A DNA stretch of 64,000 nucleotides. It comes from Acanthopleura granulata (Eukaryota; Mollusca; Polyplacophora; Chitonida; Chitonidae). The stretch lies in the NCBI GenBank assembly GCA_016165875.1, contig JABBOT010000080.1:7050759-7114758 (forward strand), in the 5' to 3' direction. Below the pieces are notes generated by a model. The model saw nothing but the letters and a program-made list of their open reading frames with translations. It had not been told where the DNA came from and made no database searches. Shown piece by piece: positions 1-64,000 of this stretch. The number at the start of each line of letters is the position of its first letter. Position 1 is the first letter of the stretch. The translations under genes and the position numbers were made by a program.

Positions 1-85
1 CCAGCAAGAACTGGTCTTGAACTCACAGCGACCGCATTAGTGGGAGGCTTCTGAGTTATTGGGCTGCGATAGCGCGCTAACCGAC
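1..85 (-). mobile_element. tRNA-derived SINE (family 1), cut by window edge
   Basis: This is the head part of a family-1 SINE in antisense. It carries the B-box region (read on the minus strand as a GAGTTCAAG-type motif) and the A-box side ending in the gcgcgctaacc motif. The rest of the copy lies outside the window. Confidence 0.75.
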
Positions 86-94
86 CAGTTGCGT

Positions 95-97
<3 letters not shown>

Positions 98-125
<28 letters not shown>

Positions 126-407
126 TGATGTACTGAGCAACATTTAGGAGAAATGGTGTTGATTTATTTATTAGATCGGTGTTTTACGCCGTAGTCAAGA
201 ATATTTCACTTATACGTCGGCGGCCAGCATTACTGTGGGAGGAAACTGGGCAGAGCCCGGGGGAAACCCACGACCATCCGCAAGATGCTTCCCACCTATG
301 ATGAGGCCAGGATGAGCTGGGCTTGAACTCACAGCGACCTCAATGGTGGGAAGCTTTGGTCATCGCCCTGCGTTAGTGCGCTAACCGACTGAGCCATGGA
401 GGCCCCT
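98..407 (-). mobile_element. tRNA-derived SINE (family 1) with target-site duplication
   Basis: This is a near full-length family-1 SINE in antisense. A (TTTA)n tail comes first, then the gtcaagaatatttcacttat tail domain, the middle region, and a tRNA-like head ending in gccatggaggcccc. It is flanked by a perfect 12-bp duplication, cagttgcgttta, at 86-97 and 408-419. The left copy abuts the head of the preceding SINE, so this copy landed right beside an older one. The tail is interrupted by about 37 bp of non-repeat sequence near 127-163. Confidence 0.85.
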
Positions 408-419
408 CAGTTGCGTTTA

Positions 420-2412
420 GAATGATCCCATAGACATGGTGCCAGTATATTAAAAGACGGTTTTACATGAAGTTTACAGATAGAGGCAAAATAATATTCA
501 CCTTCTGTATATGATTAACATTCATATTAACAGCTCGCGCTAATTGCCGTGAACGTAGGAGCCTATTATACACAGGCAAGCGTAAATCGACATGTATTTC
601 GGTGTTTATTCACTGCTAAGTGTTAAGGTGGAAAAAAGTATACATTATTTAAAGATTTAAAAAATTACCAATTGTCGAGAATGAATGGTTGCTACCCGTC
701 GGCAATAGGCGCATGCAGACCCCATCGCATAAACATAGTCATAGACCTATAATCGGTGGCGTTCATCTGAAAATAATACTGAACAGGGTACTGCGCACTC
801 TACACAACTCCCACGCAGAGCAAAGTTTCGACTTAAAAGTGAATGGTTAACCAACACGGATATAATGAATCATAATCTCCACGGATTTCCACGCACCTCT
901 GATATAGCATGCAAACTTTTGAGCATCCATTGTGGATCGCACCAGGTCATTGGTGTGCAAGAAACCTTCATGGCAGATTATACTTCAGGTCTATAGTGTG
1001 TAGAAAACTTTTACAGTAGATTGATTGTACTTCTGGTCATTGTTGTGTAGGAAACCTTCACGGTAGGTTGTACTACAGGGCATTGGTGTGTAGGAAACGT
1101 TCATGGTAGATTATACTTCAGGTCACTGGTGGGTAGAAAACCTTCACGGTAGATTGTAGTACGGTTCATTGGTGTGTAGGTCACCTTCACGATAGATTGT
1201 ACCACAGGTCATTGGTGTGTAGGAAACCTTCACGGTAGATTGTACTTCATGTCGCAGTGTGTAGGAAACGTTAATTGTACATTAAGTCTTATCAGTGCAT
1301 CTGCCGTATACAAAAATGGTCTCTGCTAGCTATCTTGAAAGGCCAACGTATTGCAGTTGATTTTTGGGTAGAAATTCTTAAATTGGTAAATTTAAAATTT
1401 GTTTGAAATTATTTTAGACTGACATCACGACACGCCATCGCAACTTTGCATTTAATCTATAGAGTATAATGAAGCAGATATATTCATTATCTCTATAAAT
1501 TCATTATATATACACATATTTACGGGACTGTAAGATGCCCCTTGAGGTGTTAATAAAACGTGGGAACTGAAGTGACTTGCACAATTCATTCTTTTCACCA
1601 GCTGGAATTCTTTACTCTATGAGCTGGTTTCAACAAAAGACGCGGACACTTCTCACAAGAGGCTTTATTGTTCTGTTGAGCAAGGAAATGATTCGCGAAC
1701 AAAGAACTCTGACTGGTATAGAAAAACACGGAACGTTTTATGAGTAGTCGGTTGGTGGTGGTGGGAAATCGTACATAGGCTCACTTATGTATGTGTACAA
1801 GACGAGTTAGACAACTGGTAAACGTGTTCTAAGTAAAAGAACATCAAGATGACATCTCGGGGAAACTTTTGTTGCTTTCTATAACTCGTCATAACAGGCA
1901 ACTTTGAGGGCAGTGAAAAAAACAACAACTTATAAAGATAAGCAAAACTGGAAAGTAGCCTCTGTCTCAAAAGGCCTGATTTGGAGGAAAATGTAGGGCA
2001 TCGGGCTATCATATACATTGTCAACTGATGTGTAAATATATGTAAGCAAATGTTGTGTGCAAATCATACACTGTATACCTCAGATGAGAAGTAATTCTGA
2101 CAAATTTGCACTCTATGGAGCATAGTAATGTGTACGTTGCACACACATTTTTATACCTCACAAGTTTACCTACATTTTATATGTGTACCCATTATTGTAC
2201 ATGTGGTCCACGTACGTGTTCAGATTGAGAACTATACACATAAAGGTGTATGTAGATAACAGTACATATAACATCTGTCCAGCTGAGAGTACAATCTGTT
2301 CATTAATATTGATAACGGTAAGTGTATACAAAATTACATAAAATAATAAGATGCATAACTATAAAGGAGATGACAATTAACGCCATTTCTCCCTGTCATT
2401 ATGTTTGTTTGT
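420..2412. other. Gene-free stretch
   Basis: No exon with convincing splice sites or recognisable protein similarity was seen on either strand. The only organised sequence is the 43-bp minisatellite at 941-1280. The rest is AT-rich unique sequence with short chance open frames. Confidence 0.5.
941..1280. repeat. 43-bp minisatellite, about 8 degenerate copies
   Basis: Eight tandem copies of a 43-47-bp unit are visible, recognisable by the motifs caggtcattggtgtgtagga and cttcacggtagattgtact. Copies differ by scattered substitutions and small indels; the last is shortened. Several units contain a pyrimidine-rich stretch ending in ACAG/TCAG followed by GTCA, which resembles a splice acceptor. 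Confidence 0.85.
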
Positions 2413-2515
2413 TTCCCGGGCTCTGCCCGGTCTCCTCCCACTATAATGCTGGCCACCGTCGTATAAGCGAAATATTCCTGACTACGGCTTAAAACACCAA
2501 TCAAATAAAATAAAT
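2413..2515 (+). mobile_element. SINE family 1, 3' fragment
   Basis: This is a 5'-truncated sense copy. It starts in the cccgggctctgcccgg segment, runs through gtataagcgaaatattcctg to aaaacaccaatcaaataaaa, and ends in an A/T-rich tail. Confidence 0.75.
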
Positions 2516-3091
2516 CTTTATGTTTGGTGCAGGTTTGTGAAGATACGTGGTCTCCCTGACGAATAGCAAGTACACTGTAGTTTGAGACACCAATCAAATT
2601 AAATACACATATACCATGTCCACAGGGATAATAGCTGCACGTGCGTGATGTATAAACAGCTGATATGCGCATTGGGCATATCGACAGAACATATCTCACA
2701 ATAGCCTATCTATGACATGAACATAACAAGCTACAAAGCATTTCTGGATTTTTCTCTACCTTTAATATCAAAATGTCATGTATATAGGTTGTATGAAAAG
2801 TCTTGAGTGGGTATTATTTAACACCACTGAGGTATACATCCATTTTGTAATATTTCGAATCGTCGCTCAGAATTCTTTGGCATAAGTGAGGTTTTTGGCT
2901 GCTGAATATTTTAAGCGAATGTTTGCACAATATGAAGTATCTGAACGTGTTGTCGGAATGGATTTCATTATAACTTTTTATCGAAGAGAAAGTTAACAAT
3001 AGAATGATTTACTATGTACCAGTATTGCTTCAGATTCATATAGTGGCACATACATTCAGTGATATCAATGGTGATGGAGGTAAGCATCCAT

Positions 3092-3293
3092 ATATGTATG
3101 CTTGGTCGTGCTTTTTTAGTAATTTTTTACTTATATGACGAATAGTCCTTAGGACATATATGTACGTGTATATATATATATGTCTTGTGACAGGGCGAGT
3201 CCATGCCGCTAAAGTACTGCCACCAATGGAGCATCATGCCGAATACACCAGACGTGACACCCAACCCAGTCATATTATAACAGTGCTGAGCTC
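3092..3293 (-). mobile_element. tRNA-derived SINE (family 2), partial
   Basis: This is an antisense family-2 copy. It has a tatgtatgcttgg tail, then an acttatatgacgaatagtcc block, an AT microsatellite, and the gacagggcgagtccatgccg and gaatacaccagacgtgacac blocks shared with other family-2 copies in this window. The tRNA-like head is missing. Confidence 0.65.
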
Positions 3294-3811
3294 CAAGCGA
3301 TGCAACAACCAGTACCATTTATAAACTCTTTGATAAATTCTCTCGGCCGTTTCTCGTTTAGAGTATGTAAGCTGCACCCGTTTGATCCCAGGAAACCAGG
3401 AGAGCTCCGATTCATCGGAGATAACCCGCACACACAAGGGTCTCTTCCATGGCATTCTGAAGCTTTGAATTCAATCATGTTTATATCTCTAAAGTGATAT
3501 TTCTGTGCGGTTGATTGTGTATTCTGTGCTTTAAAAGATTCAATACAGATATACGTATAAATGTCTTTAACTTTTTCTTGAACAATGTCTTGAGCTCGTA
3601 TGAAAATCCAAGCCAGATGTAGTGCCAAATACATGATGACGTACGTGTGAGGGCATTGTACGATTATCGGCGATTTCCATTACATCCAGGGAGATCTTCT
3701 TAATCTCGGGCGGACTAATGGAAATTTTTTTTTATAACACTGTCTTGCAAAATGCCGAAACAAAATAAAAATACGATGTAATATAATATATACCACTATA
3801 AAGATATGTAT

Positions 3812-3970
3812 GTGCGCGGGGAGGTCCTCTAGCAACCTGAGGATGGTCGTGCTTTTACCCCCGGCACCATCAAGTTTCCTTCCACAATAATGCTGGCCGC
3901 CGTTGTATAAGTGAAATCTTATACTAATACTAATAAGATACACTAATCAAAATCAAATCAAATCAAATCA
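3812..3970 (+). mobile_element. SINE family 1, 5'-truncated
   Basis: A sense copy contains agcaacctgaggatggtcgt, the aatgctggccgccgttgtat block, a degraded tail domain with a short internal duplication, and a (TCAAA)n tail at 3949-3970. Confidence 0.7.
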
Positions 3971-4918
3971 AACTATATATAGGCCCCTACTGTCTCTCTG
4001 ATGTCGATGGCAGTATTTTGGCCTCGTCCTCGGCCCATAGCACATTGTGATAGCCTGTCTGGCAGCATAGGCTACTTCTCACGAATCTTTGACAATGATC
4101 TTCAGTAGTATTACCCAGAAAATATACGGTCAATTTGAGAATTATGACAGGTTGTAATAATAGCAACAACAATGAAGCAATAATAATAATAATAAACAGA
4201 AGGATGAATCACCTAATATTCAAAACAGATATGGATGTTTTTTGGATGCACAGTTCACAGGTATCTGGGTATAGACTGGAACTACGGGAATCATAAATTC
4301 TTAGGTGCCCACACCGGCGAGAGAGTGCGGTATTAAGATGGAAATGTATAAGCACCATTTGTTACAGGCCTTATCTAAGACTGTAAATCAAACTATAGAG
4401 GCAGACCACTTCAAATAGCCCAGCTCGATAAGAAATGCCGATAAAGCAAATTCTCAAGGACTCCACTTTGGTGCGCAGTGCCCGACACCTCCAAAGTAGG
4501 CCATCCGCTTTACCAAAGGCAACTTTCAATCGATGAGCAACATCGAAACTCAAGGGTCCTTCAGGCAAGACAATCAGTATTGCCTATACATGCAGGCGCG
4601 TTATCACCTCTGTTGAAATTGTTCTTCATTTTAAAGCAGCATTTCGGTGTCTGTCTATTAAACAATATATTGTTCCTGGCCAGAAATCGTATAATGTTCC
4701 TTGTTTTAAGTCGTCTATTATTCCGTACCCTGTAATCCATCACTTTTATGCAGTTTGGTCATGTATGTGAAGAAAAGCCCTGCAGTAAATGATGAAAGTC
4801 GCAATTTTGGTAATAAAAAGAAGGCACCGCCAGGGCTAGGTTGGAACATCGCAGGCGTGAAGTGAATCAGTCTATAAATAATCTCAAGAAACAATGACTT
4901 GGATCGTTGGAAAGAAAA

Positions 4919-5118
4919 TGTATGTATGGGTTTTACGTCGTACTCAATAATTTTTCGCTTATATGACGACGGTGAGTCCTTATAGAATGTATATATAATG
5001 TGTTTTCTTGTAGTAGGGCGAGTCCACATGCCGAAGACACCAGGCATGACACCCCACCCAGTCACATAATACTGACACCAGGCCTACCAGTCCTGTTTCC
5101 TTGCCCTAACCTCAGTAA
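4919..5118 (-). mobile_element. tRNA-derived SINE (family 2), partial
   Basis: The antisense copy runs from a tatgtatgggttttacgtcg tail through cgcttatatgacgacggtga, cagtagggcgagtcc-type and gaagacaccaggcatgac blocks to cctgtttccttgccctaacc. The tRNA-like head is missing. Confidence 0.75.
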
Positions 5119-5720
5119 TTGTAGCTGGAAAATGGTCACTCCAAGAACAGAGGGTTAGGATCTAAAACTTCAGGCGGTAATGAAGGAGTTTGCAAAAAAA
5201 AGGTGGACGGATTATGTATTGCACATTTCAAGCTACATAACAATAGATATAAGTAACAGTGGAATTCAAGTTATGTTAAGCCTGTAAACGTAAAAACATA
5301 AACCCGGAAAACTTCGAGAGAGACGAACCGGTAGAACTGTATAGTCTTCATTGAGGACATTTTTGAGTATACGTTAATCTGAAGCAAATTGGACCTTAAC
5401 AGCATGTTAAATCAGTAGCAAGATTTTACTTATCTATAGTTAGAAATAGTGCTTGTTGTTTTTGCTCCATTTGTCTAAGATAATTCTGATATGCAGGTGA
5501 CACCTGCAATTGGGTGAACCTGCAGGGCAAGAAATACAAAATCCAGTTTATTTACTTATACCTTTAATGATATATGAACTTTCAAATAACGTGGATATGT
5601 CCGCCATTATGCATATGTAAAGGACGCTATTTTAACACACTCCATTTTGGAGAAAGAAGCAAATTTGCTTGGCTGTATAAGCCTACATGCAACTTCGTGA
5701 GTTCTCATGATTACATTTAA

Positions 5721-5815
5721 TTATTTATTTATTTGATTGGTGCTTTACGCCGTACTCAAGCATATTTGACTTATATGGCGGCAGCCAGCATTGTGGTGGG
5801 AGGAAATTGGACAGC
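5721..5815 (-). mobile_element. SINE family 1, 3' fragment
   Basis: This antisense tail fragment comprises (TTTA)n, gattggtgctttacgccgta, ctcaagcatatttgacttat and the gcagccagcattgtggtggg block. The copy stops after the ggaaattggacagc motif. Confidence 0.75.
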
Positions 5816-8756
5816 ATGATTATAGATATACGAAGAAAATTTCCTAGAACAAAACTTATGGTACATTGATTTACTTCACGAAACAAAGTAGAGAAATCCG
5901 AGGTGCATGTAGACTACATGATCGGTGTAGGATGCGGCCAAGGAAATGGTCCGTATATGAAGCAGGGAAAGCGGGACCAGTAAGGTTACTTGTTGCGTGT
6001 CGGCGCGCGCGGCAGGGGTCTTCCCTGTTGCCAGAATACATGAGTGCATGACAGTCATTATTCATGCATGATCGAGTGCCTCTACCACACCAGCAAAGGC
6101 GACTGTGCTGGTTACACCCAAGTTTCGATGGCCTAGATAAGACCTGGAAATTTAATTTCCACTCCAAGGGGGGAATTAATAAGACACTTAGTGCTATTTG
6201 CCCTATAGGTGTGGTGCTTCGCTTTTCAGCCCCTTGCCAGGGTGCTGTTCCAGAGATAAGGTTTAATAACAAAAGCCTTATCGGTTTGGTCCAATCAAAT
6301 CTGTTATCATTAAACGAGGGAAGAAACCCCGGTGGCCGTGGTGTAGACACATCAGCTCTATGTATTGTCCAAGTCTTGTCCAATGCTGTAATGCAAATTG
6401 CGATTTTACCCCTTGGATGGATGTGTTACGGTTGCCAATAAAGCAAGAAAATGGAAGAATAATGGCCTGAAATCCACAAATTTCGTAGCAATGTTTTTGC
6501 ATTGGTATCCGGAATAAGCCTTACAGGTGTAATAGTCCGAGTGCAATGGCGCCGTCCAATCTGATTCTGTAGGCTACAATCGGGCGAAATAATCTATTCT
6601 TATCTCTCCAAATCTACCTCTTCACTTATAGAACTGTAGCCAGAAGGTGTCATAAAATTTGAAATATTCGCTATGCATGTACAGGTGGAAATATTGATTT
6701 ATTCCGCTAGTCTTTAAGTGGAACGTTGGTGCATTTATCTAGCCAGCCCACGGAAGCTATACATTTTTACATTTATACATTGACGACAATCGTCAATCAA
6801 GTGAATGGCCCTACAAGAGTATAGCACTTGCTATCCATCACGTCTCCATTGGTCCCGTTCCCTATCTCATTAGCATACAGGTACCTCGGCAAACGATTGT
6901 TCCGCGATATTATGATAAAGTCTGGGGTATTCCATCATTCCAGCTGCCGCAAATGTCATCCTTATTCATATATACAGTGGAGACTGAATGCAATTCTTCC
7001 GCGGGTACCTGTTCGCGGGCATTGTCTTGGAAACACCAGTTGCGGTTTCGATTAAAGCCACACGAATAACAAAAGGGGACAGTCGCATTGTTTGAACAGG
7101 CCTGTTGAATTACTGGCAACATGTGCGGAAATGGTCTTTCCTAGCTCCACCCCTTGCATATTCCCCGAGCACCGCGGCATGTTGCCATTCTCATCCTATG
7201 CACACATATGTAACGCTATAACACCTTTTTACAAAAAACCATATACGCATATCTGCCAACCTCTACATAGGCTACCTCACGCCATGCACTGTCGTCAACG
7301 TTTAATTCTATAATGCATATTATAGTCTGGCTTGGAATTAGTTGTTTGTTTATTAGTTAATTGAGTGCATGCTATTTTGTGTCAGATACATGAATACACG
7401 ATATAAAGATCATTTCACATTTATGATGAAGAGTGGACCAAGTTTAGTCCCCTGCGGAAAAATATATGATGTCAGAAGTGATACATTAATTTTGGGGGAA
7501 AGAAAGTGAAAATTACAGCTGGAAAAAATAAAGGGCTAATTTTTTTTTCATAAATTAAGTAATAAAATCAGTCGTATTAACAAATGATATACTGCGGTGA
7601 ATGTTTAAAAGATACTTCAATTAAACATACATTACAAACCTGAATGAAATTTATCTTCATTTTAATCATTTATTTGAGATTTTATTATCTCCGTCATCAC
7701 TCTATATTCATGCTCCTTTTACTGGTATAGCACGCATATACAGATCAATCAAGTTGCAGTCCTATATATATGTATACTCTTTTGAATTTCATAACTGTAT
7801 ATACTCTTGCAGAGAGATTGATTAAAGAAAGGCAACAGTTGTTTCGGAGAAAAGTCATTATTGCAATATTATGTTTATTAGCCTCAAAGAAAATACCGAG
7901 GATTTTTTTCAAAGATGGGGACAAGTGCCGTTAACGTCAACCAACTTACTTCATTATCAACCTCCAACAACCGTGTATTGACAATATATAAGCGACAGCT
8001 GTTTAATGATTTCTGCCTTGTCGCAAGACGGCTGTTTAAAATGGCCTGACAGTCTCTCTGGCATCAAGTTCTATGCTAACCTACTCGGATCACGTTCCAA
8101 GCTGTCTCACCTTTATTGACAAAAAGCCTTGTCTGGACTCGTCACACAAGTCCAATTTTAATACTGAAATTTAATCTCGCGCGTCGAGGTGTGTGTCTCC
8201 AAGGCGACGTCTTACAACACGCGCGCCGGCTTTGTACAAATATGGTAATGTTGGCCAGCTGTTTCACGTGGTGGGAATCAACCGGATGCGCTGGCCAAGT
8301 CGGTGTCAGTGGTGACTGGAGATTTCGCTTAAACTACTGAACAGAAAGGAAACCACTAGAGGAAGATTTGCACCATCAGGAGCGGTTCTCTTCAAATAGA
8401 AATCCTGTTTATTCGCAAATGCCTGTAATATGGTTGGCTGATTAAAGTGAATAGAAACTTAAAGCGTTGGATTTTTACAAGTGTGAAGTCCTTGGCTGTG
8501 TACGCTCGTAGCTTAGCTGTGACATTTTAAAACTGTAAGTCCTGTAACTTTTCGGAAATGTGCCAAGTTAAGATAAAGTCAGCAGAACCTTGGAGCGGAT
8601 GTTGGTACCGGCCAGAACTCCTGTGCTGACGGCAAACTTTCGGGCTCTCCACTTTAATCCAATTTTGTTGACAAAGACAGAATTAGGATTGGCTATACGC
8701 AGAAAGTTCTATAACGTACCTATGTATACGTGGCCCTCTTCGTATTTAATTTCCAT
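5816..8756. other. Gene-free stretch; two unexplained local signals
   Basis: No exon chain could be built. At 5870-6440, moderately long open frames occur on both strands (170 codons minus, 125 plus) without recognisable similarity or codon signal. At 7980-8340 a CpG-richer patch follows a TATA-like motif (tatataag near 7985), which could be a promoter. Neither is supported well enough to call a gene. The rest is AT-rich unique sequence. Confidence 0.4.
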
Positions 8757-8790
8757 TTACTTAATTGGTGCTTTACGCCGTACTCAAGAA
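8757..8790 (-). mobile_element. SINE family 1, tail-only fragment
   Basis: A short antisense remnant of the shared tail, attggtgctttacgccgtac followed by tcaagaattt, remains. The rest of the element is gone. Confidence 0.55.
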
Positions 8791-8887
8791 TTTCCTCTTC
8801 ATTCAGGAACCTTACCAACTGCATGGAGTTACCCCAGATATATAAATATATACAAAACAATGATTTTAAACACTAAAAATGCTTAAG

Positions 8888-8888
<1 letters not shown>

Positions 8889-8964
<76 letters not shown>
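8889..8964. repeat. (TA)n-(GATA)n compound microsatellite
   Basis: About 22 uninterrupted TA units run directly into about eight GATA units. Confidence 0.95.
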
Positions 8965-8966
<2 letters not shown>

Positions 8967-9539
8967 TTTATATACTTTCTTCTGCATTTTATCCAGTATT
9001 CTGTTCCTGTGACAATGGTAAGATGCAAACAATGCAATGAATTAGATATTGTGTCTAGACCACCATAGACTTATGCATCTGAAAAGAGACCGTTCACATG
9101 CACACATTTAATGTTTTTGTATTTCATTTATCTACACATGCACATCCATGCTCTGTGTACGATTGTTAATTGCCAAATTGTCTTCAGTATGAGAAAATCT
9201 TTCAAACCAAACGTTTGTGAACAAATAATGTCAGTGGTGTATACAGCGTCTTATTCATTGTAGCTCTGAATAAAGAAAATTAACAATACTGTCTGATACA
9301 GAATAAAGAGCTCTCGAATTGTTGCGGTGCATTTCGAAAATTTGTGTTCAGGCTAGTCGGTCAGTTTCCATATATTTGACTGATTGCGAGAGTGTAAGTT
9401 ATACCATTAAAATTGTCGTACCAGAGTTAGATATGAGTGTTATTAATAAACTGTTTGTTTAATTAACGATATTTAATAGTAATGGATATGTGTTTTTAGT
9501 TTATAGAGCTATCCCTCACTTTCTTTAAATAACATATTA

Positions 9540-9735
9540 TTGATTTCTTAACCACTAGTCGGCCGCTTTCGCCGAGTAGGCTCAGGTATATGGCGCAAAT
9601 TAAAATTACAAGGGGACGAAATTGGGTAGATCAAGCGTGAAAAGGGTCACGTGTGGTAATCAGCACAAATCACTGATTATGGAACAATTGATCTATACCG
9701 TGGACGGGATTCGAACCCGGAAACCCATTCACAAA
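9540..9735 (-). repeat. Possible degraded tRNA-derived repeat
   Basis: Read on the minus strand, ccgggttcgaatcccg near 9709-9724 is an excellent T-arm/B-box match. An A-box-like motif (ccgactagtggttaag) occurs near 9550-9565, but on the 3' side of the B-box, so the order is wrong for a simple tRNA head. This may be a scrambled SINE or the junction of two. It is not a functional tRNA gene. Confidence 0.25.
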
Positions 9736-10172
9736 AGTATACTTTTGTTATTAGAAAAGAATATCATGTATCGCAATGCAATTTAGTAGGTCATTTTTGC
9801 CTTCTCAATCTTAGAGAAAACACGTTTATTTCTAGAACATATTACTTTATTAAAACAAAATAGTGACATAAACAAACGGAAATACATAACAAAGAAAAGC
9901 GATAAAGAATAAATGACGCAATTTCCAAAAGCTTTTTTTTTGTTTTTGCTAGCGTTTGTGTTATAAGCTGAAATACATACATTCTGCATCCATGGGAACC
10001 TGTCTCCCCTAACCTCCTCCTCATCAACGCAATCAAATAAAAACCATCAGAGTTAAATAAAGAAGGTCTGTCACAAACTCTGTGAATTCAAAAGCGGATT
10101 CCTTCATACCAACGTCAATTACAATTCCTGATTCAAACGTCGGCTGGTTTGGTATATATACATGAATATACA

Positions 10173-10415
10173 GGCAAAGCCTCCGTGGTCGAGGAGGTTA
10201 GCCCACTACTGTAGCGTAATGTGCCCAGGTGCCTCTCACCGATGCGGTCGCTCTGAGTTCAAACCTAGCTCATGCTGGCTTCTTATCCAGTCGTACGTGG
10301 GAGGATCCGTCAGCAACCTGCGGAGGGTCGTGTTTCCCACCATAATGCTGGCTGCCGACATATAAGTTAAATATTCTTGATTACGGCATGAAATACCGAT
10401 CAGGTAAATAAATAA
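10173..10415 (+). mobile_element. tRNA-derived SINE (family 1) with target-site duplication
   Basis: This sense copy is full length at both ends. The head reads gcctccgtggtcgaggaggt (A-box region), the B-box is in gctctgagttcaaacctagc, and the middle and tail domains end in aaataaataaa. It is flanked by an 11-bp direct repeat, atgaatataca, at 10162-10172 and 10416-10426. Part of the middle (the gggctctgcccgg segment) is deleted compared with other copies. Confidence 0.9.
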
Positions 10416-10426
10416 ATGAATATACA

Positions 10427-13400
10427 TGTAGCCTGTCATTCAGCTGACGTATACCGGCGAATAGAGAATGTAGAACGAGATTCCGAACGTTCACGGGAAG
10501 ATATCCGTGGGGAAAACTGAAAATATTTTCTGTTTAATTAATATGGGGATTCCGCTTGGTTATGTGTAGGTAGTTTTCGTGGAAAATGACGTCCGTTTTC
10601 TACCCACGCCGAAGGCCGCCGGCGTTTAACTGAGTTGTGTGGAGCTGACGAGGTCGTGGCCGTAAAGCCTGCAGTGACTCCATGGAAGGACGGTGATAGT
10701 TACACTGAAAGCCCATGTCGATGCAATTGCTAAAATTTGTGTTGAGTGATGTGTATTTATTTATTTATTTATTTTTTTTTAAAATCATGTAGGAATGATA
10801 GTCATATACTGTTTTAAATCCAACATTTTTACGATGTTATACAGGAAGGGGAGCATTAATAACCTTAATAAGGCTAAAACTTTCTGAGGTGCTGTAATTT
10901 TCACACGTCACAGAAAATGTTTGGAAAGTCTTGCATTCTAAAGTTATTTTTTGTTTCAAATAAACGTTTTTAAATGTTTTATATGGGATTATAAATGATA
11001 AAAATGTTGTAATCTGTAACATAATGTTTCACCTTACAAACGATCCTTACAGGGCTTAACATTTTAAGATATGGGCACTTACATTTTAGAGCATCTAACA
11101 TGTTGAAGCATGTTAATTTTACGTCGAAACACATGCAAATTCGTCAACTTTCAACCAAAACGGATGTCCCTCTTTAATAAGCGCTAGGCCAGTTTCCACG
11201 ACGACGTTCAACACAAAAACCAAGGCGTTATAAGTAAGTCTATACTCTGTAAAATAACTGTTTTCAGACTTGCACATCCACAATGCGTATGTATCAGTGG
11301 CACACAGATTGTGTATCACTGACATACACGTCATTGTGGATATATTACACAACTTACTGCTGGTTCACAAAAACAAATTGTGCACTTTGCCACAGTAATG
11401 CATGCGTACCACTCGCACAAAATACTTTTTTAGAGCACGTATGGTACATGTATAAGAATGCCTTATACCTTTAATGTAAGAAAGAAATAATGCAAGCAAA
11501 GCAGTCAACAGTTTTCAGTGATAACGGAAAGACGCTAGGAATGTTCCAGGCAGATAAATTACATCAGTGTCCAAATCGTATACCATGCTAGTTTGTAAGT
11601 TGACGATAATCAATATATATATCTCAGCTGGGCTTTGGCTGCAACGTTATATTAACCACTTAGAGATCTTGACAATTTAACATCCGGGCTTTAAGAAGAC
11701 AGGTAACTTTGTCTCAATGCATATAATCTGACTTCAACAAAAAAGTCTTTCGGTCTCATTTCCTGCCATTGTGCTATTTATATATATGTGTATCTGTCTA
11801 TAGTTTGGAGGGAAATCAGCTGTGTATTGTGCCAAGTGAAGCGTGTCTGTAACTACATGTAGCTATCTGTGCCGGTGTTCATGCCATGCACAGCTCTGTG
11901 GCCTATTCTGGATATATGTATGCATATGTACGGGCCCCGGCCTCTACATATGCGTAGGAACAAGTGTTTAATGGTCTTCGGTAGATAATTCCACTATAAC
12001 TCTATCTTCGGTTGAGTAGAGCACGTGGCAAGCTCCAGGCTATTTGAGAAGAGCTTTCCTTCCATCGTTCACTGTATCTCTACCATTTGCAGACATACAC
12101 CAAATCACGTGCAGTCGCACAAAATCACAGACCGCATCACGTTACCGGTTGAGAGGAAGTATGAATTTACACGAAACCAAAATATATACATATATAAAAC
12201 TCAAAGAAGAGACTAGCTTCATTAAGCACGGCTTTCGTCAGAGTAAATAACGTCACGGACCCTTTAATAAAATCGGCTCTACGAATTATTTTCGTGTACT
12301 TTTTTTCGTTCCATTGTTTTTATACTGAATCTTAGAGTTTAGTCCGACAGTCGCATTCCACTCGTACATCACGAAAGGATGTTCCATATCAATAATTCTG
12401 ATAGGCTCACTCATTTCCAAAACAACCCAATTTCCCAAAGGAATATGTAAGAAATAGTTATAGACTAATATATACAGAGGCTGTCAAGCTGGTGTCATGT
12501 AAGAGAGAAGTCATGTGCTTTACAGTTTTACAGAGGTGACATTTCACGCCTGCAATCAAACTTCAAATCCAATTGCAGACTCGCTGCTAATGAATAATTT
12601 TCAGGTCGAATTTATTATGGGTATCTCAGTAGAGCTGTCACTGCAACCGATCATAAAAGTACATTGTTGATACAATAAATATGGATGCATATACACATCT
12701 CCTAGCGTTTTAGGTTTAGAGGAATTAAATACAGCTATTGCAGCTATGAAACAAATCGCCAGCCGGAAAGACCGAAATATGTGTATTTGTATGTACACTG
12801 TGCATGAATGGCTTTCTTCGGCAACCCACGAAAACGTGGTTACTTCATATATAGTCTTCATGGTTCATGAATTATTTATACACACCTCTTAGTGTCAGGA
12901 TTCTTCTGTGTGATACAGAAACAGGCGTGTCGTTAGATTAATCGATTACTATCGGCTTTAACCAAAATATTAAACTTTTCACTATGAAATGTGTTCTGTC
13001 AGTAGTCTGCCCAAATGTTATGCATGCTAAGGCTGAAGTCTGGAGACGCACAATTCTAACGCGGTTATCTCCCCTTCTGAGACAGGGACAATATTGTTCA
13101 TGCACTAGGCCATGCTTGCATCATTTACATTTACCTCACATTATGCAGTCAACCTAATGAGAATACAAGTGAAGTAGTCCAGCAATCATTCTTGTTTTTG
13201 TAGACTTCCCATTTTTGGGAAAAAATAACATGAATGCGGTAACATTTTCTTTAGTATGTGTTGACAGTGTAGTTACATTGAAGGATATAACATTGTGGAT
13301 ATGAGTGCCCTCACATACACTTACGCGGAAATTGTACTTGAATTTAATCTGTAGAAAGGAACCCTCGTGCGTATATCATGTCTATACAGCATGTAATCAG

Positions 13401-16106
13401 AGTGTTGCGCTTATTTTAACATGTTTCATGGATATTTGTTGCCAGTGATCATATGCAGAGAGAGTAAATTATGATGATGTATGTAGTATATATACAATTT
13501 CTCCCTAAACTTTCCAACACAACTGTGGGTGTACGTATATGAGTATCAGGCAGCTGTCGAGGTGCGGCGAGGCAAAAGCAACCAATATTGCTCGTCTGGT
13601 GACTATGCCAGGTGAAACACCATTAATCACTTTCAAAGGAAATAGCTCAAGTGACTTTTTCAGAACCTTCCTTGTAACCGACTGAAATGTTGTCAAAACA
13701 TCGGATTATACATGTAGGCCTATATATGCCGTGATCTGTCCATTCGATATTTAATATTTTTCGCATTTATTATACAATAGTTGCCTCTATAAGCGTAACA
13801 TACGATTAATATTAGGCTACTATCTCCACCATACAGTACCGAACATTTAACTTCAAGAAAACAAAATCCAGAGATATTTCTGGAAAACAGTTAATATACA
13901 CGTTTCATGTATTCTGATATATAAAGAAATAAAATGAAACCATTAGCAAGAACAAAGGATGCCAGTTAATACTGAAAACGGAAATATGTGTTGCCTTACG
14001 CATGCAAAAATAATGTCGTTCCAGTCGCTTGCGTGATGAAACGATTCCCTCTATCCGTACACGCATCGATTATACAGAGTATTTGTAGCTGTTCAAAACT
14101 ATGTGGGTGTGCGTCAAGAATGTTTGAAAGCCCTACTGTTATGTACTGATATACGGTTATTTCTTTTTCGCCGTATCCTGTTCATATTTCGACACTTTAC
14201 ATGCATATATAGCGGTGGTTTCCATAGCCCATTAAAATGACATGCAGCCACGTCAGGCATATGGCCTCAACAGCCACTTTAAGTGACGGATATGGCGATA
14301 TTCAATTTAAAATAGCAATGCATTTAAAAACGTAATTAAAAATAACACAGGTTAGGTTTGGGTTTGAGTGATTATGTATTTGCGTTGCACAAAAAAAGAA
14401 ACTTCGGTATATAGATGAAAGGCTTTACATCTATCATTTTATGGGAAAAAAATGACAAGAGAAATCTCAGAATTTCTTGTGACCATTCCTATCACAAAAT
14501 CTTTCATATATCGTTATAATAGTTAATTCGCAGAATTTCGTTTGTTTATTTCTGATAAAACCACTACATTAATTATGAATATTAATCTGTCATATCATAA
14601 CAACTATAATTGTGAAATCGCAGAATTTCATTTGATTATCTCTGACAAAGCCACTATACTAATTACTACAGGCCCTATTTTGTCATATTGTGACATGCAG
14701 CGAGTTGTGAAATCGCAGAATTTCGCTTGGCCATTTACTTACAAAATCAGTACATGATATTATACACTTTCATATGATTACCGGCACTAATTATGGAATG
14801 GCAACCTTTCATGTAACTATTCCTGACTATAATTCAAAAGAAGGTAAAGGTATACGGTTATTTTTTTCTTATCTCTGAAATCGAATATAGTCTGGTCTCT
14901 GAAATAGTCTATGTACTTGAAAAACGGTGTTCTATTTACCTATATATATGTGTGGAATAAAATTACTTTGAATAGTGAATGTAACAAGAACTATACTTAC
15001 AATATGTTTTTTTTTTAACTTCTAGTAACAAAAAAATCTCCAAGAATTTACTGATAGTTAGTGTAGTTGAAATCATGTTATGACGAAGGCTAGCACTTAT
15101 TCTTTGTCAACCCGAATTTTTCTTCAATATATCTTTATCAAAATGATCACATCTCGCATAATTTGGTTAAATAAAATAATATAAAAATTAATTGCCCATA
15201 TATGCAATGAAATGCCCCTAGATGCCATCTCAGGACACGTAACATATCGTTTAGTGGTAAATAAAATTATCAGTCCAGGGTAGGTCGGCACAAAGCTAAT
15301 TCAGTGGTGGTGCGTAGAGTCTCCACTCGTGTCATTTCTTGTGTTATAGGGCTTATAATCATCACCACTCCCATCCAATCAGGAACGAATTCGTATCTCT
15401 TGAACCGAAGCATCAGAGTTGTAGTACAGTGCAGCGTATATAATGATGCAGGGTATACGCCTACGCAATGAGTAATATGTCAACATTTCTGATTCGACAC
15501 ACGCAGGGTAATGTATTTGATAGGTTTTCAAGTACCAGTACACCGGAGGATATTGTCATTAACCGCAAAGTTTTGAAAATTTTCCAACATCGAATAAACA
15601 GAGCATGCCATGGCTGAAAATGGCCTTGCTGTACAGTTGGATTGAGATGTGGGCCTATATGCATCCTTGAGCCTACGTGTATATTTTACCAATCACGCAA
15701 TACAATCGGCTGTCTTGTTTACCCCCAAGATATGCAGGCAGTTGGAAAAAATGTTGTATACATTCTGACTTCATCCTTAAGACAAGGACCTGTCCAATGC
15801 ATTAAGTTTGGCTGGAATCCGGAATCACGCATTTTTCAACGATCGTTCACAATTGACAAGTATTTTCCCTTTGTCTCTAGTGATGAAATTTGTACACTTA
15901 GTCGTGGCGGAGGCTCGCCCTCTCGGAGTGCATTCTCTGGTTGTTTGAAAAAAAATTTAACCCTTTTTAACTTTTGTTTTTCCTTGTATAGGCCTGACAC
16001 CATGGTGAACTCCACCTCTGGACAGGGAATGGCAAACCTTTCCTGTCGAAAGTAACTCGGGAATATAAGCTCCCATTGTTCACCCCAGCCTTGGCCATGA
16101 CGTTTC
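10427..16106. other. Gene-free stretch
   Basis: About 5.7 kb with no supportable exon on either strand. It contains a T-rich run near 10755-10782, the ~90-bp tandem repeat at 14463-14775 and a SINE tail at the right edge. Short open frames here lack splice context and recognisable similarity. Confidence 0.45.
14463..14775. repeat. Degenerate ~90-95-bp tandem repeat, 3-4 copies
   Basis: The anchor cgcagaatttcgtttg recurs at 14529, 14619 and 14714, with a weaker, shorter copy near 14467. It is followed in each unit by tatctctgayaaarccacta-like and taattatgaatatta-like blocks. Spacing of 90 and 95 bp indicates an old, drifting tandem duplication. Confidence 0.7.
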
Positions 16107-16153
16107 GTTTATTTATTTATATATTTATTTATTTGATTGGTATTTTAGGCCGG
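16107..16153 (-). mobile_element. SINE family 1, tail-only fragment
   Basis: A (TTTA)n run is followed by tttgattggtattttaggcc, the start of the family-1 tail in antisense. Nothing further is preserved. Confidence 0.55.
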
Positions 16154-17434
16154 TGACGTTTTGTAAGCGAACTGGTACCGTATTGCTCATGTATTGCTAG
16201 AGAACAACTTCCGGTCAGTTCAGCTGGGAGCCGAGTATATAGGACTACGCTGGAGAAAAGATACCATTTCTGGGTTCTCCAGCTCTCATATTGTTCGGCA
16301 TGGGTCATGGTGGCAATGAGGACTGATCAGTGGTCGTTGGCCAATCTCTGCAGCCTTTAGTTCCTTGAAGACCACTTGCCTTTCACGAATACATGTGGCG
16401 TGCAAGTGTACACATGTATCTAAATATGTCACGCGTGGGAAAGTTCGTCGGCAACTATCCACAGGCCGGTGGTTTACCACAGGCACTCCCCTCCCGAAAA
16501 AAAATGACCATTCATTCATATGGCAGAAGTGTAAATGCTTGAGAACGGTGTTAAATAACAATCAGATAAATAATTACGTGTAACTCAATTGGCCATATAA
16601 GAAGACCTTAAGAAGGCCTTGGTAACATTGTTGAGTATATTGAAACTCTGTGTAGCCATGATGTGGCTACTCCGTTTTAATGTCTCTTCGACAATGCCGC
16701 CTTGGAATGACTTTTTTCTGGCAAACGGCCTGAGAAGGGACTTTCACACTTCGTTAAATACATAGGATGAAAATACCAGTGCACTTAGTTTTGCCGATGT
16801 GTACATGTATTGTATGCATCATTTACTCATTAACAAACGCGTTATTATAAATACCCTATATATACACACAGACAACGAATAACAATCTGTACAAATCAAA
16901 GTAAGAGATGATCAAATCACTATAATTATAACCACACTGTGATGAAGTTCTGCTATTTAGACTTATATGTCCAACTGTATTTAGCATAATACCGTATCTC
17001 GTGCTCTGAGATGATGTTGATCATGCTATATAGGAATACCGCAAGAAATAAGCCCGACATGGCCCGACATAGGCCGACATTATATACGATTGCATCTTAC
17101 CGAATGGGAGATAGCTGTCCAACATATAGAGCAATTAATACATATATACGGCACTTTGCCAGTATATGATTACGTAAATTAAATCATTTAAGCTGGCCAA
17201 CAGATTATCAAATCACTGATTTGTTCAGGACACTATTCAAAAGTGTACATCGACAGATTTGAAATTCAGTAGCGAGAAAAAGTTTTTGGTCCACACTGCG
17301 ATACTACTGGGAGCTGCATCGGTTTAGATATGAAGAGATCTAAAAATGTGCAAAGAATCGCAGTTTGTAACTGGAAATAGAAACCCCTTTAATGCAAACA
17401 TACAACCTCATACGAATAAATACTTAAACGGTCC

Positions 17435-17693
17435 CTGGGGCCTCCGTGGCTCGGTCGGTCATTAACGCAGCGCACTGACCTGATGTCTCCAACCAATGCG
17501 GTCACTGTGAGTTCAAGATCCAGCTCATGCCGGCTTCCTCTCCGGCCGCACGTGGGAAGGTCTGCCAGCAACCTGCGGATGGTCGTGTGTTTCCGCCAGG
17601 CTCTGCCCGGTTTCCTCCCATCATAATGCTGGCCACCGTCGTATAAGAGATACATTCTTGAGTACGACGTAAAACAGCGATCAAACAAATAAA
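17435..17693 (+). mobile_element. tRNA-derived SINE (family 1), full length with target-site duplication
   Basis: This complete sense copy has the head gcctccgtggctcggtcggt, the B-box region ctgtgagttcaagatccagc, the middle ggaaggtctgccagcaacct, the tail cattcttgagtacgacgtaa, and ends caaacaaataaa. It is flanked by ttaaacgRtcc (one mismatch) at 17424-17434 and 17694-17704. It is the best single copy here for defining the family structure. Confidence 0.92.
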
Positions 17694-17752
17694 TTAAACG
17701 ATCCGACAATTTTGCGTATTCTTTAAAAAAAAATCCGTTGCCGAAAAAAAAA

Positions 17753-17948
17753 AATCTTCCGTTAAATCCGTTATCTGACGAATGACAGATAGGCTTTCAG
17801 TTATTGTAACGGATTAGTCCGTTCCTGATAACGAAAAATTCCATTCCTGTTATCGAGTCAATCCGTAACCATGCAGGAACGAATTAATCCGTTATATCAA
17901 CGGAAATATAATCCGATATCTCTCGAATAAGAGTTTTAACGGAAGATT
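17753..17948. mobile_element. Foldback/MITE-like element with nested inverted repeats
   Basis: Perfect 14-bp outer inverted repeats, aatcttccgttaaa (17753-17766) and its complement at 17935-17948, enclose a second inverted pair: aacggattagtccgttcctg (17808-17827) against 17874-17893, with two mismatches. The whole ~196 bp could fold into a long hairpin. The motif atccgtta recurs throughout. No coding capacity. A related hairpin lies near 57108-57187. Confidence 0.65.
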
Positions 17949-18585
17949 GTTTTCAGGGTGTTCGAATTCCATGTCATGTATAAACCAAGACTGCAAGGAA
18001 CAACTTTCCAGGTACTAGTATGTCGTTTCTTGCAAATCTTGACATTCTTATTTAATCTGTTGTATCAAGACATTCCGTTGGATCACTAATTTGCGATGGG
18101 TTGTACACGACTCTAGTACAGCCTGAAACTGTTGCTATGTGGGTCTGTATGCGTATTCATAGACACACGCCCGAATCTTATCCACCAGACGATCCGAACC
18201 AGTGGAATGCGCGCTCATTTAAATCGACATTGCCTGTCGCTGGAATTTGAGCTCCAGAGCACACTTTACCAAAGCCTTTGGACAAACACTAAACAACATG
18301 TATGTAGGCTATACGTATCTGGGCTATGTAGTTTGCCTGCATGGTGTGTTTTTAACACCATATAGAGATCGCGAGCTGTGTACATGATGTGAGCTGTGTG
18401 TGTTCGACTTAGCGCCTGTATTCCGTGTTTTATGAAATGTCACGAGGAATCGGTTCCACCGCCCGTACGCGGCAAAGACGCGCATATGGTCTGGAGAAAA
18501 GTTGGAGCCTCATTAAGCCCTGTAAATTGCATGTCATTTTCATCGATTCCACTCCGCTGCGGAAAGAGGGTTGTATACTGTTAAT

Positions 18586-18790
18586 ATGATTGGTTTTTTA
18601 TGCCGCATATTCCAGAATATTTCGGTTAAACGACGTCAGCCAGCATTATAGTGGGAGGAAAACGGGCCAATACCGGGTTGAAACCCACGACCACCATTCA
18701 CAGGTTGCTGGCAGACCTTCCCGCGTACACATCCGGAGAGGAAGACAGCATGAGCTGGGCTTGAACTCACAGCGAACGCATTAGTGAGAA
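18586..18790 (-). mobile_element. SINE family 1, partial
   Basis: The antisense copy runs from a damaged tail (atgattggttttttatgccg) through the middle (caggttgctggcagaccttc) to the B-box region ttgaactcacagcgaacgca. The A-box end is missing. Confidence 0.8.
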
Positions 18791-20789
18791 TATGTACGCA
18801 GTATGCTTATAAGTGCCCAAATTGCCATTAGAAGTGCCCTCACGACACTAACAAACACTCTGAAAGAGATTTCTAAATTCTCGAAAGATCAACTGCCCCT
18901 TGTTACGAAGATTTCTTGTGAAAGGCGTGTCTTCACAGGTTTTAAATCAAATCTAATTAGCTCAAGTGCACAATAGCTGCCACATCACACAAACTGTCGA
19001 CCACTGAAATATGGGGCGATCGAGATGTTATATATTTTCATCAATTCTAATAATCCAGTCAGAAAATACCCACATTTTAGATTTCTCGTCGCGCCACAAA
19101 TTTGTGCCACTTGGACATATACCAAGGCAGTAACGAGATACCTTGGGGCTACGGCCTCAAATAATGGGAGACCTTTTCCGACGGAATGGCGATTCGGGTC
19201 CACCCCGACTTGACTATAGTTTTCTTGCACTGCACGAGTAATATCTTGTCTACTTGCCCACAAAACGTCATATATAAATGCAGGTATCAACTATAGACTT
19301 AAGCTTTGACCCGAATTACTTCTGGCGGAAAAAGTTCCCCATCGGGATACAAGCTGTGTGGTCTATTGCATTTCTGTTTTTGCGATGACTGTTTAGGGGC
19401 AAATTGATAACGTATAACACATACATTGGAAGAGAACAAAAACGCTAAGTTCAGCTTTGACCCTAGCCACCATCGCACGGGAAAAAGTACTCCATAGATT
19501 TTCGATTCTTGCGCCTATTGGCTCATGTCTGCGAAGACGAGTGCATAAAGGTTTCGTATCGTCTTGCACACAGGTCTGATGCTAAAGGATAGGATACAAA
19601 AAAATTGAATAAGGAGAGCTGCTTATGCTCGCTGCCAAATATCAATGGGTCAGCCTATATAGGTCTACTCACAATTTCATGAATTCCTCTCCCTTGTTCA
19701 AGTGGGATATATAAAATAAGGATTCAGTGAGTTTCATGTGGCCAGTAGGTCGAATATAAGTGTATAATATTTATTATTTAGATTGTTTCTCATGCTTATA
19801 TATAGTATTAGTTATATATTGTCTAGAAACAGCCACGCGTTAGAGGAAAACCCTCTTTCCTCACGCGATAAGTGGAATCAACCTGCGACATAAAATTATT
19901 TGTACCTCTCGCATTTAATTGTAATCTCTTTATTCTGTAACAACAATTCCCCATTTAACGGCCTAAAAAAATCCACAGCTTGAAAGTCCGTGTGAAGTTT
20001 TGTTCCTCGTTACTCTCACAGACTCCGCGTCACGAATGATCTTTGCTCATAGCACTCCACTGTCTTTATTTATAGTCGAAAAGGGGTCATTTTTAGGACA
20101 ACTTTGGCACATTGTTTTCCAGAAGGGATTCATTATTCAAAAACAGTAACATGGGGCACTGGTTTACTTTAATTGGGAGTTTCATTTCATGACGCGTATT
20201 CTTTATTCGATGAGGTACCGTATATGTAATTGCGAGCATATAACGGGGTTTCCGAATTCAGAATTTGTCTGCTACAAAGCCTACATGGGCATCCATTGGT
20301 TTATACACGATTATACACCATGCGGTTATTTTTGACAACAAAGGGAAATTGTCTAGAACTGGCGAAGCACGGCGGGTAACATTGATGGGTGGACTGAATT
20401 AGACAAACTTGTAAGTTCTTGAGGGTGCAAGTTGGAATCAGCGATGGAAATGCTTATTTTCATTTATTAATTATTTTTTGACTCCTCGCTGGCTTTATAT
20501 ATGCTTATACTTTTCTATCTGCTCTTGTTTGGTTGTAAGTAATTCAATTACGTGAAACAATTATATTGGCATGGCTTGAAACGATTTCATCGTGTGGGAC
20601 ACTATCATGATTCACGTTTTGAGGGCTGAACCCCTTTCACTCTAAACAGTCTGTTGGGATATACAGGTTGAGCGAAACGTACACTAGTGAAGGGTTGTTT
20701 AAAATGACAGGCTCGGAAAGCGGGGGAGGTCATATTAGTCCATTTACGCCAATGCCTGAATTGAGCTTGAGATATCTGCGAGATAAACA
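18791..20789. other. Gene-free stretch
   Basis: AT-rich unique sequence on both strands. I see no exon, RNA gene or organised repeat here. Confidence 0.45.
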
Positions 20790-20942
20790 GAAACGACGGC
20801 CAGCATTATGAAGGGAGGAAACCGGCCAGAGCGCGGGGAATACCACCACCATCCACAGCTTGCTGGCAGACCTTCCCACGTACTGCCGGAGAGGAAGAGA
20901 GCCAGAGTTAACGTGCCTATCACCTCAGCCACCGAGGTCCCA
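20790..20942 (-). mobile_element. SINE family 1, tail-less copy
   Basis: The antisense copy covers the middle and head: aacgacggccagcattatga, ttgctggcagaccttcccac, and cagccaccgaggtcc at the head end. The (TTTA)n tail is not recognisable and the B-box region is damaged. Confidence 0.7.
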
Positions 20943-21195
20943 GAAAAAAAGGTCAAAGCCAGATTTTACTGTGATTAACTGAAGAGTATGCTTGGAACAC
21001 CTAACGCAGATATTTAAAGTGGCTGCCGTTAGGCTACATTTATGTTGGTTCACAAAAACCAACAATAGTCTTATGTAAATATCAAAAGCCTTGTCACTGT
21101 TCTGACATGAAGCCCATGTTGAGGCAGAACTGAGACTCCAGGCTCAAGTAAGCTAGATATTGGTTGTTTTCAGCAAAGCGTTTTACAAAATCTGG

Positions 21196-21422
21196 GTTAG
21201 TACGTTATAGTGCAACGTAATGACCCAGATGCCTCTCACCAATGCGATCACTGTGAGTTCAAGCACAGCTCACGCTGGCTTCCTCTTTGGCCGTCCGTGT
21301 GTGGGAAGATCCACCAGCAACCTGCGGACGGTCGAAGGTTTCCCCCGGGCTCTGCCTTCCCCCACAATGCAAGCCGCCGACGAAGTACGAAGTAAACCAC
21401 CAATTAAATAAATAAATAAATG
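21196..21422 (+). mobile_element. SINE family 1, near full length
   Basis: The sense copy contains taatgacccagatgcctctc, the B-box region ctgtgagttcaagcacagct, the middle caacctgcggacggtcgaag, then a tail shortened by a deletion (cgaagtacgaagtaaaccac) and (AAAT)n. The A-box end is degraded. Confidence 0.82.
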
Positions 21423-21833
21423 ATATAGGCCGTCGGGTGAGGTTGTATATATATATATATGCTTATATTTATTGATTTTATTACTGTTCATGCTAAAGAA
21501 TTTTTCACTTACTGCGGCCAGTTTATGGGTTGGAGGAACGAATCTTCCGACACATGGGAACTTCAGTATATTGACAAGCATTCTCACGTGCAACACTCAA
21601 GTAGACCTGAATACCAGCACCGGGTCTTGCCTAGCCAAGTAATCACATGGCCCTTCCACTACGCTACAGCGCCATGCGAAGGTCCCATTGAACACTATTA
21701 GCGCAAACTCGGCCACGTATCACCAGGCTTTCACTCGACCAGTTTGGCTCTGCTTCTGTGTTGCATTTATCTCATTAGGTTGGATGCTTTGTATGTGCTA
21801 CAATTTCCGACCCCTAACGTCAACTGTTGGCTA

Positions 21834-21928
21834 GGCCTTGCCCGGCGTCCTCCCACCATACTGCTGGCCGCCGTCGTATAAGTGAAATATTCTTGAGTAC
21901 GGCGTAAAACACCAATCAACTAAATAAA
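21834..21928 (+). mobile_element. SINE family 1, 3' fragment
   Basis: This well-preserved 3' part runs from cctcccaccatactgctggc through gtataagtgaaatattcttg and agtacggcgtaaaacaccaa to a short A/T tail. Confidence 0.8.
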
Positions 21929-22802
21929 CATACCGGTAGAGTATATTGGCGGATGGGAAGAGACCTTCAGCCAAAAGCACACAAGAGAGCTTCGTCAACC
22001 TGTTCTTACGAGGTTAGCCCCAAGAATGATCGAGGCAGGGGAATGTTGGAAATTCCTTGGCCGAGTTCGATTGACCTCCTGCCTAAGGCAACCTTTCTGT
22101 AATATCCTGCCAATTGAAAGGTACTGAAGCACCGTAACTACGCGGCCTGGACCGGCTTCGCAGCCTGCATGTAGATATGTAGTTCCTTTGAGGGCTGTGT
22201 CATATACATGCATGGTTGTTTCAAGTTGCTTCACTTCTCACGTTCAACTGTCAACATCATTACCGACTCACGTATGCAGAACACATTTCCATATCCATAC
22301 ATGTAGTGACTAAAGGGAGATAACTCATTTACTCAAATGCGATAACTACATACTCTGTTGTTTGCGGTTTTTCTGTTTAGCCAATATTTTTCAACTCTAG
22401 ATCAGATTGATCAACAGATGGTGATATATAGGTTCAGCCGTTCCATTCCCCTTGCTCGAGAATGGTAAGGGGAAAAAATCAGGTTTCCTGAGCTATGAAA
22501 AAAGTCTGATTTTACAGCATCAATTTCAACTGGAATGCATGCACTATAGGACAACACTCCCCAGCCCCCAAAGTCCAACCGCTGTTTCTGCGTTGGGAGT
22601 AAATAGAACAGTTTTCTAGCATTTGACCCTACTTCTACCACCTGAAAGAGTCGCTAGGGGTGACTCAGACAAGGGCCCGAATTATTCTAATTATTGTTTA
22701 AATTTGCTGAACTCGTTGATGCTTAATTCCATGTTTTACATTGGATGTTTCCATATTTAACAGGCCTCTCTCCCCCCCCAAAAAAACGGTTGCATGGAGT
22801 AA

Positions 22803-22898
22803 GCATATGACTTATAGTCTTTGGTATCACCTGACCCAGCATTCATTCCGGGTCTTCCGCCCCCGAGGCGGACTCTCTAACAATCAGGCCACAGGGGC
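22803..22898 (-). mobile_element. SINE family 2, tRNA-like head fragment
   Basis: Read on the minus strand it starts tgtggcctgattgttagaga (A-box region), passes aagacccggaatgaatgctg at the B-box position, and continues ggtgataccaaagactataa. These blocks match the head of the complete family-2 copy at 28443-28849 in the same order. Confidence 0.55.
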
Positions 22899-23403
22899 AG
22901 TCTTCAATTATTATGCGAGCCCGTTGGAAACACACAACGTGCGCAGGTCACTGGGAAGCCTTCTGACTTACAGCTTACAGCCTCACAAACTGGAGAAAAT
23001 AATCTTGCCATTCAGAGGGGGAGTAATACATGTACTTACATGTAAGTAAGTACTACAAAAATTCATGACGTGGAATACGAATATTATAATACAGCAGTTT
23101 CACATCAGTAAGACTGGGCCCAGGCAAAATTGTGGTGTATTCACACAGTGACAGACACTTCTAACAAAAGTTAATATTCCATTATTAAACATATACTACT
23201 AACCCTAACAACACACATCGCAAATCACACTTGAAACACATAACTGACTGTGTCATATGTTTTGCACCAAAAAGGACAAAAAGCAGTTTACAAATACACA
23301 ATTCATAATAGTGACACAAAAATTATTTTTCACTTGCATTAACAACTTATATCAGTTACGAAATCCATTTGCAGGTTTGTTATTCATACATGCATATGTA
23401 CGC

Positions 23404-23726
23404 TAGGGGGGTTTCAAGTTCGAACTCTTTTATCACTAAATGTAAGAAAAGCCCTACTGCACCATGTGACTTGTCAAAAATCTTAGGAACTATTTCCGAT
23501 TACATGGGTTTCTAAGAAAGGTTTCATAAAAAGTTATTTAGACTGGAGGTACGACGGGGAAAATTAAGGAGCTGGAAGTTTTTTAAGTTAAGATGCTACT
23601 GATTGAAGGAGAGGTCATTTTCGTCTCCTGAACACGGCGAGACAGATGATCGGTGACAAGTCACATGACACAACTGAACTCATTTTACCTTCTGCGACAA
23701 AAGAGTTCGAACTCGTAACTCCCCTA
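23404..23726. repeat. Long degenerate inverted repeat (~70-bp arms)
   Basis: The left arm 23404-23474 and right arm 23655-23726 are reverse complements in patches. The outer parts share gttcgaactctttt, and the inner ends share catgtgacttgtc. About 180 bp of non-matching sequence lies between. It could be a foldback element or a head-to-head pair of an old repeat. It lies just beyond the 3' end of the DHRS1-like coding sequence. Confidence 0.55.
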
Positions 23727-24015
23727 TTGAGTATTCAAAATGTACTACCTTTCAGTCTGACCACAGGCAAGACAATGCGGGGCAGGGCTTACCTGTACCC
23801 TCAACAACTTGGTATAAACTATATGACAAACTACAATATATCATATACATTTATTTCTGAAATATCTCTATCCAAACCCTCATAAAAGTTTTGGTCTGAT
23901 TTGCTATGAAAAAATAATTGATGTATGTATATGTAAATAACACTATCAATGTATTAAATGTACCACGAAAGTCCTCTTCCACAGTTTGTGTTGTGGCCAC
24001 AGACAAAATGCAGAT

Positions 24016-24149
24016 TCACAATTTATTTCCAGACAACCAGATCAGGAACCTTGGTATCTTCACGAAGTTAGGAACCCACGCTGCCAGCCGTGTGTAACCT
24101 CCTACTCTCAGTAAGCTTGACAGCCGGAATAGGCTACTAGGGCTGGAAC
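24016..24149 (-). CDS. DHRS1: DHRS1-like exon 10 and stop
   Basis: Encodes residues 287-329, ending ...SGNKL then TGA (24018-24016). The segment [18 protein letters not shown] is hydrophobic and basic, matching the C-terminal segment of DHRS1 and possibly membrane-associated. Acceptor GTGCACAG. Confidence 0.88.
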
Positions 24150-27100
24150 CTGTGCACAACACAACAAAAGTACGGCATCAGTAGACAATACATAGTGGAA
24201 TGCGTGCACAACACAAAAACAAGGCATCAATTAACAACAAGAATTCACAAAAATGGTTTAAATAAAACCGAAATACTGATTCGTGTATTGCCTTGTGTCA
24301 TTTTTTGGAGCTGTCACAGTACTCTACACTGCCTGAACATGCCATTCTATGTTTCAAGTTTTAACAGAGATGGTCCAAAATTGAACAGTTAAATAAACTT
24401 TATGTATTTTCTTTAAAATCAAACCCTTGATTCTCACCGTCAATGTCTTTCAGTCTATTCTCCTCTGCAAACTGCCCAGTCTGGACAACTCGTCCTGACA
24501 TTTTCATCAGGTGTGGATCTGGAAATACAGAAATCAAAGTCTGATTAGACAAGTTCCCAGAGGAAACCGAAACCCTCATGAAACAAAGCATGGTTTCATA
24601 AAGGAAACAAAGCATGGTATAATAATGGAAACAAAGCATGGGTATAATAAAGGAAACAAAGCATGGTATAATAATGGAAACAAAGCATGGGTATAATAAA
24701 GGAAACAAAGCATGGTATAATAATGGAAACAAAGCATGGGTATAATAAAGGAAACAAAGCATGGTATAATAAAGGAAACAAAACATAAATTTAATAAAGG
24801 TAACAAAGCATGGTTTAATAAAGAAACAAAGCATGGTTTCAAAAAGGAAACAAAGCATGGTTTCAAAAAGGAAACAAAGCAGTATGTTATAAAGGAAACA
24901 AAGGCTTCACCAATGACAAAAAGAACCATTTCATACAGAAAATAAAGCATGGTTTCACAAAAACAAAACATGGTTTTCCCAATGAAAAAGCCTGCTTGAA
25001 TTTAGAATTTTAATCAAAAATCATTAAAAATCCTAAAATTTAGTATAAAACAGAAATCTCATAGGTTTCACTAATTCTTGACATTTGCTGACTATCCAAA
25101 ATCTACATTCCACGTTTCAACAGCCAAACTGAAGAGTCAACCATGTTATATCCTTTATCATTCCGCATCAGACAAAATCCCCTGCTTTTGACTGGATGGT
25201 AATGGCCACGTGGTAAACAGGTATACCCCTATACCCTGTAGCAGATGCTGTATACGTCTGATGACACAACAGTAGGGAGAACGCCATGACGTAACAGTTA
25301 CAATGTGACGTAACAATGACACCAGCGACACGGCCTCACAAAGGAATGTTGAATGAACATTGTCAAAAACGCTTACAGACCCTATATAGTTTGGTATCCT
25401 TTCACTCAGTAACCATATAAAACTAATACCATCCAGCTCTTACTATTGCCTTCAGTATCAAACCCTTGGACATACAGGCAAAGGTTGATACCTGACACAC
25501 TTTGCTGATTTATATTTGTCTGAATTTAAAAACACCTTTGCAACCAAAGTCCTATTTCCTTTGTCTAAATGGCTTCCTAGACTTTCTAAATATAGATGAT
25601 CACACCCTCCCCAACTCTTGTCATAAAAAGAACTTATTTATTTATTCATTTATTTGATCGATGTTTTACTCCATACTCAAGAATATTTCACTTATACAAC
25701 AGCTGCCAGCACTATGGAGGGAGGAAGCCAGTCAGACCCTAGTGGAAACCCACGACCATCTGCAAGTCTCTGGCAGACCTTCCTATACAGAAAGAATTAA
25801 ACCTGGGATGATACATGCCCTACTCCTTTCAGTCACAAAAAAGACAGAAACTAGAGCCTATAGGCACTGAAATGTATTCTATGATGAATGCTCAGATTTC
25901 TTGCATGTAGATAACTGTTGTCTGGCCTCTGTTTATGATCAAGACATTAAAGTAAATCTATCATAATTTAGCACTTTTATCCATCAACTGTTTGTTGTGC
26001 AAGCTAGGAGGTTTGAGAATTGTTTTATGAGGAAAGAAATATACTAATTAGTGATAAACATTTAACTTGTTGCCTGCAGGCGGGGGATTTCACCCTTACT
26101 GGCCTAAGCGACAATAACTCTTCGGTTCTTAGTTTCACGTTGATGGGAAACAAAATGACAAAAAAGAAACACAAAATCGGTTCCATGAAAGAAAGTGATT
26201 AAAAACTAAGATAAAGTCAGAATATAATTAATTGATATACCATAATTTACATACCAGTAGTCTAACTCTTTGACATTCTAAGCAGCATCCATATATGAAT
26301 GTCTACCCTAAGAAAGGGGCTTTATTGTTTATGGCAGATGCACACAGGTATGGATCTGTACCATTCTTGAATATGACATCTGCATTGAAATTCCTTGAAA
26401 AATGATTTAAGAGTCACTTGACATAACCACTGGCACTCGGTAAGGCCGGCCTAAAAGCCAGTTTCTTCTGTCAGCCGATCTGAGATTGGTTCTGGGTATT
26501 CCAGCAAAATGGCAATAGGTATCGAATCAAACTCTCTACAGATTGACTGTTCTTGATTTTCTCTATTCACCGGCATACAATACGTCAATATTAAAGCAAT
26601 ATTTGTTGAGTTATCATATTGTATGGCACGCATGGTGGCTTGAACCGCCGATGGTCCAAGATGGCGGCTGATGATAAAGCTCTGTACATGGGGCCTGTAC
26701 ATGGGGCCTGAACATGGGGCCTGAACATGGGGCCTGAACATAGAAATAACCATAAAAACAACAACAACAAAAATAATCACACCGCTAACACTGTCAAAAC
26801 ATGGCACTAAGTAACTTAAGGATTATTTTCATTCATGCATTTAACAAAGATTTGTCCTCTGAATCATTTACCTTTCACAAACTGACAGTCTCACAAAAAC
26901 AACAAAATATTCCTTCATGTGGAGGAGAAAAAATGACACTTTTAAATCTCAAATTCATTTTACGCAATTTTTACTTCACATCTCCTAACTCTAATATTTT
27001 CTAAAAAGAACATGTAGCAAAAGTGAACACCAGAAAGGTTACATATGCGCATCATCTTTAGAACTATTTGTTATTGGTTGTTCTTTGGTCAGCAACTTCT

Positions 27101-30100
27101 AGTCTGAGAGCTGGGAATATAATGCATTGCTATGCATGCGCATAGAATACCTAAAGAAAAAAGATGTGGGATGCAGGGTTAATGAGCTGACTTACCTGTG
27201 GCTAACTTTACAATACACTTCCCACTCAGTTCCACGCTCTCTGCTGACTCGAAGAACATGGCCCGAAACTCAAGAACAGAAGAAGCAACAACAAAATAAC
27301 ATTATTATTGGAAGATTGTGTTTTGAAAAAAACGGGGAATTCAGAAATAATTTTTGTTGTCAGTAATTCACATATCATCGACAGGCATTCACATTTACAT
27401 TATATACAGTGTGTCATTCAATTTGCATCGATTCAAATTGATTTACATTCAGTCGGAATAGATTTTCCATTGACACACAAACATGCAACGCGCCTTGATT
27501 CGGATTGACGTGGACACACCGGATTCAGTCCCATGCAGATGCGAAAGTGGTATTTGGCGGGACTTCCTTCCTAATGATCTCAAGGTGCTTTCGACACAGA
27601 TCAAAAAATCTGTGACTTGCGCACATGCGCACCAAACTAAGTTTAGGGGGATGGAACCACGTCACACTACTGAACTGAATCAAATTGAATCGAATCATAT
27701 GTGGTTTGAAATCAACTGACATTCATAACTGAACGTGCTGTGTCGACAACCATATTCAATGAGTGACCATTTTGTTTTGGTGTGTCAATGGTAAAAGTGT
27801 ACCTATGGGGGCAGAGGGGCAGAGGGGGTGATGCAGGGGCTGGAGTGGCACAACATCAAAAGATACAATAAGGAAATGAAAATTCCATGACTCAATTATT
27901 GCACTGTCTCATAATATGATTTACTTTTTTATTTTAATATTTGCTTGGTGTTTTCACAAATTATTTACTTACATAGTCTAGTCCTGTGATAACAATGCTG
28001 TCTAAATGCTTCTCAAAAACTACATGTAATCCTTAGAGCTCATATTGCACTTGTGACCAGTGCCTGAACTCTTTATATAACAAACAGAATACTGTACGTG
28101 CCAGCTGCCATGATTAAAATTTGAAGATAAAAAATTGTGTTTGCGGTCAAGGCTATGAGTCAGGGCAAAGCTTGTATAATGAGCTTGTGAGTCTCACGTC
28201 ATCACAGTTCCAAGGGCTCATTCCACAAAGCCACTTCTGCCTCAATTCAAAACCTTGTCACAAGGCAACAGTTTTTGACACTGTTGACTGAAATGTTGAC
28301 TCTTCTGTTCGCAGATAACTCTGAAGAAGTGGTAAAAATTTTACACGCCTTGAAACTAGGAATAAGCTCTAAAACTGGCTCCTGATCTAAGGGTATGCTA
28401 AAATGTAGATCAAACGTCAAAGAATGTGATAAATATCTTGGTGAATGTATGTATGTATGTATGTATGTATGTATGTATGTATGCTTGGGTTTTACGTTGT
28501 ACCCAACAATTTTTGAGTCATGTGATGATGAGGAGTCCTTAGAATGTTTTTTTTTTTTTTTTTGGAATATGCTATGTATACTTGTGGCAGGGTGAGTCCA
28601 TGCTGCCAACATGCTGCCGTTACTGGAACATTATGCCGAAGACACCACACATGACACCAAACCATCACATTATACCGACACTGGGCAGACCAGTCCCGTT
28701 TCCTTGCTCTAACCTCCAAATGCCAAGGCCCAAGTGAAGCAGCTACAAGTATCATGTTTAAAGTCTCTGGTATGACCTGATTCGGGATTGATCCTGGATC
28801 TCCCAACATTGAGGTAGACGCTCTATCCACTAGGCCACCAAGGCGGTCATAATATCTGGCCGGAAGGAAGCCAGCATGAGCTGGACTTGAACTCACAGCA
28901 ACCCATTGGTGAGAGGCTCCTGGATCATTATGCTGTGCTAGCGCACTAACCAACTGGGCCACAGAGGTCCCTATCCTGATGATAAATCAGAGCTGAACAC
29001 AGCAGAGTTGTTATTAAAACTGCACAACGAAAAATAAAAAAAAAAAAGAATTCAGTGCAGGTGCATTACAATAAATCAGTGATAACCAATTATAAAACAC
29101 GGAGTTTTAAAATTACCTTCCCATAATCTTCGCTTTTCAAAAATCCATCCTCGGGTGCCTGACAAGGCAAGAATAATATCCATAATACAATATCCCTCAA
29201 GTCTTTCTACTAAGCTCTTGAAACCTTTTCAGGCACTGTTTAAAAAAAAAACAACTTTTTTTCCTCAATATTTCGAGTAAACCATTAATTTCAGAGATTT
29301 CCTTGATAAACTGTTCTTTAATTTCACTGTCTCCTTCTGACTTTGCGTGGCTCAAATGTAACAAGTAATGAGTGGGATGCACACAATCCCATTAAAGAAC
29401 TTAACAGTTTGAACACATGAATTGTAACTGGCTATTCTCAGTCGGTTCAGAAATCTGATAAAAATCACTCCAATGTACATGTACCTGTATGATATTGTTA
29501 TCTGAAGTTTAACTTCTAGTCCCATCAATTCGCTCAATTTTGCTCTTTCCAACTGGTTGCCATGGAAACCAGAAATTTGACTGAATAAACCTAAACAGCA
29601 AGTGTACTATGTTGCTATGATCAAACTTTCCACCTGATTGGTATCAAACAGTACCAAAACTTCATCCAAATGAGCTGGCACGGGCCCCTTTTGAGGCAAT
29701 AAATTAACCATGAACAAATAACCTGCAACTGAAGGCATAAGATACCTTTTCTGCCGAGAAAATATCCTGGATATGTTCTGTTTTCACTGCACCAGGCCAC
29801 AGCGACACATAGGCTACGTTATGTTTGCGAAGTTCCACAGCACAATCTGCTGCCATACGATCACACTGGAGAACAGAAATCGATATTATTATCATTATCT
29901 TTTTCTTCACCATTTTCATTTCCATAGAAAATAAATATATACCCTTAACAGATTAAATATATTTCTGACACCTTAGCTAATTCTCTTACTCAGTATTGCC
30001 AAGTGAGAAAGTAGCAGAAAGATGAACCATTTTTAGGTCTTGGATTTCATCCATAACAATAGTCTACCTGAACAGTAAAAGAATTTCTCTTGGCAGCTAC

Positions 30101-33100
30101 ATACAATCTGATTTCAGCAGTGCTGTCAATGATGAACTTACAGCCTCTTTTCCAATTCCGTATATGGGGCTGATAAAATATCCGATGCCACCAGCTGAGG
30201 AGATGTTGACAATGAGGCCTTGTTTGCGGGGAACCATGAGACGAGCGGCGTGTACTGTACAGATGTAGTGATTCCTGGCGGAAGAAAAGAAGGACAAATT
30301 AGCTGGTCTGTGAGGTCCTTATCATAAGCGCATGCTCTAAACCAGTTGTCACCTCTTCCTTTTTCCTGCACACAGGAAAGGATTTTCTTTCTTCAGCTGT
30401 TTAGGGTGAAATTCACTTTCAACATTATTTTGAATGATGCGATGAAGAGGTCTCCGTGGCCTAGGTGGTTAGTGCGCTAATGCATCATTATGACCCAGGT
30501 GCCTCTTACCAACGCGGTTGCCATGAGTTCAAGTCCAGCTCATGTTGGCTTCTTCTTCGGCCATGCGTGGGAAGGTCTGCCAGCATCCTGCCAATGGTCG
30601 TGGGTTTTCCCCTTGCTTTGCCCAGTTTCCTTGCTCCATAGTGCTGCCAGTCCCCGTATAAGTGAAATATTCTTGATTATGGTGTAAAATGCCAACCATA
30701 TAAATAAATACATGATGATGTCTGCTAATACTTGTGGCTGGCTGGTCTCAGTGCTTCCATATTTGCAGTATTGCTTTTCACTGTATCTCTTCAACCTTTA
30801 TTGTTTATTCAGGGACATTTTAAGGGATTAATTCTTTGTAGACTTATCCCTTGTTTCACTGAGCAAAGTAGTAATGATGCCTTAATCTCACTGAAAGTTG
30901 TCATTCCATATACAAAAAAAGTTGAGGAATTACTTGATATTAAGGTAATATCGTTTCCTTCACAAGAGGGATATCACTCAACTTTGCAAGTTCCTATGCT
31001 CATATGTTTAAATGCTGTCTTATGTTTTGAAAAAAAAAAAAAGACATGACGTCTGTCTCACTGTTAAAAGCACAGACATGACACCTGTCTCACTGTCAAA
31101 AACACAGACATGACACCTGTCTTAATATTCTGACACCATTACTTGGCCTCCACCTGACTTGGTCTAGACTCCACTCTTTAACCTCTCTAACTCTCATCAA
31201 AATGCAACATTCTTGTCCAGGATTCTGACAACAGAATGATGACATAACAGCCTGAACAAGAATATGGCAACTTTCCTGCAGTATACATGTAGGTGTGGAC
31301 TCGAAACCTAGAGATTGCTGGTCCAAATCCCCTACTGGTAAGCCTAGTCACATTTAGCACACATACTTGCAATGAGGTTCTCTGGCTCTCCACAAAGGGA
31401 TACAAATCTCCTAACTCATTGAACAGCAGTGTCATCTGCCTACTTCAATATTAAACAATGCTGACCATGGTAACTCATGAGGACTTGGGTTATTGGAATC
31501 ACTGATATTGTTTTTCAAGTAGGCCGAACCTATGGACTCCATTCAGAGCAACACCACTGTGCTCACAAGCCCCACCCAAACCCCACGCACCCACTTGACG
31601 TACCTCAGTCCCACATTGTTCACCTCATCCCACACTGTGGTCGGCTGCTCCCAGAACGGCTTGCCATAGTTGTCCATCAGGGTCTGAAGATGTGCGGCAT
31701 ATCAACGTTTTATACACTCTTCCACAACCTTAGGGGTTTCATTAAATATTTGTAAAGACTTTAATACATATCTGTCCCAGTATGTGTACGTGTATGTCTG
31801 TATTCTTGTGTTATAAGGTCAACCTGAAAAATTTTTCATTTATATGACGAAGAGTTCTTAGGATGAACATATACTGTGTCTTCTTGTGGCACGTTGAGTC
31901 TATGCTGCCAAAGTGCTGCCGCCACTGAAGCATCATGCTGAAGACACCAGACAAGATACCCTACCCAGCACCATTATACTGACACTGGGCCGACTAGTCT
32001 TGTTTCCTTGTTCTAGCCTTTCATTACTGAGGGCCAAGCAAGGCAGCAACAAAAATACCATTTTTTAAGTCTCTGGTAAGACCTGATCCGGGATTGATCC
32101 TGGATCTTCTTACCACAAGGTGGATACTCTAACCACCATGCCACCCAGGCGGTTGTCACAATATGTGTGAGTATCTTCTTACTGGTTATAGTCACAATTT
32201 TGTAATACCTCAGGGAATAAAATATGGATAGATAATAAATAAATAAATAAATCTTACTGGTACTGTTGCTGAATGATCTGGACAATTGACATGTACTGCT
32301 AGAGATCATGAACCACTTTCATGAAGTGCACTTAGCAAAAGACATATTTCCTGAACTGTCAAGATGACGTATCTTGTACAGATATGAAGCGCACTTAACT
32401 AAGGGCTACTTAGCACTAAGTATACTTCATGAAACTGGTGCCAGGCACCTGAGTGAGGTACAGTTCCTATTTTAAAATTCTAATTTAAAATTCAATGTGA
32501 TCTGATTAGACAATATTTCCAGGCTATTTCCAAGGTGCAGCCAAGTAGTCCAGATGTTCACGATTATAACATGTGCATGGGTAAAGTACTTAATTGAGCA
32601 CAGCTCATCAGTGAGGTGATGAAATCATGAACTAGGGATACCCTGACTCCAGAGTAGGCATTGTTGACGAGGACATCAAGTCGGCCATCCTGTTCTCTCT
32701 TGACCTTCTCAAACAGCTTCTCAATGTCGCCGTCTTTAGAGTGGTCACACTGCACAGGTATACACTGGCCACCGCGGGCCTCAATCTGCGAGGAGAGAGA
32801 AAAGAACAACCAATATAACAGGGGTTTTACGAGCCATTTCTTTTTACAAATTCAATCTGAGCAGACCAGGAAACTCAATATTTTTTCATCATCAATGTAT
32901 AAAAAAAACAAAACTCAATTTTCTGATGTTTCTCATTGTGGTTACCACAAAAAGAAAGTGGCAAGAAAAACCCTACATGTCAAACCAAGACAATGGCACA
33001 TATGGTAACCAAGTTGATAAGCAGGAAGATAACCCAGGCAGTAACCATAATGGTAACCAAGATGACAACATAAATGGTAAACATAGTGGTAACCAAACTG

Positions 33101-34067
33101 GTATCCAAGATGATAAATCAAGAAGATAACCAGGATTATGTTAAAGAACTTGAAGACAACCAAAATAAAGATGATAACCAAAGACTTCACAAGCAATTTT
33201 CTATTCAATAACCCTGCCAAAGGACAGGCACTTTGGTATGACCCAATCCTGGGACGGCTTTTTCTTGAGGAGAAGTTGCCTCTTATTTTCAAAAGAACGA
33301 TTATGGATTTATGTCAAAAACTCAACATATCAGCCATGATAATCTTGACTTTAAAGGGTTGATCAGCATTAGTTGTCACTGACTTACCTCCTGTGCTGTG
33401 GCCTGCAAGGAGCCTCTGATTTTGGCACCTGATGTAGAATCCAGAGTGCGGCCTACGGCCAAACAAACATCATAACTTGAAGTGCAGCTTGATTGATTTA
33501 TTTATTTGATTGGGGTTTTTCACACCATGCTCAAGAATATTTCACTTAGGAACGTGGGAGGAACGTGGCCAGAGGTCGGGGGAAGCCCACGACAATCCGC
33601 AGGGTGCTGATAGACCTTCCCACGAACGACAGGAAGAGGAAGCTTGAACTCACAACGACAGCATTGGTAAGAGGCTCCTGCTGCAGCTTGCAGCAGGGTG
33701 AGCTGGGCTAGGTGTCCTCAAAACTCAACAGATGACAAAATGTAAATGCTTATCAATACTGCTGCACTTTAGTGAATTTCCTTGTTATACTTGGATGATA
33801 AAGATTAGCGCGAAATGTCTATGGCCATCTAATTTATAACTTGGGCAGCATCTGATACAAATACATATGTATTATACATATTAATTTCTGTGTTAGATGA
33901 GGGGTTCACATAAATGAACTTCATTGTCTAACTTAATTAGAAATGATACCAGTGATATAAACTGTTGCTCCGGCCTCCCCCAGCTGAAGTGCGATGCCAC
34001 GCCCGATTCCGCGAGATGCACCCGTCACAATACACACTTTCCCGCACATGACTTTGGGGGCAGCCAT
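24016..34067 (-). CDS. DHRS1: DHRS1-like short-chain dehydrogenase/reductase, 10 coding exons
   Basis: The coding exons, in transcription order, are 34067-33950, 33452-33388, 32785-32642, 31683-31604, 30274-30142, 29865-29746, 29158-29117, 27268-27196, 24518-24438 and 24149-24016. All introns are GT-AG and every phase matches, giving 990 nt and 329 aa (vertebrate DHRS1 is about 313 aa). The product should be a single-domain NAD(P)(H)-dependent SDR. The Rossmann motif TGASRGIG is at residues 15-22, NNAY at 102-105, the catalytic serine is probably S161 in NISSAGG, and YGIGK (Y174, K178) is the catalytic pair. Similarity to the DHRS1 family continues through VSLWPG and [11 protein letters not shown] to a hydrophobic C-terminus. 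Vertebrate DHRS1 is associated with the ER and reduces steroids and xenobiotic carbonyls; the substrate here is unknown. An acceptor-like ttgcag just before the ATG suggests a separate 5'UTR exon. AATAAA is seen on the minus strand near 23855-23850. No disabling mutation was found. Confidence 0.93.
24438..24518 (-). CDS. DHRS1: DHRS1-like exon 9
   Basis: Encodes residues 259-285. [20 protein letters not shown] corresponds to the family's late beta-strand and the R-L-x-D-x-D-G motif. Acceptor TTTCCAG, donor ACG|GTGAGA. Confidence 0.9.
24582..24972. repeat. ~23-bp tandem repeat in DHRS1-like intron 8
   Basis: About 16 copies of a unit containing ggaaacaaagcatgg occur. The left half alternates two variants (ggtataataat and gggtataataaa), making a higher-order unit of about 47 bp. 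The right half is more degenerate. The unit is stop-free in several frames, which produces long but meaningless open frames on both strands. Confidence 0.9.
25634..25792 (-). mobile_element. SINE family 1 in DHRS1-like intron 8
   Basis: Same orientation as the gene. It runs from (TTTA)n and gatcgatgttttactccata through a middle damaged by substitutions to ggcagaccttcc. The tRNA-like head is missing. Confidence 0.75.
26687..26742. repeat. 14-bp tandem repeat, 4 copies
   Basis: Four near-identical copies of acatggggcctgaa/t lie in DHRS1-like intron 8. Confidence 0.85.
27196..27268 (-). CDS. DHRS1: DHRS1-like exon 8
   Basis: Encodes residues 235-258. [17 protein letters not shown] matches the family segment just after the substrate loop. 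Acceptor TTCTTGAG, donor ACAG|GTAAGT. Confidence 0.9.
28443..28849 (-). mobile_element. tRNA-derived SINE (family 2), complete
   Basis: This is the most complete family-2 copy. In sense (minus) order: the tRNA-like head with A-box region gtggcctagtggatagagcg and B-box region ggatcaatcccg; aggtcataccagagacttta; ggttagagcaaggaaacggg; ggtgtcttcggcataatgtt; gcagcatggactcaccctgc; an A-rich spacer; ggactcctcatcatcacatg; attgttgggtacaacgtaaa; and a (CATA)n tail at 28445-28484. It lies in DHRS1-like intron 7. Confidence 0.88.
28856..28971 (-). mobile_element. SINE family 1, 5' (head) fragment next to family 2
   Basis: Head-side fragment in antisense: ggaagccagcatgagctgga, the B-box region ttgaactcacagcaaccc, and A-box end gggccacagaggtccc. 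The tail is missing and the fragment directly follows the head of the family-2 copy, so the family-2 element probably inserted into it or beside it. Confidence 0.8.
29117..29158 (-). CDS. DHRS1: DHRS1-like exon 7 (14-codon exon)
   Basis: A 42-nt phase-0 exon, [14 protein letters not shown], with acceptor TTGTCAG and donor AAG|GTAATT. It falls in the variable substrate-loop region of SDRs, where family members differ in length. It could be skipped without a frameshift. Confidence 0.8.
29746..29865 (-). CDS. DHRS1: DHRS1-like exon 6
   Basis: Encodes residues 181-220: [15 protein letters not shown], then [11 protein letters not shown], the SDR post-catalytic PG motif that contacts the nicotinamide. 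Phase 0 at both ends. Confidence 0.92.
30142..30274 (-). CDS. DHRS1: DHRS1-like exon 5 (active site)
   Basis: Encodes residues 137-180 with the catalytic serine region NISSAGG and the YGIGK active-site pair. Serine 161 lies 13 residues before Tyr174, the classical SDR spacing. Donor GCT|GTAAGT. Confidence 0.93.
30446..30709 (+). mobile_element. SINE family 1, full length, in DHRS1-like intron 4
   Basis: A complete copy opposite to the gene. Head gtctccgtggcctaggtggt, B-box region ccatgagttcaagtccagct, middle tgggaaggtctgccagcatc, tail gtgaaatattcttgattatg, ending in an A/T tail. Confidence 0.88.
31604..31683 (-). CDS. DHRS1: DHRS1-like exon 4
   Basis: Encodes residues 110-135. The motif PFWEQP and the segment [10 protein letters not shown] match the DHRS1 family and carry the conserved helix-4 asparagine. 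Acceptor TTCAG, donor GAG|GTACGT. Confidence 0.92.
31779..32155 (-). mobile_element. tRNA-derived SINE (family 2), near complete, in DHRS1-like intron 3
   Basis: Same block order as the 28443-28849 copy, from the acttatatgacgaagag-like block to the head ggcatggtggttagagtatc with the B-box region ggatcaatcccggatc. The CATA tail is degraded to gtatgtgtacgtgtatg. Confidence 0.82.
32642..32785 (-). CDS. DHRS1: DHRS1-like exon 3
   Basis: Encodes residues 62-109, including C-D-H-S at the adenine-binding position and the structural motif LVNNAYSG. Acceptor TCGCAG, donor AGG|GTATCC. Starts and ends in phase 0. Confidence 0.92.
33000..33185. repeat. Degenerate ~18-bp repeat (ggtaaccaa/gatgataacc)
   Basis: In DHRS1-like intron 2, ggtaaccaagatgataa-type motifs recur about ten times with drifting spacing. 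It is open in some frames but shows no gene. Confidence 0.6.
33388..33452 (-). CDS. DHRS1: DHRS1-like exon 2
   Basis: Encodes the end of beta-2 and the cofactor-selecting turn (T-G-R-T-L-D), then residues to 61. Acceptor CCGTAG, donor GAG|GTAAGT. Confidence 0.88.
33491..33682 (-). mobile_element. SINE family 1, degraded, in DHRS1-like intron 1
   Basis: (TTTA)n, cacaccatgctcaagaatat, a deletion across the gccagcat block, cccacgacaatccgcagggt, and a damaged B-box region gcttgaactcacaacgac. Confidence 0.75.
33950..34067 (-). CDS. DHRS1: DHRS1-like exon 1
   Basis: Encodes residues 1-39 and the first base of codon 40. Contains the start MAAPKV and the nucleotide-binding motif TGASRGIG. The donor is CTG|GTATCA. 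This ATG is the first in frame and is preceded by an acceptor-like site about 9 bp upstream. Confidence 0.9.
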
Positions 34068-34260
34068 TTTTCAATCTGCAATTTACAGAAATACAAAAAA
34101 GACATTAAACACCAACAACAATAATATACAGCTGTGGAGTTCGCAACATTTCACATGTGGGCCATTTCATATAAGACCAGAGCAATTCATATTAAACAAT
34201 GCCAAAAGGGGGCTAACCATTCCCCATTTCACAATGCAACAGACATAATAAACTATCCAC

Positions 34261-34455
34261 TATTTATTTATTTGATTGCTGTCTTATGCCATACTCAAGA
34301 ATATTTCACTTACATGATGGCAATCTGTATTATGGTGGAAAGAAACTGGGAAGAGCCTGGGGGAATCTCACGGTCATCCACAGGTAGCTGGAGGACCTTA
34401 ATTCCCATGTATGGCCAGAGAGATAGCCAGCATGAGTTGACTTCAACTCACAGTG
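34261..34455 (-). mobile_element. SINE family 1, upstream of the DHRS1-like gene
   Basis: The antisense copy has tail gattgctgtcttatgccata, middle cacggtcatccacaggtagc and a B-box-side remnant cttcaactcacagtg. The A-box end is missing. It lies about 200 bp upstream of the ATG. Confidence 0.78.
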
Positions 34456-35930
34456 AAAAAAGAGGAACTGTGTACTCCTGTGAGAATTATGTTTTTTAAC
34501 AAATCTATCCATCCAGATAGAGCCCTTGAAATATTCACTTCAAGTTCATATTAAATAAGCTAGACAGCTGTGTCGACTGCACGACAGGAATTCCTTTGCT
34601 GGTGGATAAACAATTCCTCATGGATATGGTAAAAGTATAGGCAGTCACACATAATTCAATCCATTCTGTGCCTTTTATGTGTCTGTGTGACATCTGAGAC
34701 TCTACATTGGCTCTACGCCTGTTTTAAGTGGAGAACTCATTGAAACACACTCATTGAAAAAAATCAGAAGAGAGCTCTATCCTTGAGTCGCCAAAGTCTG
34801 TAATGTTAAAAGAATGGCACGAATGACCATGTCCTTTTGTTTATCTACTGTATAAAGTGTTCTGCTCATTCGCAATTATGAGCAACTCGAAATCGCTATC
34901 TGACTTTTTAACATTCATTTGATTAATATTTTCACCATATTCAGAATGCAATTTAACACCTCAAGTCTCTCTCTACATATATCTTTTTGAGGTGAATTTA
35001 TCAAACGGTCTTTACAGTATGTGCAGTTAGAGTTATACATGTAACTGCACACAGTGTTCATGTCGCTGAGAATGCAAGTATTTTGGCTTGAAAATTTTTT
35101 CAGGGACAGACTTTAAACTGGCCCCATAAAGTGGATAAATCAATCAGATTCATGCAAACTGTGTCGCCTGAAAAAATCCTAACTTATGGCCAAATACAAA
35201 AATGCATTTTATGTGCGATTTGCAGTCTTCGTAAACCCAGGAAGCTGTCTGCCTAACATTACGACCGCTTTAAGAAACAGCCCCCAAGTGAATACTGCAA
35301 TGCGCCTCCATGCTTTATTGCATGCCCAGTTTTCGATGCCTTAGCTTTCATAATCCGAAATAACTTGATTCTGTATTGCTTTCGGGCTGTATTTACACGA
35401 ACCTCCTTTCACTGCTTCATGTCGACGTTTCTGCCAGAGATAAGTCATTGTCACGAACTACTAGTCACAAAATGAAGCAGAACTTTAATTTACCTATCCT
35501 GGGGTCCGAATCTGCATACACGAGTCCGGTCACACACAAACCATGTCACATCGCGATACTGACGACATGAATATGCATGTAGCAGACAGTTCGAGATGGA
35601 ACGTTCACTGCTTTGGCTATCAGTCAGTCCATTGTCTGTCCGACCTGAAGTTTTCCACACATTTTTGATTACCGGTCCCTTTTAATTCAGTGAGCTAAAT
35701 GATTCCCCTCATTATTTAACATTCTGACATCTACCTCGTCGGTCTACTGAATGATTCATATCGGAAATGTATAACATTGATACCGTAGGAGGCCTGCATG
35801 TACATTAATTGAACGTTATTGAATCAGTATATATAGTATTTCGAACTGAAACTTGGGACATGTATGCGTTAGGAGTACTGGTATTTGAATTTATTTAAGT
35901 CTTCTTCATTCTGAGGTATCGTGATAATAC
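34456..35930. other. Upstream region of the DHRS1-like gene
   Basis: No coding exon was supported. If the gene has an untranslated first exon, as the acceptor just before its ATG suggests, that exon and the promoter should lie in this stretch or shortly beyond. No unambiguous TATA box or other core element was found. Confidence 0.35.
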
Positions 35931-36229
35931 GGAAGGCAGTTAGTGCCACGCAAAAAATATTTAAAAAAGATAGATCTCATAATTAAGAGATACTTCCACA
36001 GGTTATAAGTGTTTGTATAGATATAACGATTCTGTGTATGAGATAACGACCAGAGGATATGATAACTTAATCCCAGATCAAACTAAAAGCGAATTTGAGC
36101 ATGCTTGTCCATATCCTTGAAATGCAGCAATTTAAGCAATGTAAATTACAACAATAACATGTATAAGTATCTGTTAATTGCGAGAAAATACGAGACAAAA
36201 TTTTTTTTGCGTGGCACTAACTGGCTTCC
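35931..36229. mobile_element. MITE-like element with 33-bp terminal inverted repeats
   Basis: The left terminus contains cagttagtgccacgcaaaaa (35937-35956). The right terminus, 36197-36229, is its reverse complement, with about 30 of 33 positions matching including ggaag at the very ends. It is flanked by atac on both sides (35927-35930 and 36230-36233), giving either a 4-bp duplication or a TA duplication inside it. The 299-bp element has no coding capacity, so it would be a non-autonomous DNA transposon. The family is unidentified. Confidence 0.72.
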
Positions 36230-36801
36230 ATACGATCAGGTGGTGGTAGCTCTGTCACGGGCTGTGATCTACAGAGGTAGCCTATAATGTACGCTACTGG
36301 GATTGAAGAAACCGGCGTGCATGCCGGGTGTGAACCCTCGACTTTTGGAAAGTCACAAATTTCACCACATGTATTCATAACTACACACGTGACGTGCAGA
36401 TATGCATTCCATATTGGCGAGACAAGTTTTCCTCAACTCAGGATAGACTGCGGAATGGACCACACAAGCAGAGAGATCGGGGGAGAGGGAGGGGGGCAGG
36501 GGTCTAGAAATTGCCTGTCCAAGCTCGGCTCGTATTGAACCCGCACCTTGTTTGATGGCAATAATATTAGGCCACCTTTGCCGTTGAGGGTTGTTACCGG
36601 TCCACATCTTCACGTACATTCCCTTTCAAAATACTGAACGATTGTTTGTTCAAGATTAGGCCTAATAGGCTACACATCACATAATTGTTCTCGCCAATTG
36701 TGCGACCCGATCCCAGGGAGGTGTAAACAGTGAAAAGAGTAAACGCATTGGACTGGAGTATCGGATGTGTACAATAATAACATGTATGTATCTTTATTTC
36801 A

Positions 36802-36950
36802 GACTGATCGCTATGAGTTCAAACCCAGCTCATGCTGGCTTCCTCTCCGGCCGTACGTGGGAAGATCCGCCAGCAACCTGCGGATGGTCGACGGTTTTCT
36901 CCCACTGTAATGCTGGCCGGCGTCGTATAAGTAAAATACCCTCGAGTATG
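36802..36950 (+). mobile_element. SINE family 1, partial
   Basis: The sense copy starts at the B-box region (gctatgagttcaaacccagc) and runs through the well-preserved middle cgccagcaacctgcggatgg to the tail cgtcgtataagtaaaatacc. The terminal (AAAT)n is lost. Confidence 0.82.
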
Positions 36951-37026
36951 AGAATTTATTAAAGTTTGCCAAGTTTTCATGCTAATTAATGCTGATGGCA
37001 AGCAAGAGGCACACCATAGTTTCTGT

Positions 37027-37263
37027 TTAAAGAATAGACGTTGTATAAAGTATTTGTTTTAAAGTGGGTTTCAAAATCTTACTTTTATGACCTTTATATA
37101 GGATCGCAAATATTTTTTCCACCACAAAAGAGAGTTTGCCTGATAATTTGCGATAAGAGTGAATTGAAATGTTAGGTAGAGATTTTCTTTTGATGAAACA
37201 AATATTGGGGTGATTCCAGCTTAATGGAACGATTTTACTATACACTCTAAGTATCATGTACAT
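37027..37263 (-). pseudogene. Possible reverse-transcriptase fragment of an old LINE
   Basis: A 78-codon open frame contains the spaced pattern P-L-S-W-N-H ... F-I-K-R-K ... Y-R-K-L-S ... V-E-K-I. This resembles the W-K-x-A ... P-I-x-K-x-G ... Y-R-P-I-S ... K-x-x-E segment at the start of LINE reverse transcriptases. The catalytic palm motifs are not present. The match is weak and could be chance. Confidence 0.25.
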
Positions 37264-38244
37264 ATAGTTGTAGGCCTACATGTAAATACTTATTTCATTT
37301 ACTCAAGTTCATGGCATAAAGGGCCAGGGAAACATGCATGGGACTGGAAGCGTTATTTATTCATTTATTTTGCTTCAACAGTGTCTTTTTTTTCCCGACA
37401 AAGTTCACCCATCCCCTTACCACAACAAGTATTTCCTCTGTCGCGAATAGGCTAGACAGAAATCGGTCTAGGGGAGACAACTTAGTAAAGTTACAGGTCG
37501 GGATGTCAGCTAGTGAAGATGATAACAAGTTCAGGTATAAAACCAAAGTTAAATCACAAAAAAATAGCATTACTATTTATGTAGTAATTTCACAAAGTAC
37601 ACCCATCTAAAATTGTATTTCCTGATTTTTACTGGCTCATATGACACATGCTGTCAATTAACTAGATTAACTACCCTCATAATTTCAGCGGATGTACCTC
37701 ACCATGCGTTTCGTTAACTGTCACAGAGCGGTGGACAGTTTAGAAACGAACATTACCGGTATATAAAACGTTCTCCGCTGGAGCATGGCACAAAAATGAG
37801 AAATCTTAAATCAAAGAGCTGAATATTTAAACCGTTTCCTCACGTGCGAAATAACCGGTCTGATTGGTCAAAGGCCCAAGGTACACAATTATCTACTACC
37901 GAAAGGAAATGGGCTTCACAATAATTTTTAAGTTGTCTTAGTACATTAAAACAGAGCTCAGAGCAGTTGAAATTAAACACCTTGATTATGCGTAAACTCA
38001 CTAGCAGAGTTGTCTGTTACCGTTCTACTACAACCCGTCCCTAAGAGCAGTTTACGCTTCGCCACCATCTGTCTATTCTCTTGTTTGGCAGCAGTTTCAC
38101 TAGACTTTTCAGTATAGGTTTGGACCTAGTTTGTAGCCGTCGAAGGCAAAGACCAATTACATGTACATGGTTTACATATCACACAAAAATGTATTGGTAG
38201 CCAAAGCTCCTCTCGTAAGAATGAGGGTAAACCTCATTCACACA

Positions 38245-38295
38245 ATATGGCTGAAATATTGCCGAAGTGGCGTAAAGCCATTATCATTCATCAGA
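38245..38295 (+). mobile_element. Tail of another mollusc-type repeat (family 4)
   Basis: ggctgaaatattgccgaagt and ggcgtaaagccattatcatt, followed by ATTC-type sequence. The same tail recurs in antisense at 48832-48898. Only the 3' end is recognisable. Confidence 0.5.
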
Positions 38296-40140
38296 TTGAC
38301 TGTCACCTCGGACCCCGTCAAGCTCAGTCAGTCGATTGTCCAGATCCCAAACAAATGTCTCACTGGAAAGCCTCAGAACTGCAGTCTTCACACTTTGAAC
38401 GTTTTATTTGCCTTGTAAATAGAATCTGTATTTATTACAATCGAAAAATCTCTAAGACAGAACATCAGAAGTCAAAGAGGTTATTATAAAATTTTACTGA
38501 ATTGTTATTTAATTGTATGTATTGCATTGTAGACATAAACTATAATATGAACATGTCCGTCTGCATTTACATGACAAAGTTAAGGCCTTAGACCCACTGC
38601 GACCACATTCAATTTTTTTTTTTTTATGAAGATGTGAAGATATAATTTATTCCATGAAACACAAGAAGTTGTCAGTTGTCTGCATACTGATGTTATTGTT
38701 ACGAAGTTCAACACTTCAATGACGTCACATCATAAGATATGAAAATGTACTTAATTTACAAAACAAGTTCTTTATGTAGTTGAAAAAAACCCTTGCAACT
38801 AGTTGCGAAATCGTTCCCCTGTCGCTCACTGCCGATTGCCAACCTGCTCACAGTGACAGATCTACTGCAGAATGACTCAAGGGCTTTAAGTTGTTATGTG
38901 ACAGGTCTTACCGTGCAATAGGCCAGCAATAAAAAAATATTCGCTACTAACCATGAGCGTTCACAGTGTCTTTTTACACAATAATTTATTCACTAATATC
39001 TCTTCAAGTAAGATCTAAAAGAGGTTGGATTTAAGTCAAGTTTATCCTTACGAATTATATCGTGAATGTATGACTGGGACTTTATCGCACATTTATTAAG
39101 GTGAACTGATAAACACCTTCAGGTGTCTTTCCCCATAATATAACTATAAGAGATGTTAACACCTAACGCGTGGCGGTTAAATCGGACAGATAACGTGGAT
39201 ATCACTTTCATATTTTTGACCGCATTGATCCCCCAATGGAAGTATATACCATATTGTCCATGTATATTTATTCTGGTCGCAGACATATCAGATATGGAGC
39301 TTTGCAAAATGTAAACAAATAAGACTTGTCTTGCCTGATTTAATCATTTTCTCCGTAACTCATGTTACTAAAGAAAAGTTCGAGCAGACTTAGTAATCGA
39401 ACTTATGAACTCTATCGATAGCAAGGTTGTTAAACTCGCGAGTTACAGCTGTACTATATGGGGAACAACGATCTACAAACCATGAACTATTAAGATGAAT
39501 ATTCAGTTCCATTGATCCTACAATATATATCATTTTTTTTATTCGATTTACAAAAATATGATTGCCTGAACCAATATGATACTTCGCAATCTATTATAAC
39601 TCTCTAGGTTGGCATCAAATACGCACAAATGGTCTTGGCTGACGTAATCATATTTTTATTATGATGGAAATTACCTTGGCAAACTCCCTAAATTAGCCAA
39701 ATCTGCTTTTGACCTTACTTTTACCTTACTGATAAAACAAAAAGTGTGAATAACAGAACTCCAATGTTTTACAGATATGTTGCATAGTAATTGTTCTTTA
39801 CATTCAAGTAGATTTTTTTCTGCACCAAAAAAAAATTACACCTAACTCTTCTAAAACCGGGGGACGATTTCCCTTCTAGTTGCAAGAGATCTTTTTGTAA
39901 GATGTCATGTTTCTGAGGTGACTATAGATAAGACTGTTAGCCTGTTGGAAGCTGTAGATAATTTCTGTACATTTGAACAATTATACCCCTCGGTCAGGTA
40001 TAGTTCACCCTCCGATACATTCTCCTGTATAACGAAGAAATAGTTCCATTACAGGCCTGTCTTACAAAATTTTGTTCTGTTTGGTCAAGTACTATTTAAG
40101 ATGTTGCCATCCTTGAAAAGCTAGAACTCTTGCAACAGTG

Positions 40141-40377
40141 ATTTATTTACTTATTCATTTGATTGGAGTTTTTATGCTGTTCTGAAGAATATGTCAGTTA
40201 TACGACGGCAGCCAGCAATATGGTGGGAGGAAATCGGACAGACCCCGGGGGAAACTCAAGACCAACCACTGGTTGTTGCCGCACCTTCTCACATGCGACC
40301 GAAGAGGAAGCCAGCATGCTGGTCCTAGGTCATAATGCTGCGCTAGCGAGCTATCCACTTCGGCGATGGAGACCCCG
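40141..40377 (-). mobile_element. SINE family 1, near full length
   Basis: Antisense: gattggagtttttatgctgt tail, tacgacggcagccagcaata, an altered middle, a deletion that removes much of the B-box side, and the head end gcgatggagacccc. Confidence 0.78.
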
Positions 40378-41164
40378 TGCAAGAATGAAATCTATACCCA
40401 TCTCATAAGATTTTTAAAAGAGCTGATTGAAGCTGTTGTACCGATAGAAAACATAACATAACCGTGTATTTTCATGGTGTTACCTGATGATTAAATTTTG
40501 AAATAAAATAGAACAGCTGCAACAAATCATTGTGTTAATTTGTTTGACTGTGCTCGGTTACTCCATGCTTATTGCATCGTCAACAAGCTCTGTCCTGGAC
40601 AATGTATATGTTGCTTCAAATTTGGTGAATTCCTGTGGTATGTAATCTTTTGTTAAAGAACTTTTAAAAGAAAAGACAACAAAAAAATATAACCAAAGTT
40701 ATTTCAGAAGAGGGGGCTATACAGACCTAAACGGGCATTGACATATCTTTTTGACGTGCTTGGTAATCTATAAATTACATTCTAATGTGGAATTGTTACG
40801 AGGTCATCTGATACGCCATTTTACTAAAACCGGAAACACCATGTGGGGTCATCCGTACCAGATGCTCTTCAGTATTAGAGGCAAGACACGCTTTTGTGTG
40901 CGAAGTACGGTCAACTTTATCAGTACAATCGAAGGCCACGTATTGTAGCCTCCTTGTTGAGGCCTTGGGGAATAACCCAGATGTATTCCACTGCCACTTT
41001 CTCGTTGAAAATAGCTTTTAAAGTATATCAGAATTGTCTAATATTCAGGAGGAAAACAGTTGATTTAACACCACTTCTATATGGCAAAATGGTGCCATCA
41101 TGGAATACATCAATATATGTTGAATTCTGGCGCAGAAAAAACTATCCTGAGGCCAGTGAAAATA

Positions 41165-41229
41165 CTGGTTCGAGTGAAAGTCGAACTCACGATTTCGGTC
41201 TCTAGCCAACAGAGCTACGAAGCCAGTTG
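41165..41229 (-). mobile_element. tRNA-like SINE head (family 3), not a functional tRNA
   Basis: On the minus strand, ggcttcgtagctctgttggc gives an A-box/D-arm and gtgagttcgactttcac gives a T-arm. The anticodon arm between them is almost absent (accgaaatc), so it cannot be a working tRNA. The cgaacc after the T-arm mimics an acceptor 3' side. Probably a SINE head or tRNA pseudogene from a third family. Confidence 0.45.
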
Positions 41230-41355
41230 GGAACGGCTCGTTGGTTAATGGACTAACAAACGAGCGGTGGGTCCAGACACCCAAAATCGTGAGTATACGC
41301 AAATGTACCTTGGAGTTCACAAAATTCTTTAACATGAATGACCTAGAAAAGTTAC

Positions 41356-42156
41356 CTTTGTCAAAGTCACAACAGACTTTCTGGCTTTTACCTCGATCTT
41401 TCGCGACTACCAACTCCTGTTTCGACACAAGCATGTACTCTTTCTCAACACTGGTTCCCTAAAAACTACAATAGTTGATTTAACATCATTTCATTTATAT
41501 GTACTGAAGTGTATTTCAGCCCTTGGATCCCTATATTCTTTGCCTGCTATACTTACTGATGATCACAACATTTTAGAGTACATGAATGACAGAATGCTGT
41601 AAACACAACACGTGTCAACAGAACAGGAAATAAAACAGGGTCAGAGAAGGAAAAACTGCGGGATTCTTTGTGTCTGGTTTCAAGCTGAAAAGTTAGGAAA
41701 TGTCGTTGATGTGGCAAATGACAGGCTATAAGTCAAACCTCCGAGAAATGTCGTTCAATCAGGGCATGTTGAATTCTATACTTCAGTTTAAAAGTTTGTT
41801 ACAGTTCATTATTCCTGAAGATGATTTATTAACTGAAATAAAGAATTCATCATGTCTTAATTGCTTGTCGGTCATTTCTTGGGAATCTTGACATGAATCT
41901 ATCAAGCTTTCCAGTGCGAATCGCACTAATGATACAATGTCAGTGAAGTTCAGTTTCATGAAACACACGTGTGAGCACCTAGTAAAATGAAGGAAGAAAT
42001 ATTTGTGTCCATCCTACAAACTGGGCATTTGTTAATAACAACGGCTGGCACACTTACTTTCAAGGATCCAAACTGTTTAGCAAGTTGTTTCACCAACCTT
42101 TCCATCCTCGCGGCGATCTGTACCCTCACTTGGTCAGGGTCATCTGGATTTGTCAT
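41356..42156 (-). CDS. Unidentified gene: first two coding exons, partial
   Basis: Exon 1 (42156-42060) encodes a 32-residue start, MTNPDDPDQVRVQI..., rich in charged residues and ending KQFGSLK, with donor AAA|GTAAGT. Exon 2 (41458-41356) follows in matching phase after acceptor TTTTTAG, reading GTSVEKEYMLVSKQELVVAKDR and on, with donor AAAG|GTAACT. An alternative earlier donor, GAG|GTAAAA, exists at 41392/41391. The predicted sequence looks helical, possibly coiled coil. I do not recognise the family, and downstream exons were not found, so the gene model is incomplete. The initiator context is cagcATGa. Confidence 0.4.
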
Positions 42157-43076
42157 GCTGAGAAATGCTCAATTTCTAGTAACACTAGTGTTAACAGTTG
42201 AAGACTTACACGCCATCGTTTTAACACCACGTTGTCGTATTAACGCCAAAACATGTTTACAACTAACACCTATATTTGCAGTGAGGTAACTGCTTCAATA
42301 TGTGGAACTTATGTACTTTCCTACACCACGGCTTAAACAAAACTCAATCAACGAATGCAGTGCTGTCATAATACTCGTTACAGCTCTAGAACTACTCAAA
42401 ATTCCATGATTTTATTAGATTTAACACGAAAAAGAACAAATGGTATAACCTTGCTATGTTTCGGAAGAGGAATGGAAACAGCGGTAAGCTTGGAACTGTA
42501 AAAATCAACTTTTCGCCAGGAATTGTTACAAGCCCAAGGAATACGCCATTATAGAGAACCGGAAACACAAAGGCACTTCACGCGTGTGGATAAGGGGCAA
42601 AACAGTGTTCGCAGGTTGTACAAATAACTTTCGTCTAATCGCTAGAAAATTGATAAGATGGATGAGCTTTCAATTTTTTCAATGGGCGCGATTATGCCAC
42701 TTCACAAAAATTAAAGTTATGGTATTCAAACTTTTATGGGTCTGAAACTTTATATAAATTTGGCCTAGAGTTGATTTTCCTTCAATAAACAATTACATGA
42801 CAATAATGCAAGAATGTCTCCTATGCTGTTGTGTGCAATAGCCATTACCACAGAGATGGAGACAGGAACATCTCACATATATGTTGTATGCAAATCTGTT
42901 TTACGTTGTTGAGAGGAAAGGAGCGATTCTCAAACTTCTCTCACTTACCGTACCATTCCGTGTGTAATGTTAGAGGATAGAAGCCATAGAAAACAAGGCT
43001 AATTCTCAGTATTCCTTTTCTGGGACGTATTTTCCAATATAATTTAAGCTGCACAAAAAGAACTTTGGTCTGAAAT
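42157..43076. other. Upstream flank of the unidentified gene
   Basis: Contains the short palindrome taacactagtgtta near 42178-42192. Near 42520-42575 is a segment with cgccat and accggaaacac that is repeated near 40788-40845. No further exon is seen. Confidence 0.35.
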
Positions 43077-43219
43077 AAAAGTATCCTCATTTATATTAAC
43101 CAGATCTATGGTAAAAGTATCCTCATTTATATTAACCAGATCTATGGTAAAAGTATCCTCATTTATATTAACCAGATCTATGGTAAAAATATCCTCATTT
43201 ATATTTACCAGATCTATGG
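43077..43219. repeat. 36-bp tandem repeat, 4 copies
   Basis: Four copies of a 36-bp unit occur: gtatcctcatttatattaac then cagatctatggtaaaa. The first three are identical and the fourth has a few changes. The unit is AT-rich, with no coding role apparent. Confidence 0.95.
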
Positions 43220-43282
43220 GGAACCATTGAGGAACTCAAAGTAACCCGGAAACAAACAAACTACCATTATTCGGCCCTGTAC

Positions 43283-43346
43283 ACTTATACACCGAAGTGA
43301 AATATTCTTGAGTACGACATAAAACACCAATCAATTAAATAAATAC
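43283..43346 (+). mobile_element. SINE family 1, tail fragment
   Basis: gaagtgaaatattcttgagt, acgacataaaacaccaatca, then (AAAT)n and ATAC units. Confidence 0.7.
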
Positions 43347-46179
43347 ATACATTACTCGACCCAGTGATGGTATTTGTACATCTGCTGATGACCCAATACA
43401 CCATGCCAGATCTCTTCGGGACATGTCTTACGAGCTGGTCTTCCAATACTCGCTGTGCCATGCACATGTTTTATCCCTTCGTACCCTGATGACCGACTCA
43501 TGGTATTTTGAGGGGCTAATTCGAGCTCAGTTCACAAAACGTCTAGAGGGTGAATTAGATGCTAGGGCAAATGAGGTGCTCTGATCATTCAGACTATTTG
43601 CCTTACAAATAAGTCTGCCCCGCAGACTTGAGGTCACACGATCACAAACATGGATTTTTTTACGGGAGAAATTAGTATTGTGACTGAAGGTGCATGCTGA
43701 GTGACTTCATTGGATGAGCTAGTAAAGATCAGCCTTCCCGCAGTGTTCATTTCAGTGACGGATCCTACTGCATCGACGAGAAAGCGAACCCTTGACATCG
43801 TAAACGTAGTCTCTACATGGCAGTGGAGACAACTTGCATTCACCTCCCCTGGTTATTTATTCACCCTACTTCCAAAAAAAAGGACAAACAACGAATAAAT
43901 ATGAGGGGAAAATGGATACAAAAGGAAAAGAAAAAAAGGGGGAAAGTAGTTAAATTAAACCCACCCACCCCCCTAAAAAAAAAGCAGCTTCATTTCTCCG
44001 AACATCATATCAGTGACAAATAGATAATAACATTTTCGTAAAAACATGTATACAGGTTTATAAGGTGGAGGGTGGGGAAGGGGGTTTAAGAATAGCAAAT
44101 CCTCAACTGTATCCCCCATGTTTGTAGGCATACTTATAACAGGATCTTAAATTTTTTCATATATTCACCCAAGATAATACAACACATGTACCACCCCAAG
44201 CGAGCCTCAGTATAACAACAAAAAAAAAAGAAGATTTTTTTCCAGGAAGGATATGTTCAGTGTCCTGGCATCTTTTTGTTTTGTTCTTGATGATTTGTGT
44301 TTATATAGAGGGGTGCATTTGAAAAACACTTCCCTCTCGGATCGAGAGAGAGAGAGAGAGAGAGAGGTGGTGGAGAAATGGGGGTTGGGGACGGGAGTAG
44401 GCTACAACTGTAAGCGTTCAACCGTGTTTTATTTGTGTGCATGTGCGTCGTTCCGCTTTACTACTCTTCACCGGAATAGACAGAATAAGGCGTATTTACT
44501 GTACAAGTCATACTGTACAAGACTGGGGCGAAGACATCACCGACGGTATAGGTAGAAATTCGTGGTGTGCCTAGGCCTATTTACTGTTGTATGAACTAAC
44601 CAGGTGAGTGGTGAATTATTCGTTACGTATTGATTCGGGTTCAACTGGTATATATTTATGTCATTGAGACCGACCTGCATATGCTTACAAGCTGTGTCGT
44701 GTATCCGGTTTGTAAGTTTGACTAGTATAAGCCAGATATATACAGGTAAAGGTAAGCGTTAACGCATTTTGGAGTTTTATCGGGGTATTTTGAATTCCTA
44801 TATGGGCGACATTTTCTTCTTGTGGGCATACTGAAATAGGAATAGGCCTGTAACACATTCATAAGACGGGCGACAGGGAGATTGGCGCGGGGAGGGGGGC
44901 GCTGGAAAACGTAGGCCTTATTGGTATTACAGGCACAACTAACTGGCAAAGAAAACCTTTCGAAGGTCAAAAAGCCAAGAAGTAGGACGCTACCAAGGTT
45001 ACAGTAACGGAATTCATCTCACTATATGAATGCGCTTTGATGACACTGAACTGGATGCCAGCTGGCCCTGTCGCTTCATTTTGCATGCACACAGGGTTTT
45101 GGTAAAAAAAAATCTTTTTTTTTTTTTTTAAATTCTTTTACTGGTGCGACCAGCATATGAATTGGGGCTGACCAAGTTAAAGGTACAAACAATACCTACA
45201 CAGATACACACGAACATCATATGAAGACAACAGAGAACTGAAGTTAATGGATATACGTTTCAGGTAATTAGAATTCACAAGCTCTGCAAATACTAGTCTT
45301 TCTTTACTAATCTACAGGAAGGATTGTCTGACTTTTAGTTGAAATGGAAAGAAAACATAAACAAAAAGCAAGTACCATTAAGAAGTCATGAAACCTGTGT
45401 CTAAAAATGTTTTTATTTTTTTCCATGCATGTACTTATTGACTAACTAAAACTCAGACAAATGTGTGCATTTTAAGGTGAATGTGATTTACACGCTATGT
45501 CAAGTTATAATGTGTGCTGCCACTAACGTCGCACTACCTGTTCTACATCTGTATGTCCATGTCTGAATAAAGCTCTTTTAAACTGTACTGATGTAATGTG
45601 TGCCTTTCCACAAAAAGGCGAGGCTGACTTTGAATACCTATTTTATATGGCCAGATAAAATAGGTTGGACACCATTGAAGATATTTATACATTGGATATA
45701 CCGTATCAAGACGATATATATATCCCACCTTTACCATTAAATCATTTGACACTACTCAGTTTCAGTGAAAAACCTCCAAAGCAAATGGAGGGTAATTTCA
45801 TATCAGATCATATACTTGTCTTTCTGATAATTATAATTTCTGATAATTTCATTTTTATGTTTTGTGTACCGTCAGTAAAAGTCTCAGAGGCATACATGCA
45901 TGTAGGACTAACTTAGACACGCCACTAGAGCGCAGTATTGTATTTATTTAGAGTATATGTGAATCCTGTCTCTTTGTTAAATGTAACAAATGTATGTTAT
46001 CCTGTGGTGTAGCATTGCCAGCAAAGTGACACTTCGATGTATAAAGCCGTGCAGCGAAGGTCGTACGTACTTATTCGCAAATAAACACGGGCTCTGTGTG
46101 GAGATCCGCGAGCTATCCTGGGTCGGGTCATACGAAAGATATTAAAAATGGTACTTGTTCATTGCTGTCTTGCTTGTAA
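43347..46179. other. Gene-free stretch
   Basis: No supportable exon chain. It holds a (GA)n run at 44343-44366, a T-rich run near 45110-45130 and scattered short open frames. One frame near 45664-45800 (reading L-D-T-I-E-D-I-Y...) has protein-like composition but no clear splice signals or recognised family. Confidence 0.4.
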
Positions 46180-46414
46180 CAGCACTGAGAGGTTAGAACA
46201 AGGAAACAGGGCTGGTCGACCCGGTGTCAGTATCATGTCACTGGGTGGGGTGTGATGTCTGATGTTCCAGTGGTGGTAGTACTTTGGCAGCATGGACTCG
46301 CCCTGCCACAAGAAGACACAATATATATATATATATAGTCTAAGGACCCCTCTTCGTCATGCAACTGAAAAAATTGTTGAGTACGACGTAAAACCAAAGT
46401 ACATGTACGTACAT
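46180..46414 (+). mobile_element. tRNA-derived SINE (family 2), 5'-truncated
   Basis: Sense copy starting at gaggttagaacaaggaaaca, through cagcatggactcgccctgcc, an (AT)n spacer, and attgttgagtacgacgtaaa to a degraded ACGT/ACAT tail. The tRNA-like head is absent. Confidence 0.8.
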
Positions 46415-47563
46415 ATACAATTCAACACTTCGCGATGTGTGTGCAGTCCCAATGCCACGACCATCACACTTCCTCATGTAGACTCAAGCAGTGCTATACC
46501 AGGATAATGTATTACTTAATTTCCTGGGCCTACGGCTGATGATTGACATGTAGGTCGTAGTTTATTGCCCACGCAAATTAACGTTTATTGTAAGCAAAAA
46601 GCCTAATATGCAACGGGAGTTCCTTGGGTTCTTTCAGGATAAAGTTCCTGTTAAGTCATAAGAAGTAGATCCACGTGCAACAACACAGCCTCACATGGCG
46701 TCGCGCGTTAAGCTTGTAAAATTAGATTTGATTATTTATGGATATGCCCGAACATTTGTACTTTATTTTATCTGACTGAAATTAATAATGTTCCTAAATA
46801 TAACCTTTATAGGCAAAACCTCTCGTTGTAGATCTGGGTTCATGCTACAGGTATATATGCGGTTCAAAGCAGGGATTCGACATGCCTTTTGCACCCCAAC
46901 ACTCGCTTTCACCTAATTGTCCTTATAACCAGTGGCAGTTGTGTCGTAAAGTGATTTCCTCTTATATGAAGTAAACATTATCAGAAAGACCACGAACAAC
47001 TGTATCGAAAAGTCTGTACTAATTTTTAAAGGATTTTTTTCTTACCTACGTGTAATTGATTGTTTTGCATTATAAGGTAGGCTTAATAGACCAGTGAAAC
47101 GATTTTTGATTACATCTATATGGTTATTTTTTTATTCACTATAATCTATACATAATATCAGATGAGCTTTTTGTAGGTTTAGTTTCTTATAGTATTATAT
47201 TAATAGATTCAAGATGAGTGCAGACTGGCGTGAAAGAATTTCGTCATAGTATCACACCTAAATATGACTGTTAAAGCTCACCTTGCAATCAACATTTATC
47301 GGCACTTTTTTTTTTATTTCTCTCTCTTTTTCTTTCATCAAAAGATATTATTTTGATATATGATTATTCATAGTCCTTCTGAAGACATACACCGTTTTTG
47401 TTTTCTTCTGCTGTAAGCTTAAAAACCTCTTTCATTGACAAGAATTTTAAAGAAACTGTCTCGTGTGCCGAAAACAAAAGAAAGGAAGAAATGACCCTGA
47501 ACAAGATGCCCTTCACTTGAATATCATTTTTCGTTAGGAACCAATGTCTATAGAGCACCTTGT
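46415..47563. other. Gene-free stretch
   Basis: AT-rich unique sequence. No exon, RNA gene or organised repeat is evident. Confidence 0.4.
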
Positions 47564-47642
47564 GGGCTCTGTCCGGTTTCCTCCTACCATAGTACTGGCC
47601 GCTGTCGCATAAGTGAAATATTCTTGAGTACGGCGTAAAACC
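47564..47642 (+). mobile_element. SINE family 1, 3' fragment
   Basis: gggctctgtccggtttcctc through gtgaaatattcttgagtacg to cgtaaaacc. The terminal A/T repeat is missing. Confidence 0.75.
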
Positions 47643-47866
47643 TTTTTATACATTTATATTGGGAATATTTCCCGACAAAACAAGTCAGTCCAAGTGGATT
47701 ACTCTTTTGTTCTTTTCTGGATGACGTCACAATATCTGCATAATTGTATTCGTAAAGCAAAAACCTACATCAAAGAGTACATCACATGTACTTCAGCGTA
47801 ATGTGTGTTTTATAGCGTTTATAATGTTGTTTGTTAAGGTGGGACATGCCAAATGATTTACTTGAT

Positions 47867-48031
47867 TTATATATTTGATTGGCGTTTTACCCTCTACTCA
47901 AGAACATTTCACTTATAAGATAGCGGTCAGCGTTATGCTAGGAGCAAACCAGGCAGAGCGATCACATTGGTGAGAGGCACCTGTGCCATAACGCTGCTCT
48001 AGCGCGTTAAGCCTCTCGGCGACAGAGGCCA
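47867..48031 (-). mobile_element. SINE family 1 with internal deletion, upstream of the CRAL-TRIO gene
   Basis: Tail tttgattggcgttttaccct and catttcacttataagatagc join directly, after gccaggcagagcg-type sequence, to the B-box side (gatcacattggtgagaggca) and head end. About 90 bp of the middle is deleted. It ends about 225 bp before the start codon. Confidence 0.78.
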
Positions 48032-48256
48032 CGAAATGCCAATTGAGCGCACTGATTCAAAGTTATTTCAGTTGCATCAAGTAATGTTAATATTAATTGT
48101 CTATAATGTCTCTAATGTCAGAACTGTTGAGAAGATGAATCTTGCCGTGGTTTAAAGTCCAGCGATTGTTCTTGTTTTCCGTTGAACGGAAATAATCTTC
48201 CCAGAAAGGCGCATTGAACTCACAAAATCCAAGCATGGCGGTTCATTTTATTCCAG

Positions 48257-48413
48257 ATGGCGTCGCACGAGAGTTACAGTGCTGTTTTGCGGACAGACAG
48301 TGCGAAGAAAGCAAAAGACGAGCTCAATGAGAAACCGGAAGAGAATCGTTCTCAGCTGAAACAGTTCACTGATTGGATACAGCAAGAGAAAAAATGGCTG
48401 ACTGCACCAACAG
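48257..48413 (+). CDS. CRAL-TRIO gene exon 1
   Basis: Residues 1-52, starting MASHESYSAV. Charged, helical N-terminus with KQFTDWIQQEKKWL, the typical start of CRAL-TRIO_N. Donor ACAG|GTGAGA. Confidence 0.88.
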
Positions 48414-51400
48414 GTGAGAACTCGTTTACCGAACCTGCGATTTAAAGTGGAACATTACTTGAAGATGTTCTTGTATGATGGTTATTTGGGACCACCTCTT
48501 GGTATTTTATAGTCTTTGCAAAATGATGTTCTAAATAGCAATGTGATGGATGTTTAAGAAATGTATTTGAATCTAAATTAGTTGTTTTATATTCAGGCAT
48601 AGGCATTTGATGTGAATTATGATAATATTTGTGAGAATATTAAAAACATAAATATGATCCAAATCCAGGATGAGGACATTTTTTATATGAGAAGACCACA
48701 TTCTAGTGCACATTAAACACCTGTAACATCGTCATTTATAACATTATTACGCAAAGACAATATATACCAATAGGTAGTCTCAAATAACCACTTCACAAAA
48801 GTATTCTCAAATGCTCTTTACTCTTGAAAGACAATGAATGAATGAATGATTATGGCTTAACGCCATATTGGCAATGTTTCAGTCCTATCGTGGAGATCTT
48901 GAAAGAGATAATCAAAGTAAATACTAAAGACTATATCTGCAAATAAATTTTCATGCTCTTTCATCTGATTTAGGCATTGTTTTTATGTTTTCTTCTCCTT
49001 TAAATACACTCCGTCCGGCATGGAGTGTGTCACTCTGTATGCATGGAAGTTGTCTGCATGATTGGCAAAGATTGCATGATAACGCCCCTGTTTCCATTTC
49101 ATTTCAAATGTACCAGCGGGCGGTTTGTTTCGACATACATACATACATACATACATATATTGGTTTACATGGCGACTCCATTCCATGGAATGATTTGCGC
49201 CAAGGCAATAGGGTGTGTTTCAGGGATTTAGGCTGCTCTAATCAACCATAGTCAATTCACAGAGAGCTACTGCCACAATGGTGTAGCCTAAAATCTCTGG
49301 ATCCCACATAAATAATTCCCCACGGCTTTGAAAACCAAACCTGCATTCCTCGGTGGACAGAGCACAGTCCTCAGAGTTGGGCCAATAATTCCCACGTCTT
49401 CAAGATCCGACAAAAAGATTTGTCTCTGAGCAGTGTACTGCGTAAACACGAGTAAAACATGATGGATGGTCTCCTCAGCCTGACAAACATCACACAGACC
49501 TGGATCTCTTGCCCTGAATCTTTTTAAGTAGCTATTAACTGGAGGTGTCCTGACCGAAGTCGGAAGCACAGGATTTCTGCTTTTCTGCTAGAAAAGGAAA
49601 AAGGGAGGCTGTTGTGAAATTTGACAATAGGGTTAAATGAGTGATAAAAAACGGCGTCCCACTCAGTTTGACATAGTTTAAATGTCAGTGACTTTACTTC
49701 ATTTAGGGCCTCGGATATGGTCAGTTTGATAGTAGAGGTGACATCATCACGCAGCTTTAGGGCTCGTTTGGCTGGTCTATCTGCTCGTTCATTGCCGGGC
49801 ACCCCAGAATGCCCTGGAACCCAAGCGAAGCAAATGTCAAGACCACCAAAGAATAGAGAGGACGAAAGAAAAACTACTTCCCACAGGGCAGGGTAGCATT
49901 TTGTCCACTTAAATGACGTCATTGACTGTAAAGGACTAAGAGAATCTGTGAATATAACAGATCTTAATGGTCTTACATCCAAAAGGAAGATCAGAGCATT
50001 CAGAATTGCATAGAGTTCTGCTGAATATACAGACAGGTTATTTTCATATCGTTCTGTTACGCAAACCGAAGCCCCAACCTTACCAGCAGCCGGGCACTTA
50101 GAGGCATCAGTACAAATTTGCATGTATGCAGACCAATTGTTGCTTACGTATTCGTTAGAAATCACAGAAATATGGTGAGGGCTGTCTGATTTCTGGTCCT
50201 CAGAGTGCAGGTCCATGTATACAGATGGTGGTTGGGCTCTCCAGGGGACACATTCCTAACGTCCGATATTGACCCCAGCACCCTGCAAAATATCCAGGGC
50301 ACGAACATAGAAAGGCTGTGGCTTTTTGTTGGCATTATAGAGAGAATCATAACAAGATGGGGAAAACACTGAACCGGCTGAATTATGTAGAGAGCTTTCT
50401 AACCTCATTCCAAATTTTGCTGTGCGCAGTTTGCGTCTGATTGAGAGAGGCCATTCCTGGCAGTGAACCTGAAGAACATTTAAAGGAGTTGTTTTCATCG
50501 CTCCAGTGCAAATTCGTAACGCTGTACACTGAATAGAGTCAAGTCTAGATTTTAAAGTATCGCAGGCCGAATCAAACGCTTCACATCCATAATCGAGCCT
50601 GGATCGGATTAACGATCTATATATTAAAGGTAAGGATTTATAATCAGCTCCCTAGCTTTTCCCAGATATAGACCTTATCAAGTTAAGCACTTTTTTGCAT
50701 TTGAGAACAACATTATCAATGTGTTTGCGCCAGGTCAGTTTGGTGTCAAAAGTGACACCTAAGTATCGGAAGGATGAGGACAGCTTTATGTTGGTGTTAC
50801 CGAGCTTAAGTGATATGTGCGGTAAAATCCTCCTTTTCGTAAACACAACCGCCTTTGATTTCATACACGAAAAACGGAACCCCCAAAGCTTACTCCATCG
50901 TGTTATTGCGTCTAAAGCCTGTTGAATGTGCCACTTTGCAGCGTTTAGAGAGAGTACAAGGGATCATTGGATGAAGGATAGAGGGCAGGTCATTTATAGC
51001 AATGTTGAAAAGAGTGGGAGATATTACACTACCCTGAGGAGTGCCATTCTCAATATTCACTGGATTTGAGTAGGTCTTGCCAATTCGAACTCGTATAACT
51101 CTCTCAGACAAAAAGCCTTTCACCCATCCCAGCATTTTACCTCCAATACTAATATTCTGCATCTTGATGAGTAACCCTCTTCTCCGTATCATGTCGTATG
51201 CCTTCTCTATATCCAAGAACACAGCCAAGACAGATTCTCTGTTTAAAAATGACTTTTGGATAGAGGACTCTAAATGCACTAAATGATCTGATGTGCTGCG
51301 GTTATTTCCAAACCCACTCTGCACGTCTGAAAGTATATTATTTTTAGTTAGAAACCACACAAGTCTGGAGTTTACCATGGTCTCCATCGTTTTACCCAGC

Positions 51401-54400
51401 ATTGATGTTAATGCTATTGGTCGATACCACCCCGGCTCTGTAGCATTCATTCCTGACTTGGCAATAGGTATCACAGTGGCTGTTTTCCAGCACGCGGGGA
51501 GACTCATTCTTGACCAAATAGTGTTGTTCAACAACAACATAATTTTAAGGTATTCATCAGGTAGGTTTTTTAACATAGAGTAATATACCCCGTCCTCCCC
51601 TGGTGTGGAATCTTTTTTCCCCACTCAGAGCTTGCTTGAGTTCCAGGAGAGAAAATTCGTCATTAATGGCCAGATCATCGAACAAAATCTTATCAAAACT
51701 ATGGAGCAGCTCTTGTTGTTCTTCGTGTTTGACAAAGTCAGAATAAAAGTTGCTAGAACTTAAAACATGTGCAAACTTTTCCGCTAGTATATTACACTTA
51801 TCAAAGTCACTAACACAAGATGAGTTATCAGATATCAATATTGGAATATTATTAGACTTCTTAGCCCCACTTGCTGCCTTCACCTGAGCCCATACCCTCT
51901 TTAGTGGTGTTGAACTAATACTGCCAGACCAATACTTTCGCCAATAGGCTTTCTGTGCTTGCTTGATTGTACGCTGCGCAATAGGCTTACATTTCCGATA
52001 AAAAAACGATATCGTTAATCAGACGGGTGTGAGACGCTCTGTTCTTAGCTCTCTTACGCTGACGTATGGCATCAGCACACTCTGTCGTCCACTATGGAAC
52101 TGGGGGCTTCGACCAAACCGCCCCTGAAGACTTCTGGATGGAGACACTGGCTGCAGAATTGATAGCGCCTATAATGTTGTCAGTAAATTGATCAATGTTA
52201 TCAGAAACAACAGATTAATTCAATGACGACAAGCATTCAGTGGCGTAGGTATTCCAATCAGCTCTTTGTATTTTCCATCTAGGCTGGTTTTTTACATCAT
52301 TATAGTCTGGTGATACCCCAAATGTAGACACCACAGGGTAGTGATCACTGCCATTAGGTGAATCGTAGTCCACCTACCATGAAAATCCAGGACATAACTC
52401 TTTGGAACACAAGTCAAATCAAGGGCTGATAACTTGCCCGAGCGGACGTCGAGTCTTGTTTCACATCCGTCATTTAACATAATTAGATCATTATCTTCAA
52501 TGAAATCTTCAACTACAGAACCATTGGCATCAGTTGATGAGCTAACCCACAACACATTATGTGCATTAAAATCACCATAGATTATTTCAGGGCCTTAGCA
52601 GTCGATACAATGGCACTGAGCTCAGAAATATCTAGTCTATAGCAAGCGTTGTATAGGTTTACTACATTCACAACCCGTCCCCCTGTAAGGAAAATTTGGA
52701 ATCCCTGGACTTCAATACTGCGAAATTCTGGGAAGCAAATTTCCGTGAATGAAATACCATTTTTCATCAACATAGCCAGCCCACCTCTGGCCATGCCAAT
52801 TCTGTCAATTCTTTTCATGACATATCCTGTGAATGTAGGGTTATACTTAGGTTTAAGAAATGTTTCTTGGAGACAAATTACATCAGGCTCAACATTAAGA
52901 TCAGCCAAGAAAACTTTGAATTCTTGACCATGAGCAAACAAAGACTGAATGTTTTTATGCAGTATACAGAAAGCCATCGTGAGAAATATAAACACACGGA
53001 TTTTTAGATTTCTTGTATAATCCATTATTTACCGGCGATTTTCCTTTGCTTCAGCAGAACCTTAAGGTCTGAGGGAACAAAAGTCTCACTACCAAGATGG
53101 CGACGAGCACAGTCAGCGATGAAACTGATAACTTCCGAGTTCTTAGGAACTTTAGCACAATGAAATAAAATTTCTATTATCATTGCCACAACATTAGCGA
53201 GGGTAACATCCGAACAGTAGTCCGCCTGGATAGCCATGTCATTGTCAGTCTGTACGCCAATAGAATTAGTTTGTGATCTGGGTTTAGGGATTGGTGGTTT
53301 CGGGTGTGACACAGGCTCAAGGCATCTAGGTGCCTGGGAACACTCTACATTGTTTTGGTCGGACTGTACATGGTCGGGATAAGTGTGTTAGGGAGGAGCA
53401 TTGCGAAAGATTTTAAAACTGCGGAGTACGAAACATTCTCGGTAATTCTGATATACTGAGCGTTACTTGCAGCCGCCATAAGCAGCACAAGGCTACCTCC
53501 ACAGTTGACACATTTGGGGGAGGCTATGTTTGGACATTGCTTATAGTCATGAGAGCCACCACAGCGGGAGCAGCGAGAGGAACCTCTACAAGATTTCGAT
53601 GTATGATTTAGGAGCTGGCAACGGAAACATCTAAACACAGGGGGGGATATAACGCTTTACAGTAAATTTCTCATATCCTAACAACACTTCCGGTTGGAAG
53701 TTCATCTCGATCAAAATAAAACAAAATGCAAGATGATACCTGACGGTCTTTACTCTTTTTCATCCGCTCAGCTTTAATGCATTTGTCATTTAAGCCATTT
53801 GGATTTTCAAAGCTGTTACACTTTCTCCAACACCATATATGACAACCTTACATGACGACATGGATGGCTGGCAGCATTGTATGTCTTTGCCCATTAATGA
53901 AGTCAGCCTAAGCAAACCCTTGACCTGGCCCCTGTCAGAGCATGTTACCTGCAAGTCACGTGATGGCAGTCTTTTCACGGACTTCATTCTCCCAACAACT
54001 TCATGTAAGGCTTCACCAAATTTTACAGGATTCAACGAGCACACGTGGAATCCACTTACATCAGACATGACAACATCTAAACTACAGTTTGTTTCAGCTT
54101 CTCGTGCTTTCTTTCCGCCCTCGCCTTCCTCGCTGTCATGTCTATTTCGCACCCGCTTGTCCCGCCCTGAAGGTCACACCTCAGTAAAGTCCATATCGTT
54201 GTCATCGTCCTCCATTGTAGCTCAAATGACAACAGTATCCTAAATAAACTAGGTGCAAACACAGTGAGATTATTTACAAGACAGGAGAGAGGAGGGTGCC
54301 TCTGGGGCGACTCAGAGACCAAGGTGAAAGACGAAAGGAGCCCTTGTTAGTTCAAGAGGAACATTGTAATGTACAAGAATCAGCTAACCTCACAGAACAA

Positions 54401-57400
54401 TAGATCATTCTACATGCTACAAAATCACTACAGGCTATATACAATCACGCTAACCTACTTAACTATATACATTTACTTTGAAAATTACACAGATTTAGTC
54501 AGGTACAAGCAACTGGAGTGTAACAACAATATAAACTCAGCTTACAAGTGGAAAAACACGTCCGTCCCGCTTGCTGACCAACCGCCGTTTTTCGGTTTGT
54601 TTTGACTAACGGGTAGCAAATACGCAAATGTGGCACCAAAAAGTATGTAACAGAAAAAATAGGAGGACGTTAAGTTTATGCCATGGGAGAGAGGGTAATG
54701 CGGCAGTTATTTAGCAGCATCAGTCGAGGTTGGGAAGGAACTAATGCATGTAACATTTTGTAAGCGTCACAAAAAGGTATGTAACAAATATATAGGAGTA
54801 TGCTGAGTTGATGCCATGGGTCAGCGGGTAATGCGGCAGTTGTTTAGCAGCATCCCTCGAGGTTAAAAATGAACTAGTGCATGTTACTCAGAACTGTATA
54901 CTTAAATCAAAATCAGGTCTTCCCCGAGTGGTCAAATGCGCTTGTCCTTCAGTTGCTTGTACCCATAAGATGCGGGATCCAAAAGGAGCCTTGTACTCTA
55001 ATTTGGGTTGTAAGAAAATGTGAAACTCCACACGTTTTGATCTTTATGAGATTATCATTCTACAAAGTGCCACATCTAAACGAAAGGTGAAGAAAAAAAT
55101 AAGAAAATATCACCACGAAGAGTTATTTGATTTTCATCCCTTAAATTTACAGATCCCATATTTTTGATGTCGTTTTTGAGAGTCCGGAAATTTAGTCAAC
55201 TGCTAGCCAGAGAAACGCTTGTAAACTATCTAATCACACGAGAGAAAGAAACAGCGTACTTCGCTAAAGTGGATTGTGACGAAGCCAGAGTAATGGCGGT
55301 GTTGAAACGCAGGTGAGTAGGTCGCTTATAAAGCTGTGGAGAGCGTTTGGACACAGATTACGTATATTTGTTTATTTGTTTAATTATTTATTGATGTAAA
55401 TGATTTGGGATTTACGCCATACTCAAGAATATTTCACTTATACGACGGGAGCAAGCATTAACGTTGGGAGGAAAGTGGACAGAGCCTGAAGGAAACGCAC
55501 AAAACTTTCAACAAATCGTGAGCCTTGTGCTGAGTAACAATCAAATAACACAACAAATAAGCTGACAACATTATATTCTAGGTATCATTCGCTCACTTTT
55601 TATCAAGACAACCAGTTTTTCCGTTCCAGTTTCTACATCCCGCTTCCCAAGCCAGACGAACATGGACGACAAGTCATCATCATCAGGCCAGGTAAGGGTT
55701 ACACTCGCAAAAGCTTGTACTATCTCGCGATATCTGGCTTCCAGCGAATAGTCTTGTAACAGAACAGATTTTCTAGTTGGTTTTCTGCTGCCTTACCTGC
55801 GCTGAGACGGCTTATATGAAGACTCGCAGAAAATTGACAAGATGAAAGAAGAGTTTTGTGGGCAATTAGGCGTCTAGTCTTACAGAGGAAAGTCAATCTG
55901 AGTTCACAGGCGTAATGTGTATGTTATTTTCAAACGTGTGGAAACTCACTAACAAATTTGAATGCAACCGACAGCTCCGGTGGCATGGTGATTAGAGTGT
56001 CATATAACAAAGGCCATAAAAGCCTGGCGTTCATTATTGAGGGGTTAGAACAAGGAAACAGGAGTGGTCGGTCCGTTGTCTGTATAATGTGACATGGTAA
56101 GGTGTCATGTCTGGCGTCTTCGGAATGATGTTCCCTTGGCGGCAGCACTTTGGCAACATTGTACTCGGCCTGCAACATAATATATAAATATTAAAGACTC
56201 CTCATCGTGATATGACAGAAAATTGTTATGCAGGACGTAAAACCCTAAGCATACATTCATACATACGCACATACCTCCAATGATTGCAATTGTACCACAA
56301 ACAGATTCTCGTGCATGTATCTGTATGTGCTGCCAAACGCTTACGTGGTATTTGTGCGGTTTAAGCATCATTATAACACTGCGTTCCTTTCTAAACACTA
56401 TTACAACACAGACAGCTTAACTGTGTTTCTTCTTCACATCTACACAATCCTATTTGCGAGACAAATTAGCACGAACGGGAATATCTCCTCTTTTGTTGAT
56501 GAAAAGTAGTGGTGGAATCTCTTTCTGAGGTCGCTTCGTTAGCCATTCAAAATCCCGTGTTTGGCAGGGCGAGATTTTATAGATTCGCCTAATCTACCTG
56601 GTTTTGGGACCTATGTCCCATTGTGGAAAGTTTGTCAATACATTGTTAAAGGCCAGCTGTGTAGGCCTACCCCTAAAGTGGTGTCCTTCGCCCATGAAAC
56701 TGACCGCTAGCGTATACTTATTTCTTTCTATATTTATTTCATTGGTGTTTTACGCCGTACTCAAGAATATTTCATTTTTACGACTTCGGCCAGCAGAGGA
56801 AATCCCAAGACCATCCACAGGTAGCTGGTGTACCTGAGAGGAAGCCATTGTGAGATGGACTTGAACTCATAGCGATCGCATTGATGGGTGGCACATGGGT
56901 CATTACGCTGCACTAGCGCGCTAAGCTCCTCGACCACGGAGGCTCCGCTATCGTAAAAATGAAACATTGTTGTGTATGGCGTAGAACCACAATTAAATAA
57001 GTAATTAAATTATCATGATATTGACAGCCTAACTGTATACCTTATTAATTCACATTTACACAACCCTGTAAAAGTCTTTCGTTAACTCCGTTTTTAGAGG
57101 GACAACTGATTGCCTTACCATTGATCTAACAGATTAAGGCGTTCCTGATTACGGATTAAATCGTTAGATCAACGCCAAGGCAATCTGTCATCTCTGAAAT
57201 AAAAGAATTAGGGGAACATTTTTTTAGGGAGTCAGATTTTCAAGAAAGAACTCAAACTCGAATACATCCTAATTTATGAAAAATGATACATAGGTTGAAT
57301 TGGTTGCTTATGTCGCCTCCTTTGTCCTTACAAGTCAGTTAGGCACATCAGGGAAAGTGTATCACTTCATTTGTACTTACAGGTCATTTAGACACATGAG

Positions 57401-59036
57401 GAAAGGTGTATCACATCATTTGTCCTTACAGGTCAAATAGACACATCGTCGAAAGTGTATTACTTCATTTGTCCTTACAGGTCAGTTTATAGACACATCA
57501 AGAAGAGTGTATCACTTCATTTGTCCTTACAGGTCAGATAGACATATCGGGGAAAGTGTATCACTGCACTTGTCGTTACAGGTCAGTTAGGCACATCGGG
57601 GAAGTGTATGACTTCATTTATACTTACAGGTCAGTTAGACACATCGGGGAAAGTGTATCACTTCACTTGTCCTTACAGGTCAAATAGACACATCGGGGAA
57701 AGTGTATCACTGCACTTGTCGTTACAGGTCAGTTAGGCACATCGGGGAAGTGTATGACTTCATTTATACTTACAGGTCAGTTAGACACATCGGGGAAAGT
57801 GTATGACTTCATTTGTCCTTACAGGTCAAATAGACACATCGGGGAAAGTGTATCACTGCACTTGTCGTTACAGGTCAGTTAGGCACATCGGGGAAGTGTA
57901 TGACTTCATTTATACTTACAGGTCAGTTAGACACATCGGGGAAAGTGTATGACTTCATTTGTACTTACAGGTCAGGTAGACACATCGGGGAAAGTGTAGT
58001 ACTTCATTTGTACTTACAGGTCAGTTTATAGACACATCAAGGGGAGTGTATCACTTCACTTGTACTTACAGGTCAGTTTATAGACACATCAAGGGGAGTG
58101 TATCACGTCACTTGTACTTACAGGTCAGTTTATAGACACATCAAGGGGAGTGTATCACTTCACTTGTACTTACAGGTCAGTTTATAGACACATCAAGGGG
58201 AGTGTATCACTTCATTTGTCCTTACAGGTCAGTTGGACACATCAGGGAAAGTGTACAGGATCCAGGATGTGTTTAGGGCTGTGTTTGTGATCCTCGACTT
58301 CCTGCTACGAGATGAGAACGTTCAGGTGAACGGCGTTGTGATGGTGCTGGACTATACTGGCGTGACCATGAGTCACCAGAGCTTCGCCGGCGAGCACAGA
58401 GCCAAATTCCTCAAACTGTTAACGGTAGGCTTAAATATACAAATACATGTAAAAGGTTCGTCGAAGTTATGAATAATAACAAATCATAATCATAATAATA
58501 ATGATATAATTTTAATATAATTAGAAAATAATGTTGTGCATTATGCCGTAATCAGATGATTTTTTTTTCTTGGCAGCGGACAGGATTGTTTTCGTTTCTT
58601 CTTAAGAAAGGATAGTGAACATAATGTTATGTCTTGTGAAGTGTTCGGTCATTGCTGGCAGACTTTAAGTAATGTTGAAAATATAGTGAAATGTATAATA
58701 AACAGTTGTTTTATTGTTAAACTACGCCTTCCAGAGTCAGCTGCAATGTGTATATCTTTCTAACCAGGAAGCGATATCTGTATGCATAGTTTAATATACA
58801 TTTCCCTCAGAGAAGAATATTAATCATTTAAGATCCGATAGCATGGGAATTAGCGTTAACATGTGAAAATTTAAATTTAAATCTTGGTGAGTTGAATTTC
58901 TTCGAAGTGTTGCCCTCCCTGTCCCCTTCCCGCCACCCACACGCACACGTGGTATTATTACGGAGCACGTTGTAAAATCGACTCGTGCCTAGAATCAATA
59001 CATGTACACAGAAATAGGAGTGTTACTATTCTCGTG

Positions 59037-59084
<48 letters not shown>

Positions 59085-61402
59085 CCTGCTAGAAAAAATA
59101 AAACTGTTCTGATATACTTGAAATGGCCGACAGGAACGGTTAATATAATCCTTTTCATTTTTGAATACCATGGATGACGTCGTTGTGAAATCGTTAAATT
59201 TACTCTCCATTTTCAATGGGAAACTCGTAAAACTCCTTCCCGCCTTTAACAAAGGAGGTTCAAAGACTTGTGCTTCTTTGTCCTTTCATGGATTACGTCA
59301 CAATTCTAGGTGCATGTGTGCTCAGAAAACACTTTCGCAGTACACAAACACTGCAGCGTCATAGCAGAAAACGATGTGTTTCTCTACGATTTGGACCCTT
59401 TTGTGTAGCCCGTCAGAGTCTCCCATTTTATTTTCCTTCTGCAGAAAACCTATCCACTCCGCATCAAGAGCATACTGATGTACAATGTGGGGCCATTTCT
59501 GGAGATCCTCCTTGGTATTTTGAAAACTGTTTTACGGGAAAAGATGCAAAAACGTGTAAGTTTTAGTTTCTCCTGGTAGTTATATATATAACGACTGGAT
59601 CTATTTGTTTCAGCTGTGAAAATTTTACCCGCCGAATATATATCACATAATTTCTACATTTCTTAGATATCATTACTTGTCCCCTGTTTGGCTCCTTGAC
59701 TAGTAAGTTTATTTATTTATTTATTTCAATAGTGTTTTACGCTGTACTGAAGAATATTTCACTTATACGACGGCGGCCGATTTCATGGTGGGAGGGAAGC
59801 AGGCATAGCCCGGGGAAAACCCACGGCCATCCTCAGGTTGCTGGCAGACCTTCCCACGTACGGCCGGAGAGAAAGCCAGTTTGAGCTGTACTTAAACTCA
59901 CAGCGTTTACTAGTGAAAGCCGCCTGTGACGCTGGATTGAACATTTCTTGGTCTGCTCGTAAGACGTTTGCATTCTTTTCATGTAAATCTGCATTAATTT
60001 AAATGCGATGACAACACAGTATTCCACACTAGTGACGTATACTAAGTTACGATTAACAGCATTGCAGTTTTGCTAAGGCCATGGTACTAGTTGCTGTAAA
60101 TGTATTTGTTTGATTGGAATTTCACGCCGCACTCAAGAATATTTCGTTTACGCGACGGTGGCCATCATTATGGTGGGAGGAAACCGGGCAGTGCCCGGGT
60201 GAAACTCGCGACTATGTGTAATAGAAATTGTAAAGCCATGTAGTAAAAGAATAATGGGTATATTCCATATTAGGTGGTATATTCTGGTTGTTCTAAGCAA
60301 TGTAACTTTCATTTAAGAAATTTGAATAAGAATGACATGTTTCGATCTCCAACTGCTGTCGTTGACAGATAGAGACAACTCCTGACATGGTGACGATATA
60401 CTCCAAGTTAGGTCAGAGTTGTCTGCCCCTAGACTACCTGCCGGACGATTACTCGGGCGACCATAGCGGCACTTGTGACGAGATTTCAGGTACTGTAGGT
60501 TTTTACCCCATTGGTTGCTTTTATTCTTTTACGGTTTTTTACGGCATTCTCATTAATTAATTACATGATGCCAGTGCAGTATATAAAATGACCAAATAAT
60601 GTGGTGATAAATAGCCAATAATGTCATTGCGCCATTTCAATACTGAATATTTCATTATTTATTTTTTATTATTTATTATTTATTTGATTGGTATTTTGCG
60701 CCGTACTCAAGAATATTTAACTTATACAACGGCGGTCAGCATTATGGTTGGCGGAAACCGGGCGCAGCCCGAGGGAAACCCATGACCATCCGCAGGTTTC
60801 TGCCGTCCTTCCCACTGACAGCCAGAGAGGAAGCCAGCATGAGCTGAACTCACAGTGACGGCATTGGTGATAGGCTCCTGGGTCATTGTGTTGCGCTGGC
60901 ATGCTAACCGGTGATTAATAGATAAACCGTTTTCAAATATCATTTTCTAGTATATTGATGTATTTATCTTATTCTTGTTTTGATGTCAACTTCAACAATT
61001 TTTCAACTATTATTGTGGTGGTCAGTTATATGGGTGGATAGAGGAAACCAAATATACAAAGTATGCATATTGGTAAAAGACAGGTGGCCTCCAATTAAAC
61101 AGCGGAAGCGACACCGGCTTATATCGTCACCAAGGTTCCACAAGCAATTAAGCGAGGCACACCCTTTTTGTTGCACTCAATCTTCTTAGGGTGTAATTAT
61201 AATTCGTCGTTTAAAACCTGCTTTTTTTTTACAAAACCGTTTTCCTTTTCTTTCAGAGAATCTCATCAAAGATCTGAGAAATGCTGAAGTAAAGGACTGG
61301 ATAGCCGAGTTGTCCTCTGGTAAATACAACGTCGATTCCAAGACCATGCCACCGAGAGAGGATCTGTTCCGGGAGGCGTTCCGAAAACTAAACGTGGATT
61401 GA
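48257..61402 (+). CDS. CRAL-TRIO domain protein, alpha-tocopherol-transfer-protein-like, 7 coding exons
   Basis: Coding exons are 48257-48413, 55153-55312, 55582-55691, 58228-58424, 59445-59555, 60369-60489 and 61257-61402. All introns are GT-AG and all phases match, giving 1002 nt and 333 aa. The N-terminal helical CRAL-TRIO_N part spans about residues 20-105, including D-P-I-F-L-M-S-F-L-R-V-R-K-F. The lipid-binding CRAL-TRIO domain spans about 115-280, with VVMVLDYTGVT and YPLRIKSI. The family carries a hydrophobic ligand (tocopherol, retinal or phosphoinositide) in the cytosol and exchanges it at membranes. The basic pairs around LRIK and EKMQKR sit where TTPA has its phosphoinositide-binding lysines and arginines. 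The ligand here is unknown. Intron 1 holds an antisense LINE; intron 3 holds a splice-junction tandem array. ttattccag directly before the ATG may be an acceptor for a 5'UTR exon. AATAAA lies at 61442-61447. Confidence 0.92.
48832..48898 (-). mobile_element. Tail of mollusc-type repeat (family 4)
   Basis: (TGAA)n then gattatggcttaacgccata and ttggcaatgtttcagtccta. This is the antisense form of the tail at 38245-38295. Located in intron 1 of the CRAL-TRIO gene. Confidence 0.55.
49121..49134. repeat. Target-site duplication, LINE 3' side
   Basis: cggtttgtttcgac. It pairs with cggtttgttttgac at 54593-54606. The single difference is a CpG-to-TpG change, as expected from cytosine deamination after insertion. 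Confidence 0.7.
49135..49160 (-). repeat. (TATG)n tail of the LINE
   Basis: Five to six tetranucleotide units lie at the 3' end of the element, directly against the target-site duplication. Elements of the I superfamily commonly end in short tandem repeats rather than poly(A). Confidence 0.7.
49288..53025 (-). pseudogene. LINE ORF2: endonuclease, reverse transcriptase, RNase H (broken)
   Basis: The apurinic-type endonuclease starts MDYTRN..., with KNIQSLF and CLQETFLKPKY, and continues to about 52290 across a frameshift. The reverse transcriptase (about 51883-50650) has PGEDGV, WKTATVIPIAKSG, YRPIALTS, QSGFGNNRSTSDHL, motif A AVFLDIEKAYD and motif B GTPQGSVISPTLFNIA. Motif C (F/YxDD) is deleted: the sequence jumps from ...NDLPSILHPMIPC to AAKWHIQQALDAI in another frame. 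RNase H (about 50110-49770) keeps TDASK, SAELYAIL, FTDSLSPLQS and WVPGHSGVPGNERAD, the D-E-D-D set. The C-terminal CDVCQAEETIHH motif has lost its last cysteine (F instead). At least five frame changes are needed to read it through. Confidence 0.9.
53023..53027 (-). promoter_or_regulatory. Overlapping stop-start TAATG between LINE ORF1 and ORF2
   Basis: The ORF1 stop TAA (53027-53025) and the ORF2 ATG (53025-53023) share one base. UAAUG is the arrangement shown to support termination-reinitiation coupling in the SART1 non-LTR retrotransposon. Confidence 0.65.
53025..54215 (-). pseudogene. LINE ORF1: nucleic-acid-binding protein with CCHC knuckles (broken)
   Basis: The start is MEDDDNDMDFTEV at 54215. 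A TGA follows at codon 14, probably a CpG-decayed CGA arginine codon, after which PSGRDKRVRNRHDSEEGEGG continues in the same frame. A VVIYGVGESVT segment precedes two zinc knuckles, C-F-R-C-x4-H-x4-C and C-S-R-C-x3-H-x4-C, and part of a third (CVNCGGS). After frame changes, the C-terminal part (PKPRSQTNSIGVQTDND...) runs to the stop at 53027-53025. Such ORF1 proteins bind element RNA. Confidence 0.82.
54557..54563 (-). promoter_or_regulatory. DPE-like element of the LINE internal promoter
   Basis: GGACGTG on the minus strand begins about 28-30 nt after the 5' end inferred from the target-site duplication. That is the position and consensus of the downstream promoter element in TATA-less arthropod LINE promoters. 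Confidence 0.5.
54593..54606. repeat. Target-site duplication, LINE 5' side
   Basis: cggtttgttttgac, matching 49121-49134 at 13 of 14 positions. It fixes the 5' end of the LINE at about 54592. Confidence 0.7.
54634..54888. repeat. Tandem duplication, two ~133-bp units
   Basis: The blocks ggtaatgcggcagttgttta, gcagcatc and tcgaggtt, as well as aaggtatgtaaca and gatgccatggg, occur in the same order in 54634-54753 and 54768-54888. Located in CRAL-TRIO intron 1, just beyond the LINE. Confidence 0.85.
55153..55312 (+). CDS. CRAL-TRIO gene exon 2
   Basis: Residues 53-105. FLMSFLRVRKF is the hallmark FLRARKF helix of the CRAL-TRIO_N domain. Acceptor TTTACAG, donor GCAG|GTGAGT. Confidence 0.92.
55370..55500 (-). 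mobile_element. SINE family 1, 3' part, in CRAL-TRIO intron 2
   Basis: Degraded tail, gggatttacgccatactcaa, gaatatttcacttatacgac, and a middle that stops after ggaaacgcac. Confidence 0.78.
55582..55691 (+). CDS. CRAL-TRIO gene exon 3
   Basis: Residues 107-142. SSFYIPLPKPDEHGRQVIIIRPG is the first beta-strand of the lipid-binding domain. Acceptor TTCTAG, donor CCAG|GTAAGG. Confidence 0.92.
56036..56275 (+). mobile_element. tRNA-derived SINE (family 2), 5'-truncated, in CRAL-TRIO intron 3
   Basis: ggggttagaacaaggaaaca, ggtgtcatgtctggcgtctt, cagcactttggcaacattgt, actcctcatcgtgatatgac, attgttatgcaggacgtaaa and a CATA-type tail. Same block order as 46180-46414. Confidence 0.82.
56731..56946 (-). 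mobile_element. SINE family 1 in CRAL-TRIO intron 3
   Basis: Tail cattggtgttttacgccgta, a deletion in the middle, ttgaactcatagcgatcgca and head end cctcgaccacggaggctcc. Directly followed by a degraded sense tail at 56949-57009. Confidence 0.82.
56949..57009 (+). mobile_element. SINE family 1, degraded tail
   Basis: aaaaatgaaacattgttgtg, tatggcgtagaaccacaatt and an AAAT/AATT tail, in inverted orientation relative to the preceding copy. Confidence 0.5.
57108..57187. mobile_element. Hairpin element related to the 17.75-kb foldback
   Basis: The left arm tgattgccttaccattgatc...(57108-57136) and right arm (57157-57187) are reverse complements over about 30 bp with a few mismatches. They flank a loop containing aaggcgttcctgattacgga. 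That centre resembles tagtccgttcctgataacga in the element at 17753-17948, suggesting one family. Confidence 0.5.
57320..58227 (+). repeat. Tandem array of the exon-4 splice junction in CRAL-TRIO intron 3
   Basis: Eighteen copies of a 48-52-bp unit, most containing cttacaggtcagttagacac, atcggggaaagtgt and a pyrimidine-rich stretch, run without gap into the real exon-4 acceptor as the nineteenth. AG positions are at 57381, 57430, 57479, 57531, 57580, 57628, 57677, 57726, 57774, 57823, 57872, 57920, 57969, 58018, 58070, 58122, 58174 and finally 58226. The first copy (near 57330) has lost the AG|GT join (acaagtcag). Period is about 49 in the left two-thirds. The last copies are 52 bp, with a gtcagtttatagacac variant. 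Confidence 0.95.
58228..58424 (+). CDS. CRAL-TRIO gene exon 4
   Basis: Residues 144-208, starting QLDTSGKVYRIQDVF and including VVMVLDYTGVTMSHQS, the core of the lipid pocket. Its acceptor, CCTTACAG|GTCAGTT, and its first ~30 nt are the unit repeated upstream in intron 3. Donor ACG|GTAGGC. Confidence 0.93.
59037..59083. repeat. (TA)n microsatellite in CRAL-TRIO intron 4
   Basis: About 23 uninterrupted TA units. Confidence 0.95.
59445..59555 (+). CDS. CRAL-TRIO gene exon 5
   Basis: Residues 209-245. YPLRIKSILMYNVGPFLEIL is the YP-x-R-x-K motif segment shared with TTPA and CRALBP, followed by LREKMQKR. Phase 0 at both ends. Donor CGT|GTAAGT. Confidence 0.92.
59707..59910 (-). mobile_element. 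SINE family 1 in CRAL-TRIO intron 5
   Basis: Well-preserved tail and middle (gaatatttcacttatacgac, ttgctggcagaccttcccac, gtacggccggaga) to the B-box-side remnant ttaaactcacagcg. The A-box end is lost. Confidence 0.85.
60103..60212 (-). mobile_element. SINE family 1, 3' part, in CRAL-TRIO intron 5
   Basis: gattggaatttcacgccgca, ctcaagaatatttcgtttac, tatggtgggaggaaaccggg, ending at gaaactcgcgac. Confidence 0.8.
60369..60489 (+). CDS. CRAL-TRIO gene exon 6
   Basis: Residues 246-285. LPLDYLPDDYSGDHSGT corresponds to the family's L-P-x-E-Y-G-G motif after the lipid gate. Acceptor TTGACAG, donor TCAG|GTACTG. Confidence 0.9.
60654..60912 (-). mobile_element. SINE family 1, near full length, in CRAL-TRIO intron 6
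   Basis: (TTTA/ATTT)n tail, gattggtattttgcgccgta, full middle, a small deletion before the B-box, and head side gggtcattgtgttgcgctgg. Confidence 0.88.
61257..61402 (+). CDS. CRAL-TRIO gene exon 7 and stop
   Basis: Residues 287-333, ending FREAFRKLNVD then TGA. Charged helical C-terminus containing KDWIAELSSGKYNVD, in line with the family's post-domain tail. Acceptor TCTTTCAG. Confidence 0.9.
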
Positions 61403-61441
61403 TGATTGAGAAGTTTGCTTAGTAATATGGTAAAGCGAGGA

Positions 61442-61447
61442 AATAAA
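61442..61447 (+). terminator. Candidate polyadenylation signal of the CRAL-TRIO gene
   Basis: AATAAA lies 40 nt after the stop codon. It is the first such hexamer downstream in sense. Confidence 0.55.
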
Positions 61448-62077
61448 ATCGCAGGAGTGTCTGTCTTAATGTGCCTAACATTCGAAATGAATGAATAACT
61501 AAACGATTTTTAACGGTTTGCCACAAAAATAGAAGAAACAACAAAAAGCAACTTAGCAGATTGTAAGAATTCAATCTCCCCTTGAGTGTTTTAGCTGGAC
61601 TGTATTTAGTATAAATGTATCTGTTGTTCTGTTCTTCAAATTGTTTGAAATATGAGAAATAATGTACATAGATATTCCTAGGGTACAATTCTCCGCAGCA
61701 GGTTCAAAACGCAACTCCAGCCGCGCCCGCCCAAAGCAGACAAAGGGGAAAATGTTCAACAAGAAGGATGAGATTTGAAAAATTCTCCACACTTTAAGCA
61801 TCTTAAGCTACGAAAAAAGAGCTCGAAAACACTTGCTTTAACAATGTTTAACATATAAAATCACTCCTTGGGCGTTGGAGGGAGAGTTTGGGAGATAGCA
61901 TTCGAAAGAAAACACAGAACGCACTCGCTTTATATTGTGCATCTCTCCTAACTTTATGAACACACAAAGTGCCCAGTGGTTGTGTGTTTTCCTCACTATT
62001 CACTTCAGTACAGCATCTTTCCCCGACAAATGTTAACTGTTAATAAATCTACATATATTTTGTCAGAATAAAATGAT
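61448..62077. other. 3' flank of the CRAL-TRIO gene
   Basis: No further exon or repeat is recognised before the next SINE. Confidence 0.4.
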
Positions 62078-62335
62078 TGATTTGATTGGTGTTTTACGCC
62101 GTACTCAAGAATATTTCACTTATACGACGGCGGCCAGCATCAAAGATGGAGGAATCCGGGCAGAACCCGACAGAAACCCACGACCATCCGCAGGTTGCTG
62201 GCCGACCTTCCCACGTATGGTCGGAGAGGAGGCCAGCATGAGCTGGAGTTGAAATCACAACAACCGTATTGGTAGGAGGTTACTAGGTCATTGCGCTGCG
62301 CTAGCACGCTATCCAACTGAGCAACGGAGATCCCC
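62078..62335 (-). mobile_element. SINE family 1, full length
   Basis: Complete antisense copy: gattggtgttttacgccgta, gaatatttcacttatacgac, ttgctggccgaccttcccac, B-box region gttgaaatcacaacaacc (mutated), head end gagcaacggagatcccc. Confidence 0.88.
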
Positions 62336-63141
62336 AGGTCATTAAGTATAAGCCTGGTGGCAATTGTTATGCGCAAAGGTTTGATACTATTGCTAAATCA
62401 TTCTCCGTTACTCTGATCTTTGGTGCTCAAAATGTACAGAATTTTTGGCTGATTTATGATTTATGATTTGTTGTGTTTGTGTACACATTTATAGCTACCG
62501 AGGCGTATATCCATGAAGTTGCAGTTTTCAGTAAATATGCCATCTTAGATGATGTCCTTGATGCGTTGTGCAGTGTTATAGGCCTGCTTATGCCATGTCT
62601 CCTTAACAATGTCAGGTTCATATAGTGTAACCCTCGTAAATATGGATCATATGTTGAAATAAAACGTTTTTGAATAGTAATTTTACAAAAAATCGAATTG
62701 TACAACACGGTCCTGTTTTTTCAGTGTTGCTAATTGTTCTACTGCATAAGAGGAAGCTAAAGCGCATGTTGTTAGAGCCTATATAATGCGGTAGCTATTG
62801 GGCTATACGAAATACTCTCGTTAGACTGATAGTTTTTTTTGTGATGATTTGGTTTCGATGTCTATCGAAAATTTTCGTGTTGTTTTGAGACATGGTGCAG
62901 AGGCGTTCATCTTGAAATCAAAATGAAGTGGCTAACATGATGACCATACTCAAGGTATTTTCACGAATACGATGACCACCAGGCTTTGGAATGTTGCTGA
63001 TGAAGCTCCCCACGTTTGACATACAACTGTGCGTTCCATTTTGGTGGAAGAAAAGTGGTCTTCAAAACGAAGTCCATAACCAGTCAATGTTTTGTAACAA
63101 TCTATCAGGCATTCATTGAGTCGACCAGTCAAGTAATCATT
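62336..63141. other. Gene-free stretch
   Basis: AT-rich unique sequence with no supported exon or repeat on either strand. Confidence 0.4.
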
Positions 63142-63152
63142 ACAAGCATGAA

Positions 63153-63419
63153 ATTTTATTTATTTATTTGATAAGTGTGTTACGCAGTACTCAAGAACAT
63201 TTTACTTATACGACGGCGATCAGCATTATGGTGGGAGGAAACCGGGCAGAGCCCGGGGGAGTCCAACGACCATCCGCAGGTTGCTCGCAGACCATCACAC
63301 GTACGGCCGTAGAGGAAGCCAGCATGAGCTGGGCTTGAACTCACAGCGAAACCATTGGTGAGAGGCAGGGGGTGATAACGCCGCGCTAGCGTGCTAACCC
63401 CGTCGGCCACGGAGGCCCC
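63153..63419 (-). mobile_element. tRNA-derived SINE (family 1), full length with target-site duplication
   Basis: A complete, well-preserved copy from (TTTA)n to head end tcggccacggaggcccc. It is flanked by acaagcatRaa (one mismatch) at 63142-63152 and 63420-63430. The B-box side reads gcttgaactcacagcg. Confidence 0.92.
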
Positions 63420-63714
63420 ACAAGCATAAAACCAAGCGTCTATCAGTGTAATAAGTCTGAGCGTCTAAACTCAGGGAACTCCAAGGCCTGTAAGTCATCA
63501 TATATGGGGCATTGATGCCGTATATAAGATGATTAATGCACTGTTATCTGTTGACTAATGTCGAGCAAGTTTCTGACCTTCTCGAACAAAAAAATTGCGG
63601 AAAAAATGCTGTGGTTGAAACTCAGTTAATTTTATTGTCAGTAATCGCCTCCAAGTCACGACTTTTTGGCCTCCTGTCAAAAGATTTCATCACAGAGAAT
63701 TGTGGCTCTATAAG

Positions 63715-63980
63715 GTAACGGTTGTATGAATGGATTTGGTGTGAAATCATGGCTCTCTGGTGAAGTGTGTGTGAGTGGCTCTGGTATGTAAATTTGACTT
63801 TTTATGTTTCATACGGTTGTATAAGCGATTTTGGTAATGTGATGGTTCTATCCTGTAACGGTTGTATGAACGGTTCTGGTAATGGCATTGTGGATCTGTC
63901 TTGTAATGTTTGTTCTGGTATGAAAATTTGGCTTTTTGTTGTAACGATTGTATAAGCTATGCTGGTATAACAACATTTCT
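63715..63980. repeat. Degenerate ~133-bp tandem repeat
   Basis: The motif acggttgtatgaa/taagc recurs near 63717, 63809, 63859 and 63943. The pair ctggtatgtaaatttgac (63781) and ctggtatgaaaatttggc (63913) is 132 bp apart, so about two units with internal sub-repeats reach toward the window edge. Confidence 0.6.
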
Positions 63981-64000
63981 TTGTTTCTACCAGCCTTCGA

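Follow-up and report, generated by a model that had tools for sequence, protein, structure and literature searches.

A tandem array of the exon 4 acceptor in a CRAL-TRIO gene of the chiton Acanthopleura granulata

The end of one intron of a CRAL-TRIO gene of Acanthopleura granulata consists of repeated copies of its own 3' splice site, each followed by the first nucleotides of the exon behind it. This arrangement raises the questions of how a coding boundary came to be repeated in front of its own exon, which of the acceptors is used in splicing, and whether the array stands alone. The locus was analyzed in a window of 64,000 nucleotides, which is the whole stretch of DNA studied and to which all coordinates refer unless another contig or locus is named.

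Structure of the array and its host gene

A preliminary description had reported a splice junction amplified as an 18-copy tandem array before its own exon, and this was confirmed by Tandem Repeats Finder and by cutting the units at the junction. The program returned one array at 57321-58255 with a unit of 49, 18.8 copies and a score of 1140, and the array was additionally readable with periods of 97 and 146 bp. When cut at the junction, the 18 upstream units were 48 nt (n = 3), 49 nt (n = 10) or 52 nt (n = 5) long. The unit joins ~21 nt of the intron end to 28 nt of the exon start (-21/+28 of the exon 4 acceptor); the proposed composition of 3' splice site plus exon start was thus correct, with an exon part of 28 nt instead of ~30 nt. 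As had been described, the array runs into the real exon as its final copy, but this authentic boundary, at 58228 on the edge of the array, is a nineteenth copy in addition to the 18 upstream units. The sequence of exon 4 beyond its first 28 nt was absent from the array. The units were 81-92% identical to the real acceptor (-21/+28), and TTACAG/GTCA (the slash marks the junction) was found in 17 of the 18 upstream copies. The first of them, at 57334, has TTACAAGTCA in its place and is without AG before the junction, which leaves 17 copies with AG, in agreement with the initial estimate of about 17 decoy acceptors. The features of the locus are as follows.

55153..55312, + strand: upstream coding exon of the CRAL-TRIO gene
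55630..55691, + strand: exon 3, its start placed by the orthologue and its end by ccag/gtaagg
55692..58227, + strand: intron 3 (2.5 kb), with the array at its 3' end
57313..58206 (junction register 57334-58227), + strand: 18 head-to-tail units of 48-52 bp (Tandem Repeats Finder, unit alignment)
57533..57970, + strand: units 5-7, 8-10 and 11-13, which form blocks of three units nearly identical to one another (146-bp period)
58020..58227, + strand: second homogenized block, with four 52-bp units (15-18) that are 92-100% alike over their aligned stretch
58207..58255, + strand: nineteenth copy, in which the real acceptor, with TTACAG at 58222-58227, is followed by the 28 nt that open exon 4
58228..58424, + strand: exon 4, CRAL-TRIO domain, phase-1 start, donor GTAGGC
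59445..61402, + strand: exons 5-7 with introns (~59445-59555, 60369-60489 and 61257-61402), ending in TGA

Exons 4-7 matched Pfam CRAL_TRIO with an E-value of 4.4e-15. The best protein relative came from the chiton Liolophura sinensis; it is alpha-tocopherol transfer protein-like and has 79% identity over the joined exons. Where the focal gene reads RPG/QLDTSGKVYRIQD, this orthologue (a database protein) reads RPGQLDISGKVFKIQD, with no insert at the junction, and residues similar to the exon 4 start recur in further molluscan proteins. The view that a coding boundary had been amplified in register is supported by these comparisons, the exon start being conserved coding sequence.

Other repeats were seen in the window. 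A 43-bp array with CAGGTCATTGG at the unit start lies at 943-1269, with a 66-codon open frame reaching its 5' edge. A 133-bp near-duplication (1.9 copies) at 54637-54884 is found shortly before the upstream coding exon, and a (TA)23 run at 59038-59083 in the intron after exon 4. A SINE-like dispersed sequence (TATTTCACTTATACGACGG...GGTGGGAGGAAACCGGGCA) recurs in introns, at ~59720-59920 and ~60680-60900 of the window and at ~1080-1290 of another locus (L002). The contig of the focal gene, C83, carries two clusters of CRAL-TRIO paralogues, at 29.73-29.76 Mb and 39.41-39.50 Mb.

Age of the exon start and growth of the array

The intron end was compared among nine paralogous loci. In eight of them AG directly precedes the same codon, three of these (L035, L036 and L040) having AG/GT, and L044 is the single locus without such an intron end. 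Tandem Repeats Finder detected no tandem array adjoining the acceptor in the eight loci within 1.5 kb upstream; across all nine, upstream arrays were present in L040 and L044 only, at ~1 kb or more from the acceptor. With the exon start conserved in the Liolophura sinensis orthologue and an intron end at the same codon in eight of the nine paralogous loci, the exon start and the intron position are older than the array, which therefore appears to have grown from its own acceptor. Separately, L040 contains a 22-bp array of TCACTTACAGGTATGTCAGTTC units at 150-523. It belongs to another intron of that paralogue, one that follows an earlier exon, and lies near a donor that it does not span.

The relations among the copies were read from the unit alignment. 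Units 6, 9 and 12 are identical in their aligned part, as are units 7, 10 and 13, so that a three-unit block occurs three times. The inner copies are homogenized and the edge is divergent, unit 1 being at most 88% identical to any other unit, and the two most distal units match the real exon copy better than any other. Such relations would result if unequal exchange or slippage acted on an array whose last copy was under constraint.

The array is very probably a junction-spanning minisatellite of the kind named 'mirage' in amphioxus, derived from its own acceptor and normally spliced at the exon-proximal site. It would have begun with the tandem duplication of a ~49-bp segment that took in ~21 nt of the intron end and 28 nt of exon 4, and would have been enlarged by unequal exchange or slippage, including the tripling of the three-unit block. 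Selection on the coding sequence would have kept the real exon as the last copy, and the remaining copies would drift as intron. The exon-proximal acceptor is most likely the one used, as exon definition would pair it with the exon 4 donor, and splicing to a decoy would be expected to end in a premature stop. On the best reading the array is near-neutral and is normally skipped by splicing.

The amphioxus mirages were described for the globin genes BflGb6 and BflGb9 and for Adh3 (PMC3087553), and another paper adds PGBD5 and cites TnC (PMC3902484). According to these accounts they are, like the focal array, tandem duplications of an intron-exon boundary (PMC3087553, PMC3902484). BflGb6 in particular is described as repeating the 3' end of the intron and the 5' part of the exon, and RT-PCR of this gene suggested regular splicing (PMC3087553). 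Homogenized inner units and divergent edge units are likewise shared, as far as the amphioxus accounts describe them. The two differ in host, a mollusc and a cephalochordate, and in unit size: the focal units have 48-52 bp, whereas BflGb6 reportedly has units of 150-160 bp and Adh3 units of 10-72 bp. Searches of listed open-licence papers turned up no mirage-type array from a mollusc, and as far as these searches show the focal array extends the known kind to a new phylum.

Other systems resemble the array in part. Tandem AG/GT copies also arise where an intron is gained through the tandem duplication of an AGGT (proto-splice) segment, as outlined in PMC3087553, and a case from potato is reportedly the subject of PMC4974935. 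In contrast to such gains, the focal intron is old and was merely lengthened by the array; an intron gained by AGGT duplication was rejected on the AG found at the same codon in eight of the nine paralogous loci. For human internal tandem repeats at exon-intron boundaries, it is reported that minisatellite expansion can change introns (PMC2812944). These repeats are described as lying in recent segmental duplications with altered gene structure, whereas the focal coding sequence is unchanged. The earthworm metallothionein gene is reported to have intronic minisatellites, and junction units are not described in the accessible text of that paper (PMC12783039).

Predicted products of the decoys and alternative readings

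The consequences of decoy use were predicted by translation from every junction position onward through exon 4. All 18 positions, among them all 17 true (AG) decoys, ran into a stop after 5-55 codons, and the added length was a multiple of three at 6 of the 18 positions and at 5 of the 17 AG decoys. Since units that shift the frame make premature stops expected, these stops are no sign of design. In the 13 distinct units, the junction columns had a mean conservation of 0.99 compared with 0.87, ranking third of 45 windows. This is suggestive only, and may hint at a constraint on the decoys, which would count against a near-neutral array.

The same observations bear on the suggestion of the preliminary description that the array could tune expression or generate isoforms, and on a regulatory role in which the spliceosome would often take a decoy, the products would carry stops, and the copy number would set the level of functional message. 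Such a role would account for the conserved junction columns and for the retention of TTACAG and the near-identical 20 nt upstream of it in 17 decoys that all lead to stops. We nevertheless consider it improbable: stops are what frame-shifting units would yield in any case, amphioxus mirages are reported to leave regular splicing undisturbed (as described in PMC3087553 and PMC3902484), and eight paralogous loci do without an array beside the acceptor. The orthologous protein of Liolophura sinensis, too, crosses the junction with no insert.

It is less probable still, and in our view very unlikely, that the units act as resplicing modules, each offering an acceptor and a donor-like CAG/GTCAG through which a decoy junction would be spliced again and so corrected. 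Recursive-splicing ratchet points are reported to consist of an acceptor directly juxtaposed to a donor (PMC8605326), and TTACAG/GTCAGT in most focal units has the same juxtaposition of acceptor and donor-like sequence; four other arrays (L002, L050, L056 and L057) likewise have CAG/GTCAG at the donor on their edge. The juxtaposition, however, follows simply from an exon that begins with GTCAGT. The intron is merely 2.5 kb long with units of 48-52 nt, and in contrast to ratchet points the focal case is a tandem array in a short intron, known from sequence.

A dispersed or mobile, introner-like repeat that landed at the junction is hardly credible. It was suggested by a 46-bp array on contig C48 (L002, 1505-2040), which starts at an exon donor, the exon being IPO13/TNPO3-like, and has TGTATCACTTCATT and ACAGGTCAG in common with the focal unit; the Pfam match of this exon is weak, with an E-value of 0.022 on its own and of 2e-4 when two exons are joined. 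An anchored shuffle test gave p-values of 0.00115 for the unit consensus and 0.00065 for the exon-like unit, before allowing for the choice of the best of many arrays. A mobile element was rejected as the main reading, because the likeness was not significant after that choice and because each array holds exon sequence of its own gene. The core pattern of the unit occurred at two loci genome-wide, the focal one and L002, and not at many unrelated sites as in introner-like elements.

An assembly artefact, with the array or its copy number absent from the animal, is equally implausible: misassembly of tandem repeats is frequent, it reportedly affected one amphioxus mirage (PMC3087553) and another array of this genome (L010) adjoins a run of N, but the 0.9 kb array, known from one haploid assembly, has 13 distinct units among the 18 aligned, and the published Acanthopleura granulata assembly is described as built with Nanopore reads at ~37x (PMC7850002).

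Similar arrays elsewhere in the genome

Junction arrays are also present in other conserved genes of this genome. Twelve arrays were hand-picked, not randomly sampled, from a listing of tandem CAGGTCAG, and 3 of the 12 begin at exon donors. Two of these adjoin a DUF255 exon and a coatomer beta exon, whose Pfam matches (2.4e-27 and 3.6e-16) extend to the last residue. The third lies at a frame that had no database match and that we take to be VPS39-like. Presumptive names for frames beside arrays are ST13, HSPA12, VPS39, ankyrin and p47.

A further 29 arrays were taken in listing order for a repeating donor-like motif, 14 of them distinct arrays of the triple CAGGTNAG (to C1:11.76 Mb) and 15 further ones of the triple CAGGTAAG (C1 and C2). 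Thirteen of the 29 (45%, interval 26-64%) begin at an exon donor and have 9-42 nt of the exon end in the unit, although in L063, L067 and L102 just 8-10 exon nt match, partly guaranteed by the chosen motif, and the alignment of L112 is one base out of register. Database homology was obtained for 6 of the 13 (PLRG1, C2H2 zinc fingers, NOC3-like CBF, cation efflux, VPS13_N and GH31), and the other seven (L060, L061, L063, L070, L106, L108 and L112) were assigned by reading frame and splice signals only. Of the first 14 arrays, 12 were searched against Pfam, the two left out being L010, which adjoins N, and L047, where the frame consists of the repeat; of the remaining 15, 9 were searched. Database searches of L061, L070, L057 and L106 gave no match. 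Three arrays were left uncounted: L114 adjoins a Sushi exon with a unit free of exon sequence, and L115 and L116 are close to an exon end without touching it.

For comparison, 14 control arrays of the reversed motif were tested by Pfam and not read by eye, and their 20 flanking frames gave no Pfam match. The difference between 13 of 29 and 0 of 14 (p 0.003) comes from this uneven comparison, and with the database-supported cases alone it was 6 of 29 against 0 of 14 (p 0.15). Among 14 arrays with the 3' flank read, one acceptor-type case was found (L097). It adjoins a dipeptidase (CNDP2-like) exon, whose homology (E 7.5e-13 in a PDB sequence search) sets in with the first complete codon behind the last AG; Pfam gave no match for this locus.

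The origin of the array in a coding boundary was upheld. The array is not an isolated oddity, given the other arrays in the genome and the structure already named 'mirage' in amphioxus. The published mirages, as far as the open-licence papers present them, belong to a few genes of lancelets, and the same anatomy in several unrelated conserved genes of a mollusc suggests that it is no peculiarity of cephalochordates. Junction arrays offer a natural test of splice-site choice, since a kilobase holds many near-identical sites and presumably a single one is used, and they provide countable loci for intron growth by tandem duplication and for the tolerance of decoy sites. RNA and long-read data of the same animal already exist, in a deposit named in PMC7850002, which gives BioProject PRJNA578131 for the transcriptome reads.

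The motifs were counted genome-wide against their reversed forms. The triple CAGGTNAG had 1993 matches compared with 348 for the reversed motif (single sites 87,342 and 44,647), the triple CAGGTAAG had 516 compared with 45 (single sites 26,722 and 13,339), and for the acceptor-type motif TTTNCAG 3441 triples were found compared with 2345. Counted as distinct arrays, the triple CAGGTNAG gave 14 against 6 among those listed (C1 up to 11.8 Mb; p 0.46), and the triple CAGGTAAG on C1 and C2 gave 19 against 2 (p 0.013) or 3 (p 0.035), the reversed count being uncertain. The abundance of donors by itself makes the donor-like motif frequent: by excess over the control, about half of its sites are donors. 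With 45% of arrays at a junction, donors were not shown to be hotter than other motif sites, and the counts do not settle whether splice junctions are mutation hot spots. A rough extrapolation, from 14 arrays per 100 rows at one contig end, gives ~280 arrays for the triple CAGGTNAG, with ~45% at junctions. We regard it as a tentative and rather doubtful extension that junctions systematically give rise to minisatellites in the chiton, in about a hundred or more genes, that mirages would then be a general bilaterian route for intron growth and splice-site testing, and that AG/GT modules may even be respliced so as to correct the use of decoys.

L063/L064 (C1:3440047-3445225) is a donor-type array of ~5 kb that follows a frame which is presumably ankyrin-like and which had no Pfam match.
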